64,000 bases of DNA from a virus: positions 62,001-126,000 of the IMG/VR virus record IMGVR_UViG_3300005577_000027; one strand, written 5' to 3'. Every line of letters starts with the position of its first letter. Positions within the stretch are counted from its first letter, which is position 1. Made by a program: the position numbers and the translations under genes. Positions 1 to 64,000 of the stretch are shown piece after piece. The notes beneath the pieces are model-generated. The model had not been told where the DNA came from. It saw only the letters and a program-made list of their open reading frames with translations, and ran no database searches.

Positions 1-1238
1 TTAAGTTAAAAAATCCCTCTTCTTTCCAGAAGAATTCTTTAATTTCTCTTAAAGAAGCAAAAAGAATAAACGAAAAAGAAAGTTTGATTTCATGATTTAA
101 ACTTGCATTTAAATCCGCATCTGTTTGAAAAGAACAGTGTTTACAACTGAAATCCTTACCTTTTCTATTCTTCTTACTTACATAACCACATGAACTACAT
201 CTCTGAGAACGAAATGGTGAACTCTGCTCAACAATCCGGACGCCAGATTGTTGAGCTATATCTATCAATTTCTCTCTTATCAAAGTTTCATTAAAGTAGT
301 TTAAAAATTTCCCCACATTTTTCTTATACCTAAAATTTGAAATTTTTTCTAAATTAATTTGAGATATTTTAGAAAAATCTAATTGTTTTATTGACCAATT
401 AATATAATTATCTCTCTGGGCTTTTACTTTATTAAAAGCTTTAGAACCTTTAGTTTTTCTTTTAAGTTTATTCAAAATATAATTTAAATCATGACCATGT
501 TTATTTTTAGGAGTAATTTGAGAATCCGACAAAGTTACACAGCTATTTATACCTTGATCGGCTCCAACTACTCTTCCTTCTTTTTTCGGTTCAGGTATAG
601 GAACTTCAAAAACTAATTTAATATTATTTTTTGAAATCATTAAACCAGAAAGCAATTTTCCTTCAGATTCTAATTTTCTTGTATGTTTATGATAATTAAA
701 AGGAATTTTAATTTTACCGAAAGTTTTGCCGATAGAACTCAAAGTTAAAACATGATCAAAATGTTTAATATTTGATTTTTCTACTCGGGAACAGATTGAA
801 TTGAGATTCGGTTCTATATAGTCAACCGAAGGTTTTTTTAATGTAAGATTATTAATTTTACGAGTCAACGAACGAGTTCGTTGACCATCATTTTGAAGCT
901 TATTTCGTACATATATTAATCTTTTTCTTTTATCAATATGGCTAGCAATTATTCCACAAGCTTGATTTGCGGCACATTTTAATGCTCTTGCGGATAAAAT
1001 TGTTTTATAATTTATATTAACAGTAGGGATAAATTTCGGACAATCTAATTGATCATTTTTAACATCAAATATTTTTTCAGAATCATTTGATTTATAAGTA
1101 ATTTTATTATTCCAGAGGTAATCAATGAAAAATAGGGTAGCCTTGTAATATTCATCAATAAACAAAGACAAATTTGAATCTTTAATAAGATTAAGATTTG
1201 AAATTTTAATAATCGATGTTTTATACGTTTTGTTCATT
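1..1238 (-). CDS. tnpB: TnpB, IS607-type element (C-terminus cut by window edge)
   Basis: The frame is open from the ATG at 1238 to the window edge (about 412 codons), so only the last residues are missing. It reads as TnpB, the RNA-guided nuclease of IS607/IS605 elements. The RuvC-I motif VGADQGI places an Asp near residue 227, a candidate RuvC-II Glu lies near 297 (LEKISNFRYKK), a CxxC...CxxC zinc finger follows at about 345-370, and the RuvC-III motif DADLNAS has its Asp near 375. All catalytic positions are present, so the gene looks intact. Its ATG overlaps the end of the serine recombinase gene by 18 nt, as expected for IS607. The guide RNA normally lies at the 3' end of tnpB, outside this window. 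Confidence 0.9.
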
Positions 1239-1808
1239 TAAAATTTTTTTAATTTTATTTATTTTATTTTTACTTCTTCTTAATCCGTATAATCTACAAC
1301 AAAATGATGTAATAATAGATACAAGATCTTTAATTAAATCAACCTCATCTTCTTTATCATAATTAATGACAATGATTTTACAATCAAGTTTAGATAAAAG
1401 TTTTTCTAAAAAATTGAATCCAAATCTAGTTAATCGGTCTTTATTTTCAACGATAATAATTTTAGGATTCGAATCTATCATTTTTAATAATTCTCTGCGC
1501 TTATCATTCATACCAGATGCTACTTCTTTATATATTTTATTAACTGATAAGCCTTTAGACCTTGCAAAATCTTCACATCTTTGAACTTGGTATTCTAACT
1601 CTTTTTTTCGAGATTGATTAGAAACTCTACAATAAATAACACAAGAATTATTATCTGATATGTTTTCTTTTTCTAGAGATATTAGAATGGTACCTGTATC
1701 ATATTGTTTTGCGTTTGGTATTTTACCAGATTTAAACCATTTATAAGCAGTTAAGTAAGAAATACCTTGTAATTTAGCCCAATCGGATAATTTCATAAAC
1801 TTATACAC
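1221..1808 (-). CDS. tnpA: IS607-family serine recombinase (TnpA)
   Basis: 195 aa. The N-terminal ~55 residues form a MerR-like helix-turn-helix (LSDWAKLQGISYLTAYKWF). A small serine-recombinase domain follows, starting at IYCRVSNQSRKKEL with the nucleophilic Ser in RVS, and continues through NKDRLTRFG. This arrangement, DNA-binding domain first, is diagnostic of IS607 transposases. It is translationally coupled to tnpB. A start at the second Met (1796) is equally possible. IS607 elements lack terminal inverted repeats, so the upstream boundary, somewhere in 1809-1860, cannot be fixed by eye. Confidence 0.9.
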   Translation of the reverse strand: MYKFMKLSDWAKLQGISYLTAYKWFKSGKIPNAKQYDTGTILISLEKENISDNNSCVIYCRVSNQSRKKELEYQVQRCEDFARSKGLSVNKIYKEVASGMNDKRRELLKMIDSNPKIIIVENKDRLTRFGFNFLEKLLSKLDCKIIVINYDKEDEVDLIKDLVSIITSFCCRLYGLRRSKNKINKIKKILNEQNV

Positions 1809-1842
1809 AATTATTGATATAATCTATAATAAAAAATAATAA

Positions 1843-2178
1843 AAAGATATATTACCATCTAAATTTCGCTACACTTTAGATAAATATAAAAATTCAAACT
1901 CTGACTTATCTAAATCAAGTTTGACAATAGAATATTCTGAAGCTAAATTCAATTATAGCTTCGAGAAATATCAAAATTTAGCAGATTGGTTATTTTTTAT
2001 GGAAAGTATGTTTCCTGAAGCTTTAAAAGGAGCTTCAAAGGAATATTATCATTCCATTGCCCAAAATGCTTATTATAAATGTTATATTTTATTAGGACGT
2101 AGTTGGATGCTATTTGAAGAAATAGCTGATAAATTTCCAAATATTATTGAACAACTACAGCATTTGATGAAAAAATAG
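1843..2178 (+). pseudogene. 3' remnant of a plus-strand gene, probably cut by the IS607 insertion
   Basis: An open frame runs from just after a stop at 1840 to a stop at 2178 with no ATG at its head; the only usable start is TTG at 1921. The ~110 codons read like a real helical protein (KYQNLADWLFFMESMFPEAL, then YYKCYILLGRSWMLFEEIADKF). Its strand is opposite to its neighbours and its 3' end overlaps the end of the phosphatase gene. The likeliest reading is that the element upstream separated this piece from its 5' half, which would lie beyond position 1. Function not recognised. Confidence 0.5.
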
Positions 2179-2983
2179 GTTTAGTTTCATTAATTTTTAA
2201 TTTAACTAAACGATTATGACCAGGGCTTGCGCTAAAAGCTTCCATTGTATTTAATTCTAATACAACTAGTTTACCGCTACCTGAAGAATCAAGCATTAAA
2301 AATCCTGGTGTAAAAAATGGTCCTTCATAATTATGTCCAGCAACAATTGTATAATCCTTAGCCCAAAATAATTCTTGACCTTTTGAAGCTAGAGATTTTA
2401 CAGTATTATATAAAGAACGATCCCACACTAAAATTTCTTCTTGCTGTTGATCTATAGCAATATTAGGATCATAACTAGCATGAACAAAGATATAATTATC
2501 AATTTTAGCTATTAATTGTGTTTCTTTTTCTAAAAAATCTAAATGTTTAATATCTAAGAATGAAACAGCTCTATCAATTGTAAGATGTTTAGGATTCTTT
2601 AATTCGACACCTTGCCTTGCTGCATATTGCTGAAAGGTAAGATCTCCACCATTATTCATTAATATACTATAATCACTTGGCAAACTCGGGTCGAATCCTA
2701 CATTATTCCGACCTGCAACTGATAATAATAAAGCATCATGATTTCCACGAATGAAAATACATTGCTCTGAGGTATATTTTTCGCGTAATTTAACACAAAT
2801 ATCTAAAACACCAGGAGAATCTGGGCCTCTATCTGTATAGTCACCTAAAAAAACTAATTTATCTTGATCTCGTAAAGGAAGAATACGATTCAAAATCAAT
2901 TTTAATTGTTCACTACAGCCATGAACATCTGGAATAACATATATACAATTTCCAGGTTCAGGATTTGGACGCCATTTACTCAT
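2144..2983 (-). CDS. PPP-family metallophosphatase (Ser/Thr phosphatase or Ap4A hydrolase-like)
   Basis: 279 aa with the PPP signature motifs in order: IPDVHG (DxH) near residue 19, FLGDYTDRGP (GDxxDRG) near 47, IRGNHD (GNHD) near 78, and VAGHNYEG for a later metal-binding His. These ligate the two metal ions of calcineurin-like phosphatases. Bacterial and phage relatives remove phosphate from proteins (lambda phosphatase) or hydrolyse diadenosine tetraphosphate; the sequence alone does not decide. It is separated by 3 nt from the small Cys-rich gene upstream, so probably co-transcribed. Confidence 0.88.
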   Translation of the reverse strand: MSKWRPNPEPGNCIYVIPDVHGCSEQLKLILNRILPLRDQDKLVFLGDYTDRGPDSPGVLDICVKLREKYTSEQCIFIRGNHDALLLSVAGRNNVGFDPSLPSDYSILMNNGGDLTFQQYAARQGVELKNPKHLTIDRAVSFLDIKHLDFLEKETQLIAKIDNYIFVHASYDPNIAIDQQQEEILVWDRSLYNTVKSLASKGQELFWAKDYTIVAGHNYEGPFFTPGFLMLDSSGSGKLVVLELNTMEAFSASPGHNRLVKLKINETKPIFSSNAVVVQ

Positions 2984-2986
2984 TAT

Positions 2987-3172
2987 TTATCCTAATACTT
3001 CCGCAATTATCATTTCATGACAATCTCTTAGAGGAAAAAAACCACCTCTAGTATAATCTAAAAAATACCACCAATTACCCATTTGCCATTGAATTATATT
3101 ATCACATTTTTCACATTTAAAAATACGTTTAGAATTTTTAATTGGGGTTAATATATGATTTTTATATATCAT
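2987..3172 (-). CDS. Small CxxC protein with IIAEVLG tail
   Basis: 61 aa with one CxxC pair (CEKCDNII), a Trp-rich middle and the C-terminus DCHEMIIAEVLG. That tail resembles the CEEFIIKNIIE tail of small paralogous proteins elsewhere in the window. A broken second copy lies immediately upstream (3176-3365), so the gene has been tandemly duplicated. A single CxxC could bind zinc as a dimer. Function unknown. Confidence 0.7.
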   Translation of the reverse strand: MIYKNHILTPIKNSKRIFKCEKCDNIIQWQMGNWWYFLDYTRGGFFPLRDCHEMIIAEVLG

Positions 3173-3175
3173 TTA

Positions 3176-3365
3176 TCAACCTAGTATATTTGCAATTATC
3201 ATTTCATGACAATTTTTTAAAAAATAAAATCTACCATCAATATCATTTAAAAAATACCAATCATCATGATAAAATGTTTCACATTTGATTATGTGATCAC
3301 ATTTTTCACATTTAAAAATAGTTTAGAGTTTTTAATTGGCACTAATACGTGATTTTTCCTGTCAT
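3176..3365 (-). pseudogene. Broken tandem copy of the 61-aa CxxC gene
   Basis: Aligning this stretch with the gene at 2987-3172 shows the same order of features (IKNSK, CEKCD, WYFLNDIDG, NCHEMIIANILG), but two single-base deletions disrupt the frame, one after codon 2 and one just before the CxxC. Its ATG overlaps the TGA of the nucleotidyltransferase gene, so it once belonged to the same operon. Confidence 0.75.
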
Positions 3366-4465
3366 TTATAATCTTGCAAAGAATTGATTAACCAATCATT
3401 AATTTTAACACGTTCCGGCTCATTACGTAAATTTGAGGTTTGATACAAATCATCTAATATAGTAGCCTGATTTTCATACCAACTCATTAATTCATCATAA
3501 GACCATAAACCATTTCGAATAGCTAAAAGAAATTCAGCATCAGGACGTTTTACATTAATTTTATGCGTCCCAAGTATTTCCTTACACATTAAAGTAAGAC
3601 GTATGAGATGGCTAGCATGTTTCGTGTCATAGGTATACTTTTCTTCCAATTCAAAACGAGCTTTATTTCTTTCCAATTTCCACGTTTGCCAACATTTATA
3701 TTCATGCAAAGCAAGTTTATATGCTCGTTCTCTTTGAAAAGCTTCGGTTAAATTATCATTCAGTCCTAAACTTCTAGCAGCATACATATGAAAATCTTCA
3801 TGATTTAATTTTAAATCAATTAAAACATCTTCTAATTCATTTTTAAACTTAATTTCAGCAGCCGGCTCCATTCCAGTAGTATCAATAGTCCAACCATCCA
3901 AAACTTTTTTAATTTGAGCTTCTATTTCTAGCTGTTGATGCTCAGGAATTAATTTATGTGTATCCGGCAAATTATAATCAGATCTTTCAGGTTTTTTAAG
4001 TTCACCTTTAAGGATATAATTTCTATGAAGTTTTATACGTTTTAATTGACTTGCAGCATAACCGGAAAAAGTATGTTTACATTTTTTAGAAATAAATAAA
4101 TCTCTAATATTTAATAAAGAATTACCTATTTCATTAGAATAGATGATATCATCAAAATCAACAAATAATAACTCTAATGCATTTGGATTACCCTGCATAG
4201 CTAAATATACAAATTTTTGTATACCAAAAATAGTACAATCATAAGGTTCATTAGTTACGGCCTGTTCAAATTTATCTAAAACACCAAATAAATAATTTAT
4301 CGGAGGAATGCAAATACCTCTAATATCAATATCTGATCCTTTAATATTTGTACCATATGCATGACTGCCATGAACAACTTGATAAATTGTATTATCTTTT
4401 AACCAATTTTGACTAAAATTTTTATAAATTTGGTCAAGATCAATATCGTATTTAATATTACTCAT
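3362..4465 (-). CDS. RlaP-like nucleotidyltransferase (DNA polymerase beta superfamily)
   Basis: 367 aa. The N-terminal domain carries the nucleotidyltransferase signature: VHGSHAYGTN (GS motif) near residue 31 followed by GSDIDIRG, whose two Asp residues are the metal ligands. Length and motif spacing fit the predicted nucleotidyltransferases called RlaP, which in bacteria and large phages often occur with RNA repair enzymes. The substrate is unknown. This window also encodes an RNA ligase, a Thg1-like protein and TilS, which supports an RNA end-processing role by inference. Start and stop both overlap neighbours as ATGA. Confidence 0.82.
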   Translation of the reverse strand: MSNIKYDIDLDQIYKNFSQNWLKDNTIYQVVHGSHAYGTNIKGSDIDIRGICIPPINYLFGVLDKFEQAVTNEPYDCTIFGIQKFVYLAMQGNPNALELLFVDFDDIIYSNEIGNSLLNIRDLFISKKCKHTFSGYAASQLKRIKLHRNYILKGELKKPERSDYNLPDTHKLIPEHQQLEIEAQIKKVLDGWTIDTTGMEPAAEIKFKNELEDVLIDLKLNHEDFHMYAARSLGLNDNLTEAFQRERAYKLALHEYKCWQTWKLERNKARFELEEKYTYDTKHASHLIRLTLMCKEILGTHKINVKRPDAEFLLAIRNGLWSYDELMSWYENQATILDDLYQTSNLRNEPERVKINDWLINSLQDYK

Positions 4466-4758
4466 TTTTCTAATTCTTTTAAAGAATATTTAATTTCCGT
4501 TTCAAATTCATAAATACATAAATCGTTTTCTTCAATTTTAATTCCGTCAACTTCATCAAGAAGTTTATTCATTTCTGGACCATTAGAATCAATAAATTTA
4601 CCAGCACATTTTATAGTATTTTTAATCCAATCAGATGGAATATCATCTATATTATTAACTAATAACGCTTGGAACGGATCGCTTGTAATTATAGTTGATC
4701 CTTCTGCATGATATCTAAAGAACCATTTTTTATCTTTTGTTCCTAATAAATATTTCAT
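4462..4758 (-). CDS. Hypothetical protein, 98 aa
   Basis: A small acidic protein with no motif I recognise (starts MKYLLGTKDKKWFFRYHAEG). The TGA overlaps the ATG of the nucleotidyltransferase gene and 3 nt separate it from the histidine phosphatase gene, so it belongs to the same transcription unit. Confidence 0.7.
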   Translation of the reverse strand: MKYLLGTKDKKWFFRYHAEGSTIITSDPFQALLVNNIDDIPSDWIKNTIKCAGKFIDSNGPEMNKLLDEVDGIKIEENDLCIYEFETEIKYSLKELEK

Positions 4759-4761
4759 AGT

Positions 4762-5607
4762 TTATTTCTTAATATTTTGCTGATAATTCCAAGCTTTTCC
4801 GTTTCTATGTCCGCCAAAAATGTACCCCATATCTTTTTTATTTTCTAAAATCCTAATAGAACAATTTCCTGGAGATTGTTCAGCTTCATACCATTCTGGA
4901 GTTTCATTCAGCCAGGCCATAGCAAATACTTTTATTACAATTCCATGACAAACTATAACTGCATCATTAATTCCATTTTCTTCATCTTCTTTTAGCCGTT
5001 GAAAAAATTGACGTAATCTAATTGCTACATCAAAAGGCGATTCTCCGTGGGGATACCTTGCCCAAAATTTACCATTATGTAATTTTGTTTTAATGAATAA
5101 TTTATATTCATTAGGATATTCCCTTTCTTGTTCATCATCTTCAGCGCCATCAAATAGACCATGTTGCTCTTCGCAAAGTAAAACATCTTCTTGTACTTCA
5201 CATACTAATGGTTTTATCACTTTTAAAATTTCATTTGTAGTTTCTCTAGTTCTACGATATGGAGAATGATATAATTTAATTTTTGGTTTTAATTCATTAT
5301 CTAAATAATGATTTGAACCATCTATATTTGATAATAAACCTTTCATTATAGATTTCAATTGATTGTTTTTACCAAAAGCATCAAATAATTCATCAATTTT
5401 ACTTTCGGCTTTTTCTTTAATTGAAATATTATTATTGTAAATATCAGCGTAAATTTTTTCAAAATACGCTTTTAAACATTCTCCAGCATATTCAGCTTGA
5501 GAAAATCCTAATGATGAAAGAGAGATTTCATGATCAGGTATAATTTTATGTAAAGTAGAATCACAATTACTTTGAGATTCACCATGTCTTACTAATAATA
5601 TTCTCAT
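4762..5607 (-). CDS. Histidine phosphatase family protein (phosphoglycerate-mutase fold)
   Basis: About 281 aa. The catalytic motif LVRHGESQSN lies at the N-terminus, with the nucleophilic His in RHG. YHSPYRRTRET follows near residue 120, supplying the second Arg pair, and VVCHGIVIKVF near 220 gives the second catalytic His. It is longer than a minimal histidine phosphatase because of an insert between about residues 45 and 100. The substrate is unknown. I chose the ATG at 5607 because it overlaps the TGA of the RNase HII gene; the only upstream alternative is a TTG at 5616. Confidence 0.85.
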   Translation of the reverse strand: MRILLVRHGESQSNCDSTLHKIIPDHEISLSSLGFSQAEYAGECLKAYFEKIYADIYNNNISIKEKAESKIDELFDAFGKNNQLKSIMKGLLSNIDGSNHYLDNELKPKIKLYHSPYRRTRETTNEILKVIKPLVCEVQEDVLLCEEQHGLFDGAEDDEQEREYPNEYKLFIKTKLHNGKFWARYPHGESPFDVAIRLRQFFQRLKEDEENGINDAVIVCHGIVIKVFAMAWLNETPEWYEAEQSPGNCSIRILENKKDMGYIFGGHRNGKAWNYQQNIKK

Positions 5608-6239
5608 TTTATCCAATCTATTCTATGTGCAGAACAAGTTCCATATTTTTTAATGGCTTCTCTATGTTTATCAGTAGAATATCCATTATGAGAACTAAAT
5701 TTATAGTCAGGAAATTTGCTATCTAATTCCCTCATTGCTGAAACTTGTACATTTTTAGCAATAATTGAAGCTGCAGCTACATTATAACTCAGTGCGTCAA
5801 ATTTAGCTCTATATTCAATATTATAGAGATCATTATCATATGTGTCAAGACCGTCCAAAAATACTACTAAATCTTTTTTATTAATTTTCATTGAATTAGT
5901 TAATATATTCAATCCATTAATAAATTGAATTCGAAATAATTCATTCAAATTTCTACCAGAATTTATTTGATTTACAGAGACTTGCATAACTAGATGTCTA
6001 CTATTATTTCTAATAAAACTATCTAATTTAAATCGCTTTTCGTCATCTTTAAAAATTTTAGATAATTTTTTACTATCATCTATTCCTGGATAAGATGATA
6101 AAGGATTAAATGAAACAAATCCTATATACATATTGCCAGCGATACAACCTCTACCGACATCATCTACGCCGATAATTGTTTTACCTCTGGCAATATATTC
6201 TTCATCTATTTTACCAATTTCCGAATTATTTTTGGACAT
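5604..6239 (-). CDS. rnhB: Ribonuclease HII-like protein
   Basis: 211 aa, full length for RNase HII, which nicks RNA in RNA-DNA hybrids. GVDDVGRGCIAG near residue 25 matches GxDExGRGxxxG with Asp for Glu. VVFLDG near 120 supplies the third acidic residue, and HNGYSTDKH near 190 is the conserved C-terminal motif. The usual AKVxRDxxM helix reads AKNVQVSAM here, so the fourth catalytic Asp appears missing. Activity may be altered, but the family call is firm. It could remove primers or clear R-loops during phage replication. Confidence 0.85.
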   Translation of the reverse strand: MSKNNSEIGKIDEEYIARGKTIIGVDDVGRGCIAGNMYIGFVSFNPLSSYPGIDDSKKLSKIFKDDEKRFKLDSFIRNNSRHLVMQVSVNQINSGRNLNELFRIQFINGLNILTNSMKINKKDLVVFLDGLDTYDNDLYNIEYRAKFDALSYNVAAASIIAKNVQVSAMRELDSKFPDYKFSSHNGYSTDKHREAIKKYGTCSAHRIDWIK

Positions 6240-6544
6240 TATAATTTAATAGGATCTTTTGATATTAATTCTACTTCTATAGCATTTTTATTAGACATAG
6301 CGTACCAAAAAATATCTAAATCTTCCATTAGACGATTATAATTTGATTCATCTTCATTTAGAGGACTTTCTTTTTCTGCAGCCTCTAATAAAACTAGATA
6401 AAAGGATTTAATATCTTGCTGCGATAAATTTTCTCTGATATAATCCGACTTTTCATACCAAATATTACAATTTTTATCTTTTAAAAGAGTTGGAAGAATA
6501 TTAAGAGGTTCACCTATTAATAATGAAGAATATTGTGAATTCAT
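6239..6544 (-). CDS. Hypothetical acidic protein, 101 aa
   Basis: No recognised motif. It is rich in Glu, Asp and Leu and probably helical. It abuts the MazG-like gene upstream (1 nt) and overlaps the RNase HII gene start by one base, so it is part of the same operon. Confidence 0.7.
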   Translation of the reverse strand: MNSQYSSLLIGEPLNILPTLLKDKNCNIWYEKSDYIRENLSQQDIKSFYLVLLEAAEKESPLNEDESNYNRLMEDLDIFWYAMSNKNAIEVELISKDPIKL

Positions 6545-6997
6545 TTATTCTTCAAATCCCTGTCTTTTTAATTCACCAAGAATATCAGGACCTACCCAAC
6601 CTGGAGGCTTTAATCGTTTTCCATCTTCAGGGCGAATTGGACCACCTATTTTTCTCATATTTGCGGCTTGAATTTCGGCTGCAATTCCCTCTCCATTAAT
6701 ACCAAATTCTAATCTAGCTCCTTCATTGACATAATCAATATCACCCAATGAATCAGCAAATTTTTCCATATTTACATCTATTTCACATGAATCAACTATA
6801 AGATTCAAAATAAATTTAATAGAAAGTAATAAAAGACTAGGTATATTGTATGTTGCTTCTAATAATTCAACAAATTCTTCAGCAATAAGTCTTAATCGTA
6901 ACCTAACTCTGTTTTCCGATGGAACTTGAGGTTTATTTAAAATTGGTATGTCCATCGCCTCATGAAACGCTTTAACATTATTTCTTATATTCGTCAT
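6545..6997 (-). CDS. MazG-like / PRA-PH NTP pyrophosphohydrolase
   Basis: 150 aa. The all-alpha NTP pyrophosphatase motif AEEFVELLEA (ExxE) lies near residue 36 and the partner GDIDYV near 86. The C-terminal region GKRLKPPGWVGPDI is typical of phage members of the phosphoribosyl-ATP pyrophosphohydrolase-like group. Such enzymes hydrolyse nucleoside triphosphates to monophosphates and are common in phages, where they may clean or reset host nucleotide pools. A second, shorter MazG-like gene lies at 40900-41145. Confidence 0.8.
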   Translation of the reverse strand: MTNIRNNVKAFHEAMDIPILNKPQVPSENRVRLRLRLIAEEFVELLEATYNIPSLLLLSIKFILNLIVDSCEIDVNMEKFADSLGDIDYVNEGARLEFGINGEGIAAEIQAANMRKIGGPIRPEDGKRLKPPGWVGPDILGELKRQGFEE

Positions 6998-7006
6998 CTA
7001 TCTCCT

Positions 7007-8533
7007 TTAGCTTGCCATTCGCTTTTTACCATGCAATTTAAAATACACACCATCGACAATTCGTTTTCTAATTCTTTGTAAATAAACTAAACTACCAATT
7101 TCATAATGTGATTTAATTCTAAAATGTTTTACTGTGACAGGCGTATTATATAATACTTCATCTGTCATATTTATTTGTGAAAAAGTATAATTTTTAACTT
7201 TGTCTTTTATGGAAAATCCAGTATTTTTGTCAACTACATCAATTAAAGATCCGATAAAGCATGGTCCATAATCTTTAAATGATGTTCCGCCTACATATGT
7301 TTCTATGGTTTTATTAGGTATAGAGTGATCGTACTGTACCTCTGTTTCAAATTCAGATTTCCCTGAGAATAATTGTAATTGTGGATCTAATAAATCATAA
7401 ACAGTATATTCTCCAAAATCTCTTTCAATAGTAAAAGGCAAAGATTCCTGCATTAATTTCGCATATTCTTGAAATATACGGGATTGAATTGGAAATTCTG
7501 CTGCTTGTTTTCTATGAACTAAATAAGAGATCATTTCTTCAGGAAACTGCTCTAACATATTTTGATATGCTTGATACATAAGCAATTTTTGCATCATTGT
7601 ACTAGAAGAATTTATTCTTTTTATTGATTTAACTTGTTCATCAATAACTGAAGTTAGCTGTTCAAATTCAATTTCTATAGTTTCATTAATTTCTAAATTA
7701 ATATCTGCATCAATATTATCTGCTTTTATATTTAAACTATTTAAAAATACTGTGTTTGGTCTACGTATACTATTTGCGCTATTATTATCTTTATCTTCAA
7801 AATGCATCATAAGTCTTGTTGACATAGATACAGGATGAGCCATTATCTCTAATTTCTCAATCTTAGAGAAGAAATCACAATCATCATATGGACAAGATAT
7901 TCCGTGATTTGTCGCCAAAGATTCAGGAATAAATCTTTGACAATCGGTACAACGATATCCTTTTTTAGAATGGATAGCAAATGTTTTATGAATTCTTAAT
8001 CTAGATTCGAATAATGAAATATTTTGTTTATCTTGTATAGATAAATTTATTTTGTTTTTTAACAACAAAATTTCATTAGGAAGTCTATCTGATTCTTTAT
8101 TACAATAATCACATTTTAATAATTTGCCTTCAGCAAATAAAAATGTTTTAATACCAAGATGTTTACATCCAGGGCAAATAGGACAATTATATTTTTTTAC
8201 GTTATCAACATCAGCTAAAATTCTATCAGACAATCTATTTAAACATGTATGTAAGTAACTATTTATATCTCTACCTGTTCTCCAATGTTCTGACTTGAAT
8301 AAAAATGTATTTAAAGCTGATTTTAATTCAATTTTAGCTTGTTCCTTAAAAGCTAAAGAAGCTACTCCAGTTGCCCTAGCCGTTTCACCATATGATTTAA
8401 TCGCTAAACTATGAATTTTATTATGATAATAAGAAAATAAAATGTCGGTCCAATCATCTAGCTCTTCAACAGTAATAGTTGAAGCTATTTTATTAAATTT
8501 TTCAATAACGCTTATGGAACTTTCGTCACTCAT
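7007..8533 (-). CDS. Large zinc-finger protein, function unknown
   Basis: 508 aa. Three clusters of paired cysteines are visible: CPICPGC near residue 124, CDYC near 144, and CTDC plus CPYDDC near 200-220, suggesting two or three zinc-binding units in the N-terminal half. The segment before them (HWRTGRDINSYLHTCLNRL) is reminiscent of sigma-factor region 2, but too weakly for a call. The C-terminus is basic (RIRKRIVDGVYFKLHGKKR). A nucleic-acid-binding role is an inference. The gene follows a 390-bp gene-free stretch upstream, so it probably heads its own transcript. Confidence 0.7.
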   Translation of the reverse strand: MSDESSISVIEKFNKIASTITVEELDDWTDILFSYYHNKIHSLAIKSYGETARATGVASLAFKEQAKIELKSALNTFLFKSEHWRTGRDINSYLHTCLNRLSDRILADVDNVKKYNCPICPGCKHLGIKTFLFAEGKLLKCDYCNKESDRLPNEILLLKNKINLSIQDKQNISLFESRLRIHKTFAIHSKKGYRCTDCQRFIPESLATNHGISCPYDDCDFFSKIEKLEIMAHPVSMSTRLMMHFEDKDNNSANSIRRPNTVFLNSLNIKADNIDADINLEINETIEIEFEQLTSVIDEQVKSIKRINSSSTMMQKLLMYQAYQNMLEQFPEEMISYLVHRKQAAEFPIQSRIFQEYAKLMQESLPFTIERDFGEYTVYDLLDPQLQLFSGKSEFETEVQYDHSIPNKTIETYVGGTSFKDYGPCFIGSLIDVVDKNTGFSIKDKVKNYTFSQINMTDEVLYNTPVTVKHFRIKSHYEIGSLVYLQRIRKRIVDGVYFKLHGKKRMAS

Positions 8534-8926
8534 TCGGCACCATCATTTTTGCAAAAGTATATCATACCAACTATTTAAAATTGGATAATATGTCTTGCTA
8601 AAGTTTTTAAACGTTTATTTTTGTGGAATTTTAAAGTGTTTCCACAATTATTCACTTATTTAAGTCTAATGTTAGTTAGACTAACGAGAATTTTAAATTC
8701 TCGTTGCCACAGTCTCTCGAAAATTTTAAATTTTATGTTTTAAAACTTATATGAACATATCTGTGGCTGATTGATCATCATCCTACTGACTTTTTGGCCA
8801 CAGTCAAGTCTAAATCGAAGAAAGGTTGAGGCGAAATATGACTACATTTGCATACTTGGCCCACCTTCATTATTAAATGATTTAACAAATAAATTGTCGA
8901 AAATTTAAAAAAAAATATTAAATTAT
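8534..8926. other. Gene-free region with inverted repeats upstream of the zinc-finger gene
   Basis: No convincing reading frame. It holds the hairpin CGAGAAT-TTTA-AATTCTCG at about 8687, a GTCTAA/TTAGAC inverted repeat just before it, and three copies of a CTGTGGC/GCCACAG element: direct copies GCCACAGTC at 8706 and 8797, inverted CTGTGGC at 8761. The last two form a 7-bp stem around 29 nt. It likely holds the promoter and leader of the gene at 7007-8533; no clear -35/-10 match was found. Confidence 0.45.
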
Positions 8927-9070
8927 CTAACTCTGACCACATAAACCGTTCCATAAAAACTTTTTCATAGAGAGCTCTAAAATTTTTCTAAAAATAGCAA
9001 TATCTTTAGCCAAATCAGCATTTAAACGCAATGGAGAAACTCTTACTAATTTTTCTACTTCTGGATTCAT
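8927..9070 (-). CDS. Small hypothetical protein, 47 aa
   Basis: A short frame starting at an ATG that overlaps the TGA of the upstream 94-aa gene (ATGA), the coupling pattern used throughout this window. The protein starts MNPEVEKLVRVSPLRLNADL and is basic and amphipathic. No family recognised. Confidence 0.5.
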   Translation of the reverse strand: MNPEVEKLVRVSPLRLNADLAKDIAIFRKILELSMKKFLWNGLCGQS

Positions 9071-9351
9071 TTTATGATGACTTTCGCTTGTGTTTTCTTT
9101 AAATCATTGCCAAAATATATATCGTCTACATCTTTAACAACTATTTCAATAGATTGTTTTAGTTCTTTTGAAATTTCTCTGACGATATCTGGATATTGAT
9201 CTTTGTAAAATTTAAACAATTCTACTTTATACATTCCTGTAAAGTCTTCTCTTTTTAGAAGAACATTTTGAATATTTCTTTTTAAATTTTCACATTTTGC
9301 TCCATTGCCGGAAGCAACTAATGCAGAATAACATTTTGGTATAGTTAACAT
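9067..9351 (-). CDS. Hypothetical protein, 94 aa
   Basis: Not recognised. Basic N-terminal half with two Cys, acidic patch near residue 75 (VKDVDDIYF). The ATG lies 7 bases below the -10 element of the promoter at 9359-9387, so the message may be leaderless. Confidence 0.65.
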   Translation of the reverse strand: MLTIPKCYSALVASGNGAKCENLKRNIQNVLLKREDFTGMYKVELFKFYKDQYPDIVREISKELKQSIEIVVKDVDDIYFGNDLKKTQAKVIIK

Positions 9352-9358
9352 ACTTATA

Positions 9359-9387
9359 TTCTAACCACAAATATTATAAATTGTCAA
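9359..9387 (-). promoter_or_regulatory. Sigma-70-type promoter
   Basis: TTGACA, 17-bp spacer, TTAGAA on the minus strand. The predicted start of transcription falls at or one base before the ATG of the gene ending at 9067, implying a leaderless mRNA. Confidence 0.65.
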
Positions 9388-9779
9388 GAGGTAAAATTTA
9401 GTTTCTTTATAATTTTTTTACTTAAAGTTGGCACAGAATATTTAATTGAAACTTCTGATCCTATAGTTATATTAAATTTATCCGCTGTACCTTCTGGTAA
9501 TTCTATAACTAAATCCGTTGGTTCATCTGGTCCAATAAGATCAATAGAATATGGTTTACCTTTTTGTATATCTATTACTTGACCACATCTACAAAATAAT
9601 ATATCTAATGGAACAATAGTATTTTGCATCCAGAACTTATGTATATCTAATTTATCATATGGAAAACTCATAATAGGCGTTGGAGGTTTCTTCCACATTA
9701 ATCCATTTGAATGTTCTTCTTCAGTTATTGCAATAAGAGTATCAAATACATAATTTCCAATTTTTACTTTATCATTCAT
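9384..9779 (-). CDS. DUF192-family protein
   Basis: 131 aa matching DUF192. The hallmark run is GLMWKK followed by FWMQNTIVPLDILFC near residue 48, then the small beta-barrel end ELPEGTADKFNITIGS. DUF192 proteins are usually exported in bacteria, but this copy has no signal peptide. Function is unknown for the family. The start overlaps the stop of the 494-aa gene upstream. Confidence 0.8.
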   Translation of the reverse strand: MNDKVKIGNYVFDTLIAITEEEHSNGLMWKKPPTPIMSFPYDKLDIHKFWMQNTIVPLDILFCRCGQVIDIQKGKPYSIDLIGPDEPTDLVIELPEGTADKFNITIGSEVSIKYSVPTLSKKIIKKLNFTS

Positions 9780-11260
9780 TTTAATTTAGTTTTTAATAAT
9801 TCAACTTCATTTTTGAAGTTTTTTAATCTATGTATCATTTCAGTTTTAATTAAATTAGTAGAAGGTTTACCATTTAATCTATTTTGTTCATAATTATCAT
9901 TGTGAGTTTTAGCCAAATAATATAAATCATCAGCTGTTTCTGAAATTGCATCAATAATATTATTAACTTTAGATATTAAAACATCTAAATTTTGTTCATT
10001 TTTTTCTAATAAATTTTGAAAATCATCTATTAAGTTAATTAAATTTGTTATTTTTTTAGAACAATCTAATTTAATTCTATCCATCGAATCTGGTAAAATT
10101 TTTAGTTTCTGTCTATCAAGAAACCGTTTAAACGATTTTTTTGCTAATTTTTCAAAATCTAAAGAAATTGCAGAAGTTTTAGCAAGTAAAATATCATTTG
10201 CTTGACTTAATTGCTTTAAAAAAGAATCATTATTAACTTTTAATAATTTCGCCGATAATAATTTTAAATCATTATAAGAATTAATTGCATTATCGAAAGA
10301 ACCTTCATTAGAAATAGAGATACTATCTAATAATTTTCTTAGAGCTTTTACACTAGATTCGAAAAATATTACATCTTTTTGATCTATTTTAAGTAGATTC
10401 ATAATCTCAACTAATCGTCCACAATAAACAATATCTGATAAAATCTGCTTTATATCTATTTTTTCTGAATTTTTACTCTCTGATTCTTCACGTATGTTAG
10501 GAAACTTTTCTGCGGAGTCAAATTCTCCTGATAATACAGATTCATCTTCACGTCCTGATTCATTAACAGTTTCTTTGAAATTGTTTTTCGAACTGTTTTC
10601 GGCATGTTGAGTTTCATTTATTTTCTCTATTTCAATTATTTTTTTCAAATTTGAAATTAATAATTTATTAAATGACGATACAAATTTATCAAAATCATAT
10701 ACTGCATTTGGTGTTGCATTTATATCATTAGATACAATATCACCATCAATAATTTTTAATTTTTTGATTAAATCAGTAGATATTTTTAATACTATCATTC
10801 TGATTTTAGTGGATTCATTTTTAGAAAGCCAATATTTAGGATTTAAATATTGATTTTTAGTATAAGTTAAAGCTCTACTTCCCCACCAAGAAGCTATTTT
10901 CATTATTTCTGGATCAAAATTTGCAGTTTGTTCTTTTAATCCTTTTTTTCTGTTTTCTGAATAATGATTCTGTTCTTCAATAATTTTATGAGCATCTGAA
11001 ATGAGTCTATTATAACGATCTGCTAATTGATCTAAATAAGAACCAATTTCATTTGGTACAGGATCTTTTATAGATCCTGGAGGTAATCCTACCTTAGGCT
11101 CACCTCTACCATTTAATCCACGTTTGAATGCTATTAGTTGAGCAATAAGTAAAGAAGCTTCATGATTCCATGTGTCTTTATGCTGTCTTAAAGCTTCTTG
11201 AACAGGATCATCAGACCTTTTCCTAGCTGTTATAATAAACTCATTCATACAATCATGCAA
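9776..11260 (-). CDS. Large helical protein, 494 aa, unknown function
   Basis: Not recognised. The first ~190 residues look globular (LLIAQLIAFKRGLNGRGEPK, SWWGSRALTYTKNQYLNPKY). A low-complexity Glu/Ser stretch lies near 225-265 and the rest is strongly helical with heptad-like Leu/Ile spacing, ending in Lys-rich coiled coil. It may be a structural or virion-associated protein, but nothing seen proves that. A second Met four codons in could be the start. Confidence 0.7.
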   Translation of the reverse strand: MHDCMNEFIITARKRSDDPVQEALRQHKDTWNHEASLLIAQLIAFKRGLNGRGEPKVGLPPGSIKDPVPNEIGSYLDQLADRYNRLISDAHKIIEEQNHYSENRKKGLKEQTANFDPEIMKIASWWGSRALTYTKNQYLNPKYWLSKNESTKIRMIVLKISTDLIKKLKIIDGDIVSNDINATPNAVYDFDKFVSSFNKLLISNLKKIIEIEKINETQHAENSSKNNFKETVNESGREDESVLSGEFDSAEKFPNIREESESKNSEKIDIKQILSDIVYCGRLVEIMNLLKIDQKDVIFFESSVKALRKLLDSISISNEGSFDNAINSYNDLKLLSAKLLKVNNDSFLKQLSQANDILLAKTSAISLDFEKLAKKSFKRFLDRQKLKILPDSMDRIKLDCSKKITNLINLIDDFQNLLEKNEQNLDVLISKVNNIIDAISETADDLYYLAKTHNDNYEQNRLNGKPSTNLIKTEMIHRLKNFKNEVELLKTKLK

Positions 11261-11262
11261 AA

Positions 11263-11637
11263 TTATTGATTATTTAAATAAATTTTAGTTCCATCAAATT
11301 TAGACATGTTATATTCTTTATATATGGTTTTATAGCAAAATTTGCATGTAATACAAATTCTATAAGAATTTCCATGTAATCTTGGTTTAATTAATGAATA
11401 TACCTGTCTTGAAGATTTTGGAATAAAATAATTTACATTTTTTTTAATTGCATTTATATTTCTTGAAACTGAACAATCAAGTTTATAGAATATTTTATCT
11501 GCAAAATAAAATGCAAGATCGTCAATTTCAATATATGTACTATCAGAATATGGTTTAAAACACTCTGTACATTGATGACTAGAGAGATAAATTATTAGAT
11601 TTTTTCTAATATTTTCCTCAATATCACTATACATCAA
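11263..11637 (-). CDS. Small Cys-rich protein, probable zinc binder
   Basis: 124 aa with CTEC near residue 20 and CITCKFC near 98, enough for one zinc site. Unknown family. Its start overlaps the stop of clpP, so the two are coupled. Confidence 0.65.
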   Translation of the reverse strand: MMYSDIEENIRKNLIIYLSSHQCTECFKPYSDSTYIEIDDLAFYFADKIFYKLDCSVSRNINAIKKNVNYFIPKSSRQVYSLIKPRLHGNSYRICITCKFCYKTIYKEYNMSKFDGTKIYLNNQ

Positions 11638-12302
11638 CTTTTACGTCTTCTACCCATAACTTTCTTTGGAGTTGAAACAGTTTTTGTTTTTTTAATTAAA
11701 CCATCAATCAAACCGTACTCTAATGCTTCTTGAGCTGTCATATAAAAATCATCAGTTACATCGTTTTTAACTTTTTCGAAAGATTGGCCACTATGATCAG
11801 CAATAGTTTTTAAAATTTTATCATTTAATCGTTTAATCCTAGCAGATTCCTTGATAACTTCAGATGCTGGTTTATATTGTTCACCACCACCAATTTGAAG
11901 TTGGTGGATCATTATTTCAGCATTTTCAAAAGCATATCTCATGCCTTTTGTACCAGCTCCTAAAATAACAGCAGCAGCAGAACAAGCTTGCCCCATACAT
12001 ACCGTCTTAATTGGTGCTTGTATTGACTGCATTGTATCATAAATGGTATACAAACCATCTGTTACAGTACCACCAGGAGAATTTATATATATAGAAATTG
12101 GTTTTGTTTTACTTTGATGATCAAGAAATAATAAAGTTGCAGAAGTAGTGACAGCTGTTTCACAATCAATACCTTCACTTCCAGATAAAAATACAATCCT
12201 ATCTTTAATTAATCTTGAAAAGACATCATACAGAACCTCACCGTCTCGAGTTTTTTCATAAATCATGGGATGGATATTCCTAGTTTTACTGATTTTCTGC
12301 AT
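11634..12302 (-). CDS. clpP: ClpP-family serine protease
   Basis: 222 aa, normal ClpP length. The catalytic triad is visible: Ser108 in MGQACSAAAV, His133 in IMIHQL and Asp184 in VTDDFY. The INSPGG motif near residue 75, for the oxyanion region, is also intact. ClpP forms a barrel that degrades proteins unfolded by a Clp ATPase. No Clp ATPase is seen here, so it may use a host or distant partner, act alone as some phage prohead proteases do, or process virion proteins. A 24-nt hairpin lies in its leader. Confidence 0.92.
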   Translation of the reverse strand: MQKISKTRNIHPMIYEKTRDGEVLYDVFSRLIKDRIVFLSGSEGIDCETAVTTSATLLFLDHQSKTKPISIYINSPGGTVTDGLYTIYDTMQSIQAPIKTVCMGQACSAAAVILGAGTKGMRYAFENAEIMIHQLQIGGGEQYKPASEVIKESARIKRLNDKILKTIADHSGQSFEKVKNDVTDDFYMTAQEALEYGLIDGLIKKTKTVSTPKKVMGRRRKS

Positions 12303-12325
12303 TGATTACTACTTTCTCTTGAATA

Positions 12326-12349
12326 GCAACCTCAATAATATGAGGTTGC
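12326..12349 (-). promoter_or_regulatory. Leader hairpin upstream of clpP
   Basis: Perfect 8-bp stem GCAACCTC/GAGGTTGC around 8 nt. On the minus strand it is not followed by a T run and lies 24 nt upstream of the clpP ATG, so it is better read as a leader or processing hairpin than as a terminator. Confidence 0.5.
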
Positions 12350-12420
12350 ATGCCTATACATTTATCGTTTAATTAATTATATTAATTAATTTACTGAAAA
12401 TAGTCAGTAAATTCAACAAC

Positions 12421-12798
12421 TTAAATCTTTTTACCAGAAAACATTTTCGCTTCTAATTCAGCTTTTTGTGCACAGAAAATACAAAATTGAGTATCTGGAC
12501 AAGCTTCTAATCTCTTGATTGTAATAAATTCATCGCAATCTTCACAGTTTCCAAAAGTTCCATTATCAATTTTGGTTAATGCTATATTGATTTTAATCAA
12601 TTTTTTAGCTTCTCTTTCTAAGATTTTTGAATCAACATTGTGTAAAATGGAAGCTTGGATTATATCCACTTCATCACCTTCTAAATCAATTTCAGAAGTT
12701 TCACAATTTTTTTTACATATATTTTCAATATCTTCTTTTTGTTTTAGAAAAAGGTTTTTGAAAAATTCAATTTGCTTATTAGTTAATTTTTTACTCAT
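12421..12798 (-). CDS. DksA/TraR-family zinc-finger protein
   Basis: 125 aa: coiled-coil N-terminal two-thirds (FFKNLFLKQKEDIENICKKN), then the linker IDNGTFGNCEDCDEFI and a four-cysteine finger CEDC...CIFC near residues 88-109, as in DksA and TraR. Such proteins enter the secondary channel of RNA polymerase and alter initiation, so this may help redirect host transcription. The linker GTFG matches the family consensus GTYG. It stands alone between two hairpins. Confidence 0.85.
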   Translation of the reverse strand: MSKKLTNKQIEFFKNLFLKQKEDIENICKKNCETSEIDLEGDEVDIIQASILHNVDSKILEREAKKLIKINIALTKIDNGTFGNCEDCDEFITIKRLEACPDTQFCIFCAQKAELEAKMFSGKKI

Positions 12799-12819
12799 TT
12801 TTATTAATTCCGTATAGTA

Positions 12820-12836
12820 CCGGCCTTATATGCCGG
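12820..12836 (-). promoter_or_regulatory. Hairpin in the dksA-like leader
   Basis: CCGGC/GCCGG stem around 7 nt, flanked by further pairing of ACCG and CGGT-type bases, about 25 nt upstream of the dksA-like ATG. A GC-rich stem in such AT-rich DNA is notable; role unknown. Confidence 0.4.
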
Positions 12837-12883
12837 AAATTACGGTAAATCTCGACAGAAATGTGCAAAAATATTAAATATAA

Positions 12884-12926
12884 ACGAAAAAAATGCCTCC
12901 AGAATATTAATATTCTGGAGGCATTT
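12884..12926 (-). terminator. Rho-independent terminator
   Basis: A long stem (AAATGCCTCCAGAATATT and its complement) ends in a run of seven T on the minus strand, just downstream of the AT-hook gene. A strong intrinsic terminator. Confidence 0.85.
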
Positions 12927-12950
12927 AAATAAAAAATAAATGTATTGTTA

Positions 12951-13499
12951 TTATTCCGCAGCTATTTCAGAATTATGTTCAGAATTAGGGCTCAATTCCT
13001 TAATATTCTTTAATTCTGAAACGGCCTTAAATGCATCATTTGGTCGAGCTCTTTTCTTTTCACCAGGAAAAAGCTCATAACGAAATGTTACGCGTACATA
13101 ATCAGTCCGCTCGATTCCATCTTCATCAATAAAATATCGTCCCAAAACTCGCCAATCTCCAAAATCAGCCTGAATTTTACGATTCGTCCAAGATACATTT
13201 TCTTCTGAAAATTTCGGACTTTCTCGTTTAGGTGAGGAAGTTTGAGTTAAATTAGCATCAAAACACGGACCTTTAACAAATTTAAGATTTGGTTTAATAT
13301 TAAATTTGCCTTCGAAAATTGCGCATGCTTCTAACCGCATGTCCTCTTTAGTGATGTTCTCACCACGAGTTACAGTAATTTTTTCTTGAATCAGCTGTCC
13401 GTTTTCATCAATGGCTGAAATAATAAAAAATACCTCACGGATTGCTCCTGGAGGACGACCACGCTTTTTAATTGCTACTGAATTATTCTCGTCTAACAT
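12951..13499 (-). CDS. AT-hook protein, 182 aa
   Basis: Residues 11-17 read KKRGRPPG, a classic AT-hook that binds the minor groove of AT-rich DNA. The remainder has an acidic/basic mixture and a conserved-looking segment FGDWRVLGRYFIDEDGIERT. It has its own promoter (13543-13571) and terminator, and less AT-biased codon use than its neighbours, like two other monocistronic genes (25018-25518, 49699-50076). That suggests strong expression. Nucleoid-like packaging or regulation of AT-rich phage DNA is an inference. Confidence 0.7.
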   Translation of the reverse strand: MLDENNSVAIKKRGRPPGAIREVFFIISAIDENGQLIQEKITVTRGENITKEDMRLEACAIFEGKFNIKPNLKFVKGPCFDANLTQTSSPKRESPKFSEENVSWTNRKIQADFGDWRVLGRYFIDEDGIERTDYVRVTFRYELFPGEKKRARPNDAFKAVSELKNIKELSPNSEHNSEIAAE

Positions 13500-13542
13500 T
13501 TTATTTTACCTCTGATATGCCCGTGTATGGCTTAACGTCTAA

Positions 13543-13571
13543 ATTAGATCAAGTCACATTATATGTCAAGC
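13543..13571 (-). promoter_or_regulatory. Sigma-70-type promoter
   Basis: TTGACA, 17 bp, TAATTT on the minus strand, about 45 nt upstream of the AT-hook gene start; a Shine-Dalgarno-like AGAGGTAAA precedes that ATG. Confidence 0.65.
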
Positions 13572-13596
13572 ATGTTTCGAGTTTAAAAGTAGAATT

Positions 13597-13896
13597 TTAA
13601 GATTTTTCAAAATTTTTACGTTTTTTTTCAATTAAATCTAAAAACACACTATGTGCCCGAAATACCAATTGCCTTGCTGGCACCGTTAAAACGTATGCTT
13701 TTTTAAATTTTGACCATATTTTTCTGGATTTTGATACTTTTTGACTAATCGTACCAAAATTATCAATGTAAATAGGTTTATTATTTATAATTTCTTCATA
13801 TAAATATTGATTAATTATATTAAGAATATCATCTAATTGACGTGTTGAGACTTTTTTATTTAATTTTTTCGCAATTTTCGGTATGAATTTATGCAT
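13597..13896 (-). CDS. HU/IHF-family DNA-bending protein
   Basis: 99 aa, the length of IHF/HU subunits. An N-terminal helical dimerisation region is followed by IYIDNFGTISQKVSKSRK near residue 42, matching the V-x-GFGxF turn and the arm start of the family. Basic arms contain many Lys and Arg. It probably bends or compacts phage DNA. A second, more divergent HU-like gene lies at 17605-17931. Confidence 0.75.
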   Translation of the reverse strand: MHKFIPKIAKKLNKKVSTRQLDDILNIINQYLYEEIINNKPIYIDNFGTISQKVSKSRKIWSKFKKAYVLTVPARQLVFRAHSVFLDLIEKKRKNFEKS

Positions 13897-13901
13897 TAAT
13901 T

Positions 13902-14216
13902 TTACAAATATAAATTAGGATATTCATCCACTATATACATTTCTTTTTCACAATCATAATCGGTTATCAGTATTCTTTCACCTTTTTTAATTTTTTCACG
14001 ATAAGAATAACAAACTATATTTTGATTACAATTTTCATTTATTTTAAATGAAGCTATTCCATATAGTAACGTTATTTCCGTTTCAGCAATTCCAGCTGAA
14101 CCTACATTTTTAAAACAATTTATTTGTTTTTTCTTTATTTTATTAAAGAAAAGTATATTATATAATATAGTTATTAACATACTACTTAATAACAACAGTA
14201 TTAAAACACTAAACAT
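13902..14216 (-). CDS. Small membrane protein, 104 aa
   Basis: The N-terminus (LILLLLSSMLITILYNILFF, residues 4-23) is one transmembrane helix followed by a Lys-rich stop-transfer (NKIKKKQ), so the rest should be cytoplasmic. No family recognised. Confidence 0.65.
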   Translation of the reverse strand: MFSVLILLLLSSMLITILYNILFFNKIKKKQINCFKNVGSAGIAETEITLLYGIASFKINENCNQNIVCYSYREKIKKGERILITDYDCEKEMYIVDEYPNLYL

Positions 14217-14221
14217 TAATA

Positions 14222-14716
14222 TTATGCAGTTTTATTATTTAATAATTGCGGACGTTCATTCCATTTAGGACCTTTAATAATTTGACGTTCTTCATTACGA
14301 AGAATGATACCATTATCAGCTAATTCTTTAATACACAAAAAAGTATCAGAAGCATTTTCTATTCCAGAAACATGATTAGCAATTTCCCTAGTAGTAAATG
14401 GTGATTCAGAAGAATCAATATAATCACAAATTTTAATCATAACTTCATAAAAGAATGATTTAGTAATATCGCCGCCTTGGTTTAATATCACAGTATGATC
14501 ATTTGTACGATTTTTACGAACAGATTCATGATTAAAATTTTTTAAAACCTGTTTTAAGTTTTTAAATCTAATTCTTAATTTATTGGCTTCTATTAATTTT
14601 TTATCTATAGAATCCATTTCTTTTCTAGCTTCATTACATATATCTTTTGTGGTTTTTATTCCACGATCAATGCATTCGGAAATATATTCGTTTACAAAAT
14701 CATCATCATTTTTCAT
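14222..14716 (-). CDS. Putative winged-helix protein
   Basis: About 164 aa. The C-terminal half reads like a winged-helix domain: ICDYIDSSESPFTTREIANH followed by CIKELADNGIILRNEERQI, the pattern of recognition helix then wing. The N-terminal half is coiled coil. I chose the ATG at 14716 because GAGG sits 6 nt before it; the frame extends to a TTG at 14728. DNA-binding regulator is an inference. Confidence 0.6.
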   Translation of the reverse strand: MKNDDDFVNEYISECIDRGIKTTKDICNEARKEMDSIDKKLIEANKLRIRFKNLKQVLKNFNHESVRKNRTNDHTVILNQGGDITKSFFYEVMIKICDYIDSSESPFTTREIANHVSGIENASDTFLCIKELADNGIILRNEERQIIKGPKWNERPQLLNNKTA

Positions 14717-14741
14717 GAAAACCCTCAAAAATAGTTAAAAA

Positions 14742-14915
14742 CTAACATTTATTTAGTCGTTCGCGGCTCTCTATCTCGACTAATTCGAATTCTAGTTTTT
14801 CCAATTGTGCGAGTTCATGAATTTTAATTAAATTATCAATTTTAAGTTTTTTAAGCTTATTAATGTGAGCTTTAATAATTTCTGAATTTTTATACAAAAA
14901 AGGTGAAGAGCTCAT
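14742..14915 (-). CDS. Small hypothetical protein, 57 aa
   Basis: ATG at 14915 to TAG at 14742. Helical, Lys/Leu/Glu-rich (KKLKIDNLIKIHELAQLEK). It fits between the winged-helix gene and the 52-aa gene without gaps, in the same orientation. Confidence 0.5.
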   Translation of the reverse strand: MSSSPFLYKNSEIIKAHINKLKKLKIDNLIKIHELAQLEKLEFELVEIESRERLNKC

Positions 14916-14919
14916 TTTA

Positions 14920-15078
14920 TTATTTTTTCATCTGTGACTGCAATAAAACTCTTGATAGTTCTTTTACTGCTAAATAAAGTTCAAATTTATCGGAATTTTC
15001 TGACAAATTATAAATTTTATTATTTATTTTAACAGTAACGGAATCCAATTCAGATCCTAGTTTACTTATTGTAACCAT
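14920..15078 (-). CDS. Small hypothetical protein, 52 aa
   Basis: ATG at 15078, overlapping the end of the 76-aa gene by 17 nt, to TAA at 14920. Starts MVTISKLGSELDSVTVKINN. No family recognised; its support is the tight packing and codon use like neighbours. Confidence 0.5.
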   Translation of the reverse strand: MVTISKLGSELDSVTVKINNKIYNLSENSDKFELYLAVKELSRVLLQSQMKK

Positions 15079-15292
15079 AATTTTTAATTTCCTTTATTTC
15101 TATTTCATAAATAAAATTAGCTTTTTTGGTTTTTATTTTATTCAGAGCGATTTCCAAATCATTTAATATACATGTAGTATTTAATTCAGAAATTTCTAAT
15201 AAGTCATCTATTAAAAAATCAGCCGGTGGACCTTGTGAATAATTTTCTCGCAAAGTAGCAATGGGCATTTTGGATGCAATATAAATTTTCAT
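15062..15292 (-). CDS. Hypothetical protein, 76 aa
   Basis: Not recognised. AGGA lies 8 nt before the ATG, and the promoter at 15314-15342 is just upstream, so this gene heads an operon with the two small genes that follow. Confidence 0.65.
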   Translation of the reverse strand: MKIYIASKMPIATLRENYSQGPPADFLIDDLLEISELNTTCILNDLEIALNKIKTKKANFIYEIEIKEIKNYGYNK

Positions 15293-15313
15293 AAAAAAAT
15301 CCTAGTTGCATCT

Positions 15314-15342
15314 ATTTTATCTCCGATTTTTTAATTTGTCAA
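15314..15342 (-). promoter_or_regulatory. Sigma-70-type promoter
   Basis: TTGACA, 17 bp, TAAAAT on the minus strand, about 20 nt upstream of the 76-aa gene. Near-consensus. Confidence 0.75.
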
Positions 15343-15345
15343 GCG

Positions 15346-15837
15346 TTACATTTCTGCAAGTTCGACTAGATTATTATAATATTCTTCTGGACTATCTTTT
15401 TCCCAAAAACCACCAGAATCATTTAATTTTTCAATTCCAGCACAAGCTACAATTTTGTCGTACATAGATATTTTATTCCAAGATCCTGGTGATTTGGATA
15501 TTAAAAATATACTATATCCTAAACCATCTGTCAAATCTAATTTTATTCCATAGAGAGGAAAATTATCCATTTTAAATAATGCAATATAGCTTATTTCATC
15601 TGCGTAATTCAAAGATGCAGCTGAAACATGTAATTTTGATTCTGAAATTTTCATTGAAGCAGAATAAATTGGATGTTTTTTAACTATATTTTCTTCATAT
15701 TCTATTTTTATATTATAATTTGTTTTATATTTTTCTTTATATATTCCTATGGTATCATATATAATATTTTGTCCAAATCCAAAACTATATAAAATATATT
15801 GAACTAATTCTGTTGTTAATTGTTTTTGGATATTCAT
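15346..15837 (-). CDS. Hypothetical protein, 163 aa
   Basis: Mixed alpha/beta composition, no recognised motif (middle: KLDLTDGLGYSIFLISKSPG). Its start overlaps the stop of the 93-aa gene upstream by 4 nt (ATGA pattern). Confidence 0.65.
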   Translation of the reverse strand: MNIQKQLTTELVQYILYSFGFGQNIIYDTIGIYKEKYKTNYNIKIEYEENIVKKHPIYSASMKISESKLHVSAASLNYADEISYIALFKMDNFPLYGIKLDLTDGLGYSIFLISKSPGSWNKISMYDKIVACAGIEKLNDSGGFWEKDSPEEYYNNLVELAEM

Positions 15838-16115
15838 GCTAATATTCCGTGCACTTTATTATCATAAACTAAAGCATAAATTTGATAGTCTATTACTAAT
15901 ATATTTTCTTTTTTAAGAAGTTTTAACAAAAAAATAATTCTAGATTTTAATGAATTATAATCATTATCTAATCCTTCATAATAATTATCAATTTGATTTA
16001 AATTTCTAATAAAACCATATTCTTTACATGTTTTAGTTAAAAAATCATATCTATTATCATTTTCATCAATGTTTTCTATGCTAATTTTTGATGTAAATTT
16101 AATTGGTTTATTCAT
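15834..16115 (-). CDS. Hypothetical protein, 93 aa
   Basis: No recognised family. Located just downstream of the RNA ligase gene and coupled to the next gene, so in the ligase operon. Confidence 0.62.
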   Translation of the reverse strand: MNKPIKFTSKISIENIDENDNRYDFLTKTCKEYGFIRNLNQIDNYYEGLDNDYNSLKSRIIFLLKLLKKENILVIDYQIYALVYDNKVHGILA

Positions 16116-16124
16116 TTTTATTTA

Positions 16125-17354
16125 TTAATTATTTATTTGTGGTTTTAAATCTTTTAATGACGGGTCAACTTTTTCACATAAAGATAATATTGTATCTAAA
16201 GATCCAGAAGAAATTTTACCATTTTGTTGTCGACCTAAGGCAAATTGATGAATATTTTCTATTTTTTTACGTTTTAAAGCATACATAGCTGCTGGCCAAA
16301 GTTTAAATTCAGCATACCCAGCAAATTCTTTCATATTTTCTACATCTTTAATTTCATTAAAATCAATTTCAGTTTGAGTAAAAACTTTTTGAATTGCAGG
16401 TTTTAGTCTAATTAATCTATCAGAAATTATTGGAGGCATCATTCCAATTAAATCATCATCTTTACCTAATAAAATAGCTTCAATACAACCTCTAACAGAA
16501 GTTGAAAGACTATCTCGCATTTTATTAAATAAAGAATAAGCTATACTTTTAATTTTTATTCTATTAAAATTCTTATCTACAACTACAACACCCTCCTTTT
16601 CTTCAGGCTTCCAAGAATTTACAGTATTAATAGTTTCATTTATATCTTTAAATGAAAATACTTCAGAAGTTTTTAACCCATATAATTCAGTTTTATCATT
16701 TAACCAAATTTCAGGATTTTGTTCCTGAAATGATTCGTTATCTCTTACTCCCAATAATGTTAAATTTAAACCATAGTAATTACATACAATTCTATTTAAT
16801 GGACTTGTTAATTCAAACATAAATGTATATTTTTTAGCATCTTCACCAAAACAACTCATTAAATCTTGAATATTTTTCTTTCCCGAAGGATTAATATTAT
16901 ATGTTTTATAATATTGATTTATATACATTTCAGTTACAGTATGATCAAATAGCATTGAAAATGTCAACATTCCACCATCAATACCTACATCGGCTTCAGG
17001 TTTTGACCTAGTGCCCATGTACCAACAATCTTTATAATTATAAATTATACAGAGTGTTCCGTCAATTTTATTATAAATTTTTGCCGAATTCCAATCAAAA
17101 TCTTTAGGAATTAGGGATTCTTCGGCTAGATTAAAAAATCTTTTGAACGGAAACGCTACAATGTTATAAGTATTTTCTTCTAAAATTAAACCTCTGCATT
17201 CACAAGCTAATGGATCTGATGGCCTTGATTCAATTTGATCATAGGATAATCCAATTTTTCCATTGGTTATATTTGAATATACTCCATGTTCAATGATAAG
17301 ATCATTTAAAGTTTTACCTGAACGTAGATAATCTTGAACTAGTAAAGTTTTCAT
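16125..17354 (-). CDS. T4 Rnl1-type RNA ligase
   Basis: 409 aa, close to T4 RNA ligase 1 (374 aa). Nucleotidyltransferase motifs in order: KIDG with the adenylated Lys96 (motif I), FPFKRFFNLAEES upstream of it as in Rnl1, FMFELTSPLNRIV (motif III) near residue 180, EGVVVVD (IV) near 255 and RIKIKS (V) near 267. Such enzymes reseal tRNA cut by host anticodon nucleases, the role of T4 Rnl1. A polynucleotide kinase/phosphatase partner is not obvious in this window, but RlaP-like and Thg1-like enzymes are. It is in one operon with an HU-like gene. Confidence 0.9.
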   Translation of the reverse strand: MKTLLVQDYLRSGKTLNDLIIEHGVYSNITNGKIGLSYDQIESRPSDPLACECRGLILEENTYNIVAFPFKRFFNLAEESLIPKDFDWNSAKIYNKIDGTLCIIYNYKDCWYMGTRSKPEADVGIDGGMLTFSMLFDHTVTEMYINQYYKTYNINPSGKKNIQDLMSCFGEDAKKYTFMFELTSPLNRIVCNYYGLNLTLLGVRDNESFQEQNPEIWLNDKTELYGLKTSEVFSFKDINETINTVNSWKPEEKEGVVVVDKNFNRIKIKSIAYSLFNKMRDSLSTSVRGCIEAILLGKDDDLIGMMPPIISDRLIRLKPAIQKVFTQTEIDFNEIKDVENMKEFAGYAEFKLWPAAMYALKRKKIENIHQFALGRQQNGKISSGSLDTILSLCEKVDPSLKDLKPQINN

Positions 17355-17624
17355 TTAAATTATACCTTTTCCTAATATTTTAGAAATATTCGTTAGATCG
17401 TTTGGTTTTGGGATATCTTTTATTTGTTCTTCAATATAATCTTCAAATTTAAAATTATCACCTGCGGATCTGCGGTTCATTAATTCTTCCATACACTTAA
17501 TGCTAAGATCTTTATAAATATTTAATAATTTATAAGTTACAACGTATCCGGCTAAAATTTTCGATGAAGCTTTTTTAATTTCTTCATCTTGATTATTATT
17601 TAATTCATTCTTCTGATTGAACAT
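17355..17624 (-). CDS. Hypothetical protein, 89 aa
   Basis: Helical, with no recognised motif. It sits between the HU-like gene (20-nt overlap) and the RNA ligase gene (directly adjacent), so it is co-transcribed with both. Confidence 0.62.
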   Translation of the reverse strand: MFNQKNELNNNQDEEIKKASSKILAGYVVTYKLLNIYKDLSIKCMEELMNRRSAGDNFKFEDYIEEQIKDIPKPNDLTNISKILGKGII

Positions 17625-17931
17625 ATTTTAACCAATTTTTCATTTTTTTAAAAGGTTTTATTAAAGGCATTATTTTTTTCTTGCTTGTTCCGTTTTTTGG
17701 ACACTGAATATATAATTTACCTATATCTTGAATATATACAATATTTCCATTTAACATTTCATTTCTTATTAATTGAAAATATTCTTTAACTATAGCCTCA
17801 CAAGTTGTATAAGATAATCCTGTATGAACAATAATTTTATATACCAGATCTTCTAAACCTTTTGCGGTTACAGGTTTGTTATCATTGATCTGTTCTAAAT
17901 ATTCGTTTATTCCGGGAAGTAATTTGGGCAT
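17605..17931 (-). CDS. Divergent HU/IHF-like protein
   Basis: 108 aa. The stretch MLNGNIVYIQDIGKLYIQ near residue 60 aligns with the HU/IHF pattern (hydrophobic-x-G-x-x-V-x-I-x-G-F/I-G-x-F), followed by a Lys-rich arm region (KNGTSKKKIMPLIKPFKK). It is more diverged than the copy at 13597. It is the first gene after the hairpin-rich region at 17.9-18.6 kb, a suggestive place for a DNA-bending protein. Confidence 0.6.
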   Translation of the reverse strand: MPKLLPGINEYLEQINDNKPVTAKGLEDLVYKIIVHTGLSYTTCEAIVKEYFQLIRNEMLNGNIVYIQDIGKLYIQCPKNGTSKKKIMPLIKPFKKMKNWLKYVQSEE

Positions 17932-18103
17932 TTATTTTATTTAATCAAAGATCGTTTTAAATCAGTTTTAAAACGTTTTCAGATTCAGGATGACTAGTTC
18001 TTCATTTGAGTTCTATTATTTACATAAACTTTAATTATGAGTCTGGATATTAATAATCTAATAGAATTTGATCAACTGTGTTTTGTATTTTCAAAATTCT
18101 GCT

Positions 18104-18136
18104 AGATCTTGGATTCGCAAAACTCATCCAAGATCT
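18104..18136. repeat. Inverted repeat 1, 11-bp arms
   Basis: AGATCTTGGAT and its exact complement around the 11-nt loop TCGCAAAACTC. The loop nearly matches that of inverted repeat 2 although the stems are unrelated. Confidence 0.85.
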
Positions 18137-18227
18137 GGATTTTAGATTATAATTATTTAATATAACTTGATTTTATTAATTTTAATATTAGTGTTTTAAA
18201 ATTTAATTTAAATATTCAAAAACTGCT

Positions 18228-18261
18228 ATATATTAGTATTCGTAAACTCATACTAATATAT
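18228..18261. repeat. Inverted repeat 2, 12-bp arms
   Basis: ATATATTAGTAT and its exact complement around the 10-nt loop TCGTAAACTC. The different stem but shared loop points to recognition of the loop. Confidence 0.85.
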
Positions 18262-18296
18262 GGTTTTATTTTACATATTAGATCTTTAATATATTA

Positions 18297-18316
18297 ATAT
18301 ACTAGATCTAGTATAT
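18297..18316. repeat. 20-bp perfect palindrome centred on AGATCT
   Basis: ATATACTAGATCTAGTATAT reads the same on both strands. It sits between inverted repeat 2 and the GC-rich island; AGATCT also occurs in inverted repeat 1 and singly around it. Confidence 0.8.
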
Positions 18317-18324
18317 AAGATCTT

Positions 18325-18370
18325 ACGCGCGCGGGAGCGTACACAGGAGCGCAGGCGGGAGCGCGCGCGA
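18325..18370. repeat. GC-rich island with short direct repeats
   Basis: About 46 bp that is mostly G and C within very AT-rich DNA. GCGGGAGCG occurs at 18331 and 18355 with alternating CGCGCG runs at both ends. Iteron-like or protein-binding use is an inference. Confidence 0.7.
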
Positions 18371-18469
18371 ATAATTGTAATTTTTTTCTTTCTCGATTTT
18401 TTGATTTTTACATTTAAATATTAAAATTTATATATAATAAAATATTATTTATCATCAATTCGAGATCTA

Positions 18470-18498
18470 AGTTTAGCATTTTATATGATAAATGTCAA
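18470..18498 (-). promoter_or_regulatory. Sigma-70-type promoter, reading toward the HU-like gene
   Basis: TTGACA, 17 bp, TAAACT on the minus strand. The nearest gene in this direction starts about 530 nt away, so the transcript has an unusually long leader or is a separate RNA. Confidence 0.65.
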
Positions 18499-18516
18499 GC
18501 CGCTTTTACTATTTAA

Positions 18517-18545
18517 TTGATTCTGGGCCTACTCAGATATATTAT
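18517..18545 (+). promoter_or_regulatory. Sigma-70-type promoter for the DHH-like gene
   Basis: TTGATT, 17 bp, TATTAT on the plus strand, about 65 nt upstream of the ATG at 18615. Divergent from the promoter at 18470-18498. Confidence 0.6.
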
Positions 18546-18614
18546 TAAAGCAGCAATGGCAATTAAAAATTAAGCCGTTCCTGCTTTTTGTTTTAAAAGG
18601 AACTGGTACTTACA

Positions 18615-19487
18615 ATGAATATTATAATTGAACGTGGACGAGTTTGGGAATTAAATGAGCTACCGAGTTATTCTATTGCAATTGATGGAGCAGTTTCTGG
18701 ACCACAAATTGATGCTGAAAATAATAAATTTTCCTTTGATCATCATGCCGGATGTTTACGATATTGCACACTTGCTGCATGTGAGCAAGCGCGCGTAGCA
18801 GTTTTACTTGGTTTAGATCCTAGTAAATTTACATTTTATTTAAATGATTGTGATATCGATGTAGCTATGACTGTTTGGATTCTTCAAAATCCAGATAGAG
18901 TAAAGGAACCATTAGTAATTAAATTAATTAATGCTATAGGCGTTGCTGATGCTCATGCAGGAGCTATATGCATAAACGGTATGACAAAAACGGTAGAATG
19001 GGTTAGTGCGGTAGAAATTGACTTTAAATCCGATAAGTCTAATTATGAAAAAATATCTAATGGTAATTTAAAATACATTCTTGAAGCTACCTTGCGAAGA
19101 ATTGATCAATATGTTGACGGAGAAGCTGGTTTAGAAATAGCTAAACAAGAAATTAATTCAGAATATAAAATATTAAGAAATCAAAATGATTATGTTGTAG
19201 TTCAATCAGATAATCCGCACATTTATTCTACACTTTATGCTGCTGGATTCAATAAAATTGTACTAGTTAGACCGTTAGAAAATGATAGTTTAGCAGTTTC
19301 TTTGGCAAAAAAGAGCGATTTTGTTAGTAATTTTAACTTAATTAAAATGTATGAAAAATTAAATGAATTAGAAGAAGGTTGGGGTGGTTCTAGTAGTATT
19401 GGCGGTAGTCCAAGGCATTTAGATGGTACAAGAAGTAAATTATCCTTAGAAAAAATAATAGAAGTAATAGATTCGGTTATAGAATAG
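18615..19487 (+). CDS. DHH-like phosphoesterase family protein
   Basis: 290 aa. FSFDHHAGCLR near residue 38 resembles the DHH motif of the RecJ/PDE superfamily; LNDCDIDVAMTVW near 77 offers another Asp pair; and the end GGSSSIGGSPRHLDGTRS looks like the glycine-rich substrate loop of DHHA1 domains. The exact reaction is unknown; relatives cleave phosphodiesters such as nanoRNA or cyclic dinucleotides. It is one of only a few plus-strand genes and has its own promoter. The spacing of acidic residues is not classical, so the family call is moderate. Confidence 0.6.
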   Translation: MNIIIERGRVWELNELPSYSIAIDGAVSGPQIDAENNKFSFDHHAGCLRYCTLAACEQARVAVLLGLDPSKFTFYLNDCDIDVAMTVWILQNPDRVKEPLVIKLINAIGVADAHAGAICINGMTKTVEWVSAVEIDFKSDKSNYEKISNGNLKYILEATLRRIDQYVDGEAGLEIAKQEINSEYKILRNQNDYVVVQSDNPHIYSTLYAAGFNKIVLVRPLENDSLAVSLAKKSDFVSNFNLIKMYEKLNELEEGWGGSSSIGGSPRHLDGTRSKLSLEKIIEVIDSVIE

Positions 19488-19743
19488 GAATATTATTAAT
19501 TTGATTATGACATTTTTTCGAACAAATCCATCTTCGAATATCAAATTCAAAATCATGACCCACGGTATTTATTGTATTACGATGTTTATTACATACTAAA
19601 CAGCGCATGTGAGCTGGCTCTGCGTCATATTTAGGTGAAGGCCAAGAGAGTTTTTGATTACATCGATCGCAAAAAAGTGCAATATTTCCAAAACCCATAG
19701 ACCATTTATGGCATCCAAGAAAACATAAAAATCGTCCAATCAT
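19477..19743 (-). CDS. Small zinc-finger protein (DUF1660-like)
   Basis: 88 aa. The start (LCFLGCHKWSMGFG then CDRC) is the pattern of short phage and prophage zinc proteins such as DUF1660; a second set CLVC...CSKKC follows at about 48-78. Its stop region overlaps the end of the convergent DHH-like gene by 11 nt. Confidence 0.7.
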   Translation of the reverse strand: MIGRFLCFLGCHKWSMGFGNIALFCDRCNQKLSWPSPKYDAEPAHMRCLVCNKHRNTINTVGHDFEFDIRRWICSKKCHNQINNIPIL

Positions 19744-19919
19744 TTTAAATCACTTTCATTAGAATTTTTCTTTAAATTTAAATTATTACGCCTAAGTCGT
19801 TCAGGTCTAACGAATATAAAATATCCTAAAACTCCTACAATTATCCAGGTGCCGATTATCCAGGTGCCAATAAATATTTTATAAAAACGTATTATTGATA
19901 TTATATTATTTATAAACAT
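19740..19919 (-). CDS. Small membrane protein, 59 aa
   Basis: ATG at 19919, TGA at 19740 overlapping the next ATG. One transmembrane helix (residues ~13-36) contains an in-frame 15-bp tandem duplication that gives IGTWIIGTWII, then a basic tail (RPERLRR). Confidence 0.55.
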   Translation of the reverse strand: MFINNIISIIRFYKIFIGTWIIGTWIIVGVLGYFIFVRPERLRRNNLNLKKNSNESDLK

Positions 19920-19926
19920 TTTATTT

Positions 19927-20217
19927 TTATTTCATTTTTTTACATTTATTTTTTCGAGTATTGTGAGTATGACGAATAGGAAATTTTCCATTATTACTTT
20001 TATAATAAATAAACGGAGCTTCACACACTAAAATATTTTCAACTTCAGTACATTTATATAATCCATTCGGTGGAGCTATATAATGACCGTGAATCCAGCA
20101 AACATGTTTTTGCCCACAATCATCTCTATAAACATATTTATATGGTTGTAAATCTGTATAAGATATAATCAGTGGTGGAGAACCAAGTCATGGTGATAAA
20201 TCCAAACGACGATTCAT
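19927..20217 (-). pseudogene. Cys-rich small gene interrupted by an in-frame TGA
   Basis: The ATG at 20217 overlaps the stop of the 98-aa gene, but codon 10 is TGA (20188-20190) after MNRRLDLSP. The frame then continues for about 86 codons with protein-like sequence (YVYRDDCGQKHVCWIHGHY, then LYKCTEVENILVCEAP) to a TAA at 19927. Either a nonsense mutation, a sequencing error, or readthrough. TGA is a normal stop elsewhere here. Confidence 0.5.
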
Positions 20218-20510
20218 GATAACCACATCATTTCACGTAAATCAATTAATTTTTTCATCATTTCATTATCTGTTCGCCTAATTTTGTTTGTAAAATCGAA
20301 ATCATAAATAGGATCACTATAAGATAATTTTATTATTTTAGGACGTTCAACATTCCACCAATATTGGATATTTAATAATTCCTGGCAAATTTTGATACTT
20401 TCGTTCCAATTGTAATTTTTACAATCGGGATCTAAAGTTAATTCCTTTTGTAAATAAATTATTCTATTAGCTGTATCTTGAGCTTGAATAAATTCATTTA
20501 AAATAGCCAT
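20214..20510 (-). CDS. Hypothetical protein, 98 aa
   Basis: Mostly helical and not recognised. It ends in an ATGA overlap with the interrupted gene downstream. Confidence 0.6.
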   Translation of the reverse strand: MAILNEFIQAQDTANRIIYLQKELTLDPDCKNYNWNESIKICQELLNIQYWWNVERPKIIKLSYSDPIYDFDFTNKIRRTDNEMMKKLIDLREMMWLS

Positions 20511-20581
20511 TAAGCTATATAATATTTTATAATCAGCATCAATATACCCGTATTCATATTCGTTATCTTTATTTCTTAAAT

Positions 20582-20833
20582 CTAATATATGATATAATAT
20601 TTTAATCTTGATAATCGATTAATAATTTTATGATCAATTTTTCTCTTTAAAAAATGAAAAATAAAATACCTTATAGGATATTTTATTTTTAATTCTTCAT
20701 AATAATCTTCCCACGTATACATATTATTATGATTAAAATTTCTCATTGGTAATGCGTTATAGTCACTTCTTCCTAATTCTTTGGGTGAAGGTAATTTAAA
20801 TTTATTTATTATCTTTTTAAACATTTTATTCAA
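20582..20833 (-). CDS. Small basic hypothetical protein, 83 aa
   Basis: Basic and aromatic-rich (MFKKIINKFKLPSPKELGRS at the N-terminus). Its start overlaps the end of the 121-aa gene upstream. No family recognised. Confidence 0.58.
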   Translation of the reverse strand: MNKMFKKIINKFKLPSPKELGRSDYNALPMRNFNHNNMYTWEDYYEELKIKYPIRYFIFHFLKRKIDHKIINRLSRLKYYIIY

Positions 20834-21191
20834 CTATAGTTTTAATAATATATTGTTCACAAGTTAATAAATCGGATTCTTTATCAAATTGTTGAATTGA
20901 TTTCAATCTATCATTTTCACTGTATCTACTACATATTATAAATTTAATATCATTAATATTTATTAAATTATGTTTACAATGAATATTAATTATATCTTCA
21001 AATTGAATTAAATCTATATCTAGAGCAATATTAACTACACATATAAATATAGTATAATTACATTTTTTACAAATACAATCAAATTTAGGATACCAATAAG
21101 ATTCACTAATTGAACGCTCTGATTTATTTTCCATACGAAAAGAATGATGAAATTTATCTTCTAGATAATTTTTAATTATATTTTCTATCAT
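20826..21191 (-). CDS. Cys-cluster protein with CEQYIIKTIVE tail, paralogue 1
   Basis: 121 aa. Contains CICKKCNYTIFICV near residue 38, a probable zinc site, and ends LLTCEQYIIKTIVE. It is about 40% identical by eye to the next gene (same ENKFHHSF/ENKFSHSF start, same CxCKKCNY block). The tail matches the IIKNIIE tail of the 38.5-39.6 kb family. Confidence 0.65.
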   Translation of the reverse strand: MIENIIKNYLEDKFHHSFRMENKSERSISESYWYPKFDCICKKCNYTIFICVVNIALDIDLIQFEDIINIHCKHNLININDIKFIICSRYSENDRLKSIQQFDKESDLLTCEQYIIKTIVE

Positions 21192-21572
21192 TTATTCAAT
21201 AATTTTTTGAATTACATATTGATTACAGGTTAATAATGCAGATTCATTATCGTATTCTCTAACTGTTTTAGAGGTAATTTTACCATCATGATTTATGATC
21301 CTTATAATAAATTTAATTTCATTGATTTTTATAAAAATATTTTTGCAATAATTATCAATGAATGATTCCTCACTACCTAGTTTTTTAGTATTAATATTCT
21401 TCACACATATAAATAAATTATAATTACATTTTTTACAAAAACAATAAAATTTAGGATACCAATAAGTATTGATATTCCAGTCATTGTCTTTTTTTATTTT
21501 AAATGAATGACTAAATTTATTTTCTAAATAATTTAAAATTATTTCAATTATTTTATCACTTTCCTTATTCAT
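21192..21572 (-). CDS. Cys-cluster protein with CNQYVIQKIIE tail, paralogue 2
   Basis: 126 aa, a tandem duplicate of the preceding gene with the same layout: helical start, CFCKKCNYNLFICV near residue 43 and the C-terminal LLTCNQYVIQKIIE. The two genes are directly adjacent, so duplication was recent enough to keep the order. Function unknown. Confidence 0.65.
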   Translation of the reverse strand: MNKESDKIIEIILNYLENKFSHSFKIKKDNDWNINTYWYPKFYCFCKKCNYNLFICVKNINTKKLGSEESFIDNYCKNIFIKINEIKFIIRIINHDGKITSKTVREYDNESALLTCNQYVIQKIIE

Positions 21573-21574
21573 AA

Positions 21575-21790
21575 TTAATTTATATTATTGTTATTGTCTT
21601 TTAGTTTATTTTTCATACCGCCAATAGAACGACCATTAATAAATCCTTCTAATATACAATTATTATGTTTGATTAAAAAATTAACTATATGTTCTGGAGG
21701 ATTTTCTTTCATTAATTCTTGCTCTTTTACATCAATAAGAGAATCACAATTACAACAATATAATGAAAGTGATATTGGTTTTTCAGACAT
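21575..21790 (-). CDS. Small hypothetical protein, 71 aa
   Basis: Contains one CCNC motif near residue 12 and an Asn-rich C-terminus. It is 2 nt from both neighbours, so co-transcribed with the metallophosphatase. No family recognised. Confidence 0.6.
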   Translation of the reverse strand: MSEKPISLSLYCCNCDSLIDVKEQELMKENPPEHIVNFLIKHNNCILEGFINGRSIGGMKNKLKDNNNNIN

Positions 21791-21791
21791 A

Positions 21792-22529
21792 TTATTCCTT
21801 AACGTTTAATTTTGGCTTAAACGGTGTACCAGTTACAGTAATTTGTTCACCTAATTTACCTTCAGAAGTAAACATTTGAGCTGTTAAAATTCCAGTATCA
21901 AAAACAGCTGAATCTAAATTGCATGAATAATTATAGTATTTAGCAATTCCATCTTTTTGAGCATTGTGGCCAGATGCAATATAACCAAATCTACCATCAT
22001 AATACGAATGCCAACTTTTCCCATCAGGTTTTGCAGGAATTAATGTTTTTACACCGTTAATTACTTGCCAAACTAACGGAATCATTCGTAAATTTGAATC
22101 AATATCTCTAATATATACAACTTCAGTATTATTTTGAATACTTTCCCAAGACATTGAAGGTAAAACACCGGCATGTAAACAAGTTAATAATGCACCTGAT
22201 GCAAATTCAAATGTAATACTTAAAGGTTGTTTTTTCCACCATTGAAGTTGACAGGATAAATCATTTTTATTGCGTTTAATCATTTTAATTTCATGATTTC
22301 CACGGCAAGCGTATCCTATATTTAGATATGATAATTCCATTAATTTATCAGTAATAGAATTAAATTCTTTCTCACCAAAACCTTTTTCACCCACATCGCC
22401 TAATGATACAATCCAAGTATTTTTGGAAGGTTTTATTTGATCTAAAATTTTAAAAAATTGCTCAGAATGTTCATGAATATCACCAATTACTGCAATTTGT
22501 ACATCATTTGGTACTAAAATTTTTTTCAT
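21792..22529 (-). CDS. Calcineurin-like metallophosphoesterase
   Basis: About 245 aa with the family motifs VIGDIHEHS (DxH) near residue 14, SLGDVGEKG (GDxxxxG) near 41, CRGNHE (GNH) near 77, LTCLHAG (His) near 113 and ASGHNA (GHxx) near 186. It is the second of three metallophosphatases in the window; substrates unknown. I chose the ATG at 22529 rather than the TTG at 22538. It is divergent from the Dps gene with only about 50 bp between. Confidence 0.85.
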   Translation of the reverse strand: MKKILVPNDVQIAVIGDIHEHSEQFFKILDQIKPSKNTWIVSLGDVGEKGFGEKEFNSITDKLMELSYLNIGYACRGNHEIKMIKRNKNDLSCQLQWWKKQPLSITFEFASGALLTCLHAGVLPSMSWESIQNNTEVVYIRDIDSNLRMIPLVWQVINGVKTLIPAKPDGKSWHSYYDGRFGYIASGHNAQKDGIAKYYNYSCNLDSAVFDTGILTAQMFTSEGKLGEQITVTGTPFKPKLNVKE

Positions 22530-22577
22530 TTTACCCAATTTAATTAAATACTGATATCTATAATATCGTATAGAGAT

Positions 22578-23027
22578 ATGAAAAAATACGCTAATGATCC
22601 TGTTTTAAAATTAATGAATACTTATATTGCCCATCTTAGAGCTTTATATTTTATACATCAATCAGGGCATTGGCAAACAAAAGGCTCATCTTTCTATGGA
22701 GATCATTTACTCTTAGAAAGATTATATGAATCAGCTCAAGATTCATCTGATAAAGCGGCTGAAAAAACTATAGGATTATTTGGGCCTGCATCTTTAAATA
22801 TAGTGATGCACGCCGAAATTGTCAATGAAATTATTAATAAAGTTAATAATTTAGGTATTTTAGAACGTTCTTTAGCAGTAGAAAAAGAATTTTTAAATAT
22901 ATCTAAAATCACATATGAAAATCTTAAAAAATTAGATGAAATGACTCTTGGATTAGATGATATGATAATGGGTATTCATTCAAAATCCGAAGAAGCATGT
23001 TATTTATTACAACAAGCTTTAAATTAA
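22578..23027 (+). CDS. Dps/ferritin-like DNA-protection protein
   Basis: 149 aa, normal Dps length. The ferroxidase-site motif is visible: HWQTKGSSFYGDHLLLERLYE near residue 31 (the H, D and E are the shared-interface ligands) with SDKAAEKTIGLFG after it. Dps proteins form 12-mers that oxidise iron and shield DNA from oxidative damage. Unusual in that it is on the plus strand with a -10-like TATAAT at 22559. It may protect phage DNA or sequester iron. Confidence 0.85.
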   Translation: MKKYANDPVLKLMNTYIAHLRALYFIHQSGHWQTKGSSFYGDHLLLERLYESAQDSSDKAAEKTIGLFGPASLNIVMHAEIVNEIINKVNNLGILERSLAVEKEFLNISKITYENLKKLDEMTLGLDDMIMGIHSKSEEACYLLQQALN

Positions 23028-23285
23028 ATTTTTAGGATACTTTTTATAATATATAATAATTGAAAATATTAATAATTGAATTGTATAACTTAATATTAAT
23101 TGTATATTAAATGTTGTAAATAAAACATAAATTAACATTAAACTCATTCCAACTAAAACTAAAATGAGATAATACCAATGTAATCCTATAGCATTTTTAG
23201 CTTTAACTACTTGATATAATTGTGGAAAACAAGCAACAGATAATAAAATTGTTCCAATCCATCCGAATAATTGAATTATATTCAT
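23019..23285 (-). CDS. SemiSWEET / PQ-loop transporter
   Basis: 88 aa with three predicted transmembrane helices (about 5-20, 38-58, 62-80) and the PQ motif at Pro21-Gln22 in CFPQLYQVVKAKNA. This is the size and pattern of bacterial SemiSWEETs, which dimerise to pass small sugars across the inner membrane. The last residues overlap the convergent Dps gene by 9 nt. A sugar transporter in a phage is unexpected; the substrate cannot be told from sequence. Confidence 0.8.
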   Translation of the reverse strand: MNIIQLFGWIGTILLSVACFPQLYQVVKAKNAIGLHWYYLILVLVGMSLMLIYVLFTTFNIQLILSYTIQLLIFSIIIYYKKYPKNLI

Positions 23286-23313
23286 TATATTATAATTTCT
23301 AATTAATCATAAT

Positions 23314-23577
23314 TTAATTTATTATTTGAAATATAATCCATTCTTCATCAGTTTTAATATCTGAAAACCATTGTCCATTTAACCAATATTCTTTGTGTCC
23401 ATCCGGCCATTCTATTGCGGGACCATCAACTCTATGAAGATGACCATGTTGATGCCAACACTTAAATCCATCACCCATCTCTACAGCTGGACCGTCATCT
23501 CTATGAAGAATATCCGTATTTTCTTTATACCAAAAAAAAGTTCCATATTCATCTATTTTTGAATAAACTTTTAGCAT
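23314..23577 (-). CDS. HRxDGPA-repeat protein, short form
   Basis: 87 aa. Two tandem units of the pattern W-x-Q-x-G-x-x-HR-x-DGPA-x-E are seen (HRDDGPA near residue 26, HRVDGPA near 53), then EYWLNG and the invariant tail DEEWIIFQIIN at the C-terminus. Resembles MORN-2-like / YwqK-type repeats, which fold as small beta hairpins. About 19 genes or remnants of this family lie in the window. Function unknown. Confidence 0.75.
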   Translation of the reverse strand: MLKVYSKIDEYGTFFWYKENTDILHRDDGPAVEMGDGFKCWHQHGHLHRVDGPAIEWPDGHKEYWLNGQWFSDIKTDEEWIIFQIIN

Positions 23578-23578
23578 T

Positions 23579-23848
23579 TTAATTTATTATTTGAAATATA
23601 ATAAATTCTTCATCCGTTTTTATATCTGGATATCATCGTCCATTTAAATAATATTCGTTATCCATAAAATTATTAGCATATTCTACTGCTGAACCATCTA
23701 GTCTATAGAGATATCCGTTTTGATACCATTCTTTATCTCCATTCCAATATTCTATGGCGGGTCCATCTTCTCTATGAAGAAAATTTGTCCCTTCTCTATA
23801 CCAAGATATATTGCCACTAGAATCAATTTTTGAATATACTTTACTCAT
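23579..23848 (-). pseudogene. HRxDGPA-repeat gene interrupted by TGA near its end
   Basis: Same layout as its neighbours, but TGA (23633-23635) follows YYLNGR; the frame then continues YPDIKTDEEFIIFQIIN to a TAA at 23579. The stop therefore removes only the conserved tail, as expected from one base change in a CGA or TGG codon. Either a recent pseudogene or a read error. Confidence 0.65.
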
Positions 23849-23849
23849 A

Positions 23850-24182
23850 TTAATTAATTATCTGAAATATAATCCATTCTTCATTAGTTCGAATATATTC
23901 GTAATATATTCCATATAACCAATATTGGTTTTCTCCATTACTATATTCTACAGCCGGTCCATCTGTCCTATGACGCATGTCATTTTGACACCAAACTTTA
24001 ATTCTATTGGCATATTCTATAGCCGGTCCATCTACTCTATGAGTTTTTCCGTTTAAATACCAAAATTTATCCCCGGTATACCATTCAACCGCAGGCCCAT
24101 CTTCTCTATGAAGTATGAAAGTGCCCTCTATATACCAATAAATAGTTCCTAGTTTATCTGTTTCTGAAAAAATTTTAAACAT
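23850..24182 (-). CDS. HRxDGPA-repeat protein, three-unit form
   Basis: 110 aa with three units (HREDGPA, HRVDGPA, HRTDGPA at about residues 25, 52, 72), then QYWLYG and the tail EEWIIFQIIN. The start overlaps the stop of the 87-aa gene upstream. Confidence 0.75.
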   Translation of the reverse strand: MFKIFSETDKLGTIYWYIEGTFILHREDGPAVEWYTGDKFWYLNGKTHRVDGPAIEYANRIKVWCQNDMRHRTDGPAVEYSNGENQYWLYGIYYEYIRTNEEWIIFQIIN

Positions 24183-24438
24183 TTATAATTTGTTTACAGA
24201 ATAAATATTTTCCTACAGGATGTTTACCTAATTTATCGGAATGAAGTACGATATAATCTCCATAATAACCTGTTACTCTAAAAATATTATCTGAACTGTC
24301 TTCTAAAGCAGTTCCTATTTTTAATTTAGGATTATTATCTAATATTTTTGTAAATGTAGCATCAATTAACTGTAATTTAACATGAGTTAATTTACTTTTT
24401 GTAATATTTTCAACTATATTATAAAATAAAATTTTCAT
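24175..24438 (-). CDS. Hypothetical protein, 87 aa
   Basis: No recognised domain. A small beta-rich protein by composition. Its C-terminus FCKQIINV faintly recalls the FQIIN tail of the adjacent repeat gene, but the match is too short to rely on. Confidence 0.58.
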   Translation of the reverse strand: MKILFYNIVENITKSKLTHVKLQLIDATFTKILDNNPKLKIGTALEDSSDNIFRVTGYYGDYIVLHSDKLGKHPVGKYLFCKQIINV

Positions 24439-24460
24439 ATAAATATACTATAATAGTTAT

Positions 24461-24637
24461 TCATTTTAGGTAATTTTTAATTTTCCAATTTATTTTAGAT
24501 GAATCACATAACGATGATGGTATTTCCTTATCTATATTAGGTTTTATTTTCTTTTCTAATGTTTCATTAACCTTATCATTTGCAAAAGATAAATTAACAA
24601 AACTAAAGCATATTAAAAATGCTAAAATCTTAATCAT
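24461..24637 (-). CDS. Small secreted protein with signal peptide, 58 aa
   Basis: ATG at 24637, TGA at 24461. The first 19 residues (MIKILAFLICFSFVNLSFA) are a textbook signal peptide with cleavage after SFA, leaving a ~39-aa Lys/Glu-rich product with one Cys. The ATG lies exactly where transcription from the promoter at 24644-24672 should begin, so the message is probably leaderless. Export to the periplasm again points to a Gram-negative host. Confidence 0.65.
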   Translation of the reverse strand: MIKILAFLICFSFVNLSFANDKVNETLEKKIKPNIDKEIPSSLCDSSKINWKIKNYLK

Positions 24638-24643
24638 TACAGT

Positions 24644-24672
24644 AATATAGGTAATTTAAATTAAAATGTCAA
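24644..24672 (-). promoter_or_regulatory. Sigma-70-type promoter, apparently leaderless
   Basis: TTGACA, 17 bp, TATATT on the minus strand; six bases separate the -10 box from the ATG of the secreted-protein gene. Confidence 0.72.
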
Positions 24673-24936
24673 TCATTCCGGATCGAATAATTCAATTTTT
24701 AATTCTTCAATTTCTTTTTTTAATGCTGAATAAACATCAATATTTAATTTTTGGGAAATAAATGAAATATCTAATAATATTTTTCCAATTATTTCTATTT
24801 TTTTATTTTGGTCATTACAATTAATTAAACTATCTAATTGTATTTTTACTTTTTCAATAACTAAATTGACAGGATCATTATAATATAATTTAGTATATTC
24901 TTCTGATTCAACCCACAAATCTTCAAAATGTTTCAT
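24673..24936 (-). CDS. Hypothetical helical protein, 87 aa
   Basis: Acidic and helical with no motif. It lies directly downstream of the terminator at 24950-24991, so it should have its own promoter, which I do not see. Confidence 0.6.
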   Translation of the reverse strand: MKHFEDLWVESEEYTKLYYNDPVNLVIEKVKIQLDSLINCNDQNKKIEIIGKILLDISFISQKLNIDVYSALKKEIEELKIELFDPE

Positions 24937-24949
24937 TTAATTCCTTAAA

Positions 24950-24991
24950 ATAAAAAAAGGCTAGATGAGCTTATATCATCTAGCCTTTTTT
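24950..24991 (-). terminator. Rho-independent terminator
   Basis: Perfect GGCTAGATGA stem with T runs on both sides, immediately downstream of the AT-hook gene at 25018. Strong and probably bidirectional. Confidence 0.88.
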
Positions 24992-25017
24992 CAGATATAC
25001 TTTTGTAGTATATAAAA

Positions 25018-25518
25018 TCACGCTACAACATATTTAGTATTCGGCCGCTCACCAATCATATTAACCACACCATCATTTTTCATACCATTTAGTGTAGTAT
25101 AGAGAGTAGCCTTAGTTGGCGGAGTATAGCGCTTATGCTTTGCCGCCGTAATAGCTTCAAGAATTTGTCCAGCTGAAAGCCCATCAGCAGATGTAGTTAG
25201 AGCGGCCAAAATGGCAGCTTTATGCGTTACATCTCCATTTTCACGAGCACTTGCTGGTTCTTGCCCTTCAGGTTTCTTTTCCTTCTTAGGCTTTGCTGGA
25301 GCCTTATTCTTGGAACCAGCCGGACGACCACGCTTCTTTGTAGGAGCTTCTGGCGCTTCTTGTTTTTCAACGCCATCAAATGACAACTTATTCAAGAAAT
25401 CCTTAGCCTTAGCAATTTCAGTCTTTACCAGCTTATCGAATTGATTTCGAAAATCCGGAGAAATTGTATAAAGACTTTGAACAGTTCGCAAATTTTGATT
25501 ATTTAGAATTTCAGACAT
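25018..25518 (-). CDS. AT-hook plus winged-helix DNA-binding protein
   Basis: 166 aa from the ATG at 25518. KKRGRPAGSKNK near residue 63 is an AT-hook, followed by an Ala/Lys/Pro-rich basic tail like histone H1. The C-terminal ~65 residues look like a winged helix (KAAILAALTTSADGLSAGQI, TLYTTLNGMKNDGVV). The start is fixed by the promoter at 25562-25590, which overlaps the longer alternative, and by AAAGGA before this ATG. The gene is clearly richer in G+C than its neighbours, stands alone and has a strong terminator, suggesting high expression. A chromatin-like role is an inference. Confidence 0.75.
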   Translation of the reverse strand: MSEILNNQNLRTVQSLYTISPDFRNQFDKLVKTEIAKAKDFLNKLSFDGVEKQEAPEAPTKKRGRPAGSKNKAPAKPKKEKKPEGQEPASARENGDVTHKAAILAALTTSADGLSAGQILEAITAAKHKRYTPPTKATLYTTLNGMKNDGVVNMIGERPNTKYVVA

Positions 25519-25561
25519 TTTAATTTTTTCCTTTACTTGGGTTTTTGCCCTGTTACTACTC

Positions 25562-25590
25562 ATAATGGATTTAAACTGCTTTATTGTCAA
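25562..25590 (-). promoter_or_regulatory. Sigma-70-type promoter
   Basis: TTGACA, 17 bp, CATTAT on the minus strand, inside the end of the upstream gene, about 45 nt before the AT-hook gene ATG. Confidence 0.65.
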
Positions 25591-26158
25591 GACCGTTAAG
25601 TTGTTTTTTTAACTTATTTCGTGATTCTCGCGTAAAAACAACAGGACTTGGCGCATCAATAGAAGTCACCATAACCGGGTCTAACCCATATGCGATAAAT
25701 GAAGATCGCTCAACCCAACTAGGAACATTACGGTTGTGCATAGCTAAATTTAAAGCTTGAACGAAAACATCCTTCAAGTTCAATTTCTTCTCTGTCTGAA
25801 TATCATAATCCACGTAATTGAACTCTAAACGCGGATTTGTTTCACATTGTTTTCCAGTTACATCTTTTCGATCAGTTCGCCAACAAAGTAATCGACCAAT
25901 AGCAGCATTTCGGGCATTTACTTTAGAAAAAGATTTGTTATCTAACGGAGAATACGAAGAAAAAGCCGCCCGATAAGAATTACTAGTAGAGCCTTTTTCT
26001 GGTCTTAATAAAGCAACACAAACATATCCAATACCTTTATTCGTATGAACTGTAAAATACGAAATACGAATATTTGAATTCACTTCAGTTTCTTTACCAG
26101 ATCTCTGATTAGTTAATTTCATTTTAGAATTCTCATTTTTTATTTTATTTAATGACAT
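25571..26158 (-). CDS. Hypothetical protein, 195 aa
   Basis: No family recognised. Middle segment has a conserved look (NARNAAIGRLLCWRTDRKDV). Basic overall. It may be single-stranded nucleic acid binding by composition only. It shares an operon with the 154-aa gene upstream. Confidence 0.65.
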   Translation of the reverse strand: MSLNKIKNENSKMKLTNQRSGKETEVNSNIRISYFTVHTNKGIGYVCVALLRPEKGSTSNSYRAAFSSYSPLDNKSFSKVNARNAAIGRLLCWRTDRKDVTGKQCETNPRLEFNYVDYDIQTEKKLNLKDVFVQALNLAMHNRNVPSWVERSSFIAYGLDPVMVTSIDAPSPVVFTRESRNKLKKQLNGLDNKAV

Positions 26159-26159
26159 T

Positions 26160-26624
26160 TTATTTTCTTTCTACCCGTTGTGCTTTTTTAACGTAATTTT
26201 TTTCTGGATCTACTACGGCTATTTGTAATTCTTCTTCACCTTCATCAGAAATGAAAGCTAAAAATACAACGCCATTAGAACAGTCCAAGTATCCATCAAA
26301 TTGAATTCTGCCAATATAAAATCTTTTTGGTTTATTTCCAGGCTTAGGATCTTTTTCATACCTAAGACTTAGTTCTATAGGTAAATTTCCATGTTTAGTT
26401 CTATTTGGATTAGACCTGCGAACACCATAATATTGAAAAACATCTGAAATATCGGGGTGATCAATTGGACAAAAATGAAGTTCTGGAAATTCATCATCAG
26501 GATATAACATAAAAGCCACACCATTTTTGAAATTTATGGTAATTGGACTTTTTAATTTTCCTAAATAATAAATTTCTTTATCATCATCTTCTTTCGGATA
26601 CATATTAATTCGTGCACGTTGCAT
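26160..26624 (-). CDS. Hypothetical protein, 154 aa
   Basis: No recognised motif. Beta-rich with YIGRIQFDGYLDCSNG near residue 105. It heads the operon that starts at the promoter 26692-26720, with a ~60-nt leader. Confidence 0.65.
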   Translation of the reverse strand: MQRARINMYPKEDDDKEIYYLGKLKSPITINFKNGVAFMLYPDDEFPELHFCPIDHPDISDVFQYYGVRRSNPNRTKHGNLPIELSLRYEKDPKPGNKPKRFYIGRIQFDGYLDCSNGVVFLAFISDEGEEELQIAVVDPEKNYVKKAQRVERK

Positions 26625-26691
26625 TTTTATTTATACCTGTTTATATTCGTAAACTATAAGTTATACTATTTAACTTATTCATACAGTAATA

Positions 26692-26720
26692 AATTTAAGC
26701 ACATGCAGGCATATTGTCAA
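26692..26720 (-). promoter_or_regulatory. Sigma-70-type promoter
   Basis: TTGACA, 17 bp, TAAATT on the minus strand, overlapping the end of the metallophosphoesterase gene. Confidence 0.62.
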
Positions 26721-27465
26721 GATCAATTATGCGGTATGTAGTAGCAGCGTTAGAAATGAACATACTTTCAGTTGTTCGATCTAAACCATTTAAATAAGTG
26801 AATTTACCACCATCTTCATGATTATGACCGCACAAATACAATTTTGGAAGCCTTGGTAATTTATATGATACCAGAGAATTCATTACTGAATTTCCAATAT
26901 TTTCATTAGAAGCTTTATCTAAAATTCCATGCAAAGGACAATGAGCAGCAATAATATCTAAAGAATCTAATTTATTAGAATCTTTTAATCTATTAATCAT
27001 CATAGATCCTTCATATTGCATTTGTTCTAAATTTTTTTCATAATTCCAATTATATTCCATAACAGGAATATAAGGAAATCCATACCAGGTAAAACCCATA
27101 AAATCTACAACTTTATCAGTTAAATCAATCGCATTTATTCCACATTCTTGAAGAATACGGCAAGGATTAATAAAGTCATGATTACCGCCACAAAATAGAA
27201 AAGGTTTATTTTTAATACATTCTTGTAATGATTTAGCTTGTTTACGAAGCCAATCAGCTTGAAAATGTTTTTCTTTTTCAAGTTTATGTTTATTTCGATT
27301 GGCTCCCCAAATTTTATTAGGAAGAAAATCTCCAGTCATTACAAAAACATCAAAATCTTTATCTATTTTTGGAAATAGAGTAACAACTTCATAGTTTTTA
27401 CCTGATATATCTAACGGAATTTTATATTGACAACCATGCCAATCAGAACCATGACAAATAATCAT
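26695..27465 (-). CDS. Calcineurin-like metallophosphoesterase
   Basis: 256 aa: SDWHGC (DxH) near residue 7, VMTGDFLPN (GD) near 42, CGGNHDF (GNHD) near 92, AAHCPLHG (His) near 174 and LCGHNHEDGG (GHxH) near 212. All metal ligands are present. It is the third metallophosphatase in the window and lies directly after the VWA/MoxR pair, 11 nt away. Confidence 0.87.
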   Translation of the reverse strand: MIICHGSDWHGCQYKIPLDISGKNYEVVTLFPKIDKDFDVFVMTGDFLPNKIWGANRNKHKLEKEKHFQADWLRKQAKSLQECIKNKPFLFCGGNHDFINPCRILQECGINAIDLTDKVVDFMGFTWYGFPYIPVMEYNWNYEKNLEQMQYEGSMMINRLKDSNKLDSLDIIAAHCPLHGILDKASNENIGNSVMNSLVSYKLPRLPKLYLCGHNHEDGGKFTYLNGLDRTTESMFISNAATTYRIIDLDNMPACA

Positions 27466-27476
27466 ATGAAATTCAA

Positions 27477-28931
27477 TTAAGTATTAATTGACCTTAATGG
27501 TGCAACTCTTCCAAATGGAACTTCTGGCATATGTTGGTTAGTAATTACAAATACTGTATCTACAGGTGGAGTTTTACAATTTAAATGAAAACCTCCATCA
27601 GTAATTACAATAATTAAATCAATTCGTTCTTTGATTCGTTTTTGATAGGTGTCGAAAAATTCATCAAATACTGTTCCACCCCGGCCAGCCAAATTGATTT
27701 TGGGAAGATCAAACATTGATTTAATCTTAACCATTTTATTCCAATGGGGTTCGGCATCTACTGGTACAACAATACCCTCAGATCTACTATCTAATACTTT
27801 TAGTTGAGAAACTCCATAAGTCATATCATCCAAAGACATGCTACCAGAAGTATCCAGTAAACATAACCATCGAATAAATTGATCTTTTTTCTTAGGAATA
27901 TATAAACCTAAAGGTATAGACTTCCTTCTAAATCGACACCAATCGTTTCTACCCCCAAACTCTTGACGGGTATATTGTAAACTTTGTCTACAAATATCTT
28001 CCCACTTAAGTTTAGGATTTTCTAATTCATTTAAAGTATCCTCAAGACAACCAGGAATAGTACCATACATTTTCCTAGAGGCGGTAGCTGCACTTAACAA
28101 CTCTTCAAAAATTGCCTTTTTATCTAAATCAGAATCTAAATGAGAATCATTTGTTAGATATGAATCCATTAAATCATTTAAATCACCATCAGATAAACCT
28201 GATGATTTATATGCATTCATTATTTCTTCATAAATAGATTCTGGAGAACGTTTATAAAGAGTAAAATCAACAAAAGTACATTTATTATTACTCTTCTTTT
28301 CCGCTTCTAGTTTTTTATTTTTTTCTTCTTCTGATAAACCTTTATAAGATAAAATATCAGCAATTAAATCAGCTAATACATATGGTTTATGAAGATTACC
28401 ATTCCAAATAGGATGTTCTGTTTTATTTTTGTAAGCAGCTTCACAATTAGCTGTGAAATTATTTCTGTCTCCATTATTGCATCTGAAATCATGTTCAATA
28501 GATGCATTAACTACATAATCAACAGCTAAATTCCAAATTCCATGATTCTTTCCAAAAGATCTCAATGGATTACAATGCTGCATCATAATGTGATACGTTT
28601 CATGACAAAAAATTATCTTTAATTCATTAATTGATAATTTTTCTAAAAACGCAGGATACCAGAAATATTTCTTACCATTAGTTGCAGCAGTACCTTCAAC
28701 TTTTTCTAAACCAGCTCCATCGGTTTTACCATCTTCTGATTGAGATTTTTTACCTCTACCAATTTTAGTAAAATCGTCTAGATAATGCTTTTTAGTAGCA
28801 ATAAAGGAGTAAACAAATGGCATACCTCCGTGATCAACACTTCGGGCCATTATGCTTTTAGCTGCAGAGATTTTTTCGTTTAAACGATCAAAATCACTTT
28901 GACTTACTAAGTTCTGCGGATCGTTCAGCAT
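27477..28931 (-). CDS. VWA-type protein with metallopeptidase-like domain (DUF2201-like)
   Basis: 484 aa. The N-terminal domain has a zinc-protease motif HETYH at residues 110-114 with NLAVDYVVNASIE after it, as in the putative metallopeptidase half of DUF2201 proteins. The C-terminal third has LDTSGSM near residue 360, the MIDAS of a von Willebrand A domain. Such proteins are usually encoded next to a MoxR AAA+ ATPase and act with it as a metal-chelatase-like or chaperone machine. Here the MoxR gene is immediately upstream and overlaps it. Confidence 0.85.
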   Translation of the reverse strand: MLNDPQNLVSQSDFDRLNEKISAAKSIMARSVDHGGMPFVYSFIATKKHYLDDFTKIGRGKKSQSEDGKTDGAGLEKVEGTAATNGKKYFWYPAFLEKLSINELKIIFCHETYHIMMQHCNPLRSFGKNHGIWNLAVDYVVNASIEHDFRCNNGDRNNFTANCEAAYKNKTEHPIWNGNLHKPYVLADLIADILSYKGLSEEEKNKKLEAEKKSNNKCTFVDFTLYKRSPESIYEEIMNAYKSSGLSDGDLNDLMDSYLTNDSHLDSDLDKKAIFEELLSAATASRKMYGTIPGCLEDTLNELENPKLKWEDICRQSLQYTRQEFGGRNDWCRFRRKSIPLGLYIPKKKDQFIRWLCLLDTSGSMSLDDMTYGVSQLKVLDSRSEGIVVPVDAEPHWNKMVKIKSMFDLPKINLAGRGGTVFDEFFDTYQKRIKERIDLIIVITDGGFHLNCKTPPVDTVFVITNQHMPEVPFGRVAPLRSINT

Positions 28932-30309
28932 TTAATTTCTCCCATTTCCTAAAATTCTTATCAATATCAATAAACACATTGGTAAATTCAGGTATTTCAG
29001 ATAACTTATACTTTTGAATTACACCTTCAAGACCTTTAGAAGCATTAAAATTACCACCAAAAACCATACGAATAGATCCAACTTGAACATCAGGCGGTAA
29101 CGTAGCTAACCAATTAAAAGCATTTTTTACATATTTTTCAATTTGTGGACGATTATCAGGCTTAAGTACAGATTCAACTTTAGAACAAGCAGACAAAGCG
29201 CAGATAAAAATATCTTCAGTAGCCATATCTGGTTTGGTTTTAGTTGGATAAACACCCTTTTCCATTAAATCATTAATAAATGGATCAAGTTGATGATAAT
29301 GCTTATACCAATTATTAAAATGAATTGCAGCAGTAGAACCAACAGCCCCTGAAACTAATTTCAAACGCAATTCTTCATTAATATTTTCTTCTTTTTCCTT
29401 TTCGAAGAATTTAATAACTTTATTAGCAATTTCCCAAGTTCTAGGAGATGGTAAAGCATAAGCTGTATCATCACCATTAGCCGTCTTGTATAGATAAGAA
29501 TTATTTTGACGTAAGAAGCCGGTAATCAATGGACTAATACCATTATTGACAGCCCAAGAAACCCATTGTTCAAAATTTAACTTTAGTTGAAAAGTTAACC
29601 CGCGCTTAGTAATAGCATGAGAAATTTGATTTGAATGCGCAAATTCGTCAGGCATGTTAGCTGTCATAATGCAAGTACGAATATTTAATTTACGACCATT
29701 AATTGATCCAAATTGCAAAAATTCTAACAGGGTATTTAAAACTTCAGTCATACCCTTATCAACTTCATCAAACATAATGACAATAGGAGTTTCCTCATTA
29801 ACTGATTGATCTAATCCGTTAATTCTACCCTTTAATTCATTAAAAGTTTCGTTATTAGGTAATGAATTAGCAGATTGCTTTAGAAGCTTGATTTCTTCTT
29901 CCGCATCAATTTTAGAAATTTCACCTTCAAGAAATTTAATTGCATCAAATTTATCTAAAGAATCAATATTTTTATTTGGCTGTTTATTTAGCCAAGAAAT
30001 CATTGTATTTATGGCTTCTTTTTGCTTTCGAACTTTAACATCAACGAAAGGTAAAAAGTCAGGACAGGCATAATTTACAGTTTTATTATCATCAGAAATA
30101 ACAGGTAAACCTTGAAAATCAACACGCTCTAGTACTGACATATTGATGTAAATCGGCCGGCATTTTTTCTTAGCGATAACGGAAAAACACATTTGAGTTT
30201 TTCCACCACCAGAAGGGCCTAAAATTAAGACGTTGGTGCCACTATCAATGGCATAGCTATAAATATTTTGAAGGTCTGCTTGATCAATTTCAGGTACATC
30301 AGTTAGCAT
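28894..30309 (-). CDS. MoxR-like AAA+ ATPase
   Basis: 471 aa. Walker A GPSGGGKT at 31-38; Walker B IVIMFDEVDK near 180; sensor-like segment CIMTANMPDE near 220. Together with the overlapping VWA gene it forms the classic MoxR-VWA pair, thought to remodel or mature protein complexes. A large insertion rich in Glu/Lys lies between Walker A and B. A degenerate promoter (TAGACA, 17 bp, TAATTG) lies just upstream at about 30350-30390. Confidence 0.87.
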   Translation of the reverse strand: MLTDVPEIDQADLQNIYSYAIDSGTNVLILGPSGGGKTQMCFSVIAKKKCRPIYINMSVLERVDFQGLPVISDDNKTVNYACPDFLPFVDVKVRKQKEAINTMISWLNKQPNKNIDSLDKFDAIKFLEGEISKIDAEEEIKLLKQSANSLPNNETFNELKGRINGLDQSVNEETPIVIMFDEVDKGMTEVLNTLLEFLQFGSINGRKLNIRTCIMTANMPDEFAHSNQISHAITKRGLTFQLKLNFEQWVSWAVNNGISPLITGFLRQNNSYLYKTANGDDTAYALPSPRTWEIANKVIKFFEKEKEENINEELRLKLVSGAVGSTAAIHFNNWYKHYHQLDPFINDLMEKGVYPTKTKPDMATEDIFICALSACSKVESVLKPDNRPQIEKYVKNAFNWLATLPPDVQVGSIRMVFGGNFNASKGLEGVIQKYKLSEIPEFTNVFIDIDKNFRKWEKLNAERSAELSKSK

Positions 30310-30410
30310 TTTCTTTTCTTTCTTGGGTTTTTATAAACGTATCGTCGTAATTAACAATTAAGTCTTAAAGTTTAAATTGTCTAGGGTCTGAAACGTATTT
30401 TAAAAAAAAG

Positions 30411-30635
30411 TTATTCTATTATATTTTTAATGATCAACTGCTCGCAACTTAAATATGCATCATGATCTTCGTTCTCGGCAACAAAGTATCCTAAACTACC
30501 TTTGTCCTGCATTGCAATTAAACCACAATCAGCACATTTTGCTTTATTATAACCGTTACTAGAGAGATAATCAATCCATGTGTGACGATTTCGAATAAAA
30601 TATACTGGAAGTCTTGCCGCAGATGAATGCCGCAT
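30411..30635 (-). CDS. Small CxxC protein with CEQLIIKNIIE tail
   Basis: 74 aa. CADCGLIAM near residue 34 could bind metal; the C-terminus is SCEQLIIKNIIE, the same tail as the gene family at 38.5-39.6 kb and at 20.8-21.6 kb. Function unknown. Confidence 0.65.
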   Translation of the reverse strand: MRHSSAARLPVYFIRNRHTWIDYLSSNGYNKAKCADCGLIAMQDKGSLGYFVAENEDHDAYLSCEQLIIKNIIE

Positions 30636-30687
30636 ATACTAATGCCATTTTATTCATTTTTATTTTAAAGTGAAAATATAAAAATAA

Positions 30688-31122
30688 TTAAAAATTAATT
30701 ATTTTAAGACCATCTGCAAAATGCAACATTTTTCTGCCAATTAAATTTTCTATAAGATCAGTAAATCATCCGGCTAATAATGGTTTGTTAGCTGGTTTAT
30801 TTAATAAATGAAATTTTATAGGTTTAATCAAATTAGAATTATAATTAAACATTTCTGCAATTTTTAATACAAATTTATATTTAGAAATGTAACCGCTGCC
30901 AACTATATTGACAAGGGCATTTTTGTCATTTCTTAAGGGTGCCAGAATACCACTCAGGAACAGAAGAATATTGATTCACTTTAGCTAAAGCGTTTCTAGC
31001 TTGATTTTATTATTTATCAGAATATGGTTTTTATTATTTGAATTTTTTGAAAATTCTGCAGGGTATACACAATATCCACGATTTTTGGCTAATTTTTCAA
31101 ATTTATCAGCCAAAATGGAAAT
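30688..31122 (-). pseudogene. Decayed coding region downstream of the Thg1-like gene
   Basis: Protein-like fragments in shifting frames: ISILADKFEKLAKNRGYCVY continuing directly from the Thg1-like TGA, then ARNALAKVNQYSSVPEWYSG after a one-base shift, then VNIVGSGYISKYKFVLKIAE after another, ending LLAG-stop-FTDLIENLIGRK. The last part resembles the C-terminus of RmlD/short-chain-dehydrogenase-like proteins. At least two frameshifts and two in-frame stops; no intact gene. Confidence 0.55.
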
Positions 31123-31938
31123 TCAATCGTCTATTTTAATATCTCTATTAGCACGAATAATGTCAACTCCAGAATATATTATATTACTTAAAAAACTTTT
31201 ATCTAAAATAAAACTAGGAAGATTTGAGTCTATTATCCATTTATTTTTTTGAATTTCACCATCTATAGTTTTTATTATTTTAGGAACTTTATAAGCTCCA
31301 ATTCCAAATCTATATGCTTTAGGATAATTTTCATAATCAATATTACACTCAGATTGTAATAATTCTATTTGTTCATCTAAATTTTTGCCAAATAATCTTT
31401 TATTCGCTTCAGTTTTTCCATATATTTTAGTAAATTCTGCATTTGCCGCTCTAAATACAGCGTCACCATAGCATAATTGCTGTTTTAATATTATATGATG
31501 AACTGCCTCATTAATAGAGGGCATAGCAAATACTTTTGTTTTAAAAATAGCATCGCCATCAAGTTCATTTAAATCATCTTCTAAAACCAAATTTTTAAAA
31601 AAATTAATTGATATCATACTAGATATTACACTAGCGATATCTTGTACTTTATTTTGACACCAAGGTTGATATTCGTATGATCTATCATTTCTTAAGACAA
31701 AAGTAAATTCATCACTATATTGAAAACCAAATATAGCATCATCTATTACTTGAATAGTTTGTAATAATGTATTTTTAAATACATTGATTAATTTAATACA
31801 ATATGGACGATCTAATCTTCGTGTTAGACGAGAAAAATTTCTTCCATTTACTCTTATAATTATAGGAATTCTATCTATAATTTGAAGATCATAGATAGAT
31901 TCATATTTATCATGTCTATTATTAAAAGGTGAATCCAT
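31123..31938 (-). CDS. Thg1-like 3'-5' RNA polymerase (tRNA-His guanylyltransferase family)
   Basis: 271 aa. The family motifs are clear: RVNGRNFSRLTRRLDRPYC near residue 29 and FGFQYSDEFTF near 70, with Asp76-Glu77 of the SDE motif. Thg1-like proteins add nucleotides to the 5' end of tRNA, in bacteria and phages mostly for tRNA 5'-end repair. The first metal ligand, normally Asp in RxDGRxF, is Asn31 here (AAT for GAT), which should impair catalysis. With the decayed sequence right downstream, the gene may be losing function. It fits the RNA ligase, RlaP-like and TilS genes as an RNA repair group. Confidence 0.8.
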   Translation of the reverse strand: MDSPFNNRHDKYESIYDLQIIDRIPIIIRVNGRNFSRLTRRLDRPYCIKLINVFKNTLLQTIQVIDDAIFGFQYSDEFTFVLRNDRSYEYQPWCQNKVQDIASVISSMISINFFKNLVLEDDLNELDGDAIFKTKVFAMPSINEAVHHIILKQQLCYGDAVFRAANAEFTKIYGKTEANKRLFGKNLDEQIELLQSECNIDYENYPKAYRFGIGAYKVPKIIKTIDGEIQKNKWIIDSNLPSFILDKSFLSNIIYSGVDIIRANRDIKIDD

Positions 31939-31973
31939 TCATCATTTATATATCCAATCATATTTTAGATATA

Positions 31974-32276
31974 TTATCCTATTTTTTTATAAGAAGCTGG
32001 TAAAAATGAATCCTTATTCCACGTTCCACTAGGAGTTTTACTCGATTGCGGAGGAGAAAAAGGTCTATTACTTCTAGAATACTGAACGTCTACAGCTTTT
32101 CTTGGATTTTTCGGATTTCTAGTAAAATTTGAATAAATTGTATTATTTATTTGACGAATTTCTGGACGACCAATATGGCCACAATTTGTGCACTTGGTAT
32201 GAAGTCCACCATTTACTATCTGTAATATTTCTAAATCACCTTGACAAAGCAGGCAATGTACTCCGAACATTTTCAT
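31974..32276 (-). CDS. Zinc-ribbon protein, 100 aa
   Basis: CLLCQGDLEILQ near residue 9 and CTNCGHIGRP near 29 form a four-Cys ribbon, followed by a basic, Ser/Pro-rich unstructured tail. A weak promoter (TTCACT, 17 bp, TAAAGT) lies just upstream at about 32315. Function unknown. Confidence 0.7.
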   Translation of the reverse strand: MKMFGVHCLLCQGDLEILQIVNGGLHTKCTNCGHIGRPEIRQINNTIYSNFTRNPKNPRKAVDVQYSRSNRPFSPPQSSKTPSGTWNKDSFLPASYKKIG

Positions 32277-32447
32277 TTGAAATCAATTCTCCTATTGAGG
32301 ACGATCCCAACTTTAGCATATTCTGTGCCAAAAGTGAACTATTCAAAATCATTACGGTTTTTCTGAGGTGAGGTAAGGTGTGTGGAAAAAATGCATGTAG
32401 CGAAATGGCTTATATATGTCAGTTAGTCACGTAACGAATTTGCAGTA
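32277..32447. other. Short intergenic region
   Basis: 171 bp between the ligase stop and the zinc-ribbon gene. Apart from the weak promoter named for that gene I see no terminator or conserved element. Confidence 0.4.
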
Positions 32448-33758
32448 CTATACATCTGCTACGCACTCTAACGGCTTTTTATCGCCATGGATTCTTATAA
32501 AAACCGGAAAACGAAATTTATTAGTATCCTCTTGACGTTCAGAAAATTTCACTTCAACAACAATATCATGAGATGTGTCTTGAAGATCAATTTTTAATGC
32601 GTCCTTATCCTTTTCAAAAATTGGGATACCCCTATCCTTACACATTTTTGTCATCTCGTCAATATCATTTTCCGTAAAACCTGACCCCACCTTGCCGCAA
32701 TTAAAAAATTCCCCAGTTTCTGGATGAATTTGCTTTACAAATACGGCTCCAACCTGCCCCATCCTCTTACCAGATCCTGAAGCTGCCGCAAATACAACAC
32801 AATCTGTATTCGATTCTGGTTTTAATTTATGATGTCCTTTTGGTCTTTGTGCAGTACCATCAAAAGAAAAGAATTTATCTCCTGGTTTACTATCCCCATC
32901 AGTAATAACAAATCCTTCCCAACGATTTTCTTTAGCAATTTCCATCCAATTATTAGGATTTATATCGTGATAAGTAACCGGATTAATTAGATTACCTTTA
33001 AATTCTCTCCAAATTTTAGCACGATCGTCATAAGTAACATCTGATAACTCTTTTCCATCATAAAAAAGCATATCAAAAATTAAATATAATGGTTCTGGAA
33101 CTTCTTTATCCTCAACTAATTTTCTAGCTACCTCAGCATCCGATCTACAAACTCTAGAAGTAGCTTTAAAATTATCAGTTCCATCTTCTCGTTGACAAAC
33201 CATCTCGCCTACAAGAATAGTACCTACAGGAATATCAAAATTATCTAATTCAATAATATGATTAGGAAACTTTTCAGTATTTAAATCCATACGGCGAGAA
33301 TAAATTTCCCAACCCCAAGGATGTTTTACTAATGCATGTTGTTGTCCATCAAACTTCCTTGTATATCTAGCTTTACCTGCCTTATGAATTTTTTCTAAAG
33401 TAGATTCAGAAATATCCGTTTGCGGCTTATATCCTGTAAAATTTTTAGGTAAAACTTTATTAAAATCTATAGATGTAGCAACTTCAGTTACATATTTACC
33501 ATCAATAAATTCTGAATATCCTGCTTCTTCCTTTTTTCGAATTTCTCTTAAAACATGGAAGGAACAATTATCTACAGGTGATAAATAAGCTTTAGTACCA
33601 GCCTTTCCTTTATCTCCCGGCTTATCTGAAAATGTTTGCATGGCCCCATCTAATTGACCATGTTCAGTAACTAAAGTACCGCCTTCTTGTTTAATTTTCC
33701 AAACAAGCGTGGCATTTTTACCTCTACCTTCTCTACGAAATTCTCGCCAATTATTCAT
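32448..33758 (-). CDS. ATP-dependent DNA ligase with N-terminal WGR-like domain
   Basis: 436 aa. Residues ~1-80 (WREFRREGRGKNATLVWKIK, GQLDGAMQTFSDKPG) resemble a WGR domain, known from PARPs, where it binds DNA ends. The ligase core follows: motif I TRKFDGQQ with adenylated Lys135, ILVGEMVC (III) near 195, WEGFVITD (IV) near 285 and HHKLKP (V) near 307, then an OB-fold to residue 430. It seals nicks in phage DNA. The WGR fusion may help it bind broken ends. Its start overlaps the rIIB stop. Confidence 0.88.
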   Translation of the reverse strand: MNNWREFRREGRGKNATLVWKIKQEGGTLVTEHGQLDGAMQTFSDKPGDKGKAGTKAYLSPVDNCSFHVLREIRKKEEAGYSEFIDGKYVTEVATSIDFNKVLPKNFTGYKPQTDISESTLEKIHKAGKARYTRKFDGQQHALVKHPWGWEIYSRRMDLNTEKFPNHIIELDNFDIPVGTILVGEMVCQREDGTDNFKATSRVCRSDAEVARKLVEDKEVPEPLYLIFDMLFYDGKELSDVTYDDRAKIWREFKGNLINPVTYHDINPNNWMEIAKENRWEGFVITDGDSKPGDKFFSFDGTAQRPKGHHKLKPESNTDCVVFAAASGSGKRMGQVGAVFVKQIHPETGEFFNCGKVGSGFTENDIDEMTKMCKDRGIPIFEKDKDALKIDLQDTSHDIVVEVKFSERQEDTNKFRFPVFIRIHGDKKPLECVADV

Positions 33759-34696
33759 TTAAAAGAATCCTTAAAACAACATTCTTCATCATCAGAGTTA
33801 CAATTGCAATTTTCATGATGTGAATTATATTCATCACAGCTATAATTGAAACAATCGCATTCTTCTGTAATATTATTTTCGGAATTATAACAACCACAAA
33901 TATCACAACCACAATTATGACATTCATCATCATTATCGTCATCTGTATCAGAATTGTCAACTGAAGGTTTATAAAATTTACCCTTCATTTCTTCAACAAC
34001 TTTAGATAACACTTTATATCTGCAAACTCTCATTTTTGTAAAATCATATGCGTTAGGCATAGAAACTACATCTTCAGGATTAACAGATACCATAATCATA
34101 TGGCCACCACTTCCATATGACCAACTGAAACCCCAGTTAGCAACGTGGAAACCTCGACTGCACGCCACTTCTGGATCATCATTGACTTCATTTCTTGGCA
34201 TAGAAATTGTTTCGCCAATAGTATTTAATATTTTACCGGTATAACAATCAGTCCAATCCTTATTTATTCCCTTATAAGCAATAATATCTCCATCTTCAGT
34301 GATTGGATAATTATTTTTATCTAAAAATTCAAATAAAGAATTTACTACATGATAACTTGGATTGTTTTGTAATTTATTCCAAAAATTCAATAAAGGCTTA
34401 TACGGCAAACCTTCTTTAGCGAAATCAATAATTTTTTTGCTTAAAGCTTCAGGTACCGGCTTTCCTTGTAAATGCACAATATTATCAACAACTTCAAATA
34501 CACCATCTGAAAAATTATATATCGTTGATTTAATATCTAATAAATCAGGAATTATATCGAAATTTCTGTCTTTTATTGCTTGTAAAACCGTATCATAATT
34601 TGCATGACCTTTTACAATAGTTTTTGGTTGGCCATTTGGTAATATAACTGTAATTTTGTCATCAGTTTTAATCCAAGTTAAATTCGTGATTGTCAT
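33755..34696 (-). CDS. rIIB: rIIB-like protein
   Basis: 313 aa, essentially the length of T4 RIIB (312). The conserved C-terminal two-thirds is recognisable: NSLFEFLDKNNYPITEDGDI, then RNEVNDDPEVACSRGFHVAN and YGSGGHMIMVSVNPEDV. A Cys/Asp/Asn-rich tail (~residues 245-313) is an extension not typical of T4. RIIA and RIIB are membrane-associated proteins that counter exclusion by resident prophages in T4. The adjacent rIIA gene, in the T4 order, makes the call firm. Confidence 0.87.
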   Translation of the reverse strand: MTITNLTWIKTDDKITVILPNGQPKTIVKGHANYDTVLQAIKDRNFDIIPDLLDIKSTIYNFSDGVFEVVDNIVHLQGKPVPEALSKKIIDFAKEGLPYKPLLNFWNKLQNNPSYHVVNSLFEFLDKNNYPITEDGDIIAYKGINKDWTDCYTGKILNTIGETISMPRNEVNDDPEVACSRGFHVANWGFSWSYGSGGHMIMVSVNPEDVVSMPNAYDFTKMRVCRYKVLSKVVEEMKGKFYKPSVDNSDTDDDNDDECHNCGCDICGCYNSENNITEECDCFNYSCDEYNSHHENCNCNSDDEECCFKDSFK

Positions 34697-34700
34697 TATT

Positions 34701-36920
34701 TTAAGCTCCTACAGCTATATTTATTGGTTTTGTTTCTTTATGAACTAGCTTTTTATCACAAGCATTTATATAATCAATAATATCAAAACAAGATGCTTCA
34801 TTCGATATAAAATTTAAAAGCTTATATCGACTTTCCATTTCTTCAATTAATAATTCATTTTTCTTTTGGAAAATATTTAATTTCTTATTATCATTAATTA
34901 AATTTTCAAATTTAATCAAAAAATTATTAATATTAATATCTTTAGAATACGTTAAAATTTTACTATATTTTAAAAATAAACTATTATTATTTAATATTTT
35001 ATTATTAAATGTTTTTAATTTATTTAAATCACTTAAAAAGCTGTTATGACGTTTATATGAATCATTATTTATTAACATTATAGATAAGAAATTATAATAA
35101 TCATCAGATATTAATTCATTAAATTTCTTTTCTATTAATTCTGATAATGGTTTTAATTTTGTAAATTTGGAAATGAATTTTTCATTTACAAAATAAATTG
35201 ATTCATCTTTAAGTAATTTGCAAATACAATTTATATCATTTATAGAAAATTTCCAATTTTTTGATTTATATTTACAAATAAAATTATTATGTTTATTATT
35301 GGAAAGCGAAATTTGAACGTAATATCCCTCAGTATCTTTTTCAATAAAATCTTCAGAGAAATTATCTCTTAACCGATAAGAAACATAATTATTTATATTA
35401 TTATATTTATATACTTTAATTTTATTTTTAATTAATGGTTTTATTACTTTAATAGTAGATTTAACTTTTATTTGTTTATCTTCAATAATAGAAGAAAGTA
35501 ATTTTGGTTTAATTATATCAAGAATAAATGAATTATCTACTTCGTTAGATTGAATGAATTTAGCTGATTCTGATTTATAATCATTAACAAAATCATCATA
35601 AGTTTTATTAGGTAAATAATTTATTATTTGAATATAATTATTATTTTCTAACGCTTTAATATTTTTATTTCTATAAGTATGATTTGGGTCTAAATCGTTA
35701 TAATAAATTTCAGTTTTTTTATTTATATGTAATTTAGATACAAAATCTCTTTTAATTGATGTTCTATAATTAGATGTATGTTTTCTAAAGCCATAAATGT
35801 TACTTTTGATATTTTTTAAAACATTATATCTAAGATCAACATCTTCACCAATTACTTTATTTCCCCGCCAAAGAAAATCTTTATTTTTTAAAATTCTATA
35901 AAAATATTTCTCCATAAATTCATAAAATTCAACAGCCTCTACATAAGTTTCTTTTTTATCAATAAGTTCAGATATCTGTTCACTTAGTTCTTTTTTAATT
36001 AATTTAATTTTATTATTAATTAATTTAATTGTATTATCGTCATATTGAATAGCTTCTCTAGAGGCGGATAAAGAAAGTTCACCGATATTAAAAATCATAT
36101 GAACATTAGATTGTAATATCCAACGATCATCTGAAGCGATAAAAGATTCATCTATTTTATATTGAATTCCATCAATTATAGCTAAAGATTCAGCTTTAGT
36201 TGAATTATAGAATCCTGAATTATTCTTAACGTTATAAATATTCCAATTTTCACCAGAAGCTAATAAATCACCAATAGTTTGTGGATATTCTGGAACTGGA
36301 TTAATACCTTTTAATATAGGTTTAATTGGCCAATATTGAGTTGATTTCAATGTTGAAGTAATAAAACTTTCAAAATCTTTTTCTTCAACCGGTATTATAA
36401 TTTCAGTACCAGATGACAAATTTAAATTTTCTTCAGATACTAATGCTAATATACCTTCATTAGATTCGTCAATATAATAAATATAAGTTCTGGTTGTAAA
36501 AATATTATTTTCTTCAGTTGTAGTTTTAATTGTAAACTGATTAGAATAAGCTAAAGGCGTTTTACTTCCTAAACCAAAAGCACCAGTAAATTCATTACTG
36601 TCTCGTTTTGTAGAGTTTCCATAATTCATATAAACCTCATCCATCCTTTGAGGAGAGATTCCGGGTCCATTATCACAAATTCTATAATTATTATCAAACG
36701 CATTAGGAAAATGAATTTCAATTGGAATATTTCCTTTTGAAACTTCCCTATTTGCATCCCTGGCATTACATGAAATTTCTCTTGTAATAGATTCAATTAC
36801 ATTAGAATATAATTTATTTCTTAAAATATTTAAAACAATAGATAAATTTCCAATTTTAGATCTACGTTCCATAAATTGAGAAGATTTTTCAATGATTATT
36901 TTATTTTCAGGTAATTTCAT
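34701..36920 (-). CDS. rIIA: rIIA-like GHKL ATPase-domain protein
   Basis: 739 aa (T4 RIIA is 725). The N-terminal ~200 residues carry GHKL ATPase motifs: EISCNARDANRE (N box) near 46, DNGPGIS (G1) near 78 and TGAFGLGSKTPLA (G2) near 108. The rest is Asn/Lys/Ile-rich and diverged. Four bases separate it from rIIB. In T4 the pair resists prophage exclusion; here the same is inferred. It is the best single marker that this is a T4-like phage. Confidence 0.9.
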   Translation of the reverse strand: MKLPENKIIIEKSSQFMERRSKIGNLSIVLNILRNKLYSNVIESITREISCNARDANREVSKGNIPIEIHFPNAFDNNYRICDNGPGISPQRMDEVYMNYGNSTKRDSNEFTGAFGLGSKTPLAYSNQFTIKTTTEENNIFTTRTYIYYIDESNEGILALVSEENLNLSSGTEIIIPVEEKDFESFITSTLKSTQYWPIKPILKGINPVPEYPQTIGDLLASGENWNIYNVKNNSGFYNSTKAESLAIIDGIQYKIDESFIASDDRWILQSNVHMIFNIGELSLSASREAIQYDDNTIKLINNKIKLIKKELSEQISELIDKKETYVEAVEFYEFMEKYFYRILKNKDFLWRGNKVIGEDVDLRYNVLKNIKSNIYGFRKHTSNYRTSIKRDFVSKLHINKKTEIYYNDLDPNHTYRNKNIKALENNNYIQIINYLPNKTYDDFVNDYKSESAKFIQSNEVDNSFILDIIKPKLLSSIIEDKQIKVKSTIKVIKPLIKNKIKVYKYNNINNYVSYRLRDNFSEDFIEKDTEGYYVQISLSNNKHNNFICKYKSKNWKFSINDINCICKLLKDESIYFVNEKFISKFTKLKPLSELIEKKFNELISDDYYNFLSIMLINNDSYKRHNSFLSDLNKLKTFNNKILNNNSLFLKYSKILTYSKDININNFLIKFENLINDNKKLNIFQKKNELLIEEMESRYKLLNFISNEASCFDIIDYINACDKKLVHKETKPINIAVGA

Positions 36921-36972
36921 ATTTAATGATCTTTATATAGTAAAAGAAGGTAGAAAATTCTAAAAAAGAAAT

Positions 36973-37251
36973 TCACTCATTGAACCGTTCCTCGGCAAGT
37001 GAAATTTGAAATTTAATCCATTCTTCATCCGATTTAATATCTGGATAATAAATATCACTTAAATAATAATATTTTTCACCATTAGGCCATATTATAGCGG
37101 GACCATCTACCCTATGACGCCTTGAGTTATAGTACTATTCTTCCCCACCAAAATCCCATTCTTTAGCTGGACCATCTTCTCTATGAAAAGATTCATTTTT
37201 ATAATAAATAGTACATCCATAGTTAGTTTTTACAGAATATATTTTATCCAT
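36973..37251 (-). pseudogene. HRxDGPA-repeat gene interrupted by TAG at a conserved Trp
   Basis: The frame from ATG at 37251 carries HREDGPA and HRVDGPA units and the tail DEEWIKFQI, but TAG stands after GGEE where all paralogues have Trp before YxN. One base change (TGG to TAG) explains it. The C-terminus is also longer and diverged (SLAEERFNE). Confidence 0.7.
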
Positions 37252-37252
37252 T

Positions 37253-37513
37253 TTAATTAATTATTTGAAATATAATCCACTCTTCATCATTTTTAATATC
37301 TGGATAATATTTATTATTTAAATAATATTTTTTAATTTCATCTAAATATTCTATTGCAGGACCGTCTTTTCTGTGAAGTTCACCATTTTGGTACCAACAT
37401 TTAGTTCCATCATTCCATTCTACAGCTGGGCCATCTTCTCTATGTAAAAGATTATTATCTTTTCTTCGCCATCTAATCCAATTAGGCTTTATCTTTTTAT
37501 ATATTTTAATCAT
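37253..37513 (-). CDS. HRxDGPA-repeat protein
   Basis: 86 aa, two units (HREDGPA near 26, HRKDGPA near 52), KKYYLNNKYY and the tail DEEWIIFQIIN. It abuts the interrupted copy, one base apart. Confidence 0.75.
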   Translation of the reverse strand: MIKIYKKIKPNWIRWRRKDNNLLHREDGPAVEWNDGTKCWYQNGELHRKDGPAIEYLDEIKKYYLNNKYYPDIKNDEEWIIFQIIN

Positions 37514-37515
37514 TA

Positions 37516-38496
37516 TTATTTAATAATAATATTCATATTTTCAACAGCTTTAACTATTTTTTCAAAACGAACTGCTAAATTTATCCTAATAAAATTATCA
37601 ACACCAAATGGAATTCCACCCATAATATTTACATTAACATTATTAAAATTCTGTATTTTTGAAGGGACCCAAGCGAACATTCCGTAATTTATAATATTAT
37701 TTTTATTTAAACTTAAATTATCATATAAATAATTTCTATTTATCGATATCATATCATATACATAATTTTCATATTTTATTCTAATTTCAGGATTATTTAT
37801 TTCTTGGTCTAAAATATGCATCAATATTCTTTGAGAAGGAGTTGATACACCTGCCGTAGTTGCTTCCACAAATTTCATTAAATATGAATAATATTCTTCA
37901 TTATGACATACAGCAAATCCTAACCTCGCTCCCGATATTCCGTACATTTTTGCCACAGAAAATATTTGAATATCTCCAAATGGTTTTAATTCTATATTTT
38001 TAGGCAAATAAGAATGTGTATAATATGCTGCATCATGAATAATCGGTCCAGAAATTGAACTATTTAAATTCATATACCCATCAGGATTATTTGGACTTAC
38101 AATTAATGAACAATCACATTCATCTTCTATAAAAGAATAACCTAAATTTTCTCTGGTTATTAGCGAAGGAATACTCGGCCAATATGGTTTTCGAAAATGT
38201 ATTTTATTTTTACCTGTAGCTTTCATAGCATAGAAAGCTCCCGATAAAGCAGATTTAGCTCCAGAAAAAACTACTACTTTAGCTTTATATATACTTTCTA
38301 ATTTTTCTACTAATGGCCCATATCCTTGCGGCGGAGCGTACTCAAAAATATTAGGGAAATTTTCAAAAGAAATAGTTTTTAACTTGTAAGCTTCAATTAC
38401 AAGTTCACGTAATATATGATTTTCACCAATACCCAAATCTATTGTTGATTTAGATAATTGTGATTTAGCAAATAAATAATCAAAATCTTCAGGCAT
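37516..38496 (-). CDS. PLP-dependent aminotransferase, class I/II
   Basis: 326 aa, slightly short for fold-type I aminotransferases. VSPNNPDG near residue 134 is the NxPxNPxG-type cofactor loop, IIHDAAYY near 152 gives the Asp and Tyr that hold the PLP ring, and SVAKMYGISGARLGF contains the Schiff-base Lys183. Closest in feel to histidinol-phosphate aminotransferase-like enzymes. Its substrate in a phage is unclear; it could modify an amino acid or sugar. It lies in an operon of tiny unknown genes with no visible pathway partners. Confidence 0.82.
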   Translation of the reverse strand: MPEDFDYLFAKSQLSKSTIDLGIGENHILRELVIEAYKLKTISFENFPNIFEYAPPQGYGPLVEKLESIYKAKVVVFSGAKSALSGAFYAMKATGKNKIHFRKPYWPSIPSLITRENLGYSFIEDECDCSLIVSPNNPDGYMNLNSSISGPIIHDAAYYTHSYLPKNIELKPFGDIQIFSVAKMYGISGARLGFAVCHNEEYYSYLMKFVEATTAGVSTPSQRILMHILDQEINNPEIRIKYENYVYDMISINRNYLYDNLSLNKNNIINYGMFAWVPSKIQNFNNVNVNIMGGIPFGVDNFIRINLAVRFEKIVKAVENMNIIIK

Positions 38497-38514
38497 ATTT
38501 TATTTCCAACAAAT

Positions 38515-38805
38515 TTAATCAATTATATTTTTAATAATCCACTCATCACAATTATATTTTAAATCTATTAATAGTTCTTTACGATTCATAAATGTTCTAA
38601 TATTATCGTTTATATTAAAATATTGTGAATGACATTTAAGATATTTTATATTACAAATTCGACAATAATAAATTATTAGTAATTTATTACTAGTTATTAC
38701 AAAAAAATCATTCCACATATGTGCATAATTAAATTGTTTATCTGCTATATTTACAATATGATTAATATCATTATTATTAATTAATCGTTTTTTAAACTTA
38801 TGCAT
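38515..38805 (-). CDS. CxxC protein with CDEWIIKNIID tail, family copy A
   Basis: 96 aa. Starts MHKFKKRLINNNDINHIVNI, has YYCRICNIKYLKC near residue 50 and ends YNCDEWIIKNIID. First of four tandem paralogues (38515-39654). The tail with Trp links it to the EEWIIFQIIN tail of the repeat proteins. Confidence 0.68.
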   Translation of the reverse strand: MHKFKKRLINNNDINHIVNIADKQFNYAHMWNDFFVITSNKLLIIYYCRICNIKYLKCHSQYFNINDNIRTFMNRKELLIDLKYNCDEWIIKNIID

Positions 38806-38808
38806 AAT

Positions 38809-39102
38809 TTATTCTATGATATTTTTTATTATAAACTCTTCACAAGTTAATTCATTTAATTTTTTAATTAAATTTTTCTTCGTTACATATGAATCTATTT
38901 CATTATTTAAATCATAATAAATATCTCGATTTACTAAATATTTAATATTACATGTTTCACAAAAATAAATTTTAACAGAATTACGTTCAATACAATATAT
39001 TAAAAAATCATTCCAAGAATGATTCATAAATTGACTATCGGCAATTTTTAATATTTTATCACAATCATCTTTATTAAGTAGTCTACTTTTAAATTTATGC
39101 AT
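38809..39102 (-). CDS. CxxC protein with CEEFIIKNIIE tail, family copy B
   Basis: 97 aa, clearly paralogous to copies A and C: MHKFKSRLLNKDDCDKILKI at the start, FCETCNIKYL near 51 and LTCEEFIIKNIIE at the end. Overlaps the next gene by one base. Confidence 0.7.
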   Translation of the reverse strand: MHKFKSRLLNKDDCDKILKIADSQFMNHSWNDFLIYCIERNSVKIYFCETCNIKYLVNRDIYYDLNNEIDSYVTKKNLIKKLNELTCEEFIIKNIIE

Positions 39103-39395
39103 TATTCAATAATATTTTTAATAATAAATTCTGCACATGTTAATTTATTTAACTCTCTTATTAAGAGAGATTCATAATTAAAAGAGTTAATTGTATTATT
39201 TATATCCCAAAAATAACTAACAGATTTATTAGATAAATAACTTATATTACAAGTTTGACAAAAATGAATATTTAGATTAAATCTATTTTGTAATAAATAG
39301 ATATACCAAGTATTATTTTTGAATAAAGAGTTAGCTATTTTTAATATTTTATCACAATCATTATCATTAATGTTTCTTATTATAAATAGATGCAT
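39102..39395 (-). CDS. CxxC protein with CAEFIIKNIIE tail, family copy C
   Basis: 97 aa. Same plan: NDNDCDKILKIANSLF near the start, FCQTCNISYL near 52 and LTCAEFIIKNIIE at the end. DNA identity with copy B is high around the Cys block and the tail, implying local tandem duplication. Confidence 0.7.
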   Translation of the reverse strand: MHLFIIRNINDNDCDKILKIANSLFKNNTWYIYLLQNRFNLNIHFCQTCNISYLSNKSVSYFWDINNTINSFNYESLLIRELNKLTCAEFIIKNIIE

Positions 39396-39399
39396 AATT

Positions 39400-39654
39400 T
39401 TATTCGATAATATTTCTTATTATAAATTCTTCACAAGAAGAATATTCAAAACTTCCTAAAGAAATATTATCTAAACAATAAGTTCTATTAATTACTTGGT
39501 TATTAAAAATATGACACATACTGAAAATTTTTTCGTAGTTAGTACGACGAATTAATAAACATAATTTGCAATTATTACATTCTAAATATTCAATATTACC
39601 ACGATTTGCATATTCTTCAGGTATTGATTTTTTGACGTATAAATGTTCTTTCAT
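39400..39654 (-). CDS. CxxC protein with CEEFIIRNIIE tail, family copy D
   Basis: 84 aa, the most diverged copy: YLECNNCKLCLLIRR near residue 23 (CNNCKLC) and SSCEEFIIRNIIE at the C-terminus. The middle differs, so tail and Cys block are what selection has kept. Confidence 0.68.
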   Translation of the reverse strand: MKEHLYVKKSIPEEYANRGNIEYLECNNCKLCLLIRRTNYEKIFSMCHIFNNQVINRTYCLDNISLGSFEYSSCEEFIIRNIIE

Positions 39655-40088
39655 AAAAAATCAACAAATGAAAAATTCATATCGTATAAAATATTATACC
39701 AATTTAATTGTGCCTTTAAATCAAATTCTAAACCAGTTCCAGCAGGTAAATAAAATATTTCTCTAGGTAATAATTTATTAACTGTACCAATTTTTACAAA
39801 TTTAATAGGCGTTTTTAACCATTTTTCTTTGGTTATTTTAGAATCACATACATCAACTGCATTATAGGCTTTTACTTTAACAGATGTTCTATAAACAAAA
39901 ATAGATTTATTCTGCCATAAACAAGAACCTAAAGCAATTAAACATCCTTCAATAGTACTTGAAACACAAATTCTTGATATTTTAGGTTCTAAAATAGATC
40001 TATGTTGACCTTGTATTTTAGGATACAATGTAATTTTTTGAGGCCATTTTTTCTGAGTAATGTGATAAAAATATTCACGATCAGTCAT
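39651..40088 (-). CDS. Hypothetical protein, about 146 aa
   Basis: Not firmly recognised. DREYFYHITQKKWP near the start, ILEPKISRICVSSTIEGCLI near 47 and VYRTSVKVKAYNAVD near 75 give a pattern I associate with small phage proteins that may have an ADP-ribosyltransferase-like fold, but I cannot support that from motifs. I chose ATG 40088; a GTG at 40118 extends it. Confidence 0.58.
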   Translation of the reverse strand: MTDREYFYHITQKKWPQKITLYPKIQGQHRSILEPKISRICVSSTIEGCLIALGSCLWQNKSIFVYRTSVKVKAYNAVDVCDSKITKEKWLKTPIKFVKIGTVNKLLPREIFYLPAGTGLEFDLKAQLNWYNILYDMNFSFVDFL

Positions 40089-40152
40089 AAATATACTTAT
40101 GCTTCTCGAAACATTCACTCGGTTTTTAAAATTTATAAAATAAAAAATTAAA

Positions 40153-40305
40153 TCATTCGTTGAAAATTAATTCAACTTCACGCCAATTCTTTTTCCTGGG
40201 ACGGGCTTTTCTTCCTTTACCTTTTTCTGTCTGCACTGTTCTCGATCTGTATCGCTTATAATCTTCTTTTTGCACTATAGCCATAATTACATTTTTATTT
40301 TTCAT
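40153..40305 (-). CDS. Small basic protein, 50 aa
   Basis: ATG at 40305 preceded by GGAGAA, TGA at 40153. Very Lys/Arg-rich (KGKGRKARPRKKNWREVEL). Possibly nucleic-acid binding by charge; no family recognised. A start at the internal Met8 (MAIVQKEDYKRYRSR) is also possible. Confidence 0.6.
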   Translation of the reverse strand: MKNKNVIMAIVQKEDYKRYRSRTVQTEKGKGRKARPRKKNWREVELIFNE

Positions 40306-40354
40306 AATTAATTTCTCCATTAATAATATAAAATTATAGCTATAAATAATATAT

Positions 40355-40903
40355 TTATTTTTTTATAACTAAAGAAAATCTTGGGTCAGCATAACCTGTA
40401 CCATATATCCAAATCCAATCTTTTAAGCTTCTAATCCCATAACTACCAACTTCTATGCCATCTATTTCTAAATCGATGCCTTCTTTTGTAGAAACTATTT
40501 TTATTTTTTTATCAGGCGCTAAAATATTAAAAAATTTTTTTGCTGCATCAACAATATCAATTAAATTATAATTTAATATTAAAATTTCTTTTTTATTAAA
40601 AATAGAAATTAATTCAACCTTAAAAAAGGATAATGAGTGTAATTCATCAATAATATCATCTCTATAACAAGGTGACGCTGCAACATATTTGCCAGCTTCA
40701 ATTTTATTATCTAACATTAGTTGGACAAATGATTGTTCCGCAGATCCAACCATAGTCCCCACATCACAAGTAAATTTTATATTATTTTGAGAATATGTAG
40801 CTTCAATAGCAGGTTTTGAAACAAACCAAGGAACTTCTATATATTTATATCCTAATGATTGGTAATAATCAATAGCTTTAGCAACATTGTGCCAATTAAT
40901 CAT
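40355..40903 (-). CDS. Class II aminoacyl-tRNA-synthetase-like catalytic domain
   Basis: 182 aa. The pattern fits the core of class II synthetases: motif 2-like ASPCYRDDIIDELHSLSFFK near residue 75, with Arg in CYRDD, and motif 3-like YGTGYADPRFSLVI at the very end. It lacks an anticodon-binding domain and is far shorter than any full synthetase. It could be a paralogue that acts on another substrate, like AsnA-type enzymes, or a tRNA modifier. The next gene is MazG-like and a tRNA-Arg gene is 260 bp away. Confidence 0.62.
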   Translation of the reverse strand: MINWHNVAKAIDYYQSLGYKYIEVPWFVSKPAIEATYSQNNIKFTCDVGTMVGSAEQSFVQLMLDNKIEAGKYVAASPCYRDDIIDELHSLSFFKVELISIFNKKEILILNYNLIDIVDAAKKFFNILAPDKKIKIVSTKEGIDLEIDGIEVGSYGIRSLKDWIWIYGTGYADPRFSLVIKK

Positions 40904-41145
40904 TTTCTTTCGCCAGATTTAAATGATCTTTTGGTTGCATCAGACATTTTGGCAATTTCTATAATATTTGTTCCAAGAGTTTCTGCCAAAGCTTCAATAG
41001 CTCCGTAAAGGTCAGATAATTCTACTAAAGCTAAAATTCTATTATTTTGCTCTAAAGATTCAGCTAATTCATCAAGCTCTTCATAGACTTTAGATAAATC
41101 TCCGTATTTACCTTTTATTATAATTGGTCTTAAATGATAACTCAT
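40900..41145 (-). CDS. Short MazG-like protein
   Basis: About 81 aa from ATG 41145 (the frame extends into the tRNA-Arg gene, so a later start is needed). YEELDELAESL (ExxE) near residue 19 and VELSDLYGAIEAL (ExxD) near 39 are the MazG metal motifs. A minimal NTP pyrophosphohydrolase domain. Its stop overlaps the start of the aaRS-like gene. Confidence 0.7.
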   Translation of the reverse strand: MSYHLRPIIIKGKYGDLSKVYEELDELAESLEQNNRILALVELSDLYGAIEALAETLGTNIIEIAKMSDATKRSFKSGERK

Positions 41146-41160
41146 AATTTTTATTAAAAG

Positions 41161-41229
41161 CGCCCCCACCAGGTTACGATCCTGGCTACGGAGTTTAGAA
41201 GACTCTGTTGATCATCCAGATCTAGGGGC
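41161..41229 (-). tRNA. Probable tRNA-Arg (anticodon UCU), unusual T-loop
   Basis: 69 nt on the minus strand: acceptor GCCCCTA/TGGGGGC (7 bp with one G-T), anticodon arm AGAGT-CTTCTAA-ACTCC with anticodon TCT at the normal place after U33, and T-arm CCAGG-ATCGTAA-CCTGG. The T-loop should be TTCRANY, so the standard 54 and 58 bases appear changed, and the D-arm is short and weakly paired. No CCA is encoded. A promoter with TATAAA lies 40 bp upstream. It would read AGA, a codon favoured in this AT-rich genome. Confidence 0.65.
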
Positions 41230-41267
41230 TTTAAATTTTACAACTATTAACCGTTAATGTCTTATAC

Positions 41268-41296
41268 TTTATAATCGTTTTTTTCTAAAATGTCAA
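41268..41296 (-). promoter_or_regulatory. Sigma-70-type promoter for tRNA-Arg and the MazG-like operon
   Basis: TTGACA, 17 bp, TATAAA on the minus strand, starting transcription about 32 nt before the tRNA. Confidence 0.75.
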
Positions 41297-41309
41297 GTGC
41301 TTTAAATAA

Positions 41310-41891
41310 TTAAATTTTCCAATCAGGATTATTTATCCCTAATTGTTGAGATAATCCAATATTGAATAATCTTGGACTAATTTCATTTTCTATACATAAT
41401 TTTACCATTTTATCTTCAACAACAGGCAAATTATGTTCTTTTAAAAAACGTTTCACATGACGATCTATCGGAAAACAATTTTTAATTTTTAAACTATCTC
41501 TACAAAATAATGATAAAACCTTAGCGCCTTTTGGACAATCACAAAGATTATATAATATCAATCTGTTATTTGAAATAATTAATTCTTTCTTAATTAAATC
41601 ACAATATTTTTCCATAGTTTTATTTTGTAATTTTAAATTCTTTATAACAGAAGTTAAAAAGGAATTCTGCCAACTTAATGGAAAAAATAAAATTTCTTCA
41701 TTTATTTTAGATAAATCTCGTCCGGCAACAAAATTTATTGCTTGAGTTTGAATAGTTAATCTTCTATTAATTCTCCATGGTCCACTAGAAATACATAATA
41801 AAAAAGCTTCAGAATAAGACCGTCCATCCAACCAAGTGTTTTCTTTTATTTCTCCAAATGAATTAAATAGTTCAATTAAAGATTTATTCAT
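41310..41891 (-). CDS. HhH-GPD-like base-excision DNA glycosylase
   Basis: About 193 aa from ATG 41891 (AGGA lies upstream; two earlier starts exist). CPKGAKVLSLF near residue 125 followed by CFPIDRHVKRFLKEHNLP near 145 follows the HhH-GPD pattern: hairpin with GxK, then P-x-D-x-HV as in endonuclease III and MutY. The Asp in IDRHV would be catalytic. No FeS cluster cysteines are evident at the end. It would remove damaged or modified bases; the specificity is unknown. Confidence 0.6.
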   Translation of the reverse strand: MNKSLIELFNSFGEIKENTWLDGRSYSEAFLLCISSGPWRINRRLTIQTQAINFVAGRDLSKINEEILFFPLSWQNSFLTSVIKNLKLQNKTMEKYCDLIKKELIISNNRLILYNLCDCPKGAKVLSLFCRDSLKIKNCFPIDRHVKRFLKEHNLPVVEDKMVKLCIENEISPRLFNIGLSQQLGINNPDWKI

Positions 41892-42195
41892 CAAATTTAA
41901 CATCCTCAGCAAGATATTTATATTGTATTACTTTATAATTATTTATAGCGTTTTGTAATTTATTTACTTTTTCATGATCTAGCATCACACAATCATATTC
42001 CCATTTCACATCAATTTTAAATAAATATTTTATAGCAATTAATAATCTTTTATACCAAGGCTGAAAAGAATTTAATTTTACATTAATATTTAATGTTGGG
42101 ATTTCATATCCATCATTCCAAGTAGAAATAACAAATTGATGTGAAATATCATTACAATTACATACAAATAATTCATAATTATTTTCTATAGACAT
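41884..42195 (-). CDS. Hypothetical protein, 103 aa
   Basis: No recognised family. A Trp/Tyr/Lys-rich middle (FQPWYKRLLIAIKYLFKIDV) and an early CNC pair. Its 3' end overlaps the start of the glycosylase gene. Confidence 0.62.
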   Translation of the reverse strand: MSIENNYELFVCNCNDISHQFVISTWNDGYEIPTLNINVKLNSFQPWYKRLLIAIKYLFKIDVKWEYDCVMLDHEKVNKLQNAINNYKVIQYKYLAEDVKFDE

Positions 42196-42207
42196 TATAT
42201 TTATCCT

Positions 42208-42351
42208 TTAAAATTCATCTTCTTCATCAAAATTATATAATATTTTACAAAAAGCTTGCACAATTCTTACAACCGCCCAACAAAAAATCATAATTGTTAA
42301 TAGAGTAACAATTCGATTTCGTTCAAAAAATTGTAAAAATATTACAAACAT
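42208..42351 (-). CDS. Small membrane protein, 47 aa
   Basis: ATG at 42351 overlapping the end of the 128-aa gene; one transmembrane helix (VTLLTIMIFCWAVVRIVQAF) then an acidic tail EEDEF. Confidence 0.52.
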   Translation of the reverse strand: MFVIFLQFFERNRIVTLLTIMIFCWAVVRIVQAFCKILYNFDEEDEF

Positions 42352-42728
42352 ATATTTTTATTATTTAAATAATCGACTGTTTCTTTAGAACAATTACTTG
42401 AACAACATGGTGCAAAATTATCTAGATAATATAACTCTGCGCAATTTATGCATTTTCCAACAGGTAACGGTCCATGATTAATTAAATTATATTTTTGATA
42501 TTCAATTAAATTATTAAATTGACTTGCTGTTGGATCGATAATTTCTCCAGCTAATTCTAGCCACCAATGCATTCGTTTTCCCTGAGATAAATCTATAATA
42601 TAACCTTTTTGAAGTTCTAATTCGGGAAAAACTTCTTGCATAGCCAAACAAGCAGGATAGCATCTACCTGCAATAATTTTATTTTCCAGTAAATAATTAT
42701 CTATCCAAATTTTATATTTAGAATTCAT
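42342..42728 (-). CDS. Small protein with Cys-His-Asp triad and zinc cluster
   Basis: 128 aa. GRCYPACLAM near residue 21, RMHWWLEL near 52 and EIIDPTASQF near 61 suggest a papain/transglutaminase-like triad of Cys, His and Asp. The C-terminal CINC...CCSSNC block may bind zinc. I know this pattern only from uncharacterised phage proteins. A thiol hydrolase is an inference. Confidence 0.6.
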   Translation of the reverse strand: MNSKYKIWIDNYLLENKIIAGRCYPACLAMQEVFPELELQKGYIIDLSQGKRMHWWLELAGEIIDPTASQFNNLIEYQKYNLINHGPLPVGKCINCAELYYLDNFAPCCSSNCSKETVDYLNNKNICL

Positions 42729-42729
42729 T

Positions 42730-42897
42730 TTAAATGTATTTAATTAAATAATATATAAAAACAACAAGATATAGAAAAGCCATAGTGCACATTATAGATG
42801 AATTATAATATTCACCTACTCCAAGTATAATTGATGAACATCCAATTCCCAATAAATTTATAAGAATTTTATTTATAAAGTAATTATCTTTAGCCAT
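42730..42897 (-). CDS. Small membrane protein, 55 aa
   Basis: ATG 42897 to TAA 42730. Two hydrophobic stretches (ILINLLGIGCSSIILGV, MCTMAFLYLVVFIYYLI) indicate two transmembrane helices. Confidence 0.52.
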   Translation of the reverse strand: MAKDNYFINKILINLLGIGCSSIILGVGEYYNSSIMCTMAFLYLVVFIYYLIKYI

Positions 42898-42913
42898 GGT
42901 GTTTATCTAGTAT

Positions 42914-43084
42914 TTAATCAATATAGGTAGCTAATATTGCTATAGATGGTATCAATAATAACGGAATTATTGAAATTAAATAATTATAGTTATGATTTAA
43001 ATATGCTATTAAAAATAATTTTAATGAAATTATTATTCCTATAAAACCTATAATTAGTACAAATTTTGAATTATTTTTAAACAT
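42914..43084 (-). CDS. Small membrane protein, 56 aa
   Basis: ATG 43084 to TAA 42914. Two transmembrane helices (FVLIIGFIGIIISLKLFLI and YLISIIPLLLIPSIAILA). It lies just downstream of the ABC operon. Confidence 0.52.
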   Translation of the reverse strand: MFKNNSKFVLIIGFIGIIISLKLFLIAYLNHNYNYLISIIPLLLIPSIAILATYID

Positions 43085-43112
43085 ATAAACTTTGTATATA
43101 AATTATATAATT

Positions 43113-43937
43113 TTATAAATATTTAAATTCAGTTTTAATTTCGGCTACAAAATCTGCAAATTCCCGCGTTATACTGATATTTTCACGCCAAGCTAATCCT
43201 CGCTCAATTAAATTATATTGCTTTTTAATATAGGCACCAGGAATAATTTGATCTTTATCATCTCTATCTCGTCCTAATAACCAAAGACGATCAGAAATAC
43301 TTACCAAAGCATTAATATCATGAGCTACAACAAAAATTGTATTTTCTTCATGAAGATTAGCAATAGTATTAATCACTGCACAAACTTTATCCTTAGCTAA
43401 CGGATCTAGTCCAGACCAAGGTTCATCCATTACTAAATAATGTTCAGAACATAAAAGTTCTTGAATAATACTTATCCGTTGTTTCTGACCACCGGATAAT
43501 TGATTTGGATAATATTTAGCTTTATCTTGTAAATTAAATTTTGTTAAGTAATCAATAGCTTTATCAACAGCTTCTTTTGCAGTTAAATTAGTATGTTCTA
43601 AAGCTACTAAAAGATTTCCAATAACTGTTCTATGATTAAACAATGGATAATTTTGAGCGACATAGCCAACAACTCCTGCCTCCACAGGTTTCCCAGCCAC
43701 TGTAACAGATCCAGTTGTTGGTTTATTTAATCCACTTAAAATTCGGCTGAAACAAGTCTTACCACAGCCTGAAGGTCCCAAAAGTCCTACTACTTGACCT
43801 TGAAGCACATTCGGGCGAACAATATCTTTAACTTCAATTGAAATTGGCTTTAAAATTTGATTACCGTCAATATTTAAAGATACATTATCAATTTTAATTA
43901 ATGTATCTTTTTCTTCATATAAATAATTATTATTCAT
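43113..43937 (-). CDS. ABC transporter ATPase, TauB/SsuB/NrtD type
   Basis: 274 aa. Complete ATPase motifs: Walker A GPSGCGKT at 54-61, Q-loop GYVAQN near 91, signature LSGGQ at 147-151, Walker B LVMDEP at 168-173, D-loop GLDP and switch His in VAHD near 207. By sequence feel it belongs with nitrate/sulfonate/taurine importers. It is the last gene of the operon ATPase-permease-binding protein and should energise that importer at the inner membrane. Confidence 0.88.
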   Translation of the reverse strand: MNNNYLYEEKDTLIKIDNVSLNIDGNQILKPISIEVKDIVRPNVLQGQVVGLLGPSGCGKTCFSRILSGLNKPTTGSVTVAGKPVEAGVVGYVAQNYPLFNHRTVIGNLLVALEHTNLTAKEAVDKAIDYLTKFNLQDKAKYYPNQLSGGQKQRISIIQELLCSEHYLVMDEPWSGLDPLAKDKVCAVINTIANLHEENTIFVVAHDINALVSISDRLWLLGRDRDDKDQIIPGAYIKKQYNLIERGLAWRENISITREFADFVAEIKTEFKYL

Positions 43938-43942
43938 TTTAT

Positions 43943-44722
43943 TTATTTCCGCTCCAAAGATAGCTCAGAATAAGGGCAAATCACCTTTTTTATCAAGCCA
44001 ATCATCTTATCTTGAGTAACTCCAATAAATAAAATCGTCAATTGAATTGCAAAAACAGCATCTAAATGAAAATGTTTACCTTCATTTAACATTAAAGTTC
44101 CCACTCCGCCTTCAACTCTAACTAATCCCTCCACCATCGTTAGCATCATCCATCCAATAGCCGCATTTTGTCTTAAAACCTCTATTGCTTCATCGGCCCG
44201 CCCCAAAATAACCACTTCATATACGCTTCGCCACCCACTCATTCTTAAAGATCTAGCATGATCAAACTCTTCTTTTGGAATATTCGCAACAACCGAACTC
44301 ATACTTGTAATAAAAAATACCGACATTCCAAAAACTAAAAGAGCTAATTTAAGACCATGCCCTCCACCAAAAATCATAGTAAATACAATTACAAATCCAC
44401 TAATTCCGAAGAATCTTGACTTGGAACAGAACTCTACAAAAGGTCTCATTACTGGCAATACTGTAAGATATGATAACCCAACTGAAATGATACTACTAAT
44501 AAAAATCGCTTCTAAATTAGTTTTAATACTCACTCCCAACTCATAAAGCAATCCCTCTTCTTGAATTAGGAAAAGCCAAGCCCTACCCACTGCAATAGGG
44601 CTTGGCATCAAAAATGTCGATCCAAATGACCAAATTATCAATAAAAGAGCAATTTGAGCCGTAATAATTATAGTCCAAGTAGTTCCGGTTACTGATTTAT
44701 TTGGTCGAAATGCATCTAACAT
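43943..44722 (-). CDS. ABC transporter permease, TauC/SsuC type
   Basis: 259 aa with about six transmembrane helices. The coupling EAA loop is visible as EEFDHARSLRMSGWRSVYEV near residue 155, followed by AAIGWMMLTMVEGLVRVEGG, the typical end of the binding-protein-dependent permease domain. Lies between the binding protein and ATPase genes and is less AT-biased than the phage background. Confidence 0.85.
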   Translation of the reverse strand: MLDAFRPNKSVTGTTWTIIITAQIALLLIIWSFGSTFLMPSPIAVGRAWLFLIQEEGLLYELGVSIKTNLEAIFISSIISVGLSYLTVLPVMRPFVEFCSKSRFFGISGFVIVFTMIFGGGHGLKLALLVFGMSVFFITSMSSVVANIPKEEFDHARSLRMSGWRSVYEVVILGRADEAIEVLRQNAAIGWMMLTMVEGLVRVEGGVGTLMLNEGKHFHLDAVFAIQLTILFIGVTQDKMIGLIKKVICPYSELSLERK

Positions 44723-44741
44723 CTGATATTCCTAATCTATT

Positions 44742-46538
44742 TCACTGTACGCCAAGGATAACTGTAACTCGACGATTCTTTGCTCGGCCAGTCTCAGTAT
44801 CATTGCTAGCTAATGCATCAGCTGAACCATGACCACGCACAACAGCAAATCTTTCAGCAGAAAAGTTCGAACTACTCTGCGTTTGTAACCAATTCTTTAC
44901 AGCTTCAGCACGAGCTTGTGACAAAGTTAAATTATTATTTACATCGCCAGTATTATCTGTGTAACCATGAATCTCAATTGCAAGATCATCAGCAACTAAT
45001 AAACCGTTCTTTAATTCATTTAATTGAACTAAAGTTTCAGGTGTAAAAGTAGCTTTACCCGTCTCGAAATTAATGCTCCAATTACGCTTAGATACAGTTT
45101 GTGTGAGCTGTCCGCCAGTAAATTCCGTTTTAGTAACCACTCCAATATTTTTTGAATGAGAAGCAATATTAGTAACATATGAGGTATTTAAAATAGAATC
45201 AACTGAAGGATAACTTGATACAAGCTTAGGGTATTGTTGTCTAACAATATTACCAAAGATTGTATAAGTAGCAGCAAAAATGTTAGCAGAACCAGAATTT
45301 AAGCCAAATAAAGCCATATTATCAGCTAAATTGTTGACATATGAACCACCAAGAGATACCTGCAATCCTTGCTTATCCGTTTCTACAACACCGAGATAAT
45401 ACTTTTGCCAGTAACCAGCAGACTCTTCTTTATAAATTGTGGCAGAAGCTTCAGCTGCACGATGCAATGCGTTAGGATATGCTTTTACTTGGTCTCCACC
45501 TTCAAAAATAGCTTCAAGCATACCTTCTACAAGCGATCGATTAGCCAAATTCCACTTTTTAATACCAATAATAGTATTTGGCATTTGGTTAGAATATTCT
45601 TTCGTTGAAACTATAGAAACTAAACCTCCACGTTGGTTAGCAACATTAGCATCAACAGGTGACCATGATGATACACCATTTACACAAACATGCTTTGTTT
45701 CACCAGTACGCTTACCATTACTTACGACTGGTCGATCTTCACAAACATTTTGAATATATTTGGTCCCAGCTTCGATAAAGTCATTTGCAGCTACCCAATT
45801 AATAGCGTTGGGATCATAAGTTTTTTCATCAGGATTAACTAAAATACCGTTATCACCAGCCCATTTCATAACGATATTCCAATCACCATCTCTTAGTACG
45901 ACTGAAATTAATGAACCTTTAGCTAACTTAGGATTATTTTTCCATTCAGGTAAACCCATAAATTTATCTTCACCACGAGAATAACCGGCTGATCCTACAA
46001 CTTCAGCCATGTATTCTGGGCCAAGTTTTTCTAACTCCGGCCGCACACCTTCAAGAAATGCAGCTGATCCATCACCCATTACGGCAACAAATTGAACTCC
46101 ATCTGTAGGTTGGGGATTAGATTTCAGAGCTTTAGCAAAACTAATAAGCTCAGTTTGCATTTTACCACAATCATCTTCACGAATTATATTCATGTTGACT
46201 TTATGGGCTTGCATTAGACTACCTTCGGTCGTTTGCGGACCACCAGTTGCAAAAGCCCAACCCATTTGAGCATTCCAAGCCATTACCTTAGCTCGAACAG
46301 TAGGACCAGGAACCGTTACAACTTTAGTACTCGGTAACGGAAAAGCAGGTACAGAAGCGTTAGGAACATTATTAGTATTGGTAACTTCTGGCAAATCTGC
46401 AGCTAATGGGACTACAGATTTCGATTCAGTTGGACTCAATAATCCTTTAACTGAAGCAACTCTTAATCCAATTACAGCTAAGATAATTAGTGCCAAAATA
46501 ATGAGAGGTGTTTTTTTAATTCTACTTGTGGTTGCCAT
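44742..46538 (-). CDS. Membrane-anchored substrate-binding protein fused to an OmpA domain
   Basis: 598 aa. Residues 11-30 are a signal anchor (LIILALIILAVIGLRVASV). A periplasmic-binding-like region spans about 80-430, with conserved-looking AWNAQMGWAFATGG near 88. The last ~110 residues are an OmpA-like peptidoglycan-binding domain: IEIHGYTDNTGDVNNNLTLS near 525, SQARAEAVKNWL, and GHGSADALASNDTETGRAKN near 570. The protein thus bridges the inner membrane and cell wall and could feed the ABC importer. The fusion is unusual. Confidence 0.83.
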   Translation of the reverse strand: MATTSRIKKTPLIILALIILAVIGLRVASVKGLLSPTESKSVVPLAADLPEVTNTNNVPNASVPAFPLPSTKVVTVPGPTVRAKVMAWNAQMGWAFATGGPQTTEGSLMQAHKVNMNIIREDDCGKMQTELISFAKALKSNPQPTDGVQFVAVMGDGSAAFLEGVRPELEKLGPEYMAEVVGSAGYSRGEDKFMGLPEWKNNPKLAKGSLISVVLRDGDWNIVMKWAGDNGILVNPDEKTYDPNAINWVAANDFIEAGTKYIQNVCEDRPVVSNGKRTGETKHVCVNGVSSWSPVDANVANQRGGLVSIVSTKEYSNQMPNTIIGIKKWNLANRSLVEGMLEAIFEGGDQVKAYPNALHRAAEASATIYKEESAGYWQKYYLGVVETDKQGLQVSLGGSYVNNLADNMALFGLNSGSANIFAATYTIFGNIVRQQYPKLVSSYPSVDSILNTSYVTNIASHSKNIGVVTKTEFTGGQLTQTVSKRNWSINFETGKATFTPETLVQLNELKNGLLVADDLAIEIHGYTDNTGDVNNNLTLSQARAEAVKNWLQTQSSSNFSAERFAVVRGHGSADALASNDTETGRAKNRRVTVILGVQ

Positions 46539-46601
46539 GGTTATTCATTTTCTTTCTACGGTTAATTTGATACTGTTTTTATTTTCAAAAATATAAATCA
46601 T

Positions 46602-46793
46602 TTATGTATTCATGTTTCTTTTTAAGAGAAAAAACAAAGAATGTAAAGCTAAAAATAGAAAAAATACTACTGAGAATAATAAATATACATAATCTTTTCG
46701 AATAAAACCCAAATATCCGGTTAAAATTCCCTGAAGAAAATATAATACACTTTCTATTAAAAATAAATATTCTTTTAATTTTAAATTTTTCAT
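46602..46793 (-). CDS. Small membrane protein in the ABC operon, 63 aa
   Basis: Two hydrophobic segments (YLFLIESVLYFLQGILTGYL and YLLFSVVFFLFLALHSLFFL), so probably two transmembrane helices. It lies between the coiled-coil and OmpA-fusion genes. Confidence 0.62.
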   Translation of the reverse strand: MKNLKLKEYLFLIESVLYFLQGILTGYLGFIRKDYVYLLFSVVFFLFLALHSLFFLLKRNMNT

Positions 46794-46798
46794 TTAAA

Positions 46799-47836
46799 TT
46801 ATTTCTTTAAAGTTTTATTATTTAGTGTAAAATCATTACTATTATCTAATTCTAGAAGATCATCAAACGATCCGGCTGAAGTAGGCAAACGCAAATTTGG
46901 AGAAAGATTCGGACTAATTCTAACATTTCTAGCCGTTCTTTCTGCGCTTTTCTTTTCCCACTCATCCAACTTGGTTAGAGACTCTGACTCTGATGCAAGC
47001 TTTTCTAGAGAATCAGAAAGCATTAAATCTTTAGTTTCATCCCAAAACTGTTCAATTTCCCCAATTTTCTGAAATTCAAAATTATTTTCAGCTTCTAATC
47101 CTAAATTAAACATCTCGAGCTCTTTATCGCTCTGTAATAGGCGCTTAAAGCCTGACATTGATTTATAAGTGGCTTTTATAGCTTCACGCTCATTACTTTT
47201 AATATCAATAGTAGTTTTAAGGTCTTCACGATTATAAGTAGCTTTTTCAAACATTTTTTCAGCTACAGATAAAGCTTTTTCTAACATGGCTTGCATGTTT
47301 TTATATTTAATATTAGTTTCTTTGAATCTTTCAGCCTTACGAGCTTCAAGAGCAGCTTTACTTTGTAAAGTTGGGTCTGATCCGATCAATGCTTTTGCTT
47401 GACTTGCTAGGGCTAAACAATGCTCTGCTGCTTGTTCATTTTCTCGAATTGATTTAAGAATATTTTTTAATTGAGCTCTCATACTAGACATACCTGATGA
47501 AACTGCCGCTAGAATTTCATCATACTTTTCAAGTCCAGTTCTCATAATACCAATTGGATCAAGTTCAACAAATCTACCAGTTAGCCAGCGAATTGCACTT
47601 TTCCAACCATACCAAGCCAATTTATGTACATCTGCGCTTGTGAGTACGAATCCAATAATAGCTAATGGAATACCTACAGCTGCTAAATACAAAAGATTAT
47701 CGGCAATATTAATAGCATATGGAAGCAAATTATATAATACATAACCTACTCCACCAATTAATCCTGCAGTAAAAAACCAAGTAACCCAATTTTCAGGTTT
47801 ACTAAATGCGCTTTTGGTTGGATTTAATTCTGACAT
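46799..47836 (-). CDS. Membrane protein with long coiled coil
   Basis: 345 aa. Two transmembrane helices near 17-35 and 45-65 (FFTAGLIGGVGYVLYNLLP, LAAVGIPLAIIGFVLTSA) are followed by a ~200-residue helical region rich in Ala, Glu and Lys (QAKALIGSDPTLQSKAALEA), resembling PspA/IM30-type coiled coil. It precedes the OmpA-fusion gene. A scaffold for the transport complex or a membrane-stress protein are both possible. Confidence 0.7.
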   Translation of the reverse strand: MSELNPTKSAFSKPENWVTWFFTAGLIGGVGYVLYNLLPYAINIADNLLYLAAVGIPLAIIGFVLTSADVHKLAWYGWKSAIRWLTGRFVELDPIGIMRTGLEKYDEILAAVSSGMSSMRAQLKNILKSIRENEQAAEHCLALASQAKALIGSDPTLQSKAALEARKAERFKETNIKYKNMQAMLEKALSVAEKMFEKATYNREDLKTTIDIKSNEREAIKATYKSMSGFKRLLQSDKELEMFNLGLEAENNFEFQKIGEIEQFWDETKDLMLSDSLEKLASESESLTKLDEWEKKSAERTARNVRISPNLSPNLRLPTSAGSFDDLLELDNSNDFTLNNKTLKK

Positions 47837-47848
47837 AATATCTTTCTT

Positions 47849-48505
47849 TTATTTAGTGAATTCTGAAATTTTTTGTTTTTGATTATTTAATTGGTTGACT
47901 AAATCAGTACATACGATATCAAATCGATTTTTTCTTAAATCAAATTTAGCAGATTCTTCAGTAATCGAAGAGTTTTCCAAATCATGTTGAGATTTAGCCT
48001 TTTCGATATCTGCTTGAAGCATTTGAATTTGTTGATTTTTAGATTGAATCTCTTGCTCTAAGGAGATAATCTTTTGTTTTCTACCGCCAATTTGTTCTTC
48101 AATTTTCTTATTAAGGGCAGTAGAAAATTCTTTATTCTTATCATTAATAGCAGAAATGCAGATATCTAAATCCGAAATAATAGATGCAGGCGAAGCTCCA
48201 TCTTTAGCTAGAAGTTTTAAAGCCGTTTTATATCTAGCTTGTTCATTAGGAATATCTTCAGCTAATGTAGTCAATAAGTCATTTAATTTAGAAAAAAATT
48301 GAGGAGATTTTAATGTAATTGCTTCTTTTAATTTAATTCTAAATGATTTATCTAAAGTTACAATTTCATCTTGTGAAGCTTGATATTGTTGATTAAATGT
48401 TATCGGAGAAGAAGTTGGTAAAATAATTGGTTTAGGGCTAATTGTAGTTTCTTTTATTTCAACTTCTTCAATAACAAGGCTTTTAAGATTATCCAAAATT
48501 CCCAT
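47849..48505 (-). CDS. Coiled-coil protein, 218 aa
   Basis: Long helices with heptads from residue ~45 to 215 (KIISLEQEIQSKNQQIQML). No membrane segment and no known domain. It is 12 nt upstream of the membrane coiled-coil gene and probably works with it. Confidence 0.68.
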   Translation of the reverse strand: MGILDNLKSLVIEEVEIKETTISPKPIILPTSSPITFNQQYQASQDEIVTLDKSFRIKLKEAITLKSPQFFSKLNDLLTTLAEDIPNEQARYKTALKLLAKDGASPASIISDLDICISAINDKNKEFSTALNKKIEEQIGGRKQKIISLEQEIQSKNQQIQMLQADIEKAKSQHDLENSSITEESAKFDLRKNRFDIVCTDLVNQLNNQKQKISEFTK

Positions 48506-48520
48506 TTTTATTCGCTTTCT

Positions 48521-48841
48521 CTATAAACTTTTTCTGTAAATATTAAAAATTAAATTACCAATTTTAGTAAATTCATTAAATCGTTTTTCATTTAAATAAT
48601 CATAATCTACAGAAAACTCTTCATTACCATTAATTGAATATTTAATAGCTGATCCGAAACTTTCATAAAATACAAAAGTGATTGCTGATGTAATTTCAAT
48701 TAAATTTAATCGTTTATTTATTAATCGATCATGAATTTTAATTGCTTCAGATTTATATTCATCTGAAGGCGCACCAATAGAAATTAAAGACTCTGGATCT
48801 CGCTCAATCAACACAGCTTCAATTAATTCTACTGAAATCAT
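48521..48841 (-). CDS. Hypothetical protein, 106 aa
   Basis: Not recognised; alpha-rich. It sits upstream of the coiled-coil genes in the same operon. Confidence 0.62.
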   Translation of the reverse strand: MISVELIEAVLIERDPESLISIGAPSDEYKSEAIKIHDRLINKRLNLIEITSAITFVFYESFGSAIKYSINGNEEFSVDYDYLNEKRFNEFTKIGNLIFNIYRKSL

Positions 48842-48851
48842 AATTTAAATT

Positions 48852-49151
48852 TTAATCATCTGATGGCATAAAGTCAACAGCCTTAGAAATAAAAGGCACC
48901 CAAATCATAGATAATGTAATTGCTGCAAATGAAATTATTAAAAATTCATATGAAATTAATTTGAAGTAAATACTTGTAAATAAAAATGATATCCAGTGAC
49001 TCAAACAATAAGTGCAAGAAATTAATTTTCCAATAAAATTAAATTTTTGTAAAAAGAAAAATCTTATTGGTTGAAATAAATTAGATTGACTTATTGTATA
49101 AGAAAATGAAGATACTGCTAATGATATTATAATTAAATTAATTAAAATCAA
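48852..49151 (-). CDS. DUF1360-like membrane protein
   Basis: About 99 aa with three hydrophobic segments and the motif LISCTYCLSHWISFLF, typical of DUF1360 (CxYCxSxW). I chose the TTG at 49151, which overlaps the TGA of the upstream gene (TTGA); a TTG at 49196 gives a longer, unlikely start. Role unknown; DUF1360 members occur in phages and spore-formers. Confidence 0.65.
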   Translation of the reverse strand: MILINLIIISLAVSSFSYTISQSNLFQPIRFFFLQKFNFIGKLISCTYCLSHWISFLFTSIYFKLISYEFLIISFAAITLSMIWVPFISKAVDFMPSDD

Positions 49152-49609
49152 TGTTTGTTTTCCATAACAGCTGCATTCCAAAATGAAAGTGGGCAAATTT
49201 CACTTTGTTTATAAGTTTTTTCTACTTTAGAAAGAAATTGATAAGCCCTTTGTTTACAAGAAAGAATCATTAAAGAATTTAATACTCTAGTAATTCTAAG
49301 AAAATTATGATTTCTTAAAGTTAACCAATGAGCGTTAGGGTTATTTAAATCCAAAAAATTCTCAAAAATATATGAAGAAGTAGTTAAATACGATTGTAAT
49401 TCATTACTAGCTCGAAAATATTTAATTGTTTCCTCATCAACTAGAGGGGCATCTTTATTATATTCTGACACTTTATCTGTAGGAAACATCCATTGAATAT
49501 AATTATGAGTACGTTCGAAATCTAAATTACTCCAAGTCCACATATCTTTTAATGTACGACCAAGATTATCTGTACCAGAATGAGAATAGAATTTAATTAT
49601 TTGATTCAT
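49148..49609 (-). CDS. OGFr_N-domain protein (opioid growth factor receptor conserved region)
   Basis: 153 aa. The family pattern is clear: FERTHNYIQWMFPTDKVSEY near residue 31, DAPLVDEETIKYFRAS near 53 and RNHNFLRITRVLNSLMIL near 98. This domain occurs in the vertebrate receptor and, without known function, in bacteria and phages. It is unlikely to have anything to do with opioids here. Confidence 0.78.
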   Translation of the reverse strand: MNQIIKFYSHSGTDNLGRTLKDMWTWSNLDFERTHNYIQWMFPTDKVSEYNKDAPLVDEETIKYFRASNELQSYLTTSSYIFENFLDLNNPNAHWLTLRNHNFLRITRVLNSLMILSCKQRAYQFLSKVEKTYKQSEICPLSFWNAAVMENKH

Positions 49610-49656
49610 ATATTACGAAATAGTTATAGTGTCTATTAAAACAAAATTTAAACATA

Positions 49657-49691
49657 AAACTCCGGCAGACTATCAAAATCTGCCGGAGTTT
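49657..49691 (-). terminator. Rho-independent terminator
   Basis: Perfect AAACTCCGGCAGA stem with a TTTT tail on the minus strand, right after the gene at 49699. Confidence 0.82.
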
Positions 49692-49698
49692 ATCTCTA

Positions 49699-50076
49699 TC
49701 AAACGGTAGGTTGAGATAGAACCGCTTCTAGCTGAGCCTGCTTCTTTGCTGCCTTAGTGGCCATAGCCTTTTCTACACGAGCGCGAATCTTTTCTGCACG
49801 AGCTTGAAATGCAGCTTCGGCTTTGGCGGTAGCTTCAATATCAAGTTCACGAACACCACCAAAACGGCCCTTAAAAAGATCCCACGCTTGTTTTGCAGTA
49901 TTAAAAGTACCATCACTAATAGCTAGACCGATAACTGAAGGGCTTACAGAAAACCCCTCATACTCTAGCGCCTCGCAAATTTCTTCACGAGTTAGACGCT
50001 TTCCATCAGCACAACCAGCAGAAAGAATACTACGAACAGCAGAAACGAATTTTGAACTAAAGATATGATTTGACAT
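49699..50076 (-). CDS. Small basic/helical protein, putative DNA-binding, 125 aa
   Basis: N-terminal ~60 residues read like a winged helix (LTREEICEALEYEGFSVSPS, VIGLAISDGTFN), then an Ala/Lys/Arg-rich helix to the end. Monocistronic with promoter and strong terminator, and far less AT-biased than neighbours, so probably highly expressed. Together with 12951 and 25018 it makes a group of basic, GC-richer, solo genes. Confidence 0.68.
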   Translation of the reverse strand: MSNHIFSSKFVSAVRSILSAGCADGKRLTREEICEALEYEGFSVSPSVIGLAISDGTFNTAKQAWDLFKGRFGGVRELDIEATAKAEAAFQARAEKIRARVEKAMATKAAKKQAQLEAVLSQPTV

Positions 50077-50139
50077 TTTTAATTTTTCCTTTTCTATAAA
50101 TTCAGAGCGATAATTTTGTTGTTGCCCTGAGATATCTAC

Positions 50140-50168
50140 ATCATAGGTTTTAAAATTTAAGATGTCAA
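50140..50168 (-). promoter_or_regulatory. Sigma-70-type promoter
   Basis: TTGACA, 17 bp, TATGAT on the minus strand, about 60 nt before the gene start at 50076. Confidence 0.75.
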
Positions 50169-50210
50169 TACTGTCATTATCTTTTTATTTTTAACAGTTT
50201 TATTTTTAAA

Positions 50211-50435
50211 TTAGTCTTGTAAAACACCTAATTTTCTAAGGCGTGTAGCATCTTTACTCTTAAAAATATGTTCTCGATCATCAATTTTTACGGTAACTGA
50301 ACCGGTTTCATTTTTAAATTTACCAAAACCTACGTTTTTTCCTTCTTTGACCCACGAAACCTTTAATTCTGGACCATTTTTTTCAAAACGTGCTGCGGTC
50401 ATTAAAAAATAAACTGCTTCTTCAATATCGATCAT
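50211..50435 (-). CDS. Hypothetical protein, 74 aa
   Basis: Alpha/beta, no motif recognised. Its Shine-Dalgarno AAGGAG is locked in a hairpin (see 50447-50473), so translation may be regulated. Confidence 0.62.
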   Translation of the reverse strand: MIDIEEAVYFLMTAARFEKNGPELKVSWVKEGKNVGFGKFKNETGSVTVKIDDREHIFKSKDATRLRKLGVLQD

Positions 50436-50446
50436 TTATTTATTCT

Positions 50447-50473
50447 CTCCTTAAGAGGTTACACTTTTAAGGA
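50447..50473 (-). promoter_or_regulatory. Hairpin sequestering a Shine-Dalgarno sequence
   Basis: CTCCTTAA and TTAAGGAG pair perfectly around 11 nt on the minus strand. The right arm contains the AAGGAG that precedes the ATG at 50435, so the arm CTCCTT acts as an anti-Shine-Dalgarno. A simple RNA thermometer or protein-controlled switch is possible. Confidence 0.5.
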
Positions 50474-50521
50474 GTGATGAGTTTTACATGACTCGAACAA
50501 AAATCTAAAATATAATATAAT

Positions 50522-50968
50522 TCAAAAATCTTCCAATAAAGAATCAGCTTTTTCTAAGTTACATAAAGCACACATAGTTTTTAAATTATCTAAAATATTT
50601 TGCCCACCTTTTGCAGTAGGGATTAAATGATCTTGTGTCATTAAGATAATATTTCCATCATTCTTATTAAATTTATCTAAGGCATATAAATTTAAATGAG
50701 CAACATTATCTTTAGTCTTTCGATTTAATTTTTTATGTTGTTGTAAATAAAAGAAAGCACCATTTATTTTGCATTTATAACATTGAATACTTTCTTCAAA
50801 TACTTTATATCGAAGAACATTCATTTTAACAATATATTTTTTAACATCAATTATTCCTTCTTCAGGAAATAATAATTCTTCTACATAAAAAGATCTTTTA
50901 GTTGGAGAATGGGTTAATGGTAAAATATCTTCTATTTTGAATTTAGCTAAAGTATGAAATTGCTTCAT
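50522..50968 (-). CDS. HNH endonuclease
   Basis: About 148 aa. CYKCKINGAFF near residue 68 and MCALCNLEKAD near 135 form the zinc pairs around the HNH core, with DHLIPTAKGGQNILDNL near 115 holding the His-Asn part. A small homing-type nuclease, standing alone before the repeat-protein cluster. The frame has a TTG at 50998; I prefer the ATG at 50968. Confidence 0.8.
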   Translation of the reverse strand: MKQFHTLAKFKIEDILPLTHSPTKRSFYVEELLFPEEGIIDVKKYIVKMNVLRYKVFEESIQCYKCKINGAFFYLQQHKKLNRKTKDNVAHLNLYALDKFNKNDGNIILMTQDHLIPTAKGGQNILDNLKTMCALCNLEKADSLLEDF

Positions 50969-51005
50969 AAAATCAATTGCCACAAATATATGTGACAATA
51001 TTCAT

Positions 51006-51383
51006 TTAATTTATAATTTGAAATATTAACCATTCTTCATCAGAATTAATATCTGGATAATAAATATTATCTAACCAATATTCTTTTTCTCCGTCTTCAC
51101 CTTCTATCGCAGGACCATCTGTCCTATGACATTTACCATTTTGATACCACCACTTTTCTCCATCAGTAAATTCTAATGCAGGACCATCTAGCCTATGATA
51201 TTTACCATTTTGAAACCAAAATTTATCTCCATTATTATATATTCTAGCAGGTCCATCTTCTTTATGTAAAAAATTATTATCTTTCCTACGCCATTCTATT
51301 TTATCTTCAGATATTTTTTTATAAATTAAATTATTATCTTTTTGAATAAAAACTTTCAAATATTTAATTATTTTTTTATACAT
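51006..51383 (-). CDS. HRxDGPA-repeat protein with extended N-terminus
   Basis: 125 aa. Units with HKEDGPA, HRLDGPA and HRTDGPA, then EYWLDN and the tail [10 protein letters not shown]. The first 30 residues are a Lys-rich extension not seen in other copies. Confidence 0.75.
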   Translation of the reverse strand: MYKKIIKYLKVFIQKDNNLIYKKISEDKIEWRRKDNNFLHKEDGPARIYNNGDKFWFQNGKYHRLDGPALEFTDGEKWWYQNGKCHRTDGPAIEGEDGEKEYWLDNIYYPDINSDEEWLIFQIIN

Positions 51384-51392
51384 TTTATTATT

Positions 51393-51725
51393 TTAATTTA
51401 TAATTTGAAATATAATCCACTCTTCGTCAGTTTTAATATTTGAATAATATCTACCATTTAACCAATATTCTTTTCCTCCATTTTCATATTCTACAGCAGG
51501 ACCATCTGTTCTATGACATAATCCATTTTGATACCACAATTTAGTTCCATCATGAAGTTCAACTGCTGAACCACCTATTCTATGATATTTACCATTTTGA
51601 AACCAAAATTTATTTCCATTATAGAATTCTATAGCAGGCCCGTCTTCTCTATGAAAAGTATGTGTATCTTCTTTATACCAACGGGTAGTTCCACATACAT
51701 CTTTTTCAGAATATACTTTAGTCAT
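51393..51725 (-). CDS. HRxDGPA-repeat protein
   Basis: 110 aa; three units (HREDGPA, HRIGGSA, HRTDGPA), EYWLNG and the tail EEWIIFQIIN. The middle unit has drifted (IGGSA). Tandem duplicate of its neighbours. Confidence 0.75.
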   Translation of the reverse strand: MTKVYSEKDVCGTTRWYKEDTHTFHREDGPAIEFYNGNKFWFQNGKYHRIGGSAVELHDGTKLWYQNGLCHRTDGPAVEYENGGKEYWLNGRYYSNIKTDEEWIIFQIIN

Positions 51726-51726
51726 A

Positions 51727-52059
51727 TTAATTTATAATTTGAAATATAATCCATTCTTCATTAGTTTTTATATTTGAATAATGTTTATTATTTAACCAAT
51801 ATTCTTTATCTCCGTCTTCATATTCTAAAGCCGGACCTTCTGTCCTATGAAGTTTTCCATTAATAATCCACCATTTACTTCCATTAAAATGATTTATAGC
51901 TGGACCATCTATTCTATGTAATTCTCCATTTTGATACCAAACTTTATCACCATTTAAGTATTCTACAGCTGGACCATCATCTCTGTGGAGAAGATATGTG
52001 CCTTCTTTATACCAACGAATATTTCCATATTCATCCATTTTAGAATATACTTTTGTCAT
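51727..52059 (-). CDS. HRxDGPA-repeat protein
   Basis: 110 aa; units HRDDGPA, HRIDGPA and HRTEGPA, EYWLNN and the tail EEWIIFQIIN. Near-identical start MTKVYSKMDEYGN to copies at 51393 and 56772. Confidence 0.75.
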   Translation of the reverse strand: MTKVYSKMDEYGNIRWYKEGTYLLHRDDGPAVEYLNGDKVWYQNGELHRIDGPAINHFNGSKWWIINGKLHRTEGPALEYEDGDKEYWLNNKHYSNIKTNEEWIIFQIIN

Positions 52060-52060
52060 A

Positions 52061-52390
52061 TTAATTTATAATTTGAAATATTACCCACTCCTCGTTAGTT
52101 TTAATATTTGGATAACATTCATCATTTAAATAATAATATTTATTTCCATTTTCATATTCTATAGCAGGACCATCTTCCCTATGACGTTGACCGTTTTGAT
52201 ACCAAAATTTATTACCAACAATATCTTCTACTGCAGGGCCATCTACTCTATGACATAATCCATTTTGATACCATTCTTTAGTTCCAGAATCCCATTCTAC
52301 TGCAGGTCCATCTTCTTTATGCCAAAGATCAGTATCTTTTCTACACCACACTGTTCGTCCGGGAAATCTTGTTTTATATAGCTCAGTCAT
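52061..52390 (-). CDS. HRxDGPA-repeat protein
   Basis: 109 aa; units HKEDGPA, HRVDGPA and HREDGPA, then YYYLND and the tail EEWVIFQIIN. The N-terminus differs (MTELYKTRFPGRT). Confidence 0.75.
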   Translation of the reverse strand: MTELYKTRFPGRTVWCRKDTDLWHKEDGPAVEWDSGTKEWYQNGLCHRVDGPAVEDIVGNKFWYQNGQRHREDGPAIEYENGNKYYYLNDECYPNIKTNEEWVIFQIIN

Positions 52391-52391
52391 A

Positions 52392-52574
52392 TTAATTAAC
52401 TATTTGAAATATTAACCACTCTTCATCAGTTCTAATATCTATATACCATTTACCATTTAACCAATATTCCTTATGTCTATCAAAACGTTCTACTGCCGGA
52501 CCATCCGTTCCGTGAAGTAAGTCATTTTTAAAATAAAATTTATCACCCCAAGTATTTTTTACCACGTGAATCAT
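52392..52574 (-). CDS. HRxDGPA-repeat protein, single-unit form
   Basis: 60 aa, one unit (HGTDGPA), EYWLNGKWY and the tail EEWLIFQIVN: a minimal family member, possibly shortened by deletion. Its start overlaps the ParB-like stop as ATGA. Confidence 0.7.
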   Translation of the reverse strand: MIHVVKNTWGDKFYFKNDLLHGTDGPAVERFDRHKEYWLNGKWYIDIRTDEEWLIFQIVN

Positions 52575-53257
52575 TCACAATAAATTGCAATTATTTTAGG
52601 AAATTTTAATTTTACTGCTGTAGCATATCTATGGTACCCATCAATTAATCTAAATTTATTTCCGATTTTTTGACAAATACATCCTAAATTAACTGAATAT
52701 TCTTCAAGAGGATCACAAATATTTATTTTCGTTTCATTTAAATATTTTTCTAAAACTTCATCAGATGTATGTCTCATAATACTGCCAGCAATAATATCTT
52801 CAGTATTAATTATATTAAATTTCCATGATTTATTTTTCAATTCATCTAAAATAAATTTATATTCTAATTTCAGAATATCTTCTACAATAAATGAATCAGA
52901 AACAGAATCGTCATTTAATGTATTAATAAATTCTTTTAATTTAATAAATACATCATTTACCACTTCAACTGCAGGCTCATCTCCATAATAACCAGATTTA
53001 GCTCGAAAATTAAATGAATCTTTATTAAATGTTTTTCTAATAAATCTTTCTAAACAATAATCTCTAACAGATTCAATTTTATCAGAATTATTACATCCCA
53101 AATAAATATCCCAATATCTAACTTCTTCAATCCATCCTTTGTCAATATAAGTAATATTGCCATAATAATTATCATAATTTTGAGTATGTGAAGAATAATC
53201 ACATGTAGCGCAATAGGACAAATATGATTCTTCGATTTTATATTTTACATTAGACAT
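52571..53257 (-). CDS. Protein with ParB/sulfiredoxin-like C-terminal motif
   Basis: 228 aa. NKFRLIDGYHRYATAVKLKF near the C-terminus matches the ParB/Srx nucleotide-binding motif (I/V-DG-x-HR-x-A-A). Instead of preceding the rest of a nuclease domain, it ends the protein, so only part of the fold may be present. N-terminal CATCDYSS could hold metal. Role unknown; DNA partition or a defence-related nuclease are possible. Confidence 0.62.
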   Translation of the reverse strand: MSNVKYKIEESYLSYCATCDYSSHTQNYDNYYGNITYIDKGWIEEVRYWDIYLGCNNSDKIESVRDYCLERFIRKTFNKDSFNFRAKSGYYGDEPAVEVVNDVFIKLKEFINTLNDDSVSDSFIVEDILKLEYKFILDELKNKSWKFNIINTEDIIAGSIMRHTSDEVLEKYLNETKINICDPLEEYSVNLGCICQKIGNKFRLIDGYHRYATAVKLKFPKIIAIYCE

Positions 53258-53869
53258 TTATTCTAACCTTAGCATATCATGTTCTTTTAACGTAATTTTT
53301 TGAACAACCATTCGTTCAAACTTTCCCGGCTCAAGTTTAAATTGCCCAAATTTTCTCAATGGCAAAAGTTTTCGAAGATCATTTTTAGCCAATGTTTTAA
53401 GACTATGATTTACTTTTTTATAAACCGTAGGGCAATGAACGATTTTATTTAATCTAAAAACATTAGTTAAATGTAATACATCTTGCTCTCTGTGAATTTT
53501 TACACCAGGAATTAATTTCCCATATCGATCTGTTACTGAATCATAAGCGTGAGCACTAGTAGCTAATGGATTATTTCCTGTACCATGTGTCAAAGTAACA
53601 ACCAAACTATCAATTAATTCTTCTAATGCTTCTTGAAGATGAAGGATACTATATTTCTTTTCAGTTAAATTTTGCTTAGAAATATCAAAATTTTTCAATA
53701 TTTCTAATGAGCGCTTTACTGCATTTTCATAACTAATTCGCCAACAAAGAGAATGAGTTGATAATTCTCCATCATTGTTTTTATAATTATGGATAACAAT
53801 AAATTGAGCATTAGTGTCAATTTGATTAAAAATCTTAGTAGCTTTGCAAATAAATTCTTGTTTTGCCAT
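53258..53869 (-). CDS. Hypothetical protein, 203 aa
   Basis: Mostly helical; a conserved-looking middle segment VTLTHGTGNNPLATSAHAYD near residue 92 and Lys/Arg-rich C-terminus. No family recognised. Confidence 0.63.
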   Translation of the reverse strand: MAKQEFICKATKIFNQIDTNAQFIVIHNYKNNDGELSTHSLCWRISYENAVKRSLEILKNFDISKQNLTEKKYSILHLQEALEELIDSLVVTLTHGTGNNPLATSAHAYDSVTDRYGKLIPGVKIHREQDVLHLTNVFRLNKIVHCPTVYKKVNHSLKTLAKNDLRKLLPLRKFGQFKLEPGKFERMVVQKITLKEHDMLRLE

Positions 53870-53878
53870 AGGTGTATT

Positions 53879-54319
53879 TTAAGCACTTATTGCTAATTTG
53901 TCAATATTAATTTCTTTAGAGGCAGTAAATTGAAAATCAACGTTTGGATAATTTAATTTAATTTTTTGAAATAAATTAAATCCACTTACACTTTCAATGT
54001 GGCCAAATATGCATTTTGGTTTTTCTAAAAGAAAAACCCTTTTCCAAAGTTCAAATGCTAAACCTTGCCCTCTATATTCTGGAATTATATAAGTTCCAGC
54101 TTCATATAAATTTCGTTTATCGTTTCCACGATCATAACGAAAAAAACCGATAAGATTTTCGTTTTTAGAACAAACGATTATTTTATCGGCGTATTCTACT
54201 TTCCAACGAATGAAACACTCAATTATATCTGAAGAAATATAATTTGAATAATTTTTAATATTATTCGCTGAAAATGTTAAAATATTATTTGGATGATTAT
54301 AAATATTATAATGTAGCAT
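53879..54319 (-). CDS. GNAT-family N-acetyltransferase
   Basis: 146 aa. GTYIIPEYRGQGLAFELWKR near residue 88 is the acetyl-CoA-binding motif A (Q/R-x-x-G-x-G/A). The remaining fold is consistent. Substrate unknown. A hairpin lies in its leader at 54326-54353. Confidence 0.8.
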   Translation of the reverse strand: MLHYNIYNHPNNILTFSANNIKNYSNYISSDIIECFIRWKVEYADKIIVCSKNENLIGFFRYDRGNDKRNLYEAGTYIIPEYRGQGLAFELWKRVFLLEKPKCIFGHIESVSGFNLFQKIKLNYPNVDFQFTASKEINIDKLAISA

Positions 54320-54325
54320 AAATAT

Positions 54326-54353
54326 GCTGGGTTATATATTTATATAACCCAGC
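54326..54353. terminator. Long hairpin between GNAT and NYN-like genes
   Basis: GCTGGGTTATATA with a perfect complement around 2 nt. It has no T run on the minus strand, so it may be a weak terminator of the upstream gene or a processing hairpin. Confidence 0.55.
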
Positions 54354-54372
54354 CTTAAATATAAGAGAAATA

Positions 54373-54930
54373 TTATTCAAATCGCTCAGATTCTTGAACC
54401 GGAGAAATTTTATTGGAGTAAATTAAATCAGACAAGTCAATAAAATTAATTTTTGTCTGCTGTAAAGGTCGCCACCATCGTCTATCCATAGCATCATTAA
54501 AAAATGATAATGTTACTTTGACAAATTCTGTAGCTAATTTAAGTGGTTGAAGTAACTCAATTGAATCAGATACTACAACAATTTCATCATACTCCGATGT
54601 TGCTTCTCCAATATTATAAGCAATTGGTACATCAAATCGATAATCTGTATTGGGACTCGTAGAATTTGTCCGTCGAATTTCTGATGGTCGCTTGGTAATA
54701 ACATTCCAACCAAAATTAGCTTCAAGCATTTTTACAAAGTCAACTTGAGATTCATTTTCAGGATGGAAAAGTGTATACCAATTTTTACATGCCAAATTTG
54801 TCACATTGGAATATTTTTTAATAGCCAGATCAAGTAAATTGTAATTTATATTTTTATTAAATGAAGCCCTTGCAGCATAGAGAGCAGTCAAGTCACCATA
54901 TACAGCTACTTTTTTATTTGTTTTGTGCAT
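54373..54930 (-). CDS. NYN/PIN-like domain protein (tentative)
   Basis: 185 aa. VAVYGDLTALYAARASF at the start (Asp in a beta strand), NYNLLDLAIKKYSN, and YDEIVVVSDSIELLQPL near 117 give the order of acidic residues seen in NYN (LabA/Limkain) nucleases of the PIN fold. The match is partial (DLTAL for D-x-x-N). If right, it would be an RNase. It has its own consensus promoter. Confidence 0.5.
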   Translation of the reverse strand: MHKTNKKVAVYGDLTALYAARASFNKNINYNLLDLAIKKYSNVTNLACKNWYTLFHPENESQVDFVKMLEANFGWNVITKRPSEIRRTNSTSPNTDYRFDVPIAYNIGEATSEYDEIVVVSDSIELLQPLKLATEFVKVTLSFFNDAMDRRWWRPLQQTKINFIDLSDLIYSNKISPVQESERFE

Positions 54931-54962
54931 TTTTGTTTCCTATAATTTCCCGATACGTTTCG

Positions 54963-54991
54963 ATTATATGTCTAAGTTTATGATCTGTCAA
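54963..54991 (-). promoter_or_regulatory. Consensus sigma-70 promoter
   Basis: TTGACA, 17 bp, TATAAT on the minus strand, a perfect match to both boxes; the ATG at 54930 follows with AGGAAA before it. Confidence 0.8.
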
Positions 54992-55002
54992 GGTTTTATT
55001 AT

Positions 55003-55089
55003 TTATTTTTTTTCTGATTTCACAAAAATTAATGGTCCTAAAAATATAAGAAAAGCTAAGATAAGTATAGCTATATTAAATATAATCAT
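55003..55089 (-). CDS. Tiny membrane protein, 28 aa
   Basis: ATG 55089 (ATGA overlap with the gene upstream) to TAA 55003. A single transmembrane helix with KSEKK tail. Supported by coupling only. Confidence 0.4.
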   Translation of the reverse strand: MIIFNIAILILAFLIFLGPLIFVKSEKK

Positions 55090-55328
55090 TTTATGTAATA
55101 ATTATTAGAATCTAAATTGTCAATATTTCCGATATTAAAAATCATTCCATCGTCAAATTTTGAAATTATTCCGTCTTTATTAATTGAATAATATAAACGA
55201 ATTCCGATAGTGCTATAATCAGTAATAGAAATACTGTAGCCGTTGATTGCTGGAATAATATATAAAATATTATTCTTTTTTGTTCGTGAAAAAGCAGTAT
55301 GTAAGCTATAAATTAATTCATTTGACAT
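55086..55328 (-). CDS. Hypothetical protein, 80 aa
   Basis: Beta-rich small protein, no recognised motif. The ATG lies within a TTGACA that could serve the plus-strand gene at 55393. Confidence 0.58.
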   Translation of the reverse strand: MSNELIYSLHTAFSRTKKNNILYIIPAINGYSISITDYSTIGIRLYYSINKDGIISKFDDGMIFNIGNIDNLDSNNYYIK

Positions 55329-55392
55329 TTTATTTTAACTATTGGTAATAATTACGTATTATTTTAAACGTTTTTAATTTTAGGAGATTTCC

Positions 55393-55734
55393 ATGCCGAG
55401 TGATATGATGAAGGTTCAACCAGATTTAGGTACTGTTTTCGCTAATTTAAATGCAGCTGGAGTAGAAGGTGCAATTAAGGATTATTGTTTAGCACGTTTA
55501 AATGGAGATACTGTTGCTCCAGAATTAGCCAAGGCAGCTTTTATGCAAGCTAAAAAATTAGTTGATGCTGGTCTAGCTTCTGGCGATTCTGATATTTCCA
55601 TTGGTGCTGGAAAAACTGTATCTTTAGATTTACTGCAAGAATTAATTAAAGATATAAATCAATATGCTAAATTTGCCGCTTCACGTGAAAAAATGTTAAA
55701 GCTTGCTGCTAAATTTGAAAAATTATTAAAGTAA
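55393..55734 (+). CDS. Hypothetical helical protein, 113 aa, plus strand
   Basis: Preceded by a strong AGGAG and a TTGACA-like box at 55322. Ala/Lys-rich and helical (YCLARLNGDTVAPELAKAAF), less AT-biased than its neighbours. It ends at a bidirectional terminator. One of few plus-strand genes, monocistronic and possibly well expressed. Unknown function. Confidence 0.68.
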   Translation: MPSDMMKVQPDLGTVFANLNAAGVEGAIKDYCLARLNGDTVAPELAKAAFMQAKKLVDAGLASGDSDISIGAGKTVSLDLLQELIKDINQYAKFAASREKMLKLAAKFEKLLK

Positions 55735-55756
55735 TATTTTTACTATTAATTAGATT

Positions 55757-55794
55757 AAAATACAATTATATTTAAATATAATTGTATTTTTTTT
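55757..55794. terminator. Bidirectional terminator between convergent genes
   Basis: AAAATACAATTATA with a perfect complement around TTTAAA-type loop and T runs on both strands; it lies between the plus gene ending at 55734 and the minus gene ending at 55793. Confidence 0.85.
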
Positions 55795-56182
55795 ATTCAT
55801 ATTTAACTTCATTAAAAATGCAGCATTGTAAAAATACATCTCCAGTAATTGCGTCAGTATTTTCTTCTAAAATACGAGAAAATTGGCGCGGACTAATTTT
55901 TGCCATAATTTCCAATCCATTTTTAATTTTATTTAAATTTAAATAATATGTTTTATTATCTTCTTTATCACGAATTTTAATTTTTCCACCCTTAAATAAA
56001 ACTGCATGAATATAATTATAACTGTGACACCATTGGGGTAGTTCTTCAAAATTAACTTTAAATGTATTATCAGTTATAGATTCAATATATTCAGCCCAAT
56101 AATGAGAACCACAACTACTTTCAAAAGCCGAACATAGAAGATTTGCAATACTACCCTTATCGATATTTAATTTAATTTTCAT
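55793..56182 (-). CDS. Hypothetical protein, 129 aa
   Basis: Alpha/beta composition (ELPQWCHSYNYIHAVLFKGG near residue 49). Not recognised. Preceded by the promoter at 56210-56238. Confidence 0.65.
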   Translation of the reverse strand: MKIKLNIDKGSIANLLCSAFESSCGSHYWAEYIESITDNTFKVNFEELPQWCHSYNYIHAVLFKGGKIKIRDKEDNKTYYLNLNKIKNGLEIMAKISPRQFSRILEENTDAITGDVFLQCCIFNEVKYE

Positions 56183-56209
56183 TTAAGTATTCTTTCGTTC
56201 TTCAATTTA

Positions 56210-56238
56210 AATATAAGTCTTAACTAGTATAATGTCAA
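56210..56238 (-). promoter_or_regulatory. Sigma-70-type promoter
   Basis: TTGACA, 17 bp, TATATT on the minus strand, about 28 nt upstream of the ATG at 56182. Confidence 0.75.
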
Positions 56239-56244
56239 CTATTT

Positions 56245-56505
56245 TTAATTTATAATTTGAAATATAATCCACTCTTCATCAGCTTTAATATTCGGGTAAC
56301 GTTTATCATACAACCAATATTCTTTATCACCATTCCAATACTCTACAGCCGGACCATCTACTCTATGCAATTCCCCGTTTTGATACCAATGTTTAGTTCC
56401 ATTATTCCATTCTATTGCAGGACCATCTTCTCTATGACGAACATCAGTTTCTTCTTTATACCAGGAAATATGACCTCCAGATATTTTTTTATATATATTA
56501 TCCAT
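56245..56505 (-). CDS. HRxDGPA-repeat protein
   Basis: 86 aa; units HREDGPA and HRVDGPA, EYWLYD and the tail DEEWIIFQIIN. Starts MDNIYKKISGGHISW. Confidence 0.75.
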   Translation of the reverse strand: MDNIYKKISGGHISWYKEETDVRHREDGPAIEWNNGTKHWYQNGELHRVDGPAVEYWNGDKEYWLYDKRYPNIKADEEWIIFQIIN

Positions 56506-56506
56506 A

Positions 56507-56770
56507 TTAATTAATTATCTGAAATATTAACCATTTTTCATCACTATTTATATTTTCATAATATTTATTATTTAACCAATATTCTTTATATTTATCATAA
56601 TATGCTATAGCTGGCCCATCAGTTCTATGAATTTTACCATTTTGATACCAAAATTTAGTTCCATCAGTATATTCTACAGCTGGGCCGTCGTCTCTATGAA
56701 GAATTTCAGTCTCTTTTTTATACTAATGAATGGTTTCATATTTATCCTTTTTTGAAAAAACTTTCGTCAT
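56507..56770 (-). pseudogene. HRxDGPA-repeat gene interrupted by TAG at a conserved Trp
   Basis: From ATG 56770 the frame reads to a TAG where paralogues have the Trp of WYKEGT; beyond it HRDDGPA and HRTDGPA units, EYWLNN and the tail [10 protein letters not shown] are intact. A single TGG to TAG change explains it. Confidence 0.72.
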
Positions 56771-56771
56771 T

Positions 56772-57104
56772 TTAATTAATTATTTGAAATATAATCCATT
56801 CTTCATTAGTTTTTATATTTGGATAACGTTTATTATTTAACCAATATTCTTTTCTTCCGTCTTCATACTCTATAGCTGGACCATCCGTTCGATGAAGCTC
56901 ACCATTTTGGTGCCATTCTTTAGCTCCACTGTCATGTTCTATAGCAGGACCATCTGCTCTATGGCATAATCCATTTTGATACCAACATTTACTTCCATTA
57001 GAATATTCTACAGCTGGACCATTTATTCCATGAAGAATATATGTTCCTTCTTTATACCAACAAATATTTCCATGTTCATCTATTTGAGAATAAACTTTAG
57101 TCAT
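56772..57104 (-). CDS. HRxDGPA-repeat protein
   Basis: 110 aa; units HGINGPA, HRADGPA and HRTDGPA, EYWLNN and tail EEWIIFQIIN. The first unit has drifted. Confidence 0.75.
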   Translation of the reverse strand: MTKVYSQIDEHGNICWYKEGTYILHGINGPAVEYSNGSKCWYQNGLCHRADGPAIEHDSGAKEWHQNGELHRTDGPAIEYEDGRKEYWLNNKRYPNIKTNEEWIIFQIIN

Positions 57105-57105
57105 T

Positions 57106-57339
57106 TTAATTTATTATTTGAAATATTAACCATTCTTCATCATTTTTTATATTTCTATACGCCTTATTATATAACCAATATTCTTTTTCACCATTCCAAT
57201 ATTCTACAGCTGGACCATCTATTCTATGTAATTTTCCGTTTTGATACCAATATTTGGTTCCATGATTCCACTCTATAGCTGGACCATCTTCTCTATGAAG
57301 AATATCTGTACCTTCTTGGTACCAAGCAATATGATTCAT
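57106..57339 (-). CDS. HRxDGPA-repeat protein with frameshifted 5' end
   Basis: 77 aa from an internal ATG. Upstream, a second ATG at about 57366 starts MNNIYKKN in another frame, matching the usual family N-terminus, so one base has been gained or lost between. Units HREDGPA and HRIDGPA and the tail [10 protein letters not shown] are intact; it may still be expressed in shortened form. Confidence 0.62.
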   Translation of the reverse strand: MNHIAWYQEGTDILHREDGPAIEWNHGTKYWYQNGKLHRIDGPAVEYWNGEKEYWLYNKAYRNIKNDEEWLIFQIIN

Positions 57340-57368
57340 ACATATTTTTTTTATATATATTATTCATA

Positions 57369-57629
57369 TTAATTAATTATCTGAAATATTAACCATTCTT
57401 TATCAGTTTTAATATCTGGGTATGATTTATCATTTAACCAATATTCTTTTCCACGCATATATTCTACGGCAGGACCATCAATTCTATGGCGTCTTCCATT
57501 TTGAAACCAAAATTTACTTCCATCAATATATTCTACTGCTGGACCATCATCTTTATGAAGAATATATGTACCTTCTTTGTACCAATAAGTAGTTCCATAT
57601 TCATCTGTTATAAAATATACTTTAATCAT
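57369..57629 (-). CDS. HRxDGPA-repeat protein
   Basis: 86 aa; units HKDDGPA and HRIDGPA, EYWLND and tail [11 protein letters not shown]. It follows a TTAAGAA tandem tract at the end of the FtsK-like gene. Confidence 0.75.
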   Translation of the reverse strand: MIKVYFITDEYGTTYWYKEGTYILHKDDGPAVEYIDGSKFWFQNGRRHRIDGPAVEYMRGKEYWLNDKSYPDIKTDKEWLIFQIIN

Positions 57630-57633
57630 TAAA

Positions 57634-57662
57634 AATTAAGAATTAAGAATTAAGAATTAAGA
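57634..57662. repeat. Seven-base tandem tract (TTAAGAA)4
   Basis: Four copies at the stop codon of the FtsK-like gene. Slippage here would not alter the protein core but could change the stop region. Confidence 0.75.
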
Positions 57663-58643
57663 ACTATATGCTATCTGAAATCGTACATTAGAAAATTGAT
57701 TACAATTCAAAATTGCATCACCTTTACCCATTAAATGTTCAGCTCCACTTTGATCAATAATTACCTTTGAATCAATAACCGAACTAACTTTACAAGCAAC
57801 TCTAGCAGGAAAATTAGCTTTAATTAATCCCGTTAAAACATCAACGCTAGGTCTTTGGGTAGCTAATACCATATGACAACCTACAGCCCTACTCTTCTGA
57901 GAGATTTTAATTAAAAGCTCCTCAAACTGTCCGTTATCATCTTGTAACATTAAATCAGATACTTCATCAATAATTACCATAATTTTAGGCACAACAAAAG
58001 GACTTTCATTTAAACTTTTAATACCTAATATTCTAAATAAATTATATCGTTCTTCAATTTCTTCAGCTAATAATTTCAACATTTTAATAACACCATTATA
58101 ATTATATACAATGGAATTACAATCTCTTACATATTTTCCAAACTCTACTCCATTTTTAGGATCAACCAAATAAAGCATTACATCATTACGCTTTTTAATG
58201 TTTGCAATTAATGTATGAAGAAATACACTTTTACCAGAACCTGTAGTACCAGCAACCAACATATGAGGATTAGTTGCCATATCCAACCATATAGGTTCTC
58301 CAGTAGCCTGCTCTCCCAATAAAAATGTTAATAATCCATCAGGTCTACTATTAATGCTTCGCTCATATAATTCATCAAAATTTATCATATCAGCAGTTCT
58401 GGTAGCTACCTGAAGCCTAACTATTCCACTACCGGAAATAGTAGTAACAATGGGAATTGTCAAACTCCGTAAAGCTAAACCAATTTCACGAGCATTAGCT
58501 TCAATCTTTTTAATAGATTGCCCAGGATCTAGTTCAATATCATATAATTTATAATGACGATGCTCTTTAACATCTTTACAATGTCCGCGAATTTTAAATG
58601 ATTTTAGAATCGAATCAATCACATTTTTATCATAAGTATTCAT
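57657..58643 (-). CDS. FtsK/SpoIIIE-like DNA translocase
   Basis: 328 aa: beta-domain-like N-terminal part (~1-100), then the RecA-fold motor with Walker A GTTGSGKS at 132-139, Walker B MVIIDEVSDLM near 222 and LATQRPSVDVLTG near 258, the FtsK signature. The membrane domain and DNA-recognition gamma domain are absent. It would pump double-stranded DNA, perhaps for genome segregation, conjugation-like transfer or packaging. The promoter at 58629-58657 overlaps the annotated ATG, so the real start may be GTG at 58622. Confidence 0.87.
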   Translation of the reverse strand: MNTYDKNVIDSILKSFKIRGHCKDVKEHRHYKLYDIELDPGQSIKKIEANAREIGLALRSLTIPIVTTISGSGIVRLQVATRTADMINFDELYERSINSRPDGLLTFLLGEQATGEPIWLDMATNPHMLVAGTTGSGKSVFLHTLIANIKKRNDVMLYLVDPKNGVEFGKYVRDCNSIVYNYNGVIKMLKLLAEEIEERYNLFRILGIKSLNESPFVVPKIMVIIDEVSDLMLQDDNGQFEELLIKISQKSRAVGCHMVLATQRPSVDVLTGLIKANFPARVACKVSSVIDSKVIIDQSGAEHLMGKGDAILNCNQFSNVRFQIAYSS

Positions 58644-58657
58644 AATTAAAATGTCAA
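58629..58657 (-). promoter_or_regulatory. Sigma-70-type promoter overlapping the start of the FtsK-like gene
   Basis: TTGACA, 17 bp, TATGAT on the minus strand. Seven bases downstream of the -10 box is an in-frame GTG (58622), suggesting a leaderless start there. Confidence 0.7.
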
Positions 58658-58708
58658 CTTTGTGAAATAATTAAATATTCTCACATTTAAATTAAAGTAA
58701 TACTGTAA

Positions 58709-59635
58709 TTATATATTTATATTCATTAATTGTGTTCCTAATTTTTTGAGAAAATTAGAACCGTATGTATTATTTTCTAAATCATTTTCCATAAATTGCG
58801 GTAATATTTCATCTTGATACCTAGAAGAAGCAATTCCCCAAGCTATAGAAGCTACTGAATCTGTATCTCCTCCCCAATTAATAATTCTTTTCATCATGCC
58901 TATTAAGCTATTTTCTTCAATTAATAAAGTATTGACAGCATGAGCAGTATTTATTCCTATTCCTAAATTTTTTGGATCATTTTTATTTTTATGAACAATT
59001 CCATTCCAAGGCAATAAAAAATTATATTTAAATAAATTCCAATCAATAAATAATTTATAATCACTTATCCATTCATTTAAATATTTAAAAGAATCATTTT
59101 TATATAAAGAAAAGTGGCTCATTAATCCGACTAATATGGATGATTGAATCGCATTATTTGTATTATGAGTTGTAGCCGCTTGAATTTTAGCTATATTAAT
59201 TATATCTAATGGATTTTTAATAATCCCTAATGGCACAGATCTCATAGCGGCTCCATTACTATTTGAATCTGTATTAATTAATTTCTTTAATTCATTTACC
59301 GAATTAGCTTTTTCCAGAATGCTTTGAAAATTTCTAGAATACCCATCTCTTTCGTCTCGTTTAAAACAAGATAAAAATGAATACAAAAAATCATCAGAAT
59401 TAACGTTTGTTCCTTTATTTATTAAAACTTCAGAAATTGCTATAGATTGCTGAGTATCATCTGTATAATAACCAGGAAGTAATTTATTATACTTAGGATG
59501 TTGTAAATATGACTTAAAATTTAATGCTTCAATAAACAAATCTTGATATTTTAATTGATCAATATATTCTACACAAATAGCATATGCATCAGCTTGAGCA
59601 ATTCGTAAAAGAATATTATTGTTTTTATTTATCAT
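58709..59635 (-). CDS. ADP-ribosylglycohydrolase (DraG-like)
   Basis: 308 aa. YYTDDTQQSIAI near residue 58 is the TDDT metal motif, GAAMRSVPLG near 128 and WGGDTDSVASIAWG near 258 (GGDTD) complete the site. Such enzymes remove ADP-ribose from Arg, Asn or nucleic acids. In a phage it could reverse host or phage-encoded ADP-ribosylation, for instance in defence. Its stop overlaps the start of nothing; its start overlaps the stop of the Rrf2-like gene. Confidence 0.86.
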   Translation of the reverse strand: MINKNNNILLRIAQADAYAICVEYIDQLKYQDLFIEALNFKSYLQHPKYNKLLPGYYTDDTQQSIAISEVLINKGTNVNSDDFLYSFLSCFKRDERDGYSRNFQSILEKANSVNELKKLINTDSNSNGAAMRSVPLGIIKNPLDIINIAKIQAATTHNTNNAIQSSILVGLMSHFSLYKNDSFKYLNEWISDYKLFIDWNLFKYNFLLPWNGIVHKNKNDPKNLGIGINTAHAVNTLLIEENSLIGMMKRIINWGGDTDSVASIAWGIASSRYQDEILPQFMENDLENNTYGSNFLKKLGTQLMNINI

Positions 59636-60201
59636 TTAAGAGTATATCCGCCATTTCTTCCACGAATTCCAATCAATTCATTATGAAGCACGGCGTCATT
59701 TAATTGAACTTTAATATATTTTGTAAATTTACTTATTTCATTATAATTAATTATTAGATCTTTTAAAGCTATATTTGTAATTTGTGTTACACTTATAATA
59801 TAACTTTTATTATAATTAAGTTTATTGTGTTTTAAAAATTTAATAATATAGTCAACTATAGTTACACATTTAGTTGAAATTAGAAAATTATAATTAATAT
59901 GTTTAAATGATAAATATCTATAATTTTCATTATATGAATCTTCTTCATTATATGAATCTTCTTCATTATATAAATCTTCTTCATTTACATTTTTTGATGA
60001 ATTTTTTTTATTATTTGAATTTGATTCCTTGGGTTTAAAATCGTTTGAATTAATAATTGTATTTTTAATAGATGAAAGTAAATTATGATGTTTAATCATT
60101 TTTACAAATAAAACTGAAGCGTTTCTTACTTCATTTATATCAGAATTATTTATTGCTAAATTAAATAATGCTTCTAATCTTGAAAATTCTTTATCATTCA
60201 T
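59632..60201 (-). CDS. Rrf2-like winged-helix protein
   Basis: 189 aa. The C-terminal ~90 residues look like Rrf2 (CVTIVDYIIKFLKHNK, ISVTQITNIALKDL and the wing LIGIRGRNGGYTLK). The middle has an 18-bp DNA tandem repeat encoding EEDSYN three times. No Cys cluster for FeS. Probably a DNA-binding regulator. It is coupled to the ADP-ribosylglycohydrolase gene and has a consensus promoter. Confidence 0.66.
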   Translation of the reverse strand: MNDKEFSRLEALFNLAINNSDINEVRNASVLFVKMIKHHNLLSSIKNTIINSNDFKPKESNSNNKKNSSKNVNEEDLYNEEDSYNEEDSYNENYRYLSFKHINYNFLISTKCVTIVDYIIKFLKHNKLNYNKSYIISVTQITNIALKDLIINYNEISKFTKYIKVQLNDAVLHNELIGIRGRNGGYTLK

Positions 60202-60210
60202 AATGAATTT

Positions 60211-60239
60211 ATTATAAATTAATAATATTTAATTGTCAA
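60211..60239 (-). promoter_or_regulatory. Consensus sigma-70 promoter
   Basis: TTGACA, 17 bp, TATAAT on the minus strand. The ATG at 60201 follows nine bases below the -10 box, so the leader is absent or about three bases. Confidence 0.78.
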
Positions 60240-60254
60240 CTCTTAGCGATTTTT

Positions 60255-60587
60255 TTAATTCACTATTTGAAATATTAACCATTCTTCATCAGTTTGAATA
60301 TCTGGATAATCTTTTCCATTTAAAAAATAACTTTTATATTCATTTGGGGATTCCATTGCTGGACCATCAACTCTATGGCATAATCCATTTTGATACCAAC
60401 ATTTATCACCATTAGAAAATTCTATTGCTGGACCATTTTTTCTATGAAGCAATCCATATTGATACCAATATTTATTACCATTAAAATATTCTACAGCAGC
60501 GCCATCTTCTCTATGAAGAATAGTTGTACCTTCTTTATACCAAAAAATATTTCCGTATTTATCTGTTTTTGAATAAACTTTTGTCAT
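60255..60587 (-). CDS. HRxDGPA-repeat protein
   Basis: 110 aa; units HREDGAA, HRKNGPA and HRVDGPA, SYFLNG and tail EEWLIFQIVN. Confidence 0.75.
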   Translation of the reverse strand: MTKVYSKTDKYGNIFWYKEGTTILHREDGAAVEYFNGNKYWYQYGLLHRKNGPAIEFSNGDKCWYQNGLCHRVDGPAMESPNEYKSYFLNGKDYPDIQTDEEWLIFQIVN

Positions 60588-60588
60588 A

Positions 60589-60918
60589 TTAATTTAATAT
60601 TTGAAATATAATCCACTCTTCGTCAGAGTGAATATTTGAATATTCATTTCCATACAACCAATATTGCTTATAACTATTCTTCATTTCTAAAGCTGGACCA
60701 TCTGTCCTATGAAACTGTCCATTAATAACCCACCATCTACTTCCATTAGGATATTCTATTGCTGGACCATCTACTCTGTGAATTTTCCCATTTTGGTACC
60801 ATCGCTTTTCTCCATCAGCATATTCTACAGCCGGACCATCTTCTCTATGTAAAATATCTGTACCTTCTTTATACCAATAAATATTACAATACTCTATTTT
60901 TGAATATATTTTTGTCAT
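60589..60918 (-). CDS. HRxDGPA-repeat protein
   Basis: 109 aa from ATG 60918, which overlaps the stop of the next copy; a longer frame to 60945 is less likely. Units HREDGPA, HRVDGPA and HRTDGPA, then QYWLYG and the tail EEWIIFQILN. Confidence 0.74.
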   Translation of the reverse strand: MTKIYSKIEYCNIYWYKEGTDILHREDGPAVEYADGEKRWYQNGKIHRVDGPAIEYPNGSRWWVINGQFHRTDGPALEMKNSYKQYWLYGNEYSNIHSDEEWIIFQILN

Positions 60919-61190
60919 TAATTTAATATTTGGAATATAACCCATTCTTCATCAGTTTTAATATCTGGATAATGTTTCCCATATAAATAATATGCTTTAC
61001 GACCATCAATGCATTCTATAGCAGGACCATCTGTTCTGTGGCGTCTTCCATTTTGATACCACCATTTTGTTCCATCATACCATTCTATTGCCGGACCATC
61101 TTCTCTATGGTAGATCAAATATCCTTCATTATCATTTTCTTTATACCATTCAATGCGATTTTCAAATTCTTTGCTGTATATTTTAATCAT
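60918..61190 (-). CDS. HRxDGPA-repeat protein
   Basis: 90 aa; units HREDGPA and HRTDGPA, AYYLYG and the tail EEWVIFQILN. N-terminus MIKIYSKEFENRIEWYKEND is a little longer than usual. Confidence 0.74.
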   Translation of the reverse strand: MIKIYSKEFENRIEWYKENDNEGYLIYHREDGPAIEWYDGTKWWYQNGRRHRTDGPAIECIDGRKAYYLYGKHYPDIKTDEEWVIFQILN

Positions 61191-61193
61191 TTT

Positions 61194-61430
61194 TCAATTA
61201 ATTATTTGAAATATTAACCACTCTTCATCATTTTTTATATCTGAATAATGAATATTGTTTAACCAATATTCGTTTTTATAAAAAAATCTTTCATCATGAT
61301 ATTTTATCGCCGGGCCACTTACATTATGTAAACCACAATATGTAGAATAATAAGCAGTAAAAATACCACAATCACTTGTATAATAATTTCTATTATAATT
61401 ATTCGGTTTCATTTTGATTTTATATTTCAT
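61194..61430 (-). CDS. Diverged HRxDGPA-family protein
   Basis: 78 aa. Only one weak unit remains (HNVSGPA), but the end EYWLNNIHYSDIK and the tail [11 protein letters not shown] are fully conserved, showing that the tail outlasts the repeats. Confidence 0.68.
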   Translation of the reverse strand: MKYKIKMKPNNYNRNYYTSDCGIFTAYYSTYCGLHNVSGPAIKYHDERFFYKNEYWLNNIHYSDIKNDEEWLIFQIIN

Positions 61431-61484
61431 CTAATAAATATATTCTCAAAGTTTTTTATAATTAAATCTAAAGATTAATTATAT

Positions 61485-61661
61485 TTAATATAATATTTTA
61501 TTGAATGTTAACAATTGTATTAATTCTGAACAAATAGAAATTTTAGCTTCCAAAACAGGATTATATTTTGTTTCTAAATTATTATATAATCTAGCCCTAT
61601 CTTCTATTTTATTAAGAATAGATAATAATTCTTCTTTTGTTATATAATCTTCGTTTTTCAT
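61485..61661 (-). CDS. Small helical protein, 58 aa
   Basis: ATG 61661 to TAA 61485, starting MKNEDYITKEELLSILNKIE. The ATG overlaps the TGA of the next gene. Not recognised. Confidence 0.52.
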   Translation of the reverse strand: MKNEDYITKEELLSILNKIEDRARLYNNLETKYNPVLEAKISICSELIQLLTFNKILY

Positions 61662-61810
61662 TTATTTATACCTATTTCACAATACCAACAATAAGCTCGA
61701 GTAGTTTTACATCCACAATTTTTACATCTTCCACGTAGCTTAGTTCGTATATTTAAATATATAAAAATAAGTAATATTAAAACTATAAGTATAACAATAA
61801 ATTTTTCCAT
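61658..61810 (-). CDS. Small membrane zinc-ribbon protein, 50 aa
   Basis: ATG 61810 overlaps the tilS stop; one transmembrane helix (residues 4-20), then CKNCGC...CWYC, a four-Cys site. TGA at 61658. Confidence 0.55.
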   Translation of the reverse strand: MEKFIVILIVLILLIFIYLNIRTKLRGRCKNCGCKTTRAYCWYCEIGINK

Positions 61811-62502
61811 TATAAATTATTTAATTGATTTCCAATTTGTAATTCTTGTGAAATTTCTACCAGTCTATTTTTAATTTGAGGATTAATACTTTCTAATAAA
61901 GGTAGAATTTCTTTTCTAACTTTAACTCTTAAATAATCCATATTCTCATTTGACGGATCATTTGCATATAAAATATTCCACCGCTTTAAATGTGCTAAAA
62001 TTCTGTTTTTAGGTACAGAGAGTAATGGCCTGAAAATTCCAATACCATTATTAGACACTTCTGGCAAAACATTTAATGAGCCAATATTTTTACCACGCAA
62101 AAGTCTGATCATAACAGTCTCTGCATAATCGTCAAAATGATGTGCAGTTACTATTACATTGCCATATTCAAACAATGCATCATATCTTGCTTTCCTTGCA
62201 TGTGATTGTATTCCTTCCGGACCATCAATCACTTTTACCACCTTGCGATAAAAAGGAACATTGATTTTTAAAGCAAGATTTTCTGCTAAATCAAGTTCTG
62301 AATTAGCTTCATTTCTTAGACCATGATTGATTCCTACTGCAATACAATCATGACCCAATTCTCTTGCTACTCGAGGAAAAGATACAAGCAAACATTGTGA
62401 ATCAGAACCACCAGATACTCCTAAAGTAAATTTAGTAGGAGTTTTATAGTTTCGATTAATTGATTCAGTTAATGCTTTGTGAATATTTCGTTCGAGTTTC
62501 AT
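61810..62502 (-). CDS. tilS: tRNA(Ile)-lysidine synthetase, catalytic domain only
   Basis: 230 aa. PP-loop SGGSDS at 30-35, INHGLR near 69, ARKARYDAL near 106 and TAHHFDDYAETVMIRLLRG near 120 are the TilS N-terminal motifs. TilS changes C34 of tRNA-Ile(CAU) to lysidine so that it reads AUA and takes isoleucine. E. coli TilS has ~430 aa; only the catalytic and short linker parts remain here, as in some compact bacterial enzymes. A CAU tRNA gene lies 68 bp upstream and on the same strand. Confidence 0.9.
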   Translation of the reverse strand: MKLERNIHKALTESINRNYKTPTKFTLGVSGGSDSQCLLVSFPRVARELGHDCIAVGINHGLRNEANSELDLAENLALKINVPFYRKVVKVIDGPEGIQSHARKARYDALFEYGNVIVTAHHFDDYAETVMIRLLRGKNIGSLNVLPEVSNNGIGIFRPLLSVPKNRILAHLKRWNILYANDPSNENMDYLRVKVRKEILPLLESINPQIKNRLVEISQELQIGNQLNNL

Positions 62503-62509
62503 TTTTTAT

Positions 62510-62538
62510 CTAACTCTTATATCGGTTAGCTGATATTA
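62510..62538 (+). repeat. Isolated copy of the two-helix repeat, between tilS and the tRNA
   Basis: CTAAC-TCTT-ATATC-GGTTAGCT-GATAT. It has the same two interleaved helices as the array at 63.6 kb with ATATC/GAT AT as a variant pair. Strand is given as in the array. It lies 8 bp upstream of the tilS ATG. Confidence 0.75.
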
Positions 62539-62569
62539 ATATTTTGCTCCAATTTCATTTTATTAAAAA

Positions 62570-62647
62570 TGGTGGGCCGTGTAGGACTTGAACCTACAGC
62601 CTCAAAATTATGAGTTTTTTGCTCTAGACCTATTGAGCTAACGGCCC
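62570..62647 (-). tRNA. tRNA with CAU anticodon, probably tRNA-Ile2
   Basis: 78 nt including encoded CCA. Acceptor GGGCCGT/ACGGCCC, D-arm GCTC/GAGC, anticodon loop CTCATAA (CAU), variable loop of 5, T-arm GTAGG-TTCAAGT-CCTAC, A73, CCA, then TTTTT. A CAU tRNA can be Met or, with TilS, Ile2 for AUA. C4-G69 and C5-G68 are present, which I recall as TilS determinants, and tilS is the next gene. The anticodon stem is A/T-only with one A-G mismatch. Confidence 0.88.
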
Positions 62648-62667
62648 GTAATGTTTGTACTATCTTT

Positions 62668-62696
62668 AGTCTAAGTTCATTAACTTATATTGTCAA
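62668..62696 (-). promoter_or_regulatory. Sigma-70-type promoter for the tRNA
   Basis: TTGACA, 17 bp, TAGACT on the minus strand, starting about 14 nt before the tRNA and possibly driving tRNA plus tilS. Confidence 0.62.
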
Positions 62697-62765
62697 GCGT
62701 TTTTAAAATTCTTTATAAAATCTATTAATAAATCTGAATAAGTTCATAACATCGAGAGGAATGGT

Positions 62766-63470
62766 ATGAACTTATGTGTAATATGTAATACTGAAATTGA
62801 AAATTGTCAATCAAAATTTTGTTCACAAACTTGTAAAACAAAATATTTTAATTCAAAAAATAATAATTATTCTATACAAAAAGACCGCGGAATCAATAGA
62901 AAACTATACTTTATAAATAAAAAGGGAGGATGTTGTGAAATTTGCGGGTATAAACAAAACATGGCTGGATTAGTTTTTCATCATATAGACCCTAGTAAAA
63001 AAAAATTTAATGTTGATGGAAGGTCCCTAGGAAATAGATCTTTAAAAGAATTAACACTTGAGGTGGAAAAATGCCAATTATTATGTCATCTATGTCATAC
63101 TCATCATCATAATCCACATTTAGACATGAGTAATTTCGATGAACATATTATTAATATTGAATTAAAAAGTCACATATGTAAAGAATTAATCAATAAAACT
63201 GAAGAAGAAATTAATAAAATTATTGAAAGTATAAATAATACTAATTTAAATAAAACAGCTTTATGGTTAGAAGTATCTTCTACTGCATTATCTAATTTTT
63301 TAGATAGAGAAAATTTACGTGATAGAATCAAATTTTTCCGTCAAACTAAAATTCAATGGCCTTCAAATGAAGAATTATTGAAAATGCTTTCAGAATCTAA
63401 TTACTCAGCAGTTGGACGAAAATTAGGTGTAAGTGATAATGCTATTCGCAAACATTTAAAATCCAAGTAA
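62766..63470 (+). CDS. HNH homing endonuclease with C-terminal HTH
   Basis: 234 aa, plus strand, with GAGAGGAATGGT before the ATG. N-terminal zinc finger CVIC...CSQTC (4-25), HNH core CCEICGYKQN, LVFHHIDPSKKKF near 75 and LLCHLCHTHHHNPH near 108, then a helix-turn-helix at the end (EELLKMLSESNYSAVGRKLG). This layout is typical of free-standing homing nucleases in phages, which often sit beside tRNA genes. Confidence 0.85.
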   Translation: MNLCVICNTEIENCQSKFCSQTCKTKYFNSKNNNYSIQKDRGINRKLYFINKKGGCCEICGYKQNMAGLVFHHIDPSKKKFNVDGRSLGNRSLKELTLEVEKCQLLCHLCHTHHHNPHLDMSNFDEHIINIELKSHICKELINKTEEEINKIIESINNTNLNKTALWLEVSSTALSNFLDRENLRDRIKFFRQTKIQWPSNEELLKMLSESNYSAVGRKLGVSDNAIRKHLKSK

Positions 63471-63626
63471 ACTTTAATTTTAAGGTATAATTAAGTTATT
63501 ATTACAATATCTGCTTTAAATATTATTACGGTTACCTGATATTTACAATCCGTAATCTTCGTACTGTATTTAATTACATTGTCAAGCGGCTTATTATTTA
63601 ATAAACAGCATAGTGCAGAAACTGGT
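63471..63626. other. Gene-free stretch between HNH gene and array
   Basis: Contains a 7-bp stem ATTACGG/CCGTAAT around 18 nt (63525-63556), whose loop includes CGGTTACCTGATATT, a near match to the right half of the repeat (GGTTAGCTGATATT), i.e. a degenerate copy. A TTGACA box on the minus strand (63580) has only a poor -10. Confidence 0.5.
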
Positions 63627-64000
63627 CTAATTCTTTTTAGCGATTAGCTGCTATTATTTGCTTGATCTTTCAAATATCATCATGATACCGCCGTTGTAGT
63701 CTAACATTTATAGTAGTTAGCAACTATTACTTAATATCTTGTTTCAGTGCGATTGAACTTCTTACTGTCGTTAATTCTTATATTAGTTAGCTGATATTGT
63801 TTGTTGAAGCCAAATTTAATCATGTCGACGAGAAACGTGTCTAACTCTTATAGAGGTTAGCTTCTATTGATGCTGTTGAAAGTGGCACTCGATCCCACCA
63901 TTTAGTCTCGGGCCTAACTCTTATAGAGGTTAGTTTCTATTGCTAATATGGTGACGATGATGTCTAGTACGTGGACTATTATTTGCCTAACTCTCATAGA
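63627..64000 (+). repeat. Tandem array of ~29-nt two-helix repeats with ~41-45-nt unique spacers, 70-74-nt period
   Basis: Copies start at 63627, 63701, 63771, 63841, 63914 and 63987 (last one cut). Each has CTAAY, 4-5 nt, a variable 4-5-nt arm, RTTAG inside an 8-nt loop, then the complement of the variable arm. Helix 1 pairs CTAAC with GTTAG (CTAAT with ATTAG in copy 1); helix 2 pairs TAGC/GCTA, ATAGT/ACTAT, ATATT/GATAT (U-G) or ATAGA/TCTAT. The helices interleave, so either a pseudoknot or two alternative hairpins. Spacers share no sequence and look richer in G+C than the surroundings. Strand is arbitrary. Confidence 0.8.

Follow-up and report, generated by a model that had tools for sequence, protein, structure and literature searches.

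Covarying repeats at the cas-distal end of a probable type V-M (Cas12m) CRISPR array in a tailed phage

The repeat array and its genomic setting

The window analysed here, 64,000 nt in length, corresponds to positions 62001-126000 of a 131,451-base virus record (G000), whose portal, large terminase, DNA polymerase and rIIA proteins identify its source as a tailed phage. A search for kin by terminase returned just two fragments of ~6 kb, and one for relatives of the tilS-like gene returned none. At the window's end (63625-64000) lie six copies of a repeat, one cut by the edge, spaced by 73, 73, 70, 70 and 73 nt. Both this count and the predicted continuation past the edge, made in an initial annotation of the window, were confirmed: the whole array spans 1.3 kb, mostly past the edge, and comprises 19 repeats and 18 spacers. 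Its far end is at window-equivalent 64960 (G000:126960; position 14960 of the fetched flank L009, to whose coordinates 50,000 is added to give window positions). In the 19.5-kb flank, a 22-nt repeat core, allowing up to three mismatches, had 16 matches on a single strand and none on the opposite strand; 20 shuffles gave none. Queried directly with the repeat, viral and bacterial genome collections yielded no match.

Read on the minus strand, the array consists of 36-nt repeats and spacers of ~36 nt (range 22-50 nt). Numbering the units 1-19 from the cas gene described below, the window holds the cas-distal units 14-19, and units 1-13 lie outside it on the same strand of the same record. The 36-nt repeats in the window occupy 63912-63947, 63839-63874, 63769-63804, 63699-63734 and 63625-63661, unit 14 being edge-cut, and spacers 14-18 (34-37 nt) occupy 63948-63984, 63875-63911, 63805-63838, 63735-63768 and 63662-63698. 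The cas-proximal units 1-3 have identical repeats and 36-nt spacers; the remaining units differ, so identity is limited to these three. Near-identical repeats are a hallmark of CRISPR arrays in general rather than of any subtype, and the oldest repeats of such arrays usually decay. The repeats had been judged too variable for CRISPR because only the worn distal end was in view, a judgement overturned by the identical cas-proximal repeats and the adjoining Cas12m-family gene.

Other identities for the array were rejected. The units are not tRNA genes, since a tRNA covariance/ARAGORN search gave one tRNA only, outside the array, and no Rfam family matches it. A type III antitoxin, already discounted in the initial annotation, would be expected to show tandem near-identical pseudoknots, no unique spacers and a ToxN-like toxin; here, unique 22-50-nt spacers are found, with Cas12m, HNH and GIY-YIG-like genes as neighbours. 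TIGR arrays also encode guides in phages and combine compact, variable repeats with short spacers (PMC12045711), but both the Nop-domain Tas protein and the dual, alternating 8-12-nt repeats with ~9-nt spacers are absent. A new non-CRISPR structured RNA array of either type, TIGR-like guides or antitoxin, is contradicted by the adjacent Cas12m gene, the family-wide layout and the canonical 36+36 form of the newest units, and can be regarded as extremely improbable.

Immediately outside the cas-distal end, window positions 63500-63556 carry two inverted repeats of 7 nt that interleave (ATTACGG/CCGTAAT and TAAATAT/ATATTTA), whose similarity to the array repeat is at chance level (score 7.8). An HNH endonuclease-like gene lies at the same end (62766-63470) on the plus strand, where genes are rare, and a GIY-YIG-like (T5orf172/MUG113) gene lies beside the effector (L009 17223-17777, minus strand); both are possible homing endonucleases. 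The minus strand also encodes at least nine paralogous small proteins (window 56245-61430; L009 18336-19406) with the repeated motif HREDGPAIEW..G...WYQNG..HR.DGPA, and three adjacent phage genes (43113-46538) that by eye are ABC transporter-like (ATPase, permease and substrate-binding protein).

The adjoining effector gene and its relatives

Approximately 116 nt beyond the last array repeat, and 1.1 kb beyond the window edge, is an intact reading frame of 698 codons (G000:127076-129172, minus strand). PADLOC profiles matched its product as Cas12f (1.5e-67) and Cas12u1 (2e-66), the latter being an older name for V-M/V-U1. Against the PDB, Cas12m was matched at 3e-31 with the single sequence, and at 7e-138, 6e-75 and 5e-73 with a family profile. 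The closest fold to an AlphaFold model of the protein (pLDDT 76) was Cas12m2 (8hhl, E 3e-22), and the four best fold matches were all Cas12m2 or Cas12m RNP structures, with Cas12f, TnpB and CasPhi far behind; Pfam and NCBIfam gave weak TnpB/Cas12f traces and nothing else. On the basis of the PADLOC, PDB and fold matches the product is assigned to the Cas12m family (type V-M), with the caveats that similarity to the effector of virus Rctr197k is low (26-32% identity, alignment-dependent) and that the model has a pTM of 0.54. Effector gene and array run head to tail, with a promoter-like TTGACG-17-TATAAT (G000:127041-127069, minus strand) between them outside the window; as AT-rich DNA often yields such matches, this motif is support rather than proof.

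The RuvC triad of the effector is N372-E574-N663. Asparagine thus replaces the catalytic aspartate at two of the three positions, and the protein is probably a nuclease-dead, RNA-guided DNA-binding effector. Among aligned relatives the N-E-N triad is unique, the truncated effectors of contigs L023 and L024 apart. Cas12m orthologues with D-E-D, H-D-D or N-D-D triads bind PAM-adjacent DNA and, without cutting it, inhibit transcription or phage growth (PMC11013384). Given the two asparagines, silencing of other DNA without cutting appears the most likely mode of action here.

No relative of the effector was found by a single-sequence search of viral contigs, a two-sequence alignment being required. 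Alignment-led searches then identified related effectors in 13, 8 and 26 viral loci (with some overlap between the sets) and in 13 bacterial or plasmid loci. In at least 14 distinct viral Cas12m relatives, an array lies immediately 3′ of the effector; in most viral loci with enough downstream sequence it begins no more than a few hundred bases after the effector stop, on the same strand. The layout, for which no family had been known to the first annotator, is therefore one that Cas12m relatives share. In Rctr197k (KX853510), the array starts within about 35 nt of the Cas12m-family gene and also decays cas-distally; its effector has a D-E-D triad, unlike that described here, and was deposited as ‘similar to transposase’ beside an annotated ‘CRISPR’ with no subtype. 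Simple scans near most of the bacterial and plasmid relatives found no array, the contigs being short or the arrays placed elsewhere.

The relatives provided several further observations. In L053 (4502-4783) and L057 (4769-4960), the same handle also makes up a second, small array on the upstream side of the effector, and Rctr197k has a second annotated CRISPR array (L014 214-468) with the unrelated repeat GTTGCCGGCTCACCCGCTTCAGCGTTCGATCGCGG. The near-identical effectors of L023 and L024 (4965-6677 in each) look to have lost the zinc ribbon and the third RuvC motif. Despite the truncated effector, the L023 array is almost perfectly uniform, and its spacers differ from those of L024, which looks like recent spacer turnover beside a truncated effector.

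Strand and pseudoknot fold of the repeat

The initial annotation read the repeats on the plus strand, where the last loop has 2 nt across a 5-bp helix and appeared suspiciously short. Because the Cas12m effector adjoins on the minus strand, the array is read on that strand, and the plus strand is the non-transcribed one. The unit becomes GTTGGCA-ATAGA-AG-CTAAC-C-TCTAT-AAGC-GTTAG-AC followed by the spacer, with loops of 2, 1 and 4 nt suitable for an H-type pseudoknot, and the short loop becomes the first loop, for which 2 nt is normal in a Cas12m crRNA handle. The handle has the layout S1, 2 nt, S2, 0-1 nt, S1′, 4-8 nt, S2′, AC. In the Cas12m2 crRNA, C(-22)..C(-17) pair with G(-8)..G(-3), G(-23) lies opposite A(-2) and the repeat ends with C(-1) (PMC10442227). 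At the same places the array repeat shows a G facing an A and an A-C terminus (3′ end GTTAG-A-C), giving a ~36-nt repeat with the Cas12m pseudoknot and a 3′ A-C. Pseudoknot-free folding produced weak, inconsistent hairpins, as expected since the handle needs a pseudoknot or protein.

Compensatory change had been claimed for both helices. Within the array this holds for the first (45 of 50 cells Watson-Crick against a permutation mean of 38.0, P=0.001) and is suggestive only for the second (P=0.07). One of the listed arm pair sets, in the unit at 63769-63804, is not fully paired (G-U on the plus strand, A-C on the minus). Wobble pairs within this array alone lean toward the plus strand and count against the minus-strand reading, with five A-C cells versus one G-U cell on the minus strand, three of them from one decayed unit. 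Both helices and the strand are best supported by agreement across the family: when 17 loci were each represented by one repeat, these repeats, dissimilar in sequence, fitted one pseudoknot on the effector strand in 17 of 17 cases, compared with 1.2% of shuffles and one of 17 on the other strand even with 12 registers allowed. The earlier suggestion of an H-type pseudoknot under structural selection thus stands.

These results also bear on the idea that the locus is a dead remnant, in which an effector without catalytic residues sits beside repeats decaying unselected. The rare N-E-N triad, the worn last units and the absence of protospacers among phages and plasmids would all fit such a history. 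The first helix, however, has fewer mismatches than free decay predicts, the 698-codon frame is intact and the three newest units have identical repeats and 36-nt spacers, while many Cas12m proteins lack the canonical triad and those tested act by binding (PMC11013384). We therefore consider a remnant unlikely and favour a working type V-M system.

A single stray repeat, the sole copy outside the array, was detected at 62508-62545 (minus strand; ATATC-AG-CTAAC-C-GATAT-AAGA-GTTAG-AT) with a score of 33.2, against at most 9.1 in shuffles. Both helices are intact, one with the compensatory variant ATATC/GATAT. It ends 5 nt upstream of the start codon of the tilS-like gene (tRNA-Ile lysidine synthetase; 61810-62502, minus strand; an ORF with its motif read by eye), so that its ‘guide’ would be the start of tilS, and it may overlap the ribosome-binding region. 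Upstream of it is a tRNA with a CAT anticodon (62570-62647, minus strand), by eye tRNA-Ile(CAU), found by tRNA search and resembling tRNA-Ile2, the substrate of TilS. As a lead only, the stray handle may let the effector bind or trim tilS mRNA; TnpB, a relative, is reported to process its own mRNA (PMC10278001).

Repeat divergence, guide content and proposed role

Repeats in the window array become more divergent the farther they lie from the cas gene (rho -0.57, P 0.014), and the same gradient is seen in Rctr197k (rho -0.71), L048 (rho -0.61, P 8e-5), L018 and L019. The window array shows no unit shortening (mean 72 nt throughout), its wear being confined to the repeats. In L048 (36 units) and L053, units start at 72-76 nt and drift to about 50 nt, and L026 and L017 have short units throughout. 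L017 comprises 28 units, nearly all different, with repeats of 27-29 nt and spacers of 16-31 nt; Watson-Crick pairing is seen in 107 of 132 arm cells, whereas permutation predicts 70 and never reached the observed value in 10,000 (P<1e-4). By our own count the effector strand of L017 has 21 G-U and 4 A-C cells, a bias that once more settles which strand is read. Among relatives, then, repeats shrink to 27-29 nt and spacers to ~19 nt. In the mature Cas12m crRNA the 5′ end of the repeat is disordered and spacer beyond about 17-20 nt is dispensable (PMC10442227); by this comparison, what disappears with age is not required in the mature crRNA.

The spacers have 46.8% G+C compared with 28.2% for the phage (0 of 20,000 draws), in agreement with the foreign look attributed to them initially, and their composition points to foreign sources. 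The suggested matching of spacers gave no protospacer in the phage's own genome and none beyond chance among phage and plasmid sequences; array spacers of L048 and Rctr197k against phages, and spacers against the fetched loci, likewise gave nothing beyond chance. Spacers 9 and 15 (L009 14308-14347 and 13875-13911, minus strand) share an identical 12-nt core and also resemble each other on either side of it, as though acquired from allelic forms of a single target. No Cas1, Cas2 or Cas4 was found in the 131-kb record, which may be a fragment.

Phage-encoded solitary repeats are known to act as anti-CRISPR RNAs (Racrs, PMC10651486), and with an effector predicted to have no cleavage site the array might be viewed as a decoy whose repeat RNAs occupy a host type V effector. 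This is very unlikely: the phage's own effector adjoins the array, the spacers stay guide-length with a composition unlike phage DNA, and the repeat pattern has no match in the bacterial genome collection.

Overall, the repeats are very probably the cas-distal, old end of a phage type V-M CRISPR-Cas locus that is transcribed on the minus strand and would guide a putatively non-cutting Cas12m. Transcription would start at the promoter just after the cas12m-like gene, and each repeat would form an H-type pseudoknot handle, to be bound and trimmed by the effector so that handle and guide remain. The resulting RNP would bind matching DNA of competing mobile elements or the host and block transcription or replication without cutting. 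New units would enter at the cas-proximal end through Cas1-Cas2 supplied in trans, and in units long in use the parts unneeded in the mature crRNA would erode while compensatory changes hold the helices.

Phage and prophage V-M systems are already known, a role in conflicts between mobile elements has been proposed for V-M systems (PMC11656645; PMC13232261), and Rctr197k is already in GenBank. Like MmCas12m2 and GoCas12m (type V-M, formerly V-U1), the present system has a single effector, no known tracrRNA, a 36-nt repeat, a pseudoknot handle ending in the S2′ helix and A-C, and a RuvC triad predicted to be unfit for cleavage. It differs in being carried by a tailed phage, in effector size (698 versus ~600 aa), in its N-E-N triad, and in the divergence of repeats within one array and their shrinkage, with that of spacers, in relatives. 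CasPhi/Cas12j, CasLambda/Cas12l and a landfill viral Cas12m (PMC12607003) are also compact phage Cas12 proteins with their own arrays and no spacer-acquisition genes, although CasPhi is a far weaker fold match (E 9e-5 versus 3e-22); for these systems we found no report of covarying repeats. What is new here is compensatory repeat divergence inside one array and spacer shrinkage to ~19 nt in relatives. No description of covarying, eroding arrays was found in the open-access literature, to which our search was confined, and only the work on CreTA is comparable. There, diverged repeats resist recombination and still function (PMC9458426), but that work concerns single or paired ectopic repeats used by a type I (Cascade) effector rather than a whole array.

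Resistance to recombination is a likely benefit of diverged repeats for the present array as well. We lean, by a narrow margin over even chances, toward viewing phage type V-M arrays as locked guide libraries, in which aging units shed the repeat's dispensable 5′ end together with the spacer's 3′ half, and compensatory handle drift blocks the deletion of guides by recombination. L017, with its 28 nearly all different guides of ready length, would be the far end of this process, and the handle in the tilS leader a side branch through which the effector could act on mRNA.

Standard CRISPR finders depend on repeat identity. If this reading is true, arrays like that of L017 probably go uncalled by them; arrays recognisable by fold only are likely missed, and the pseudoknot descriptor used here would detect them. 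The progression from fresh 36+36 units to units of ~48 nt looks like continued selection on old phage guides, and reveals which bases of the Cas12m crRNA evolution retains. Such arrays may offer natural, recombination-resistant multi-guide formats for a probably non-cutting DNA-binding effector, and they make the question of what phage V-M systems target testable.
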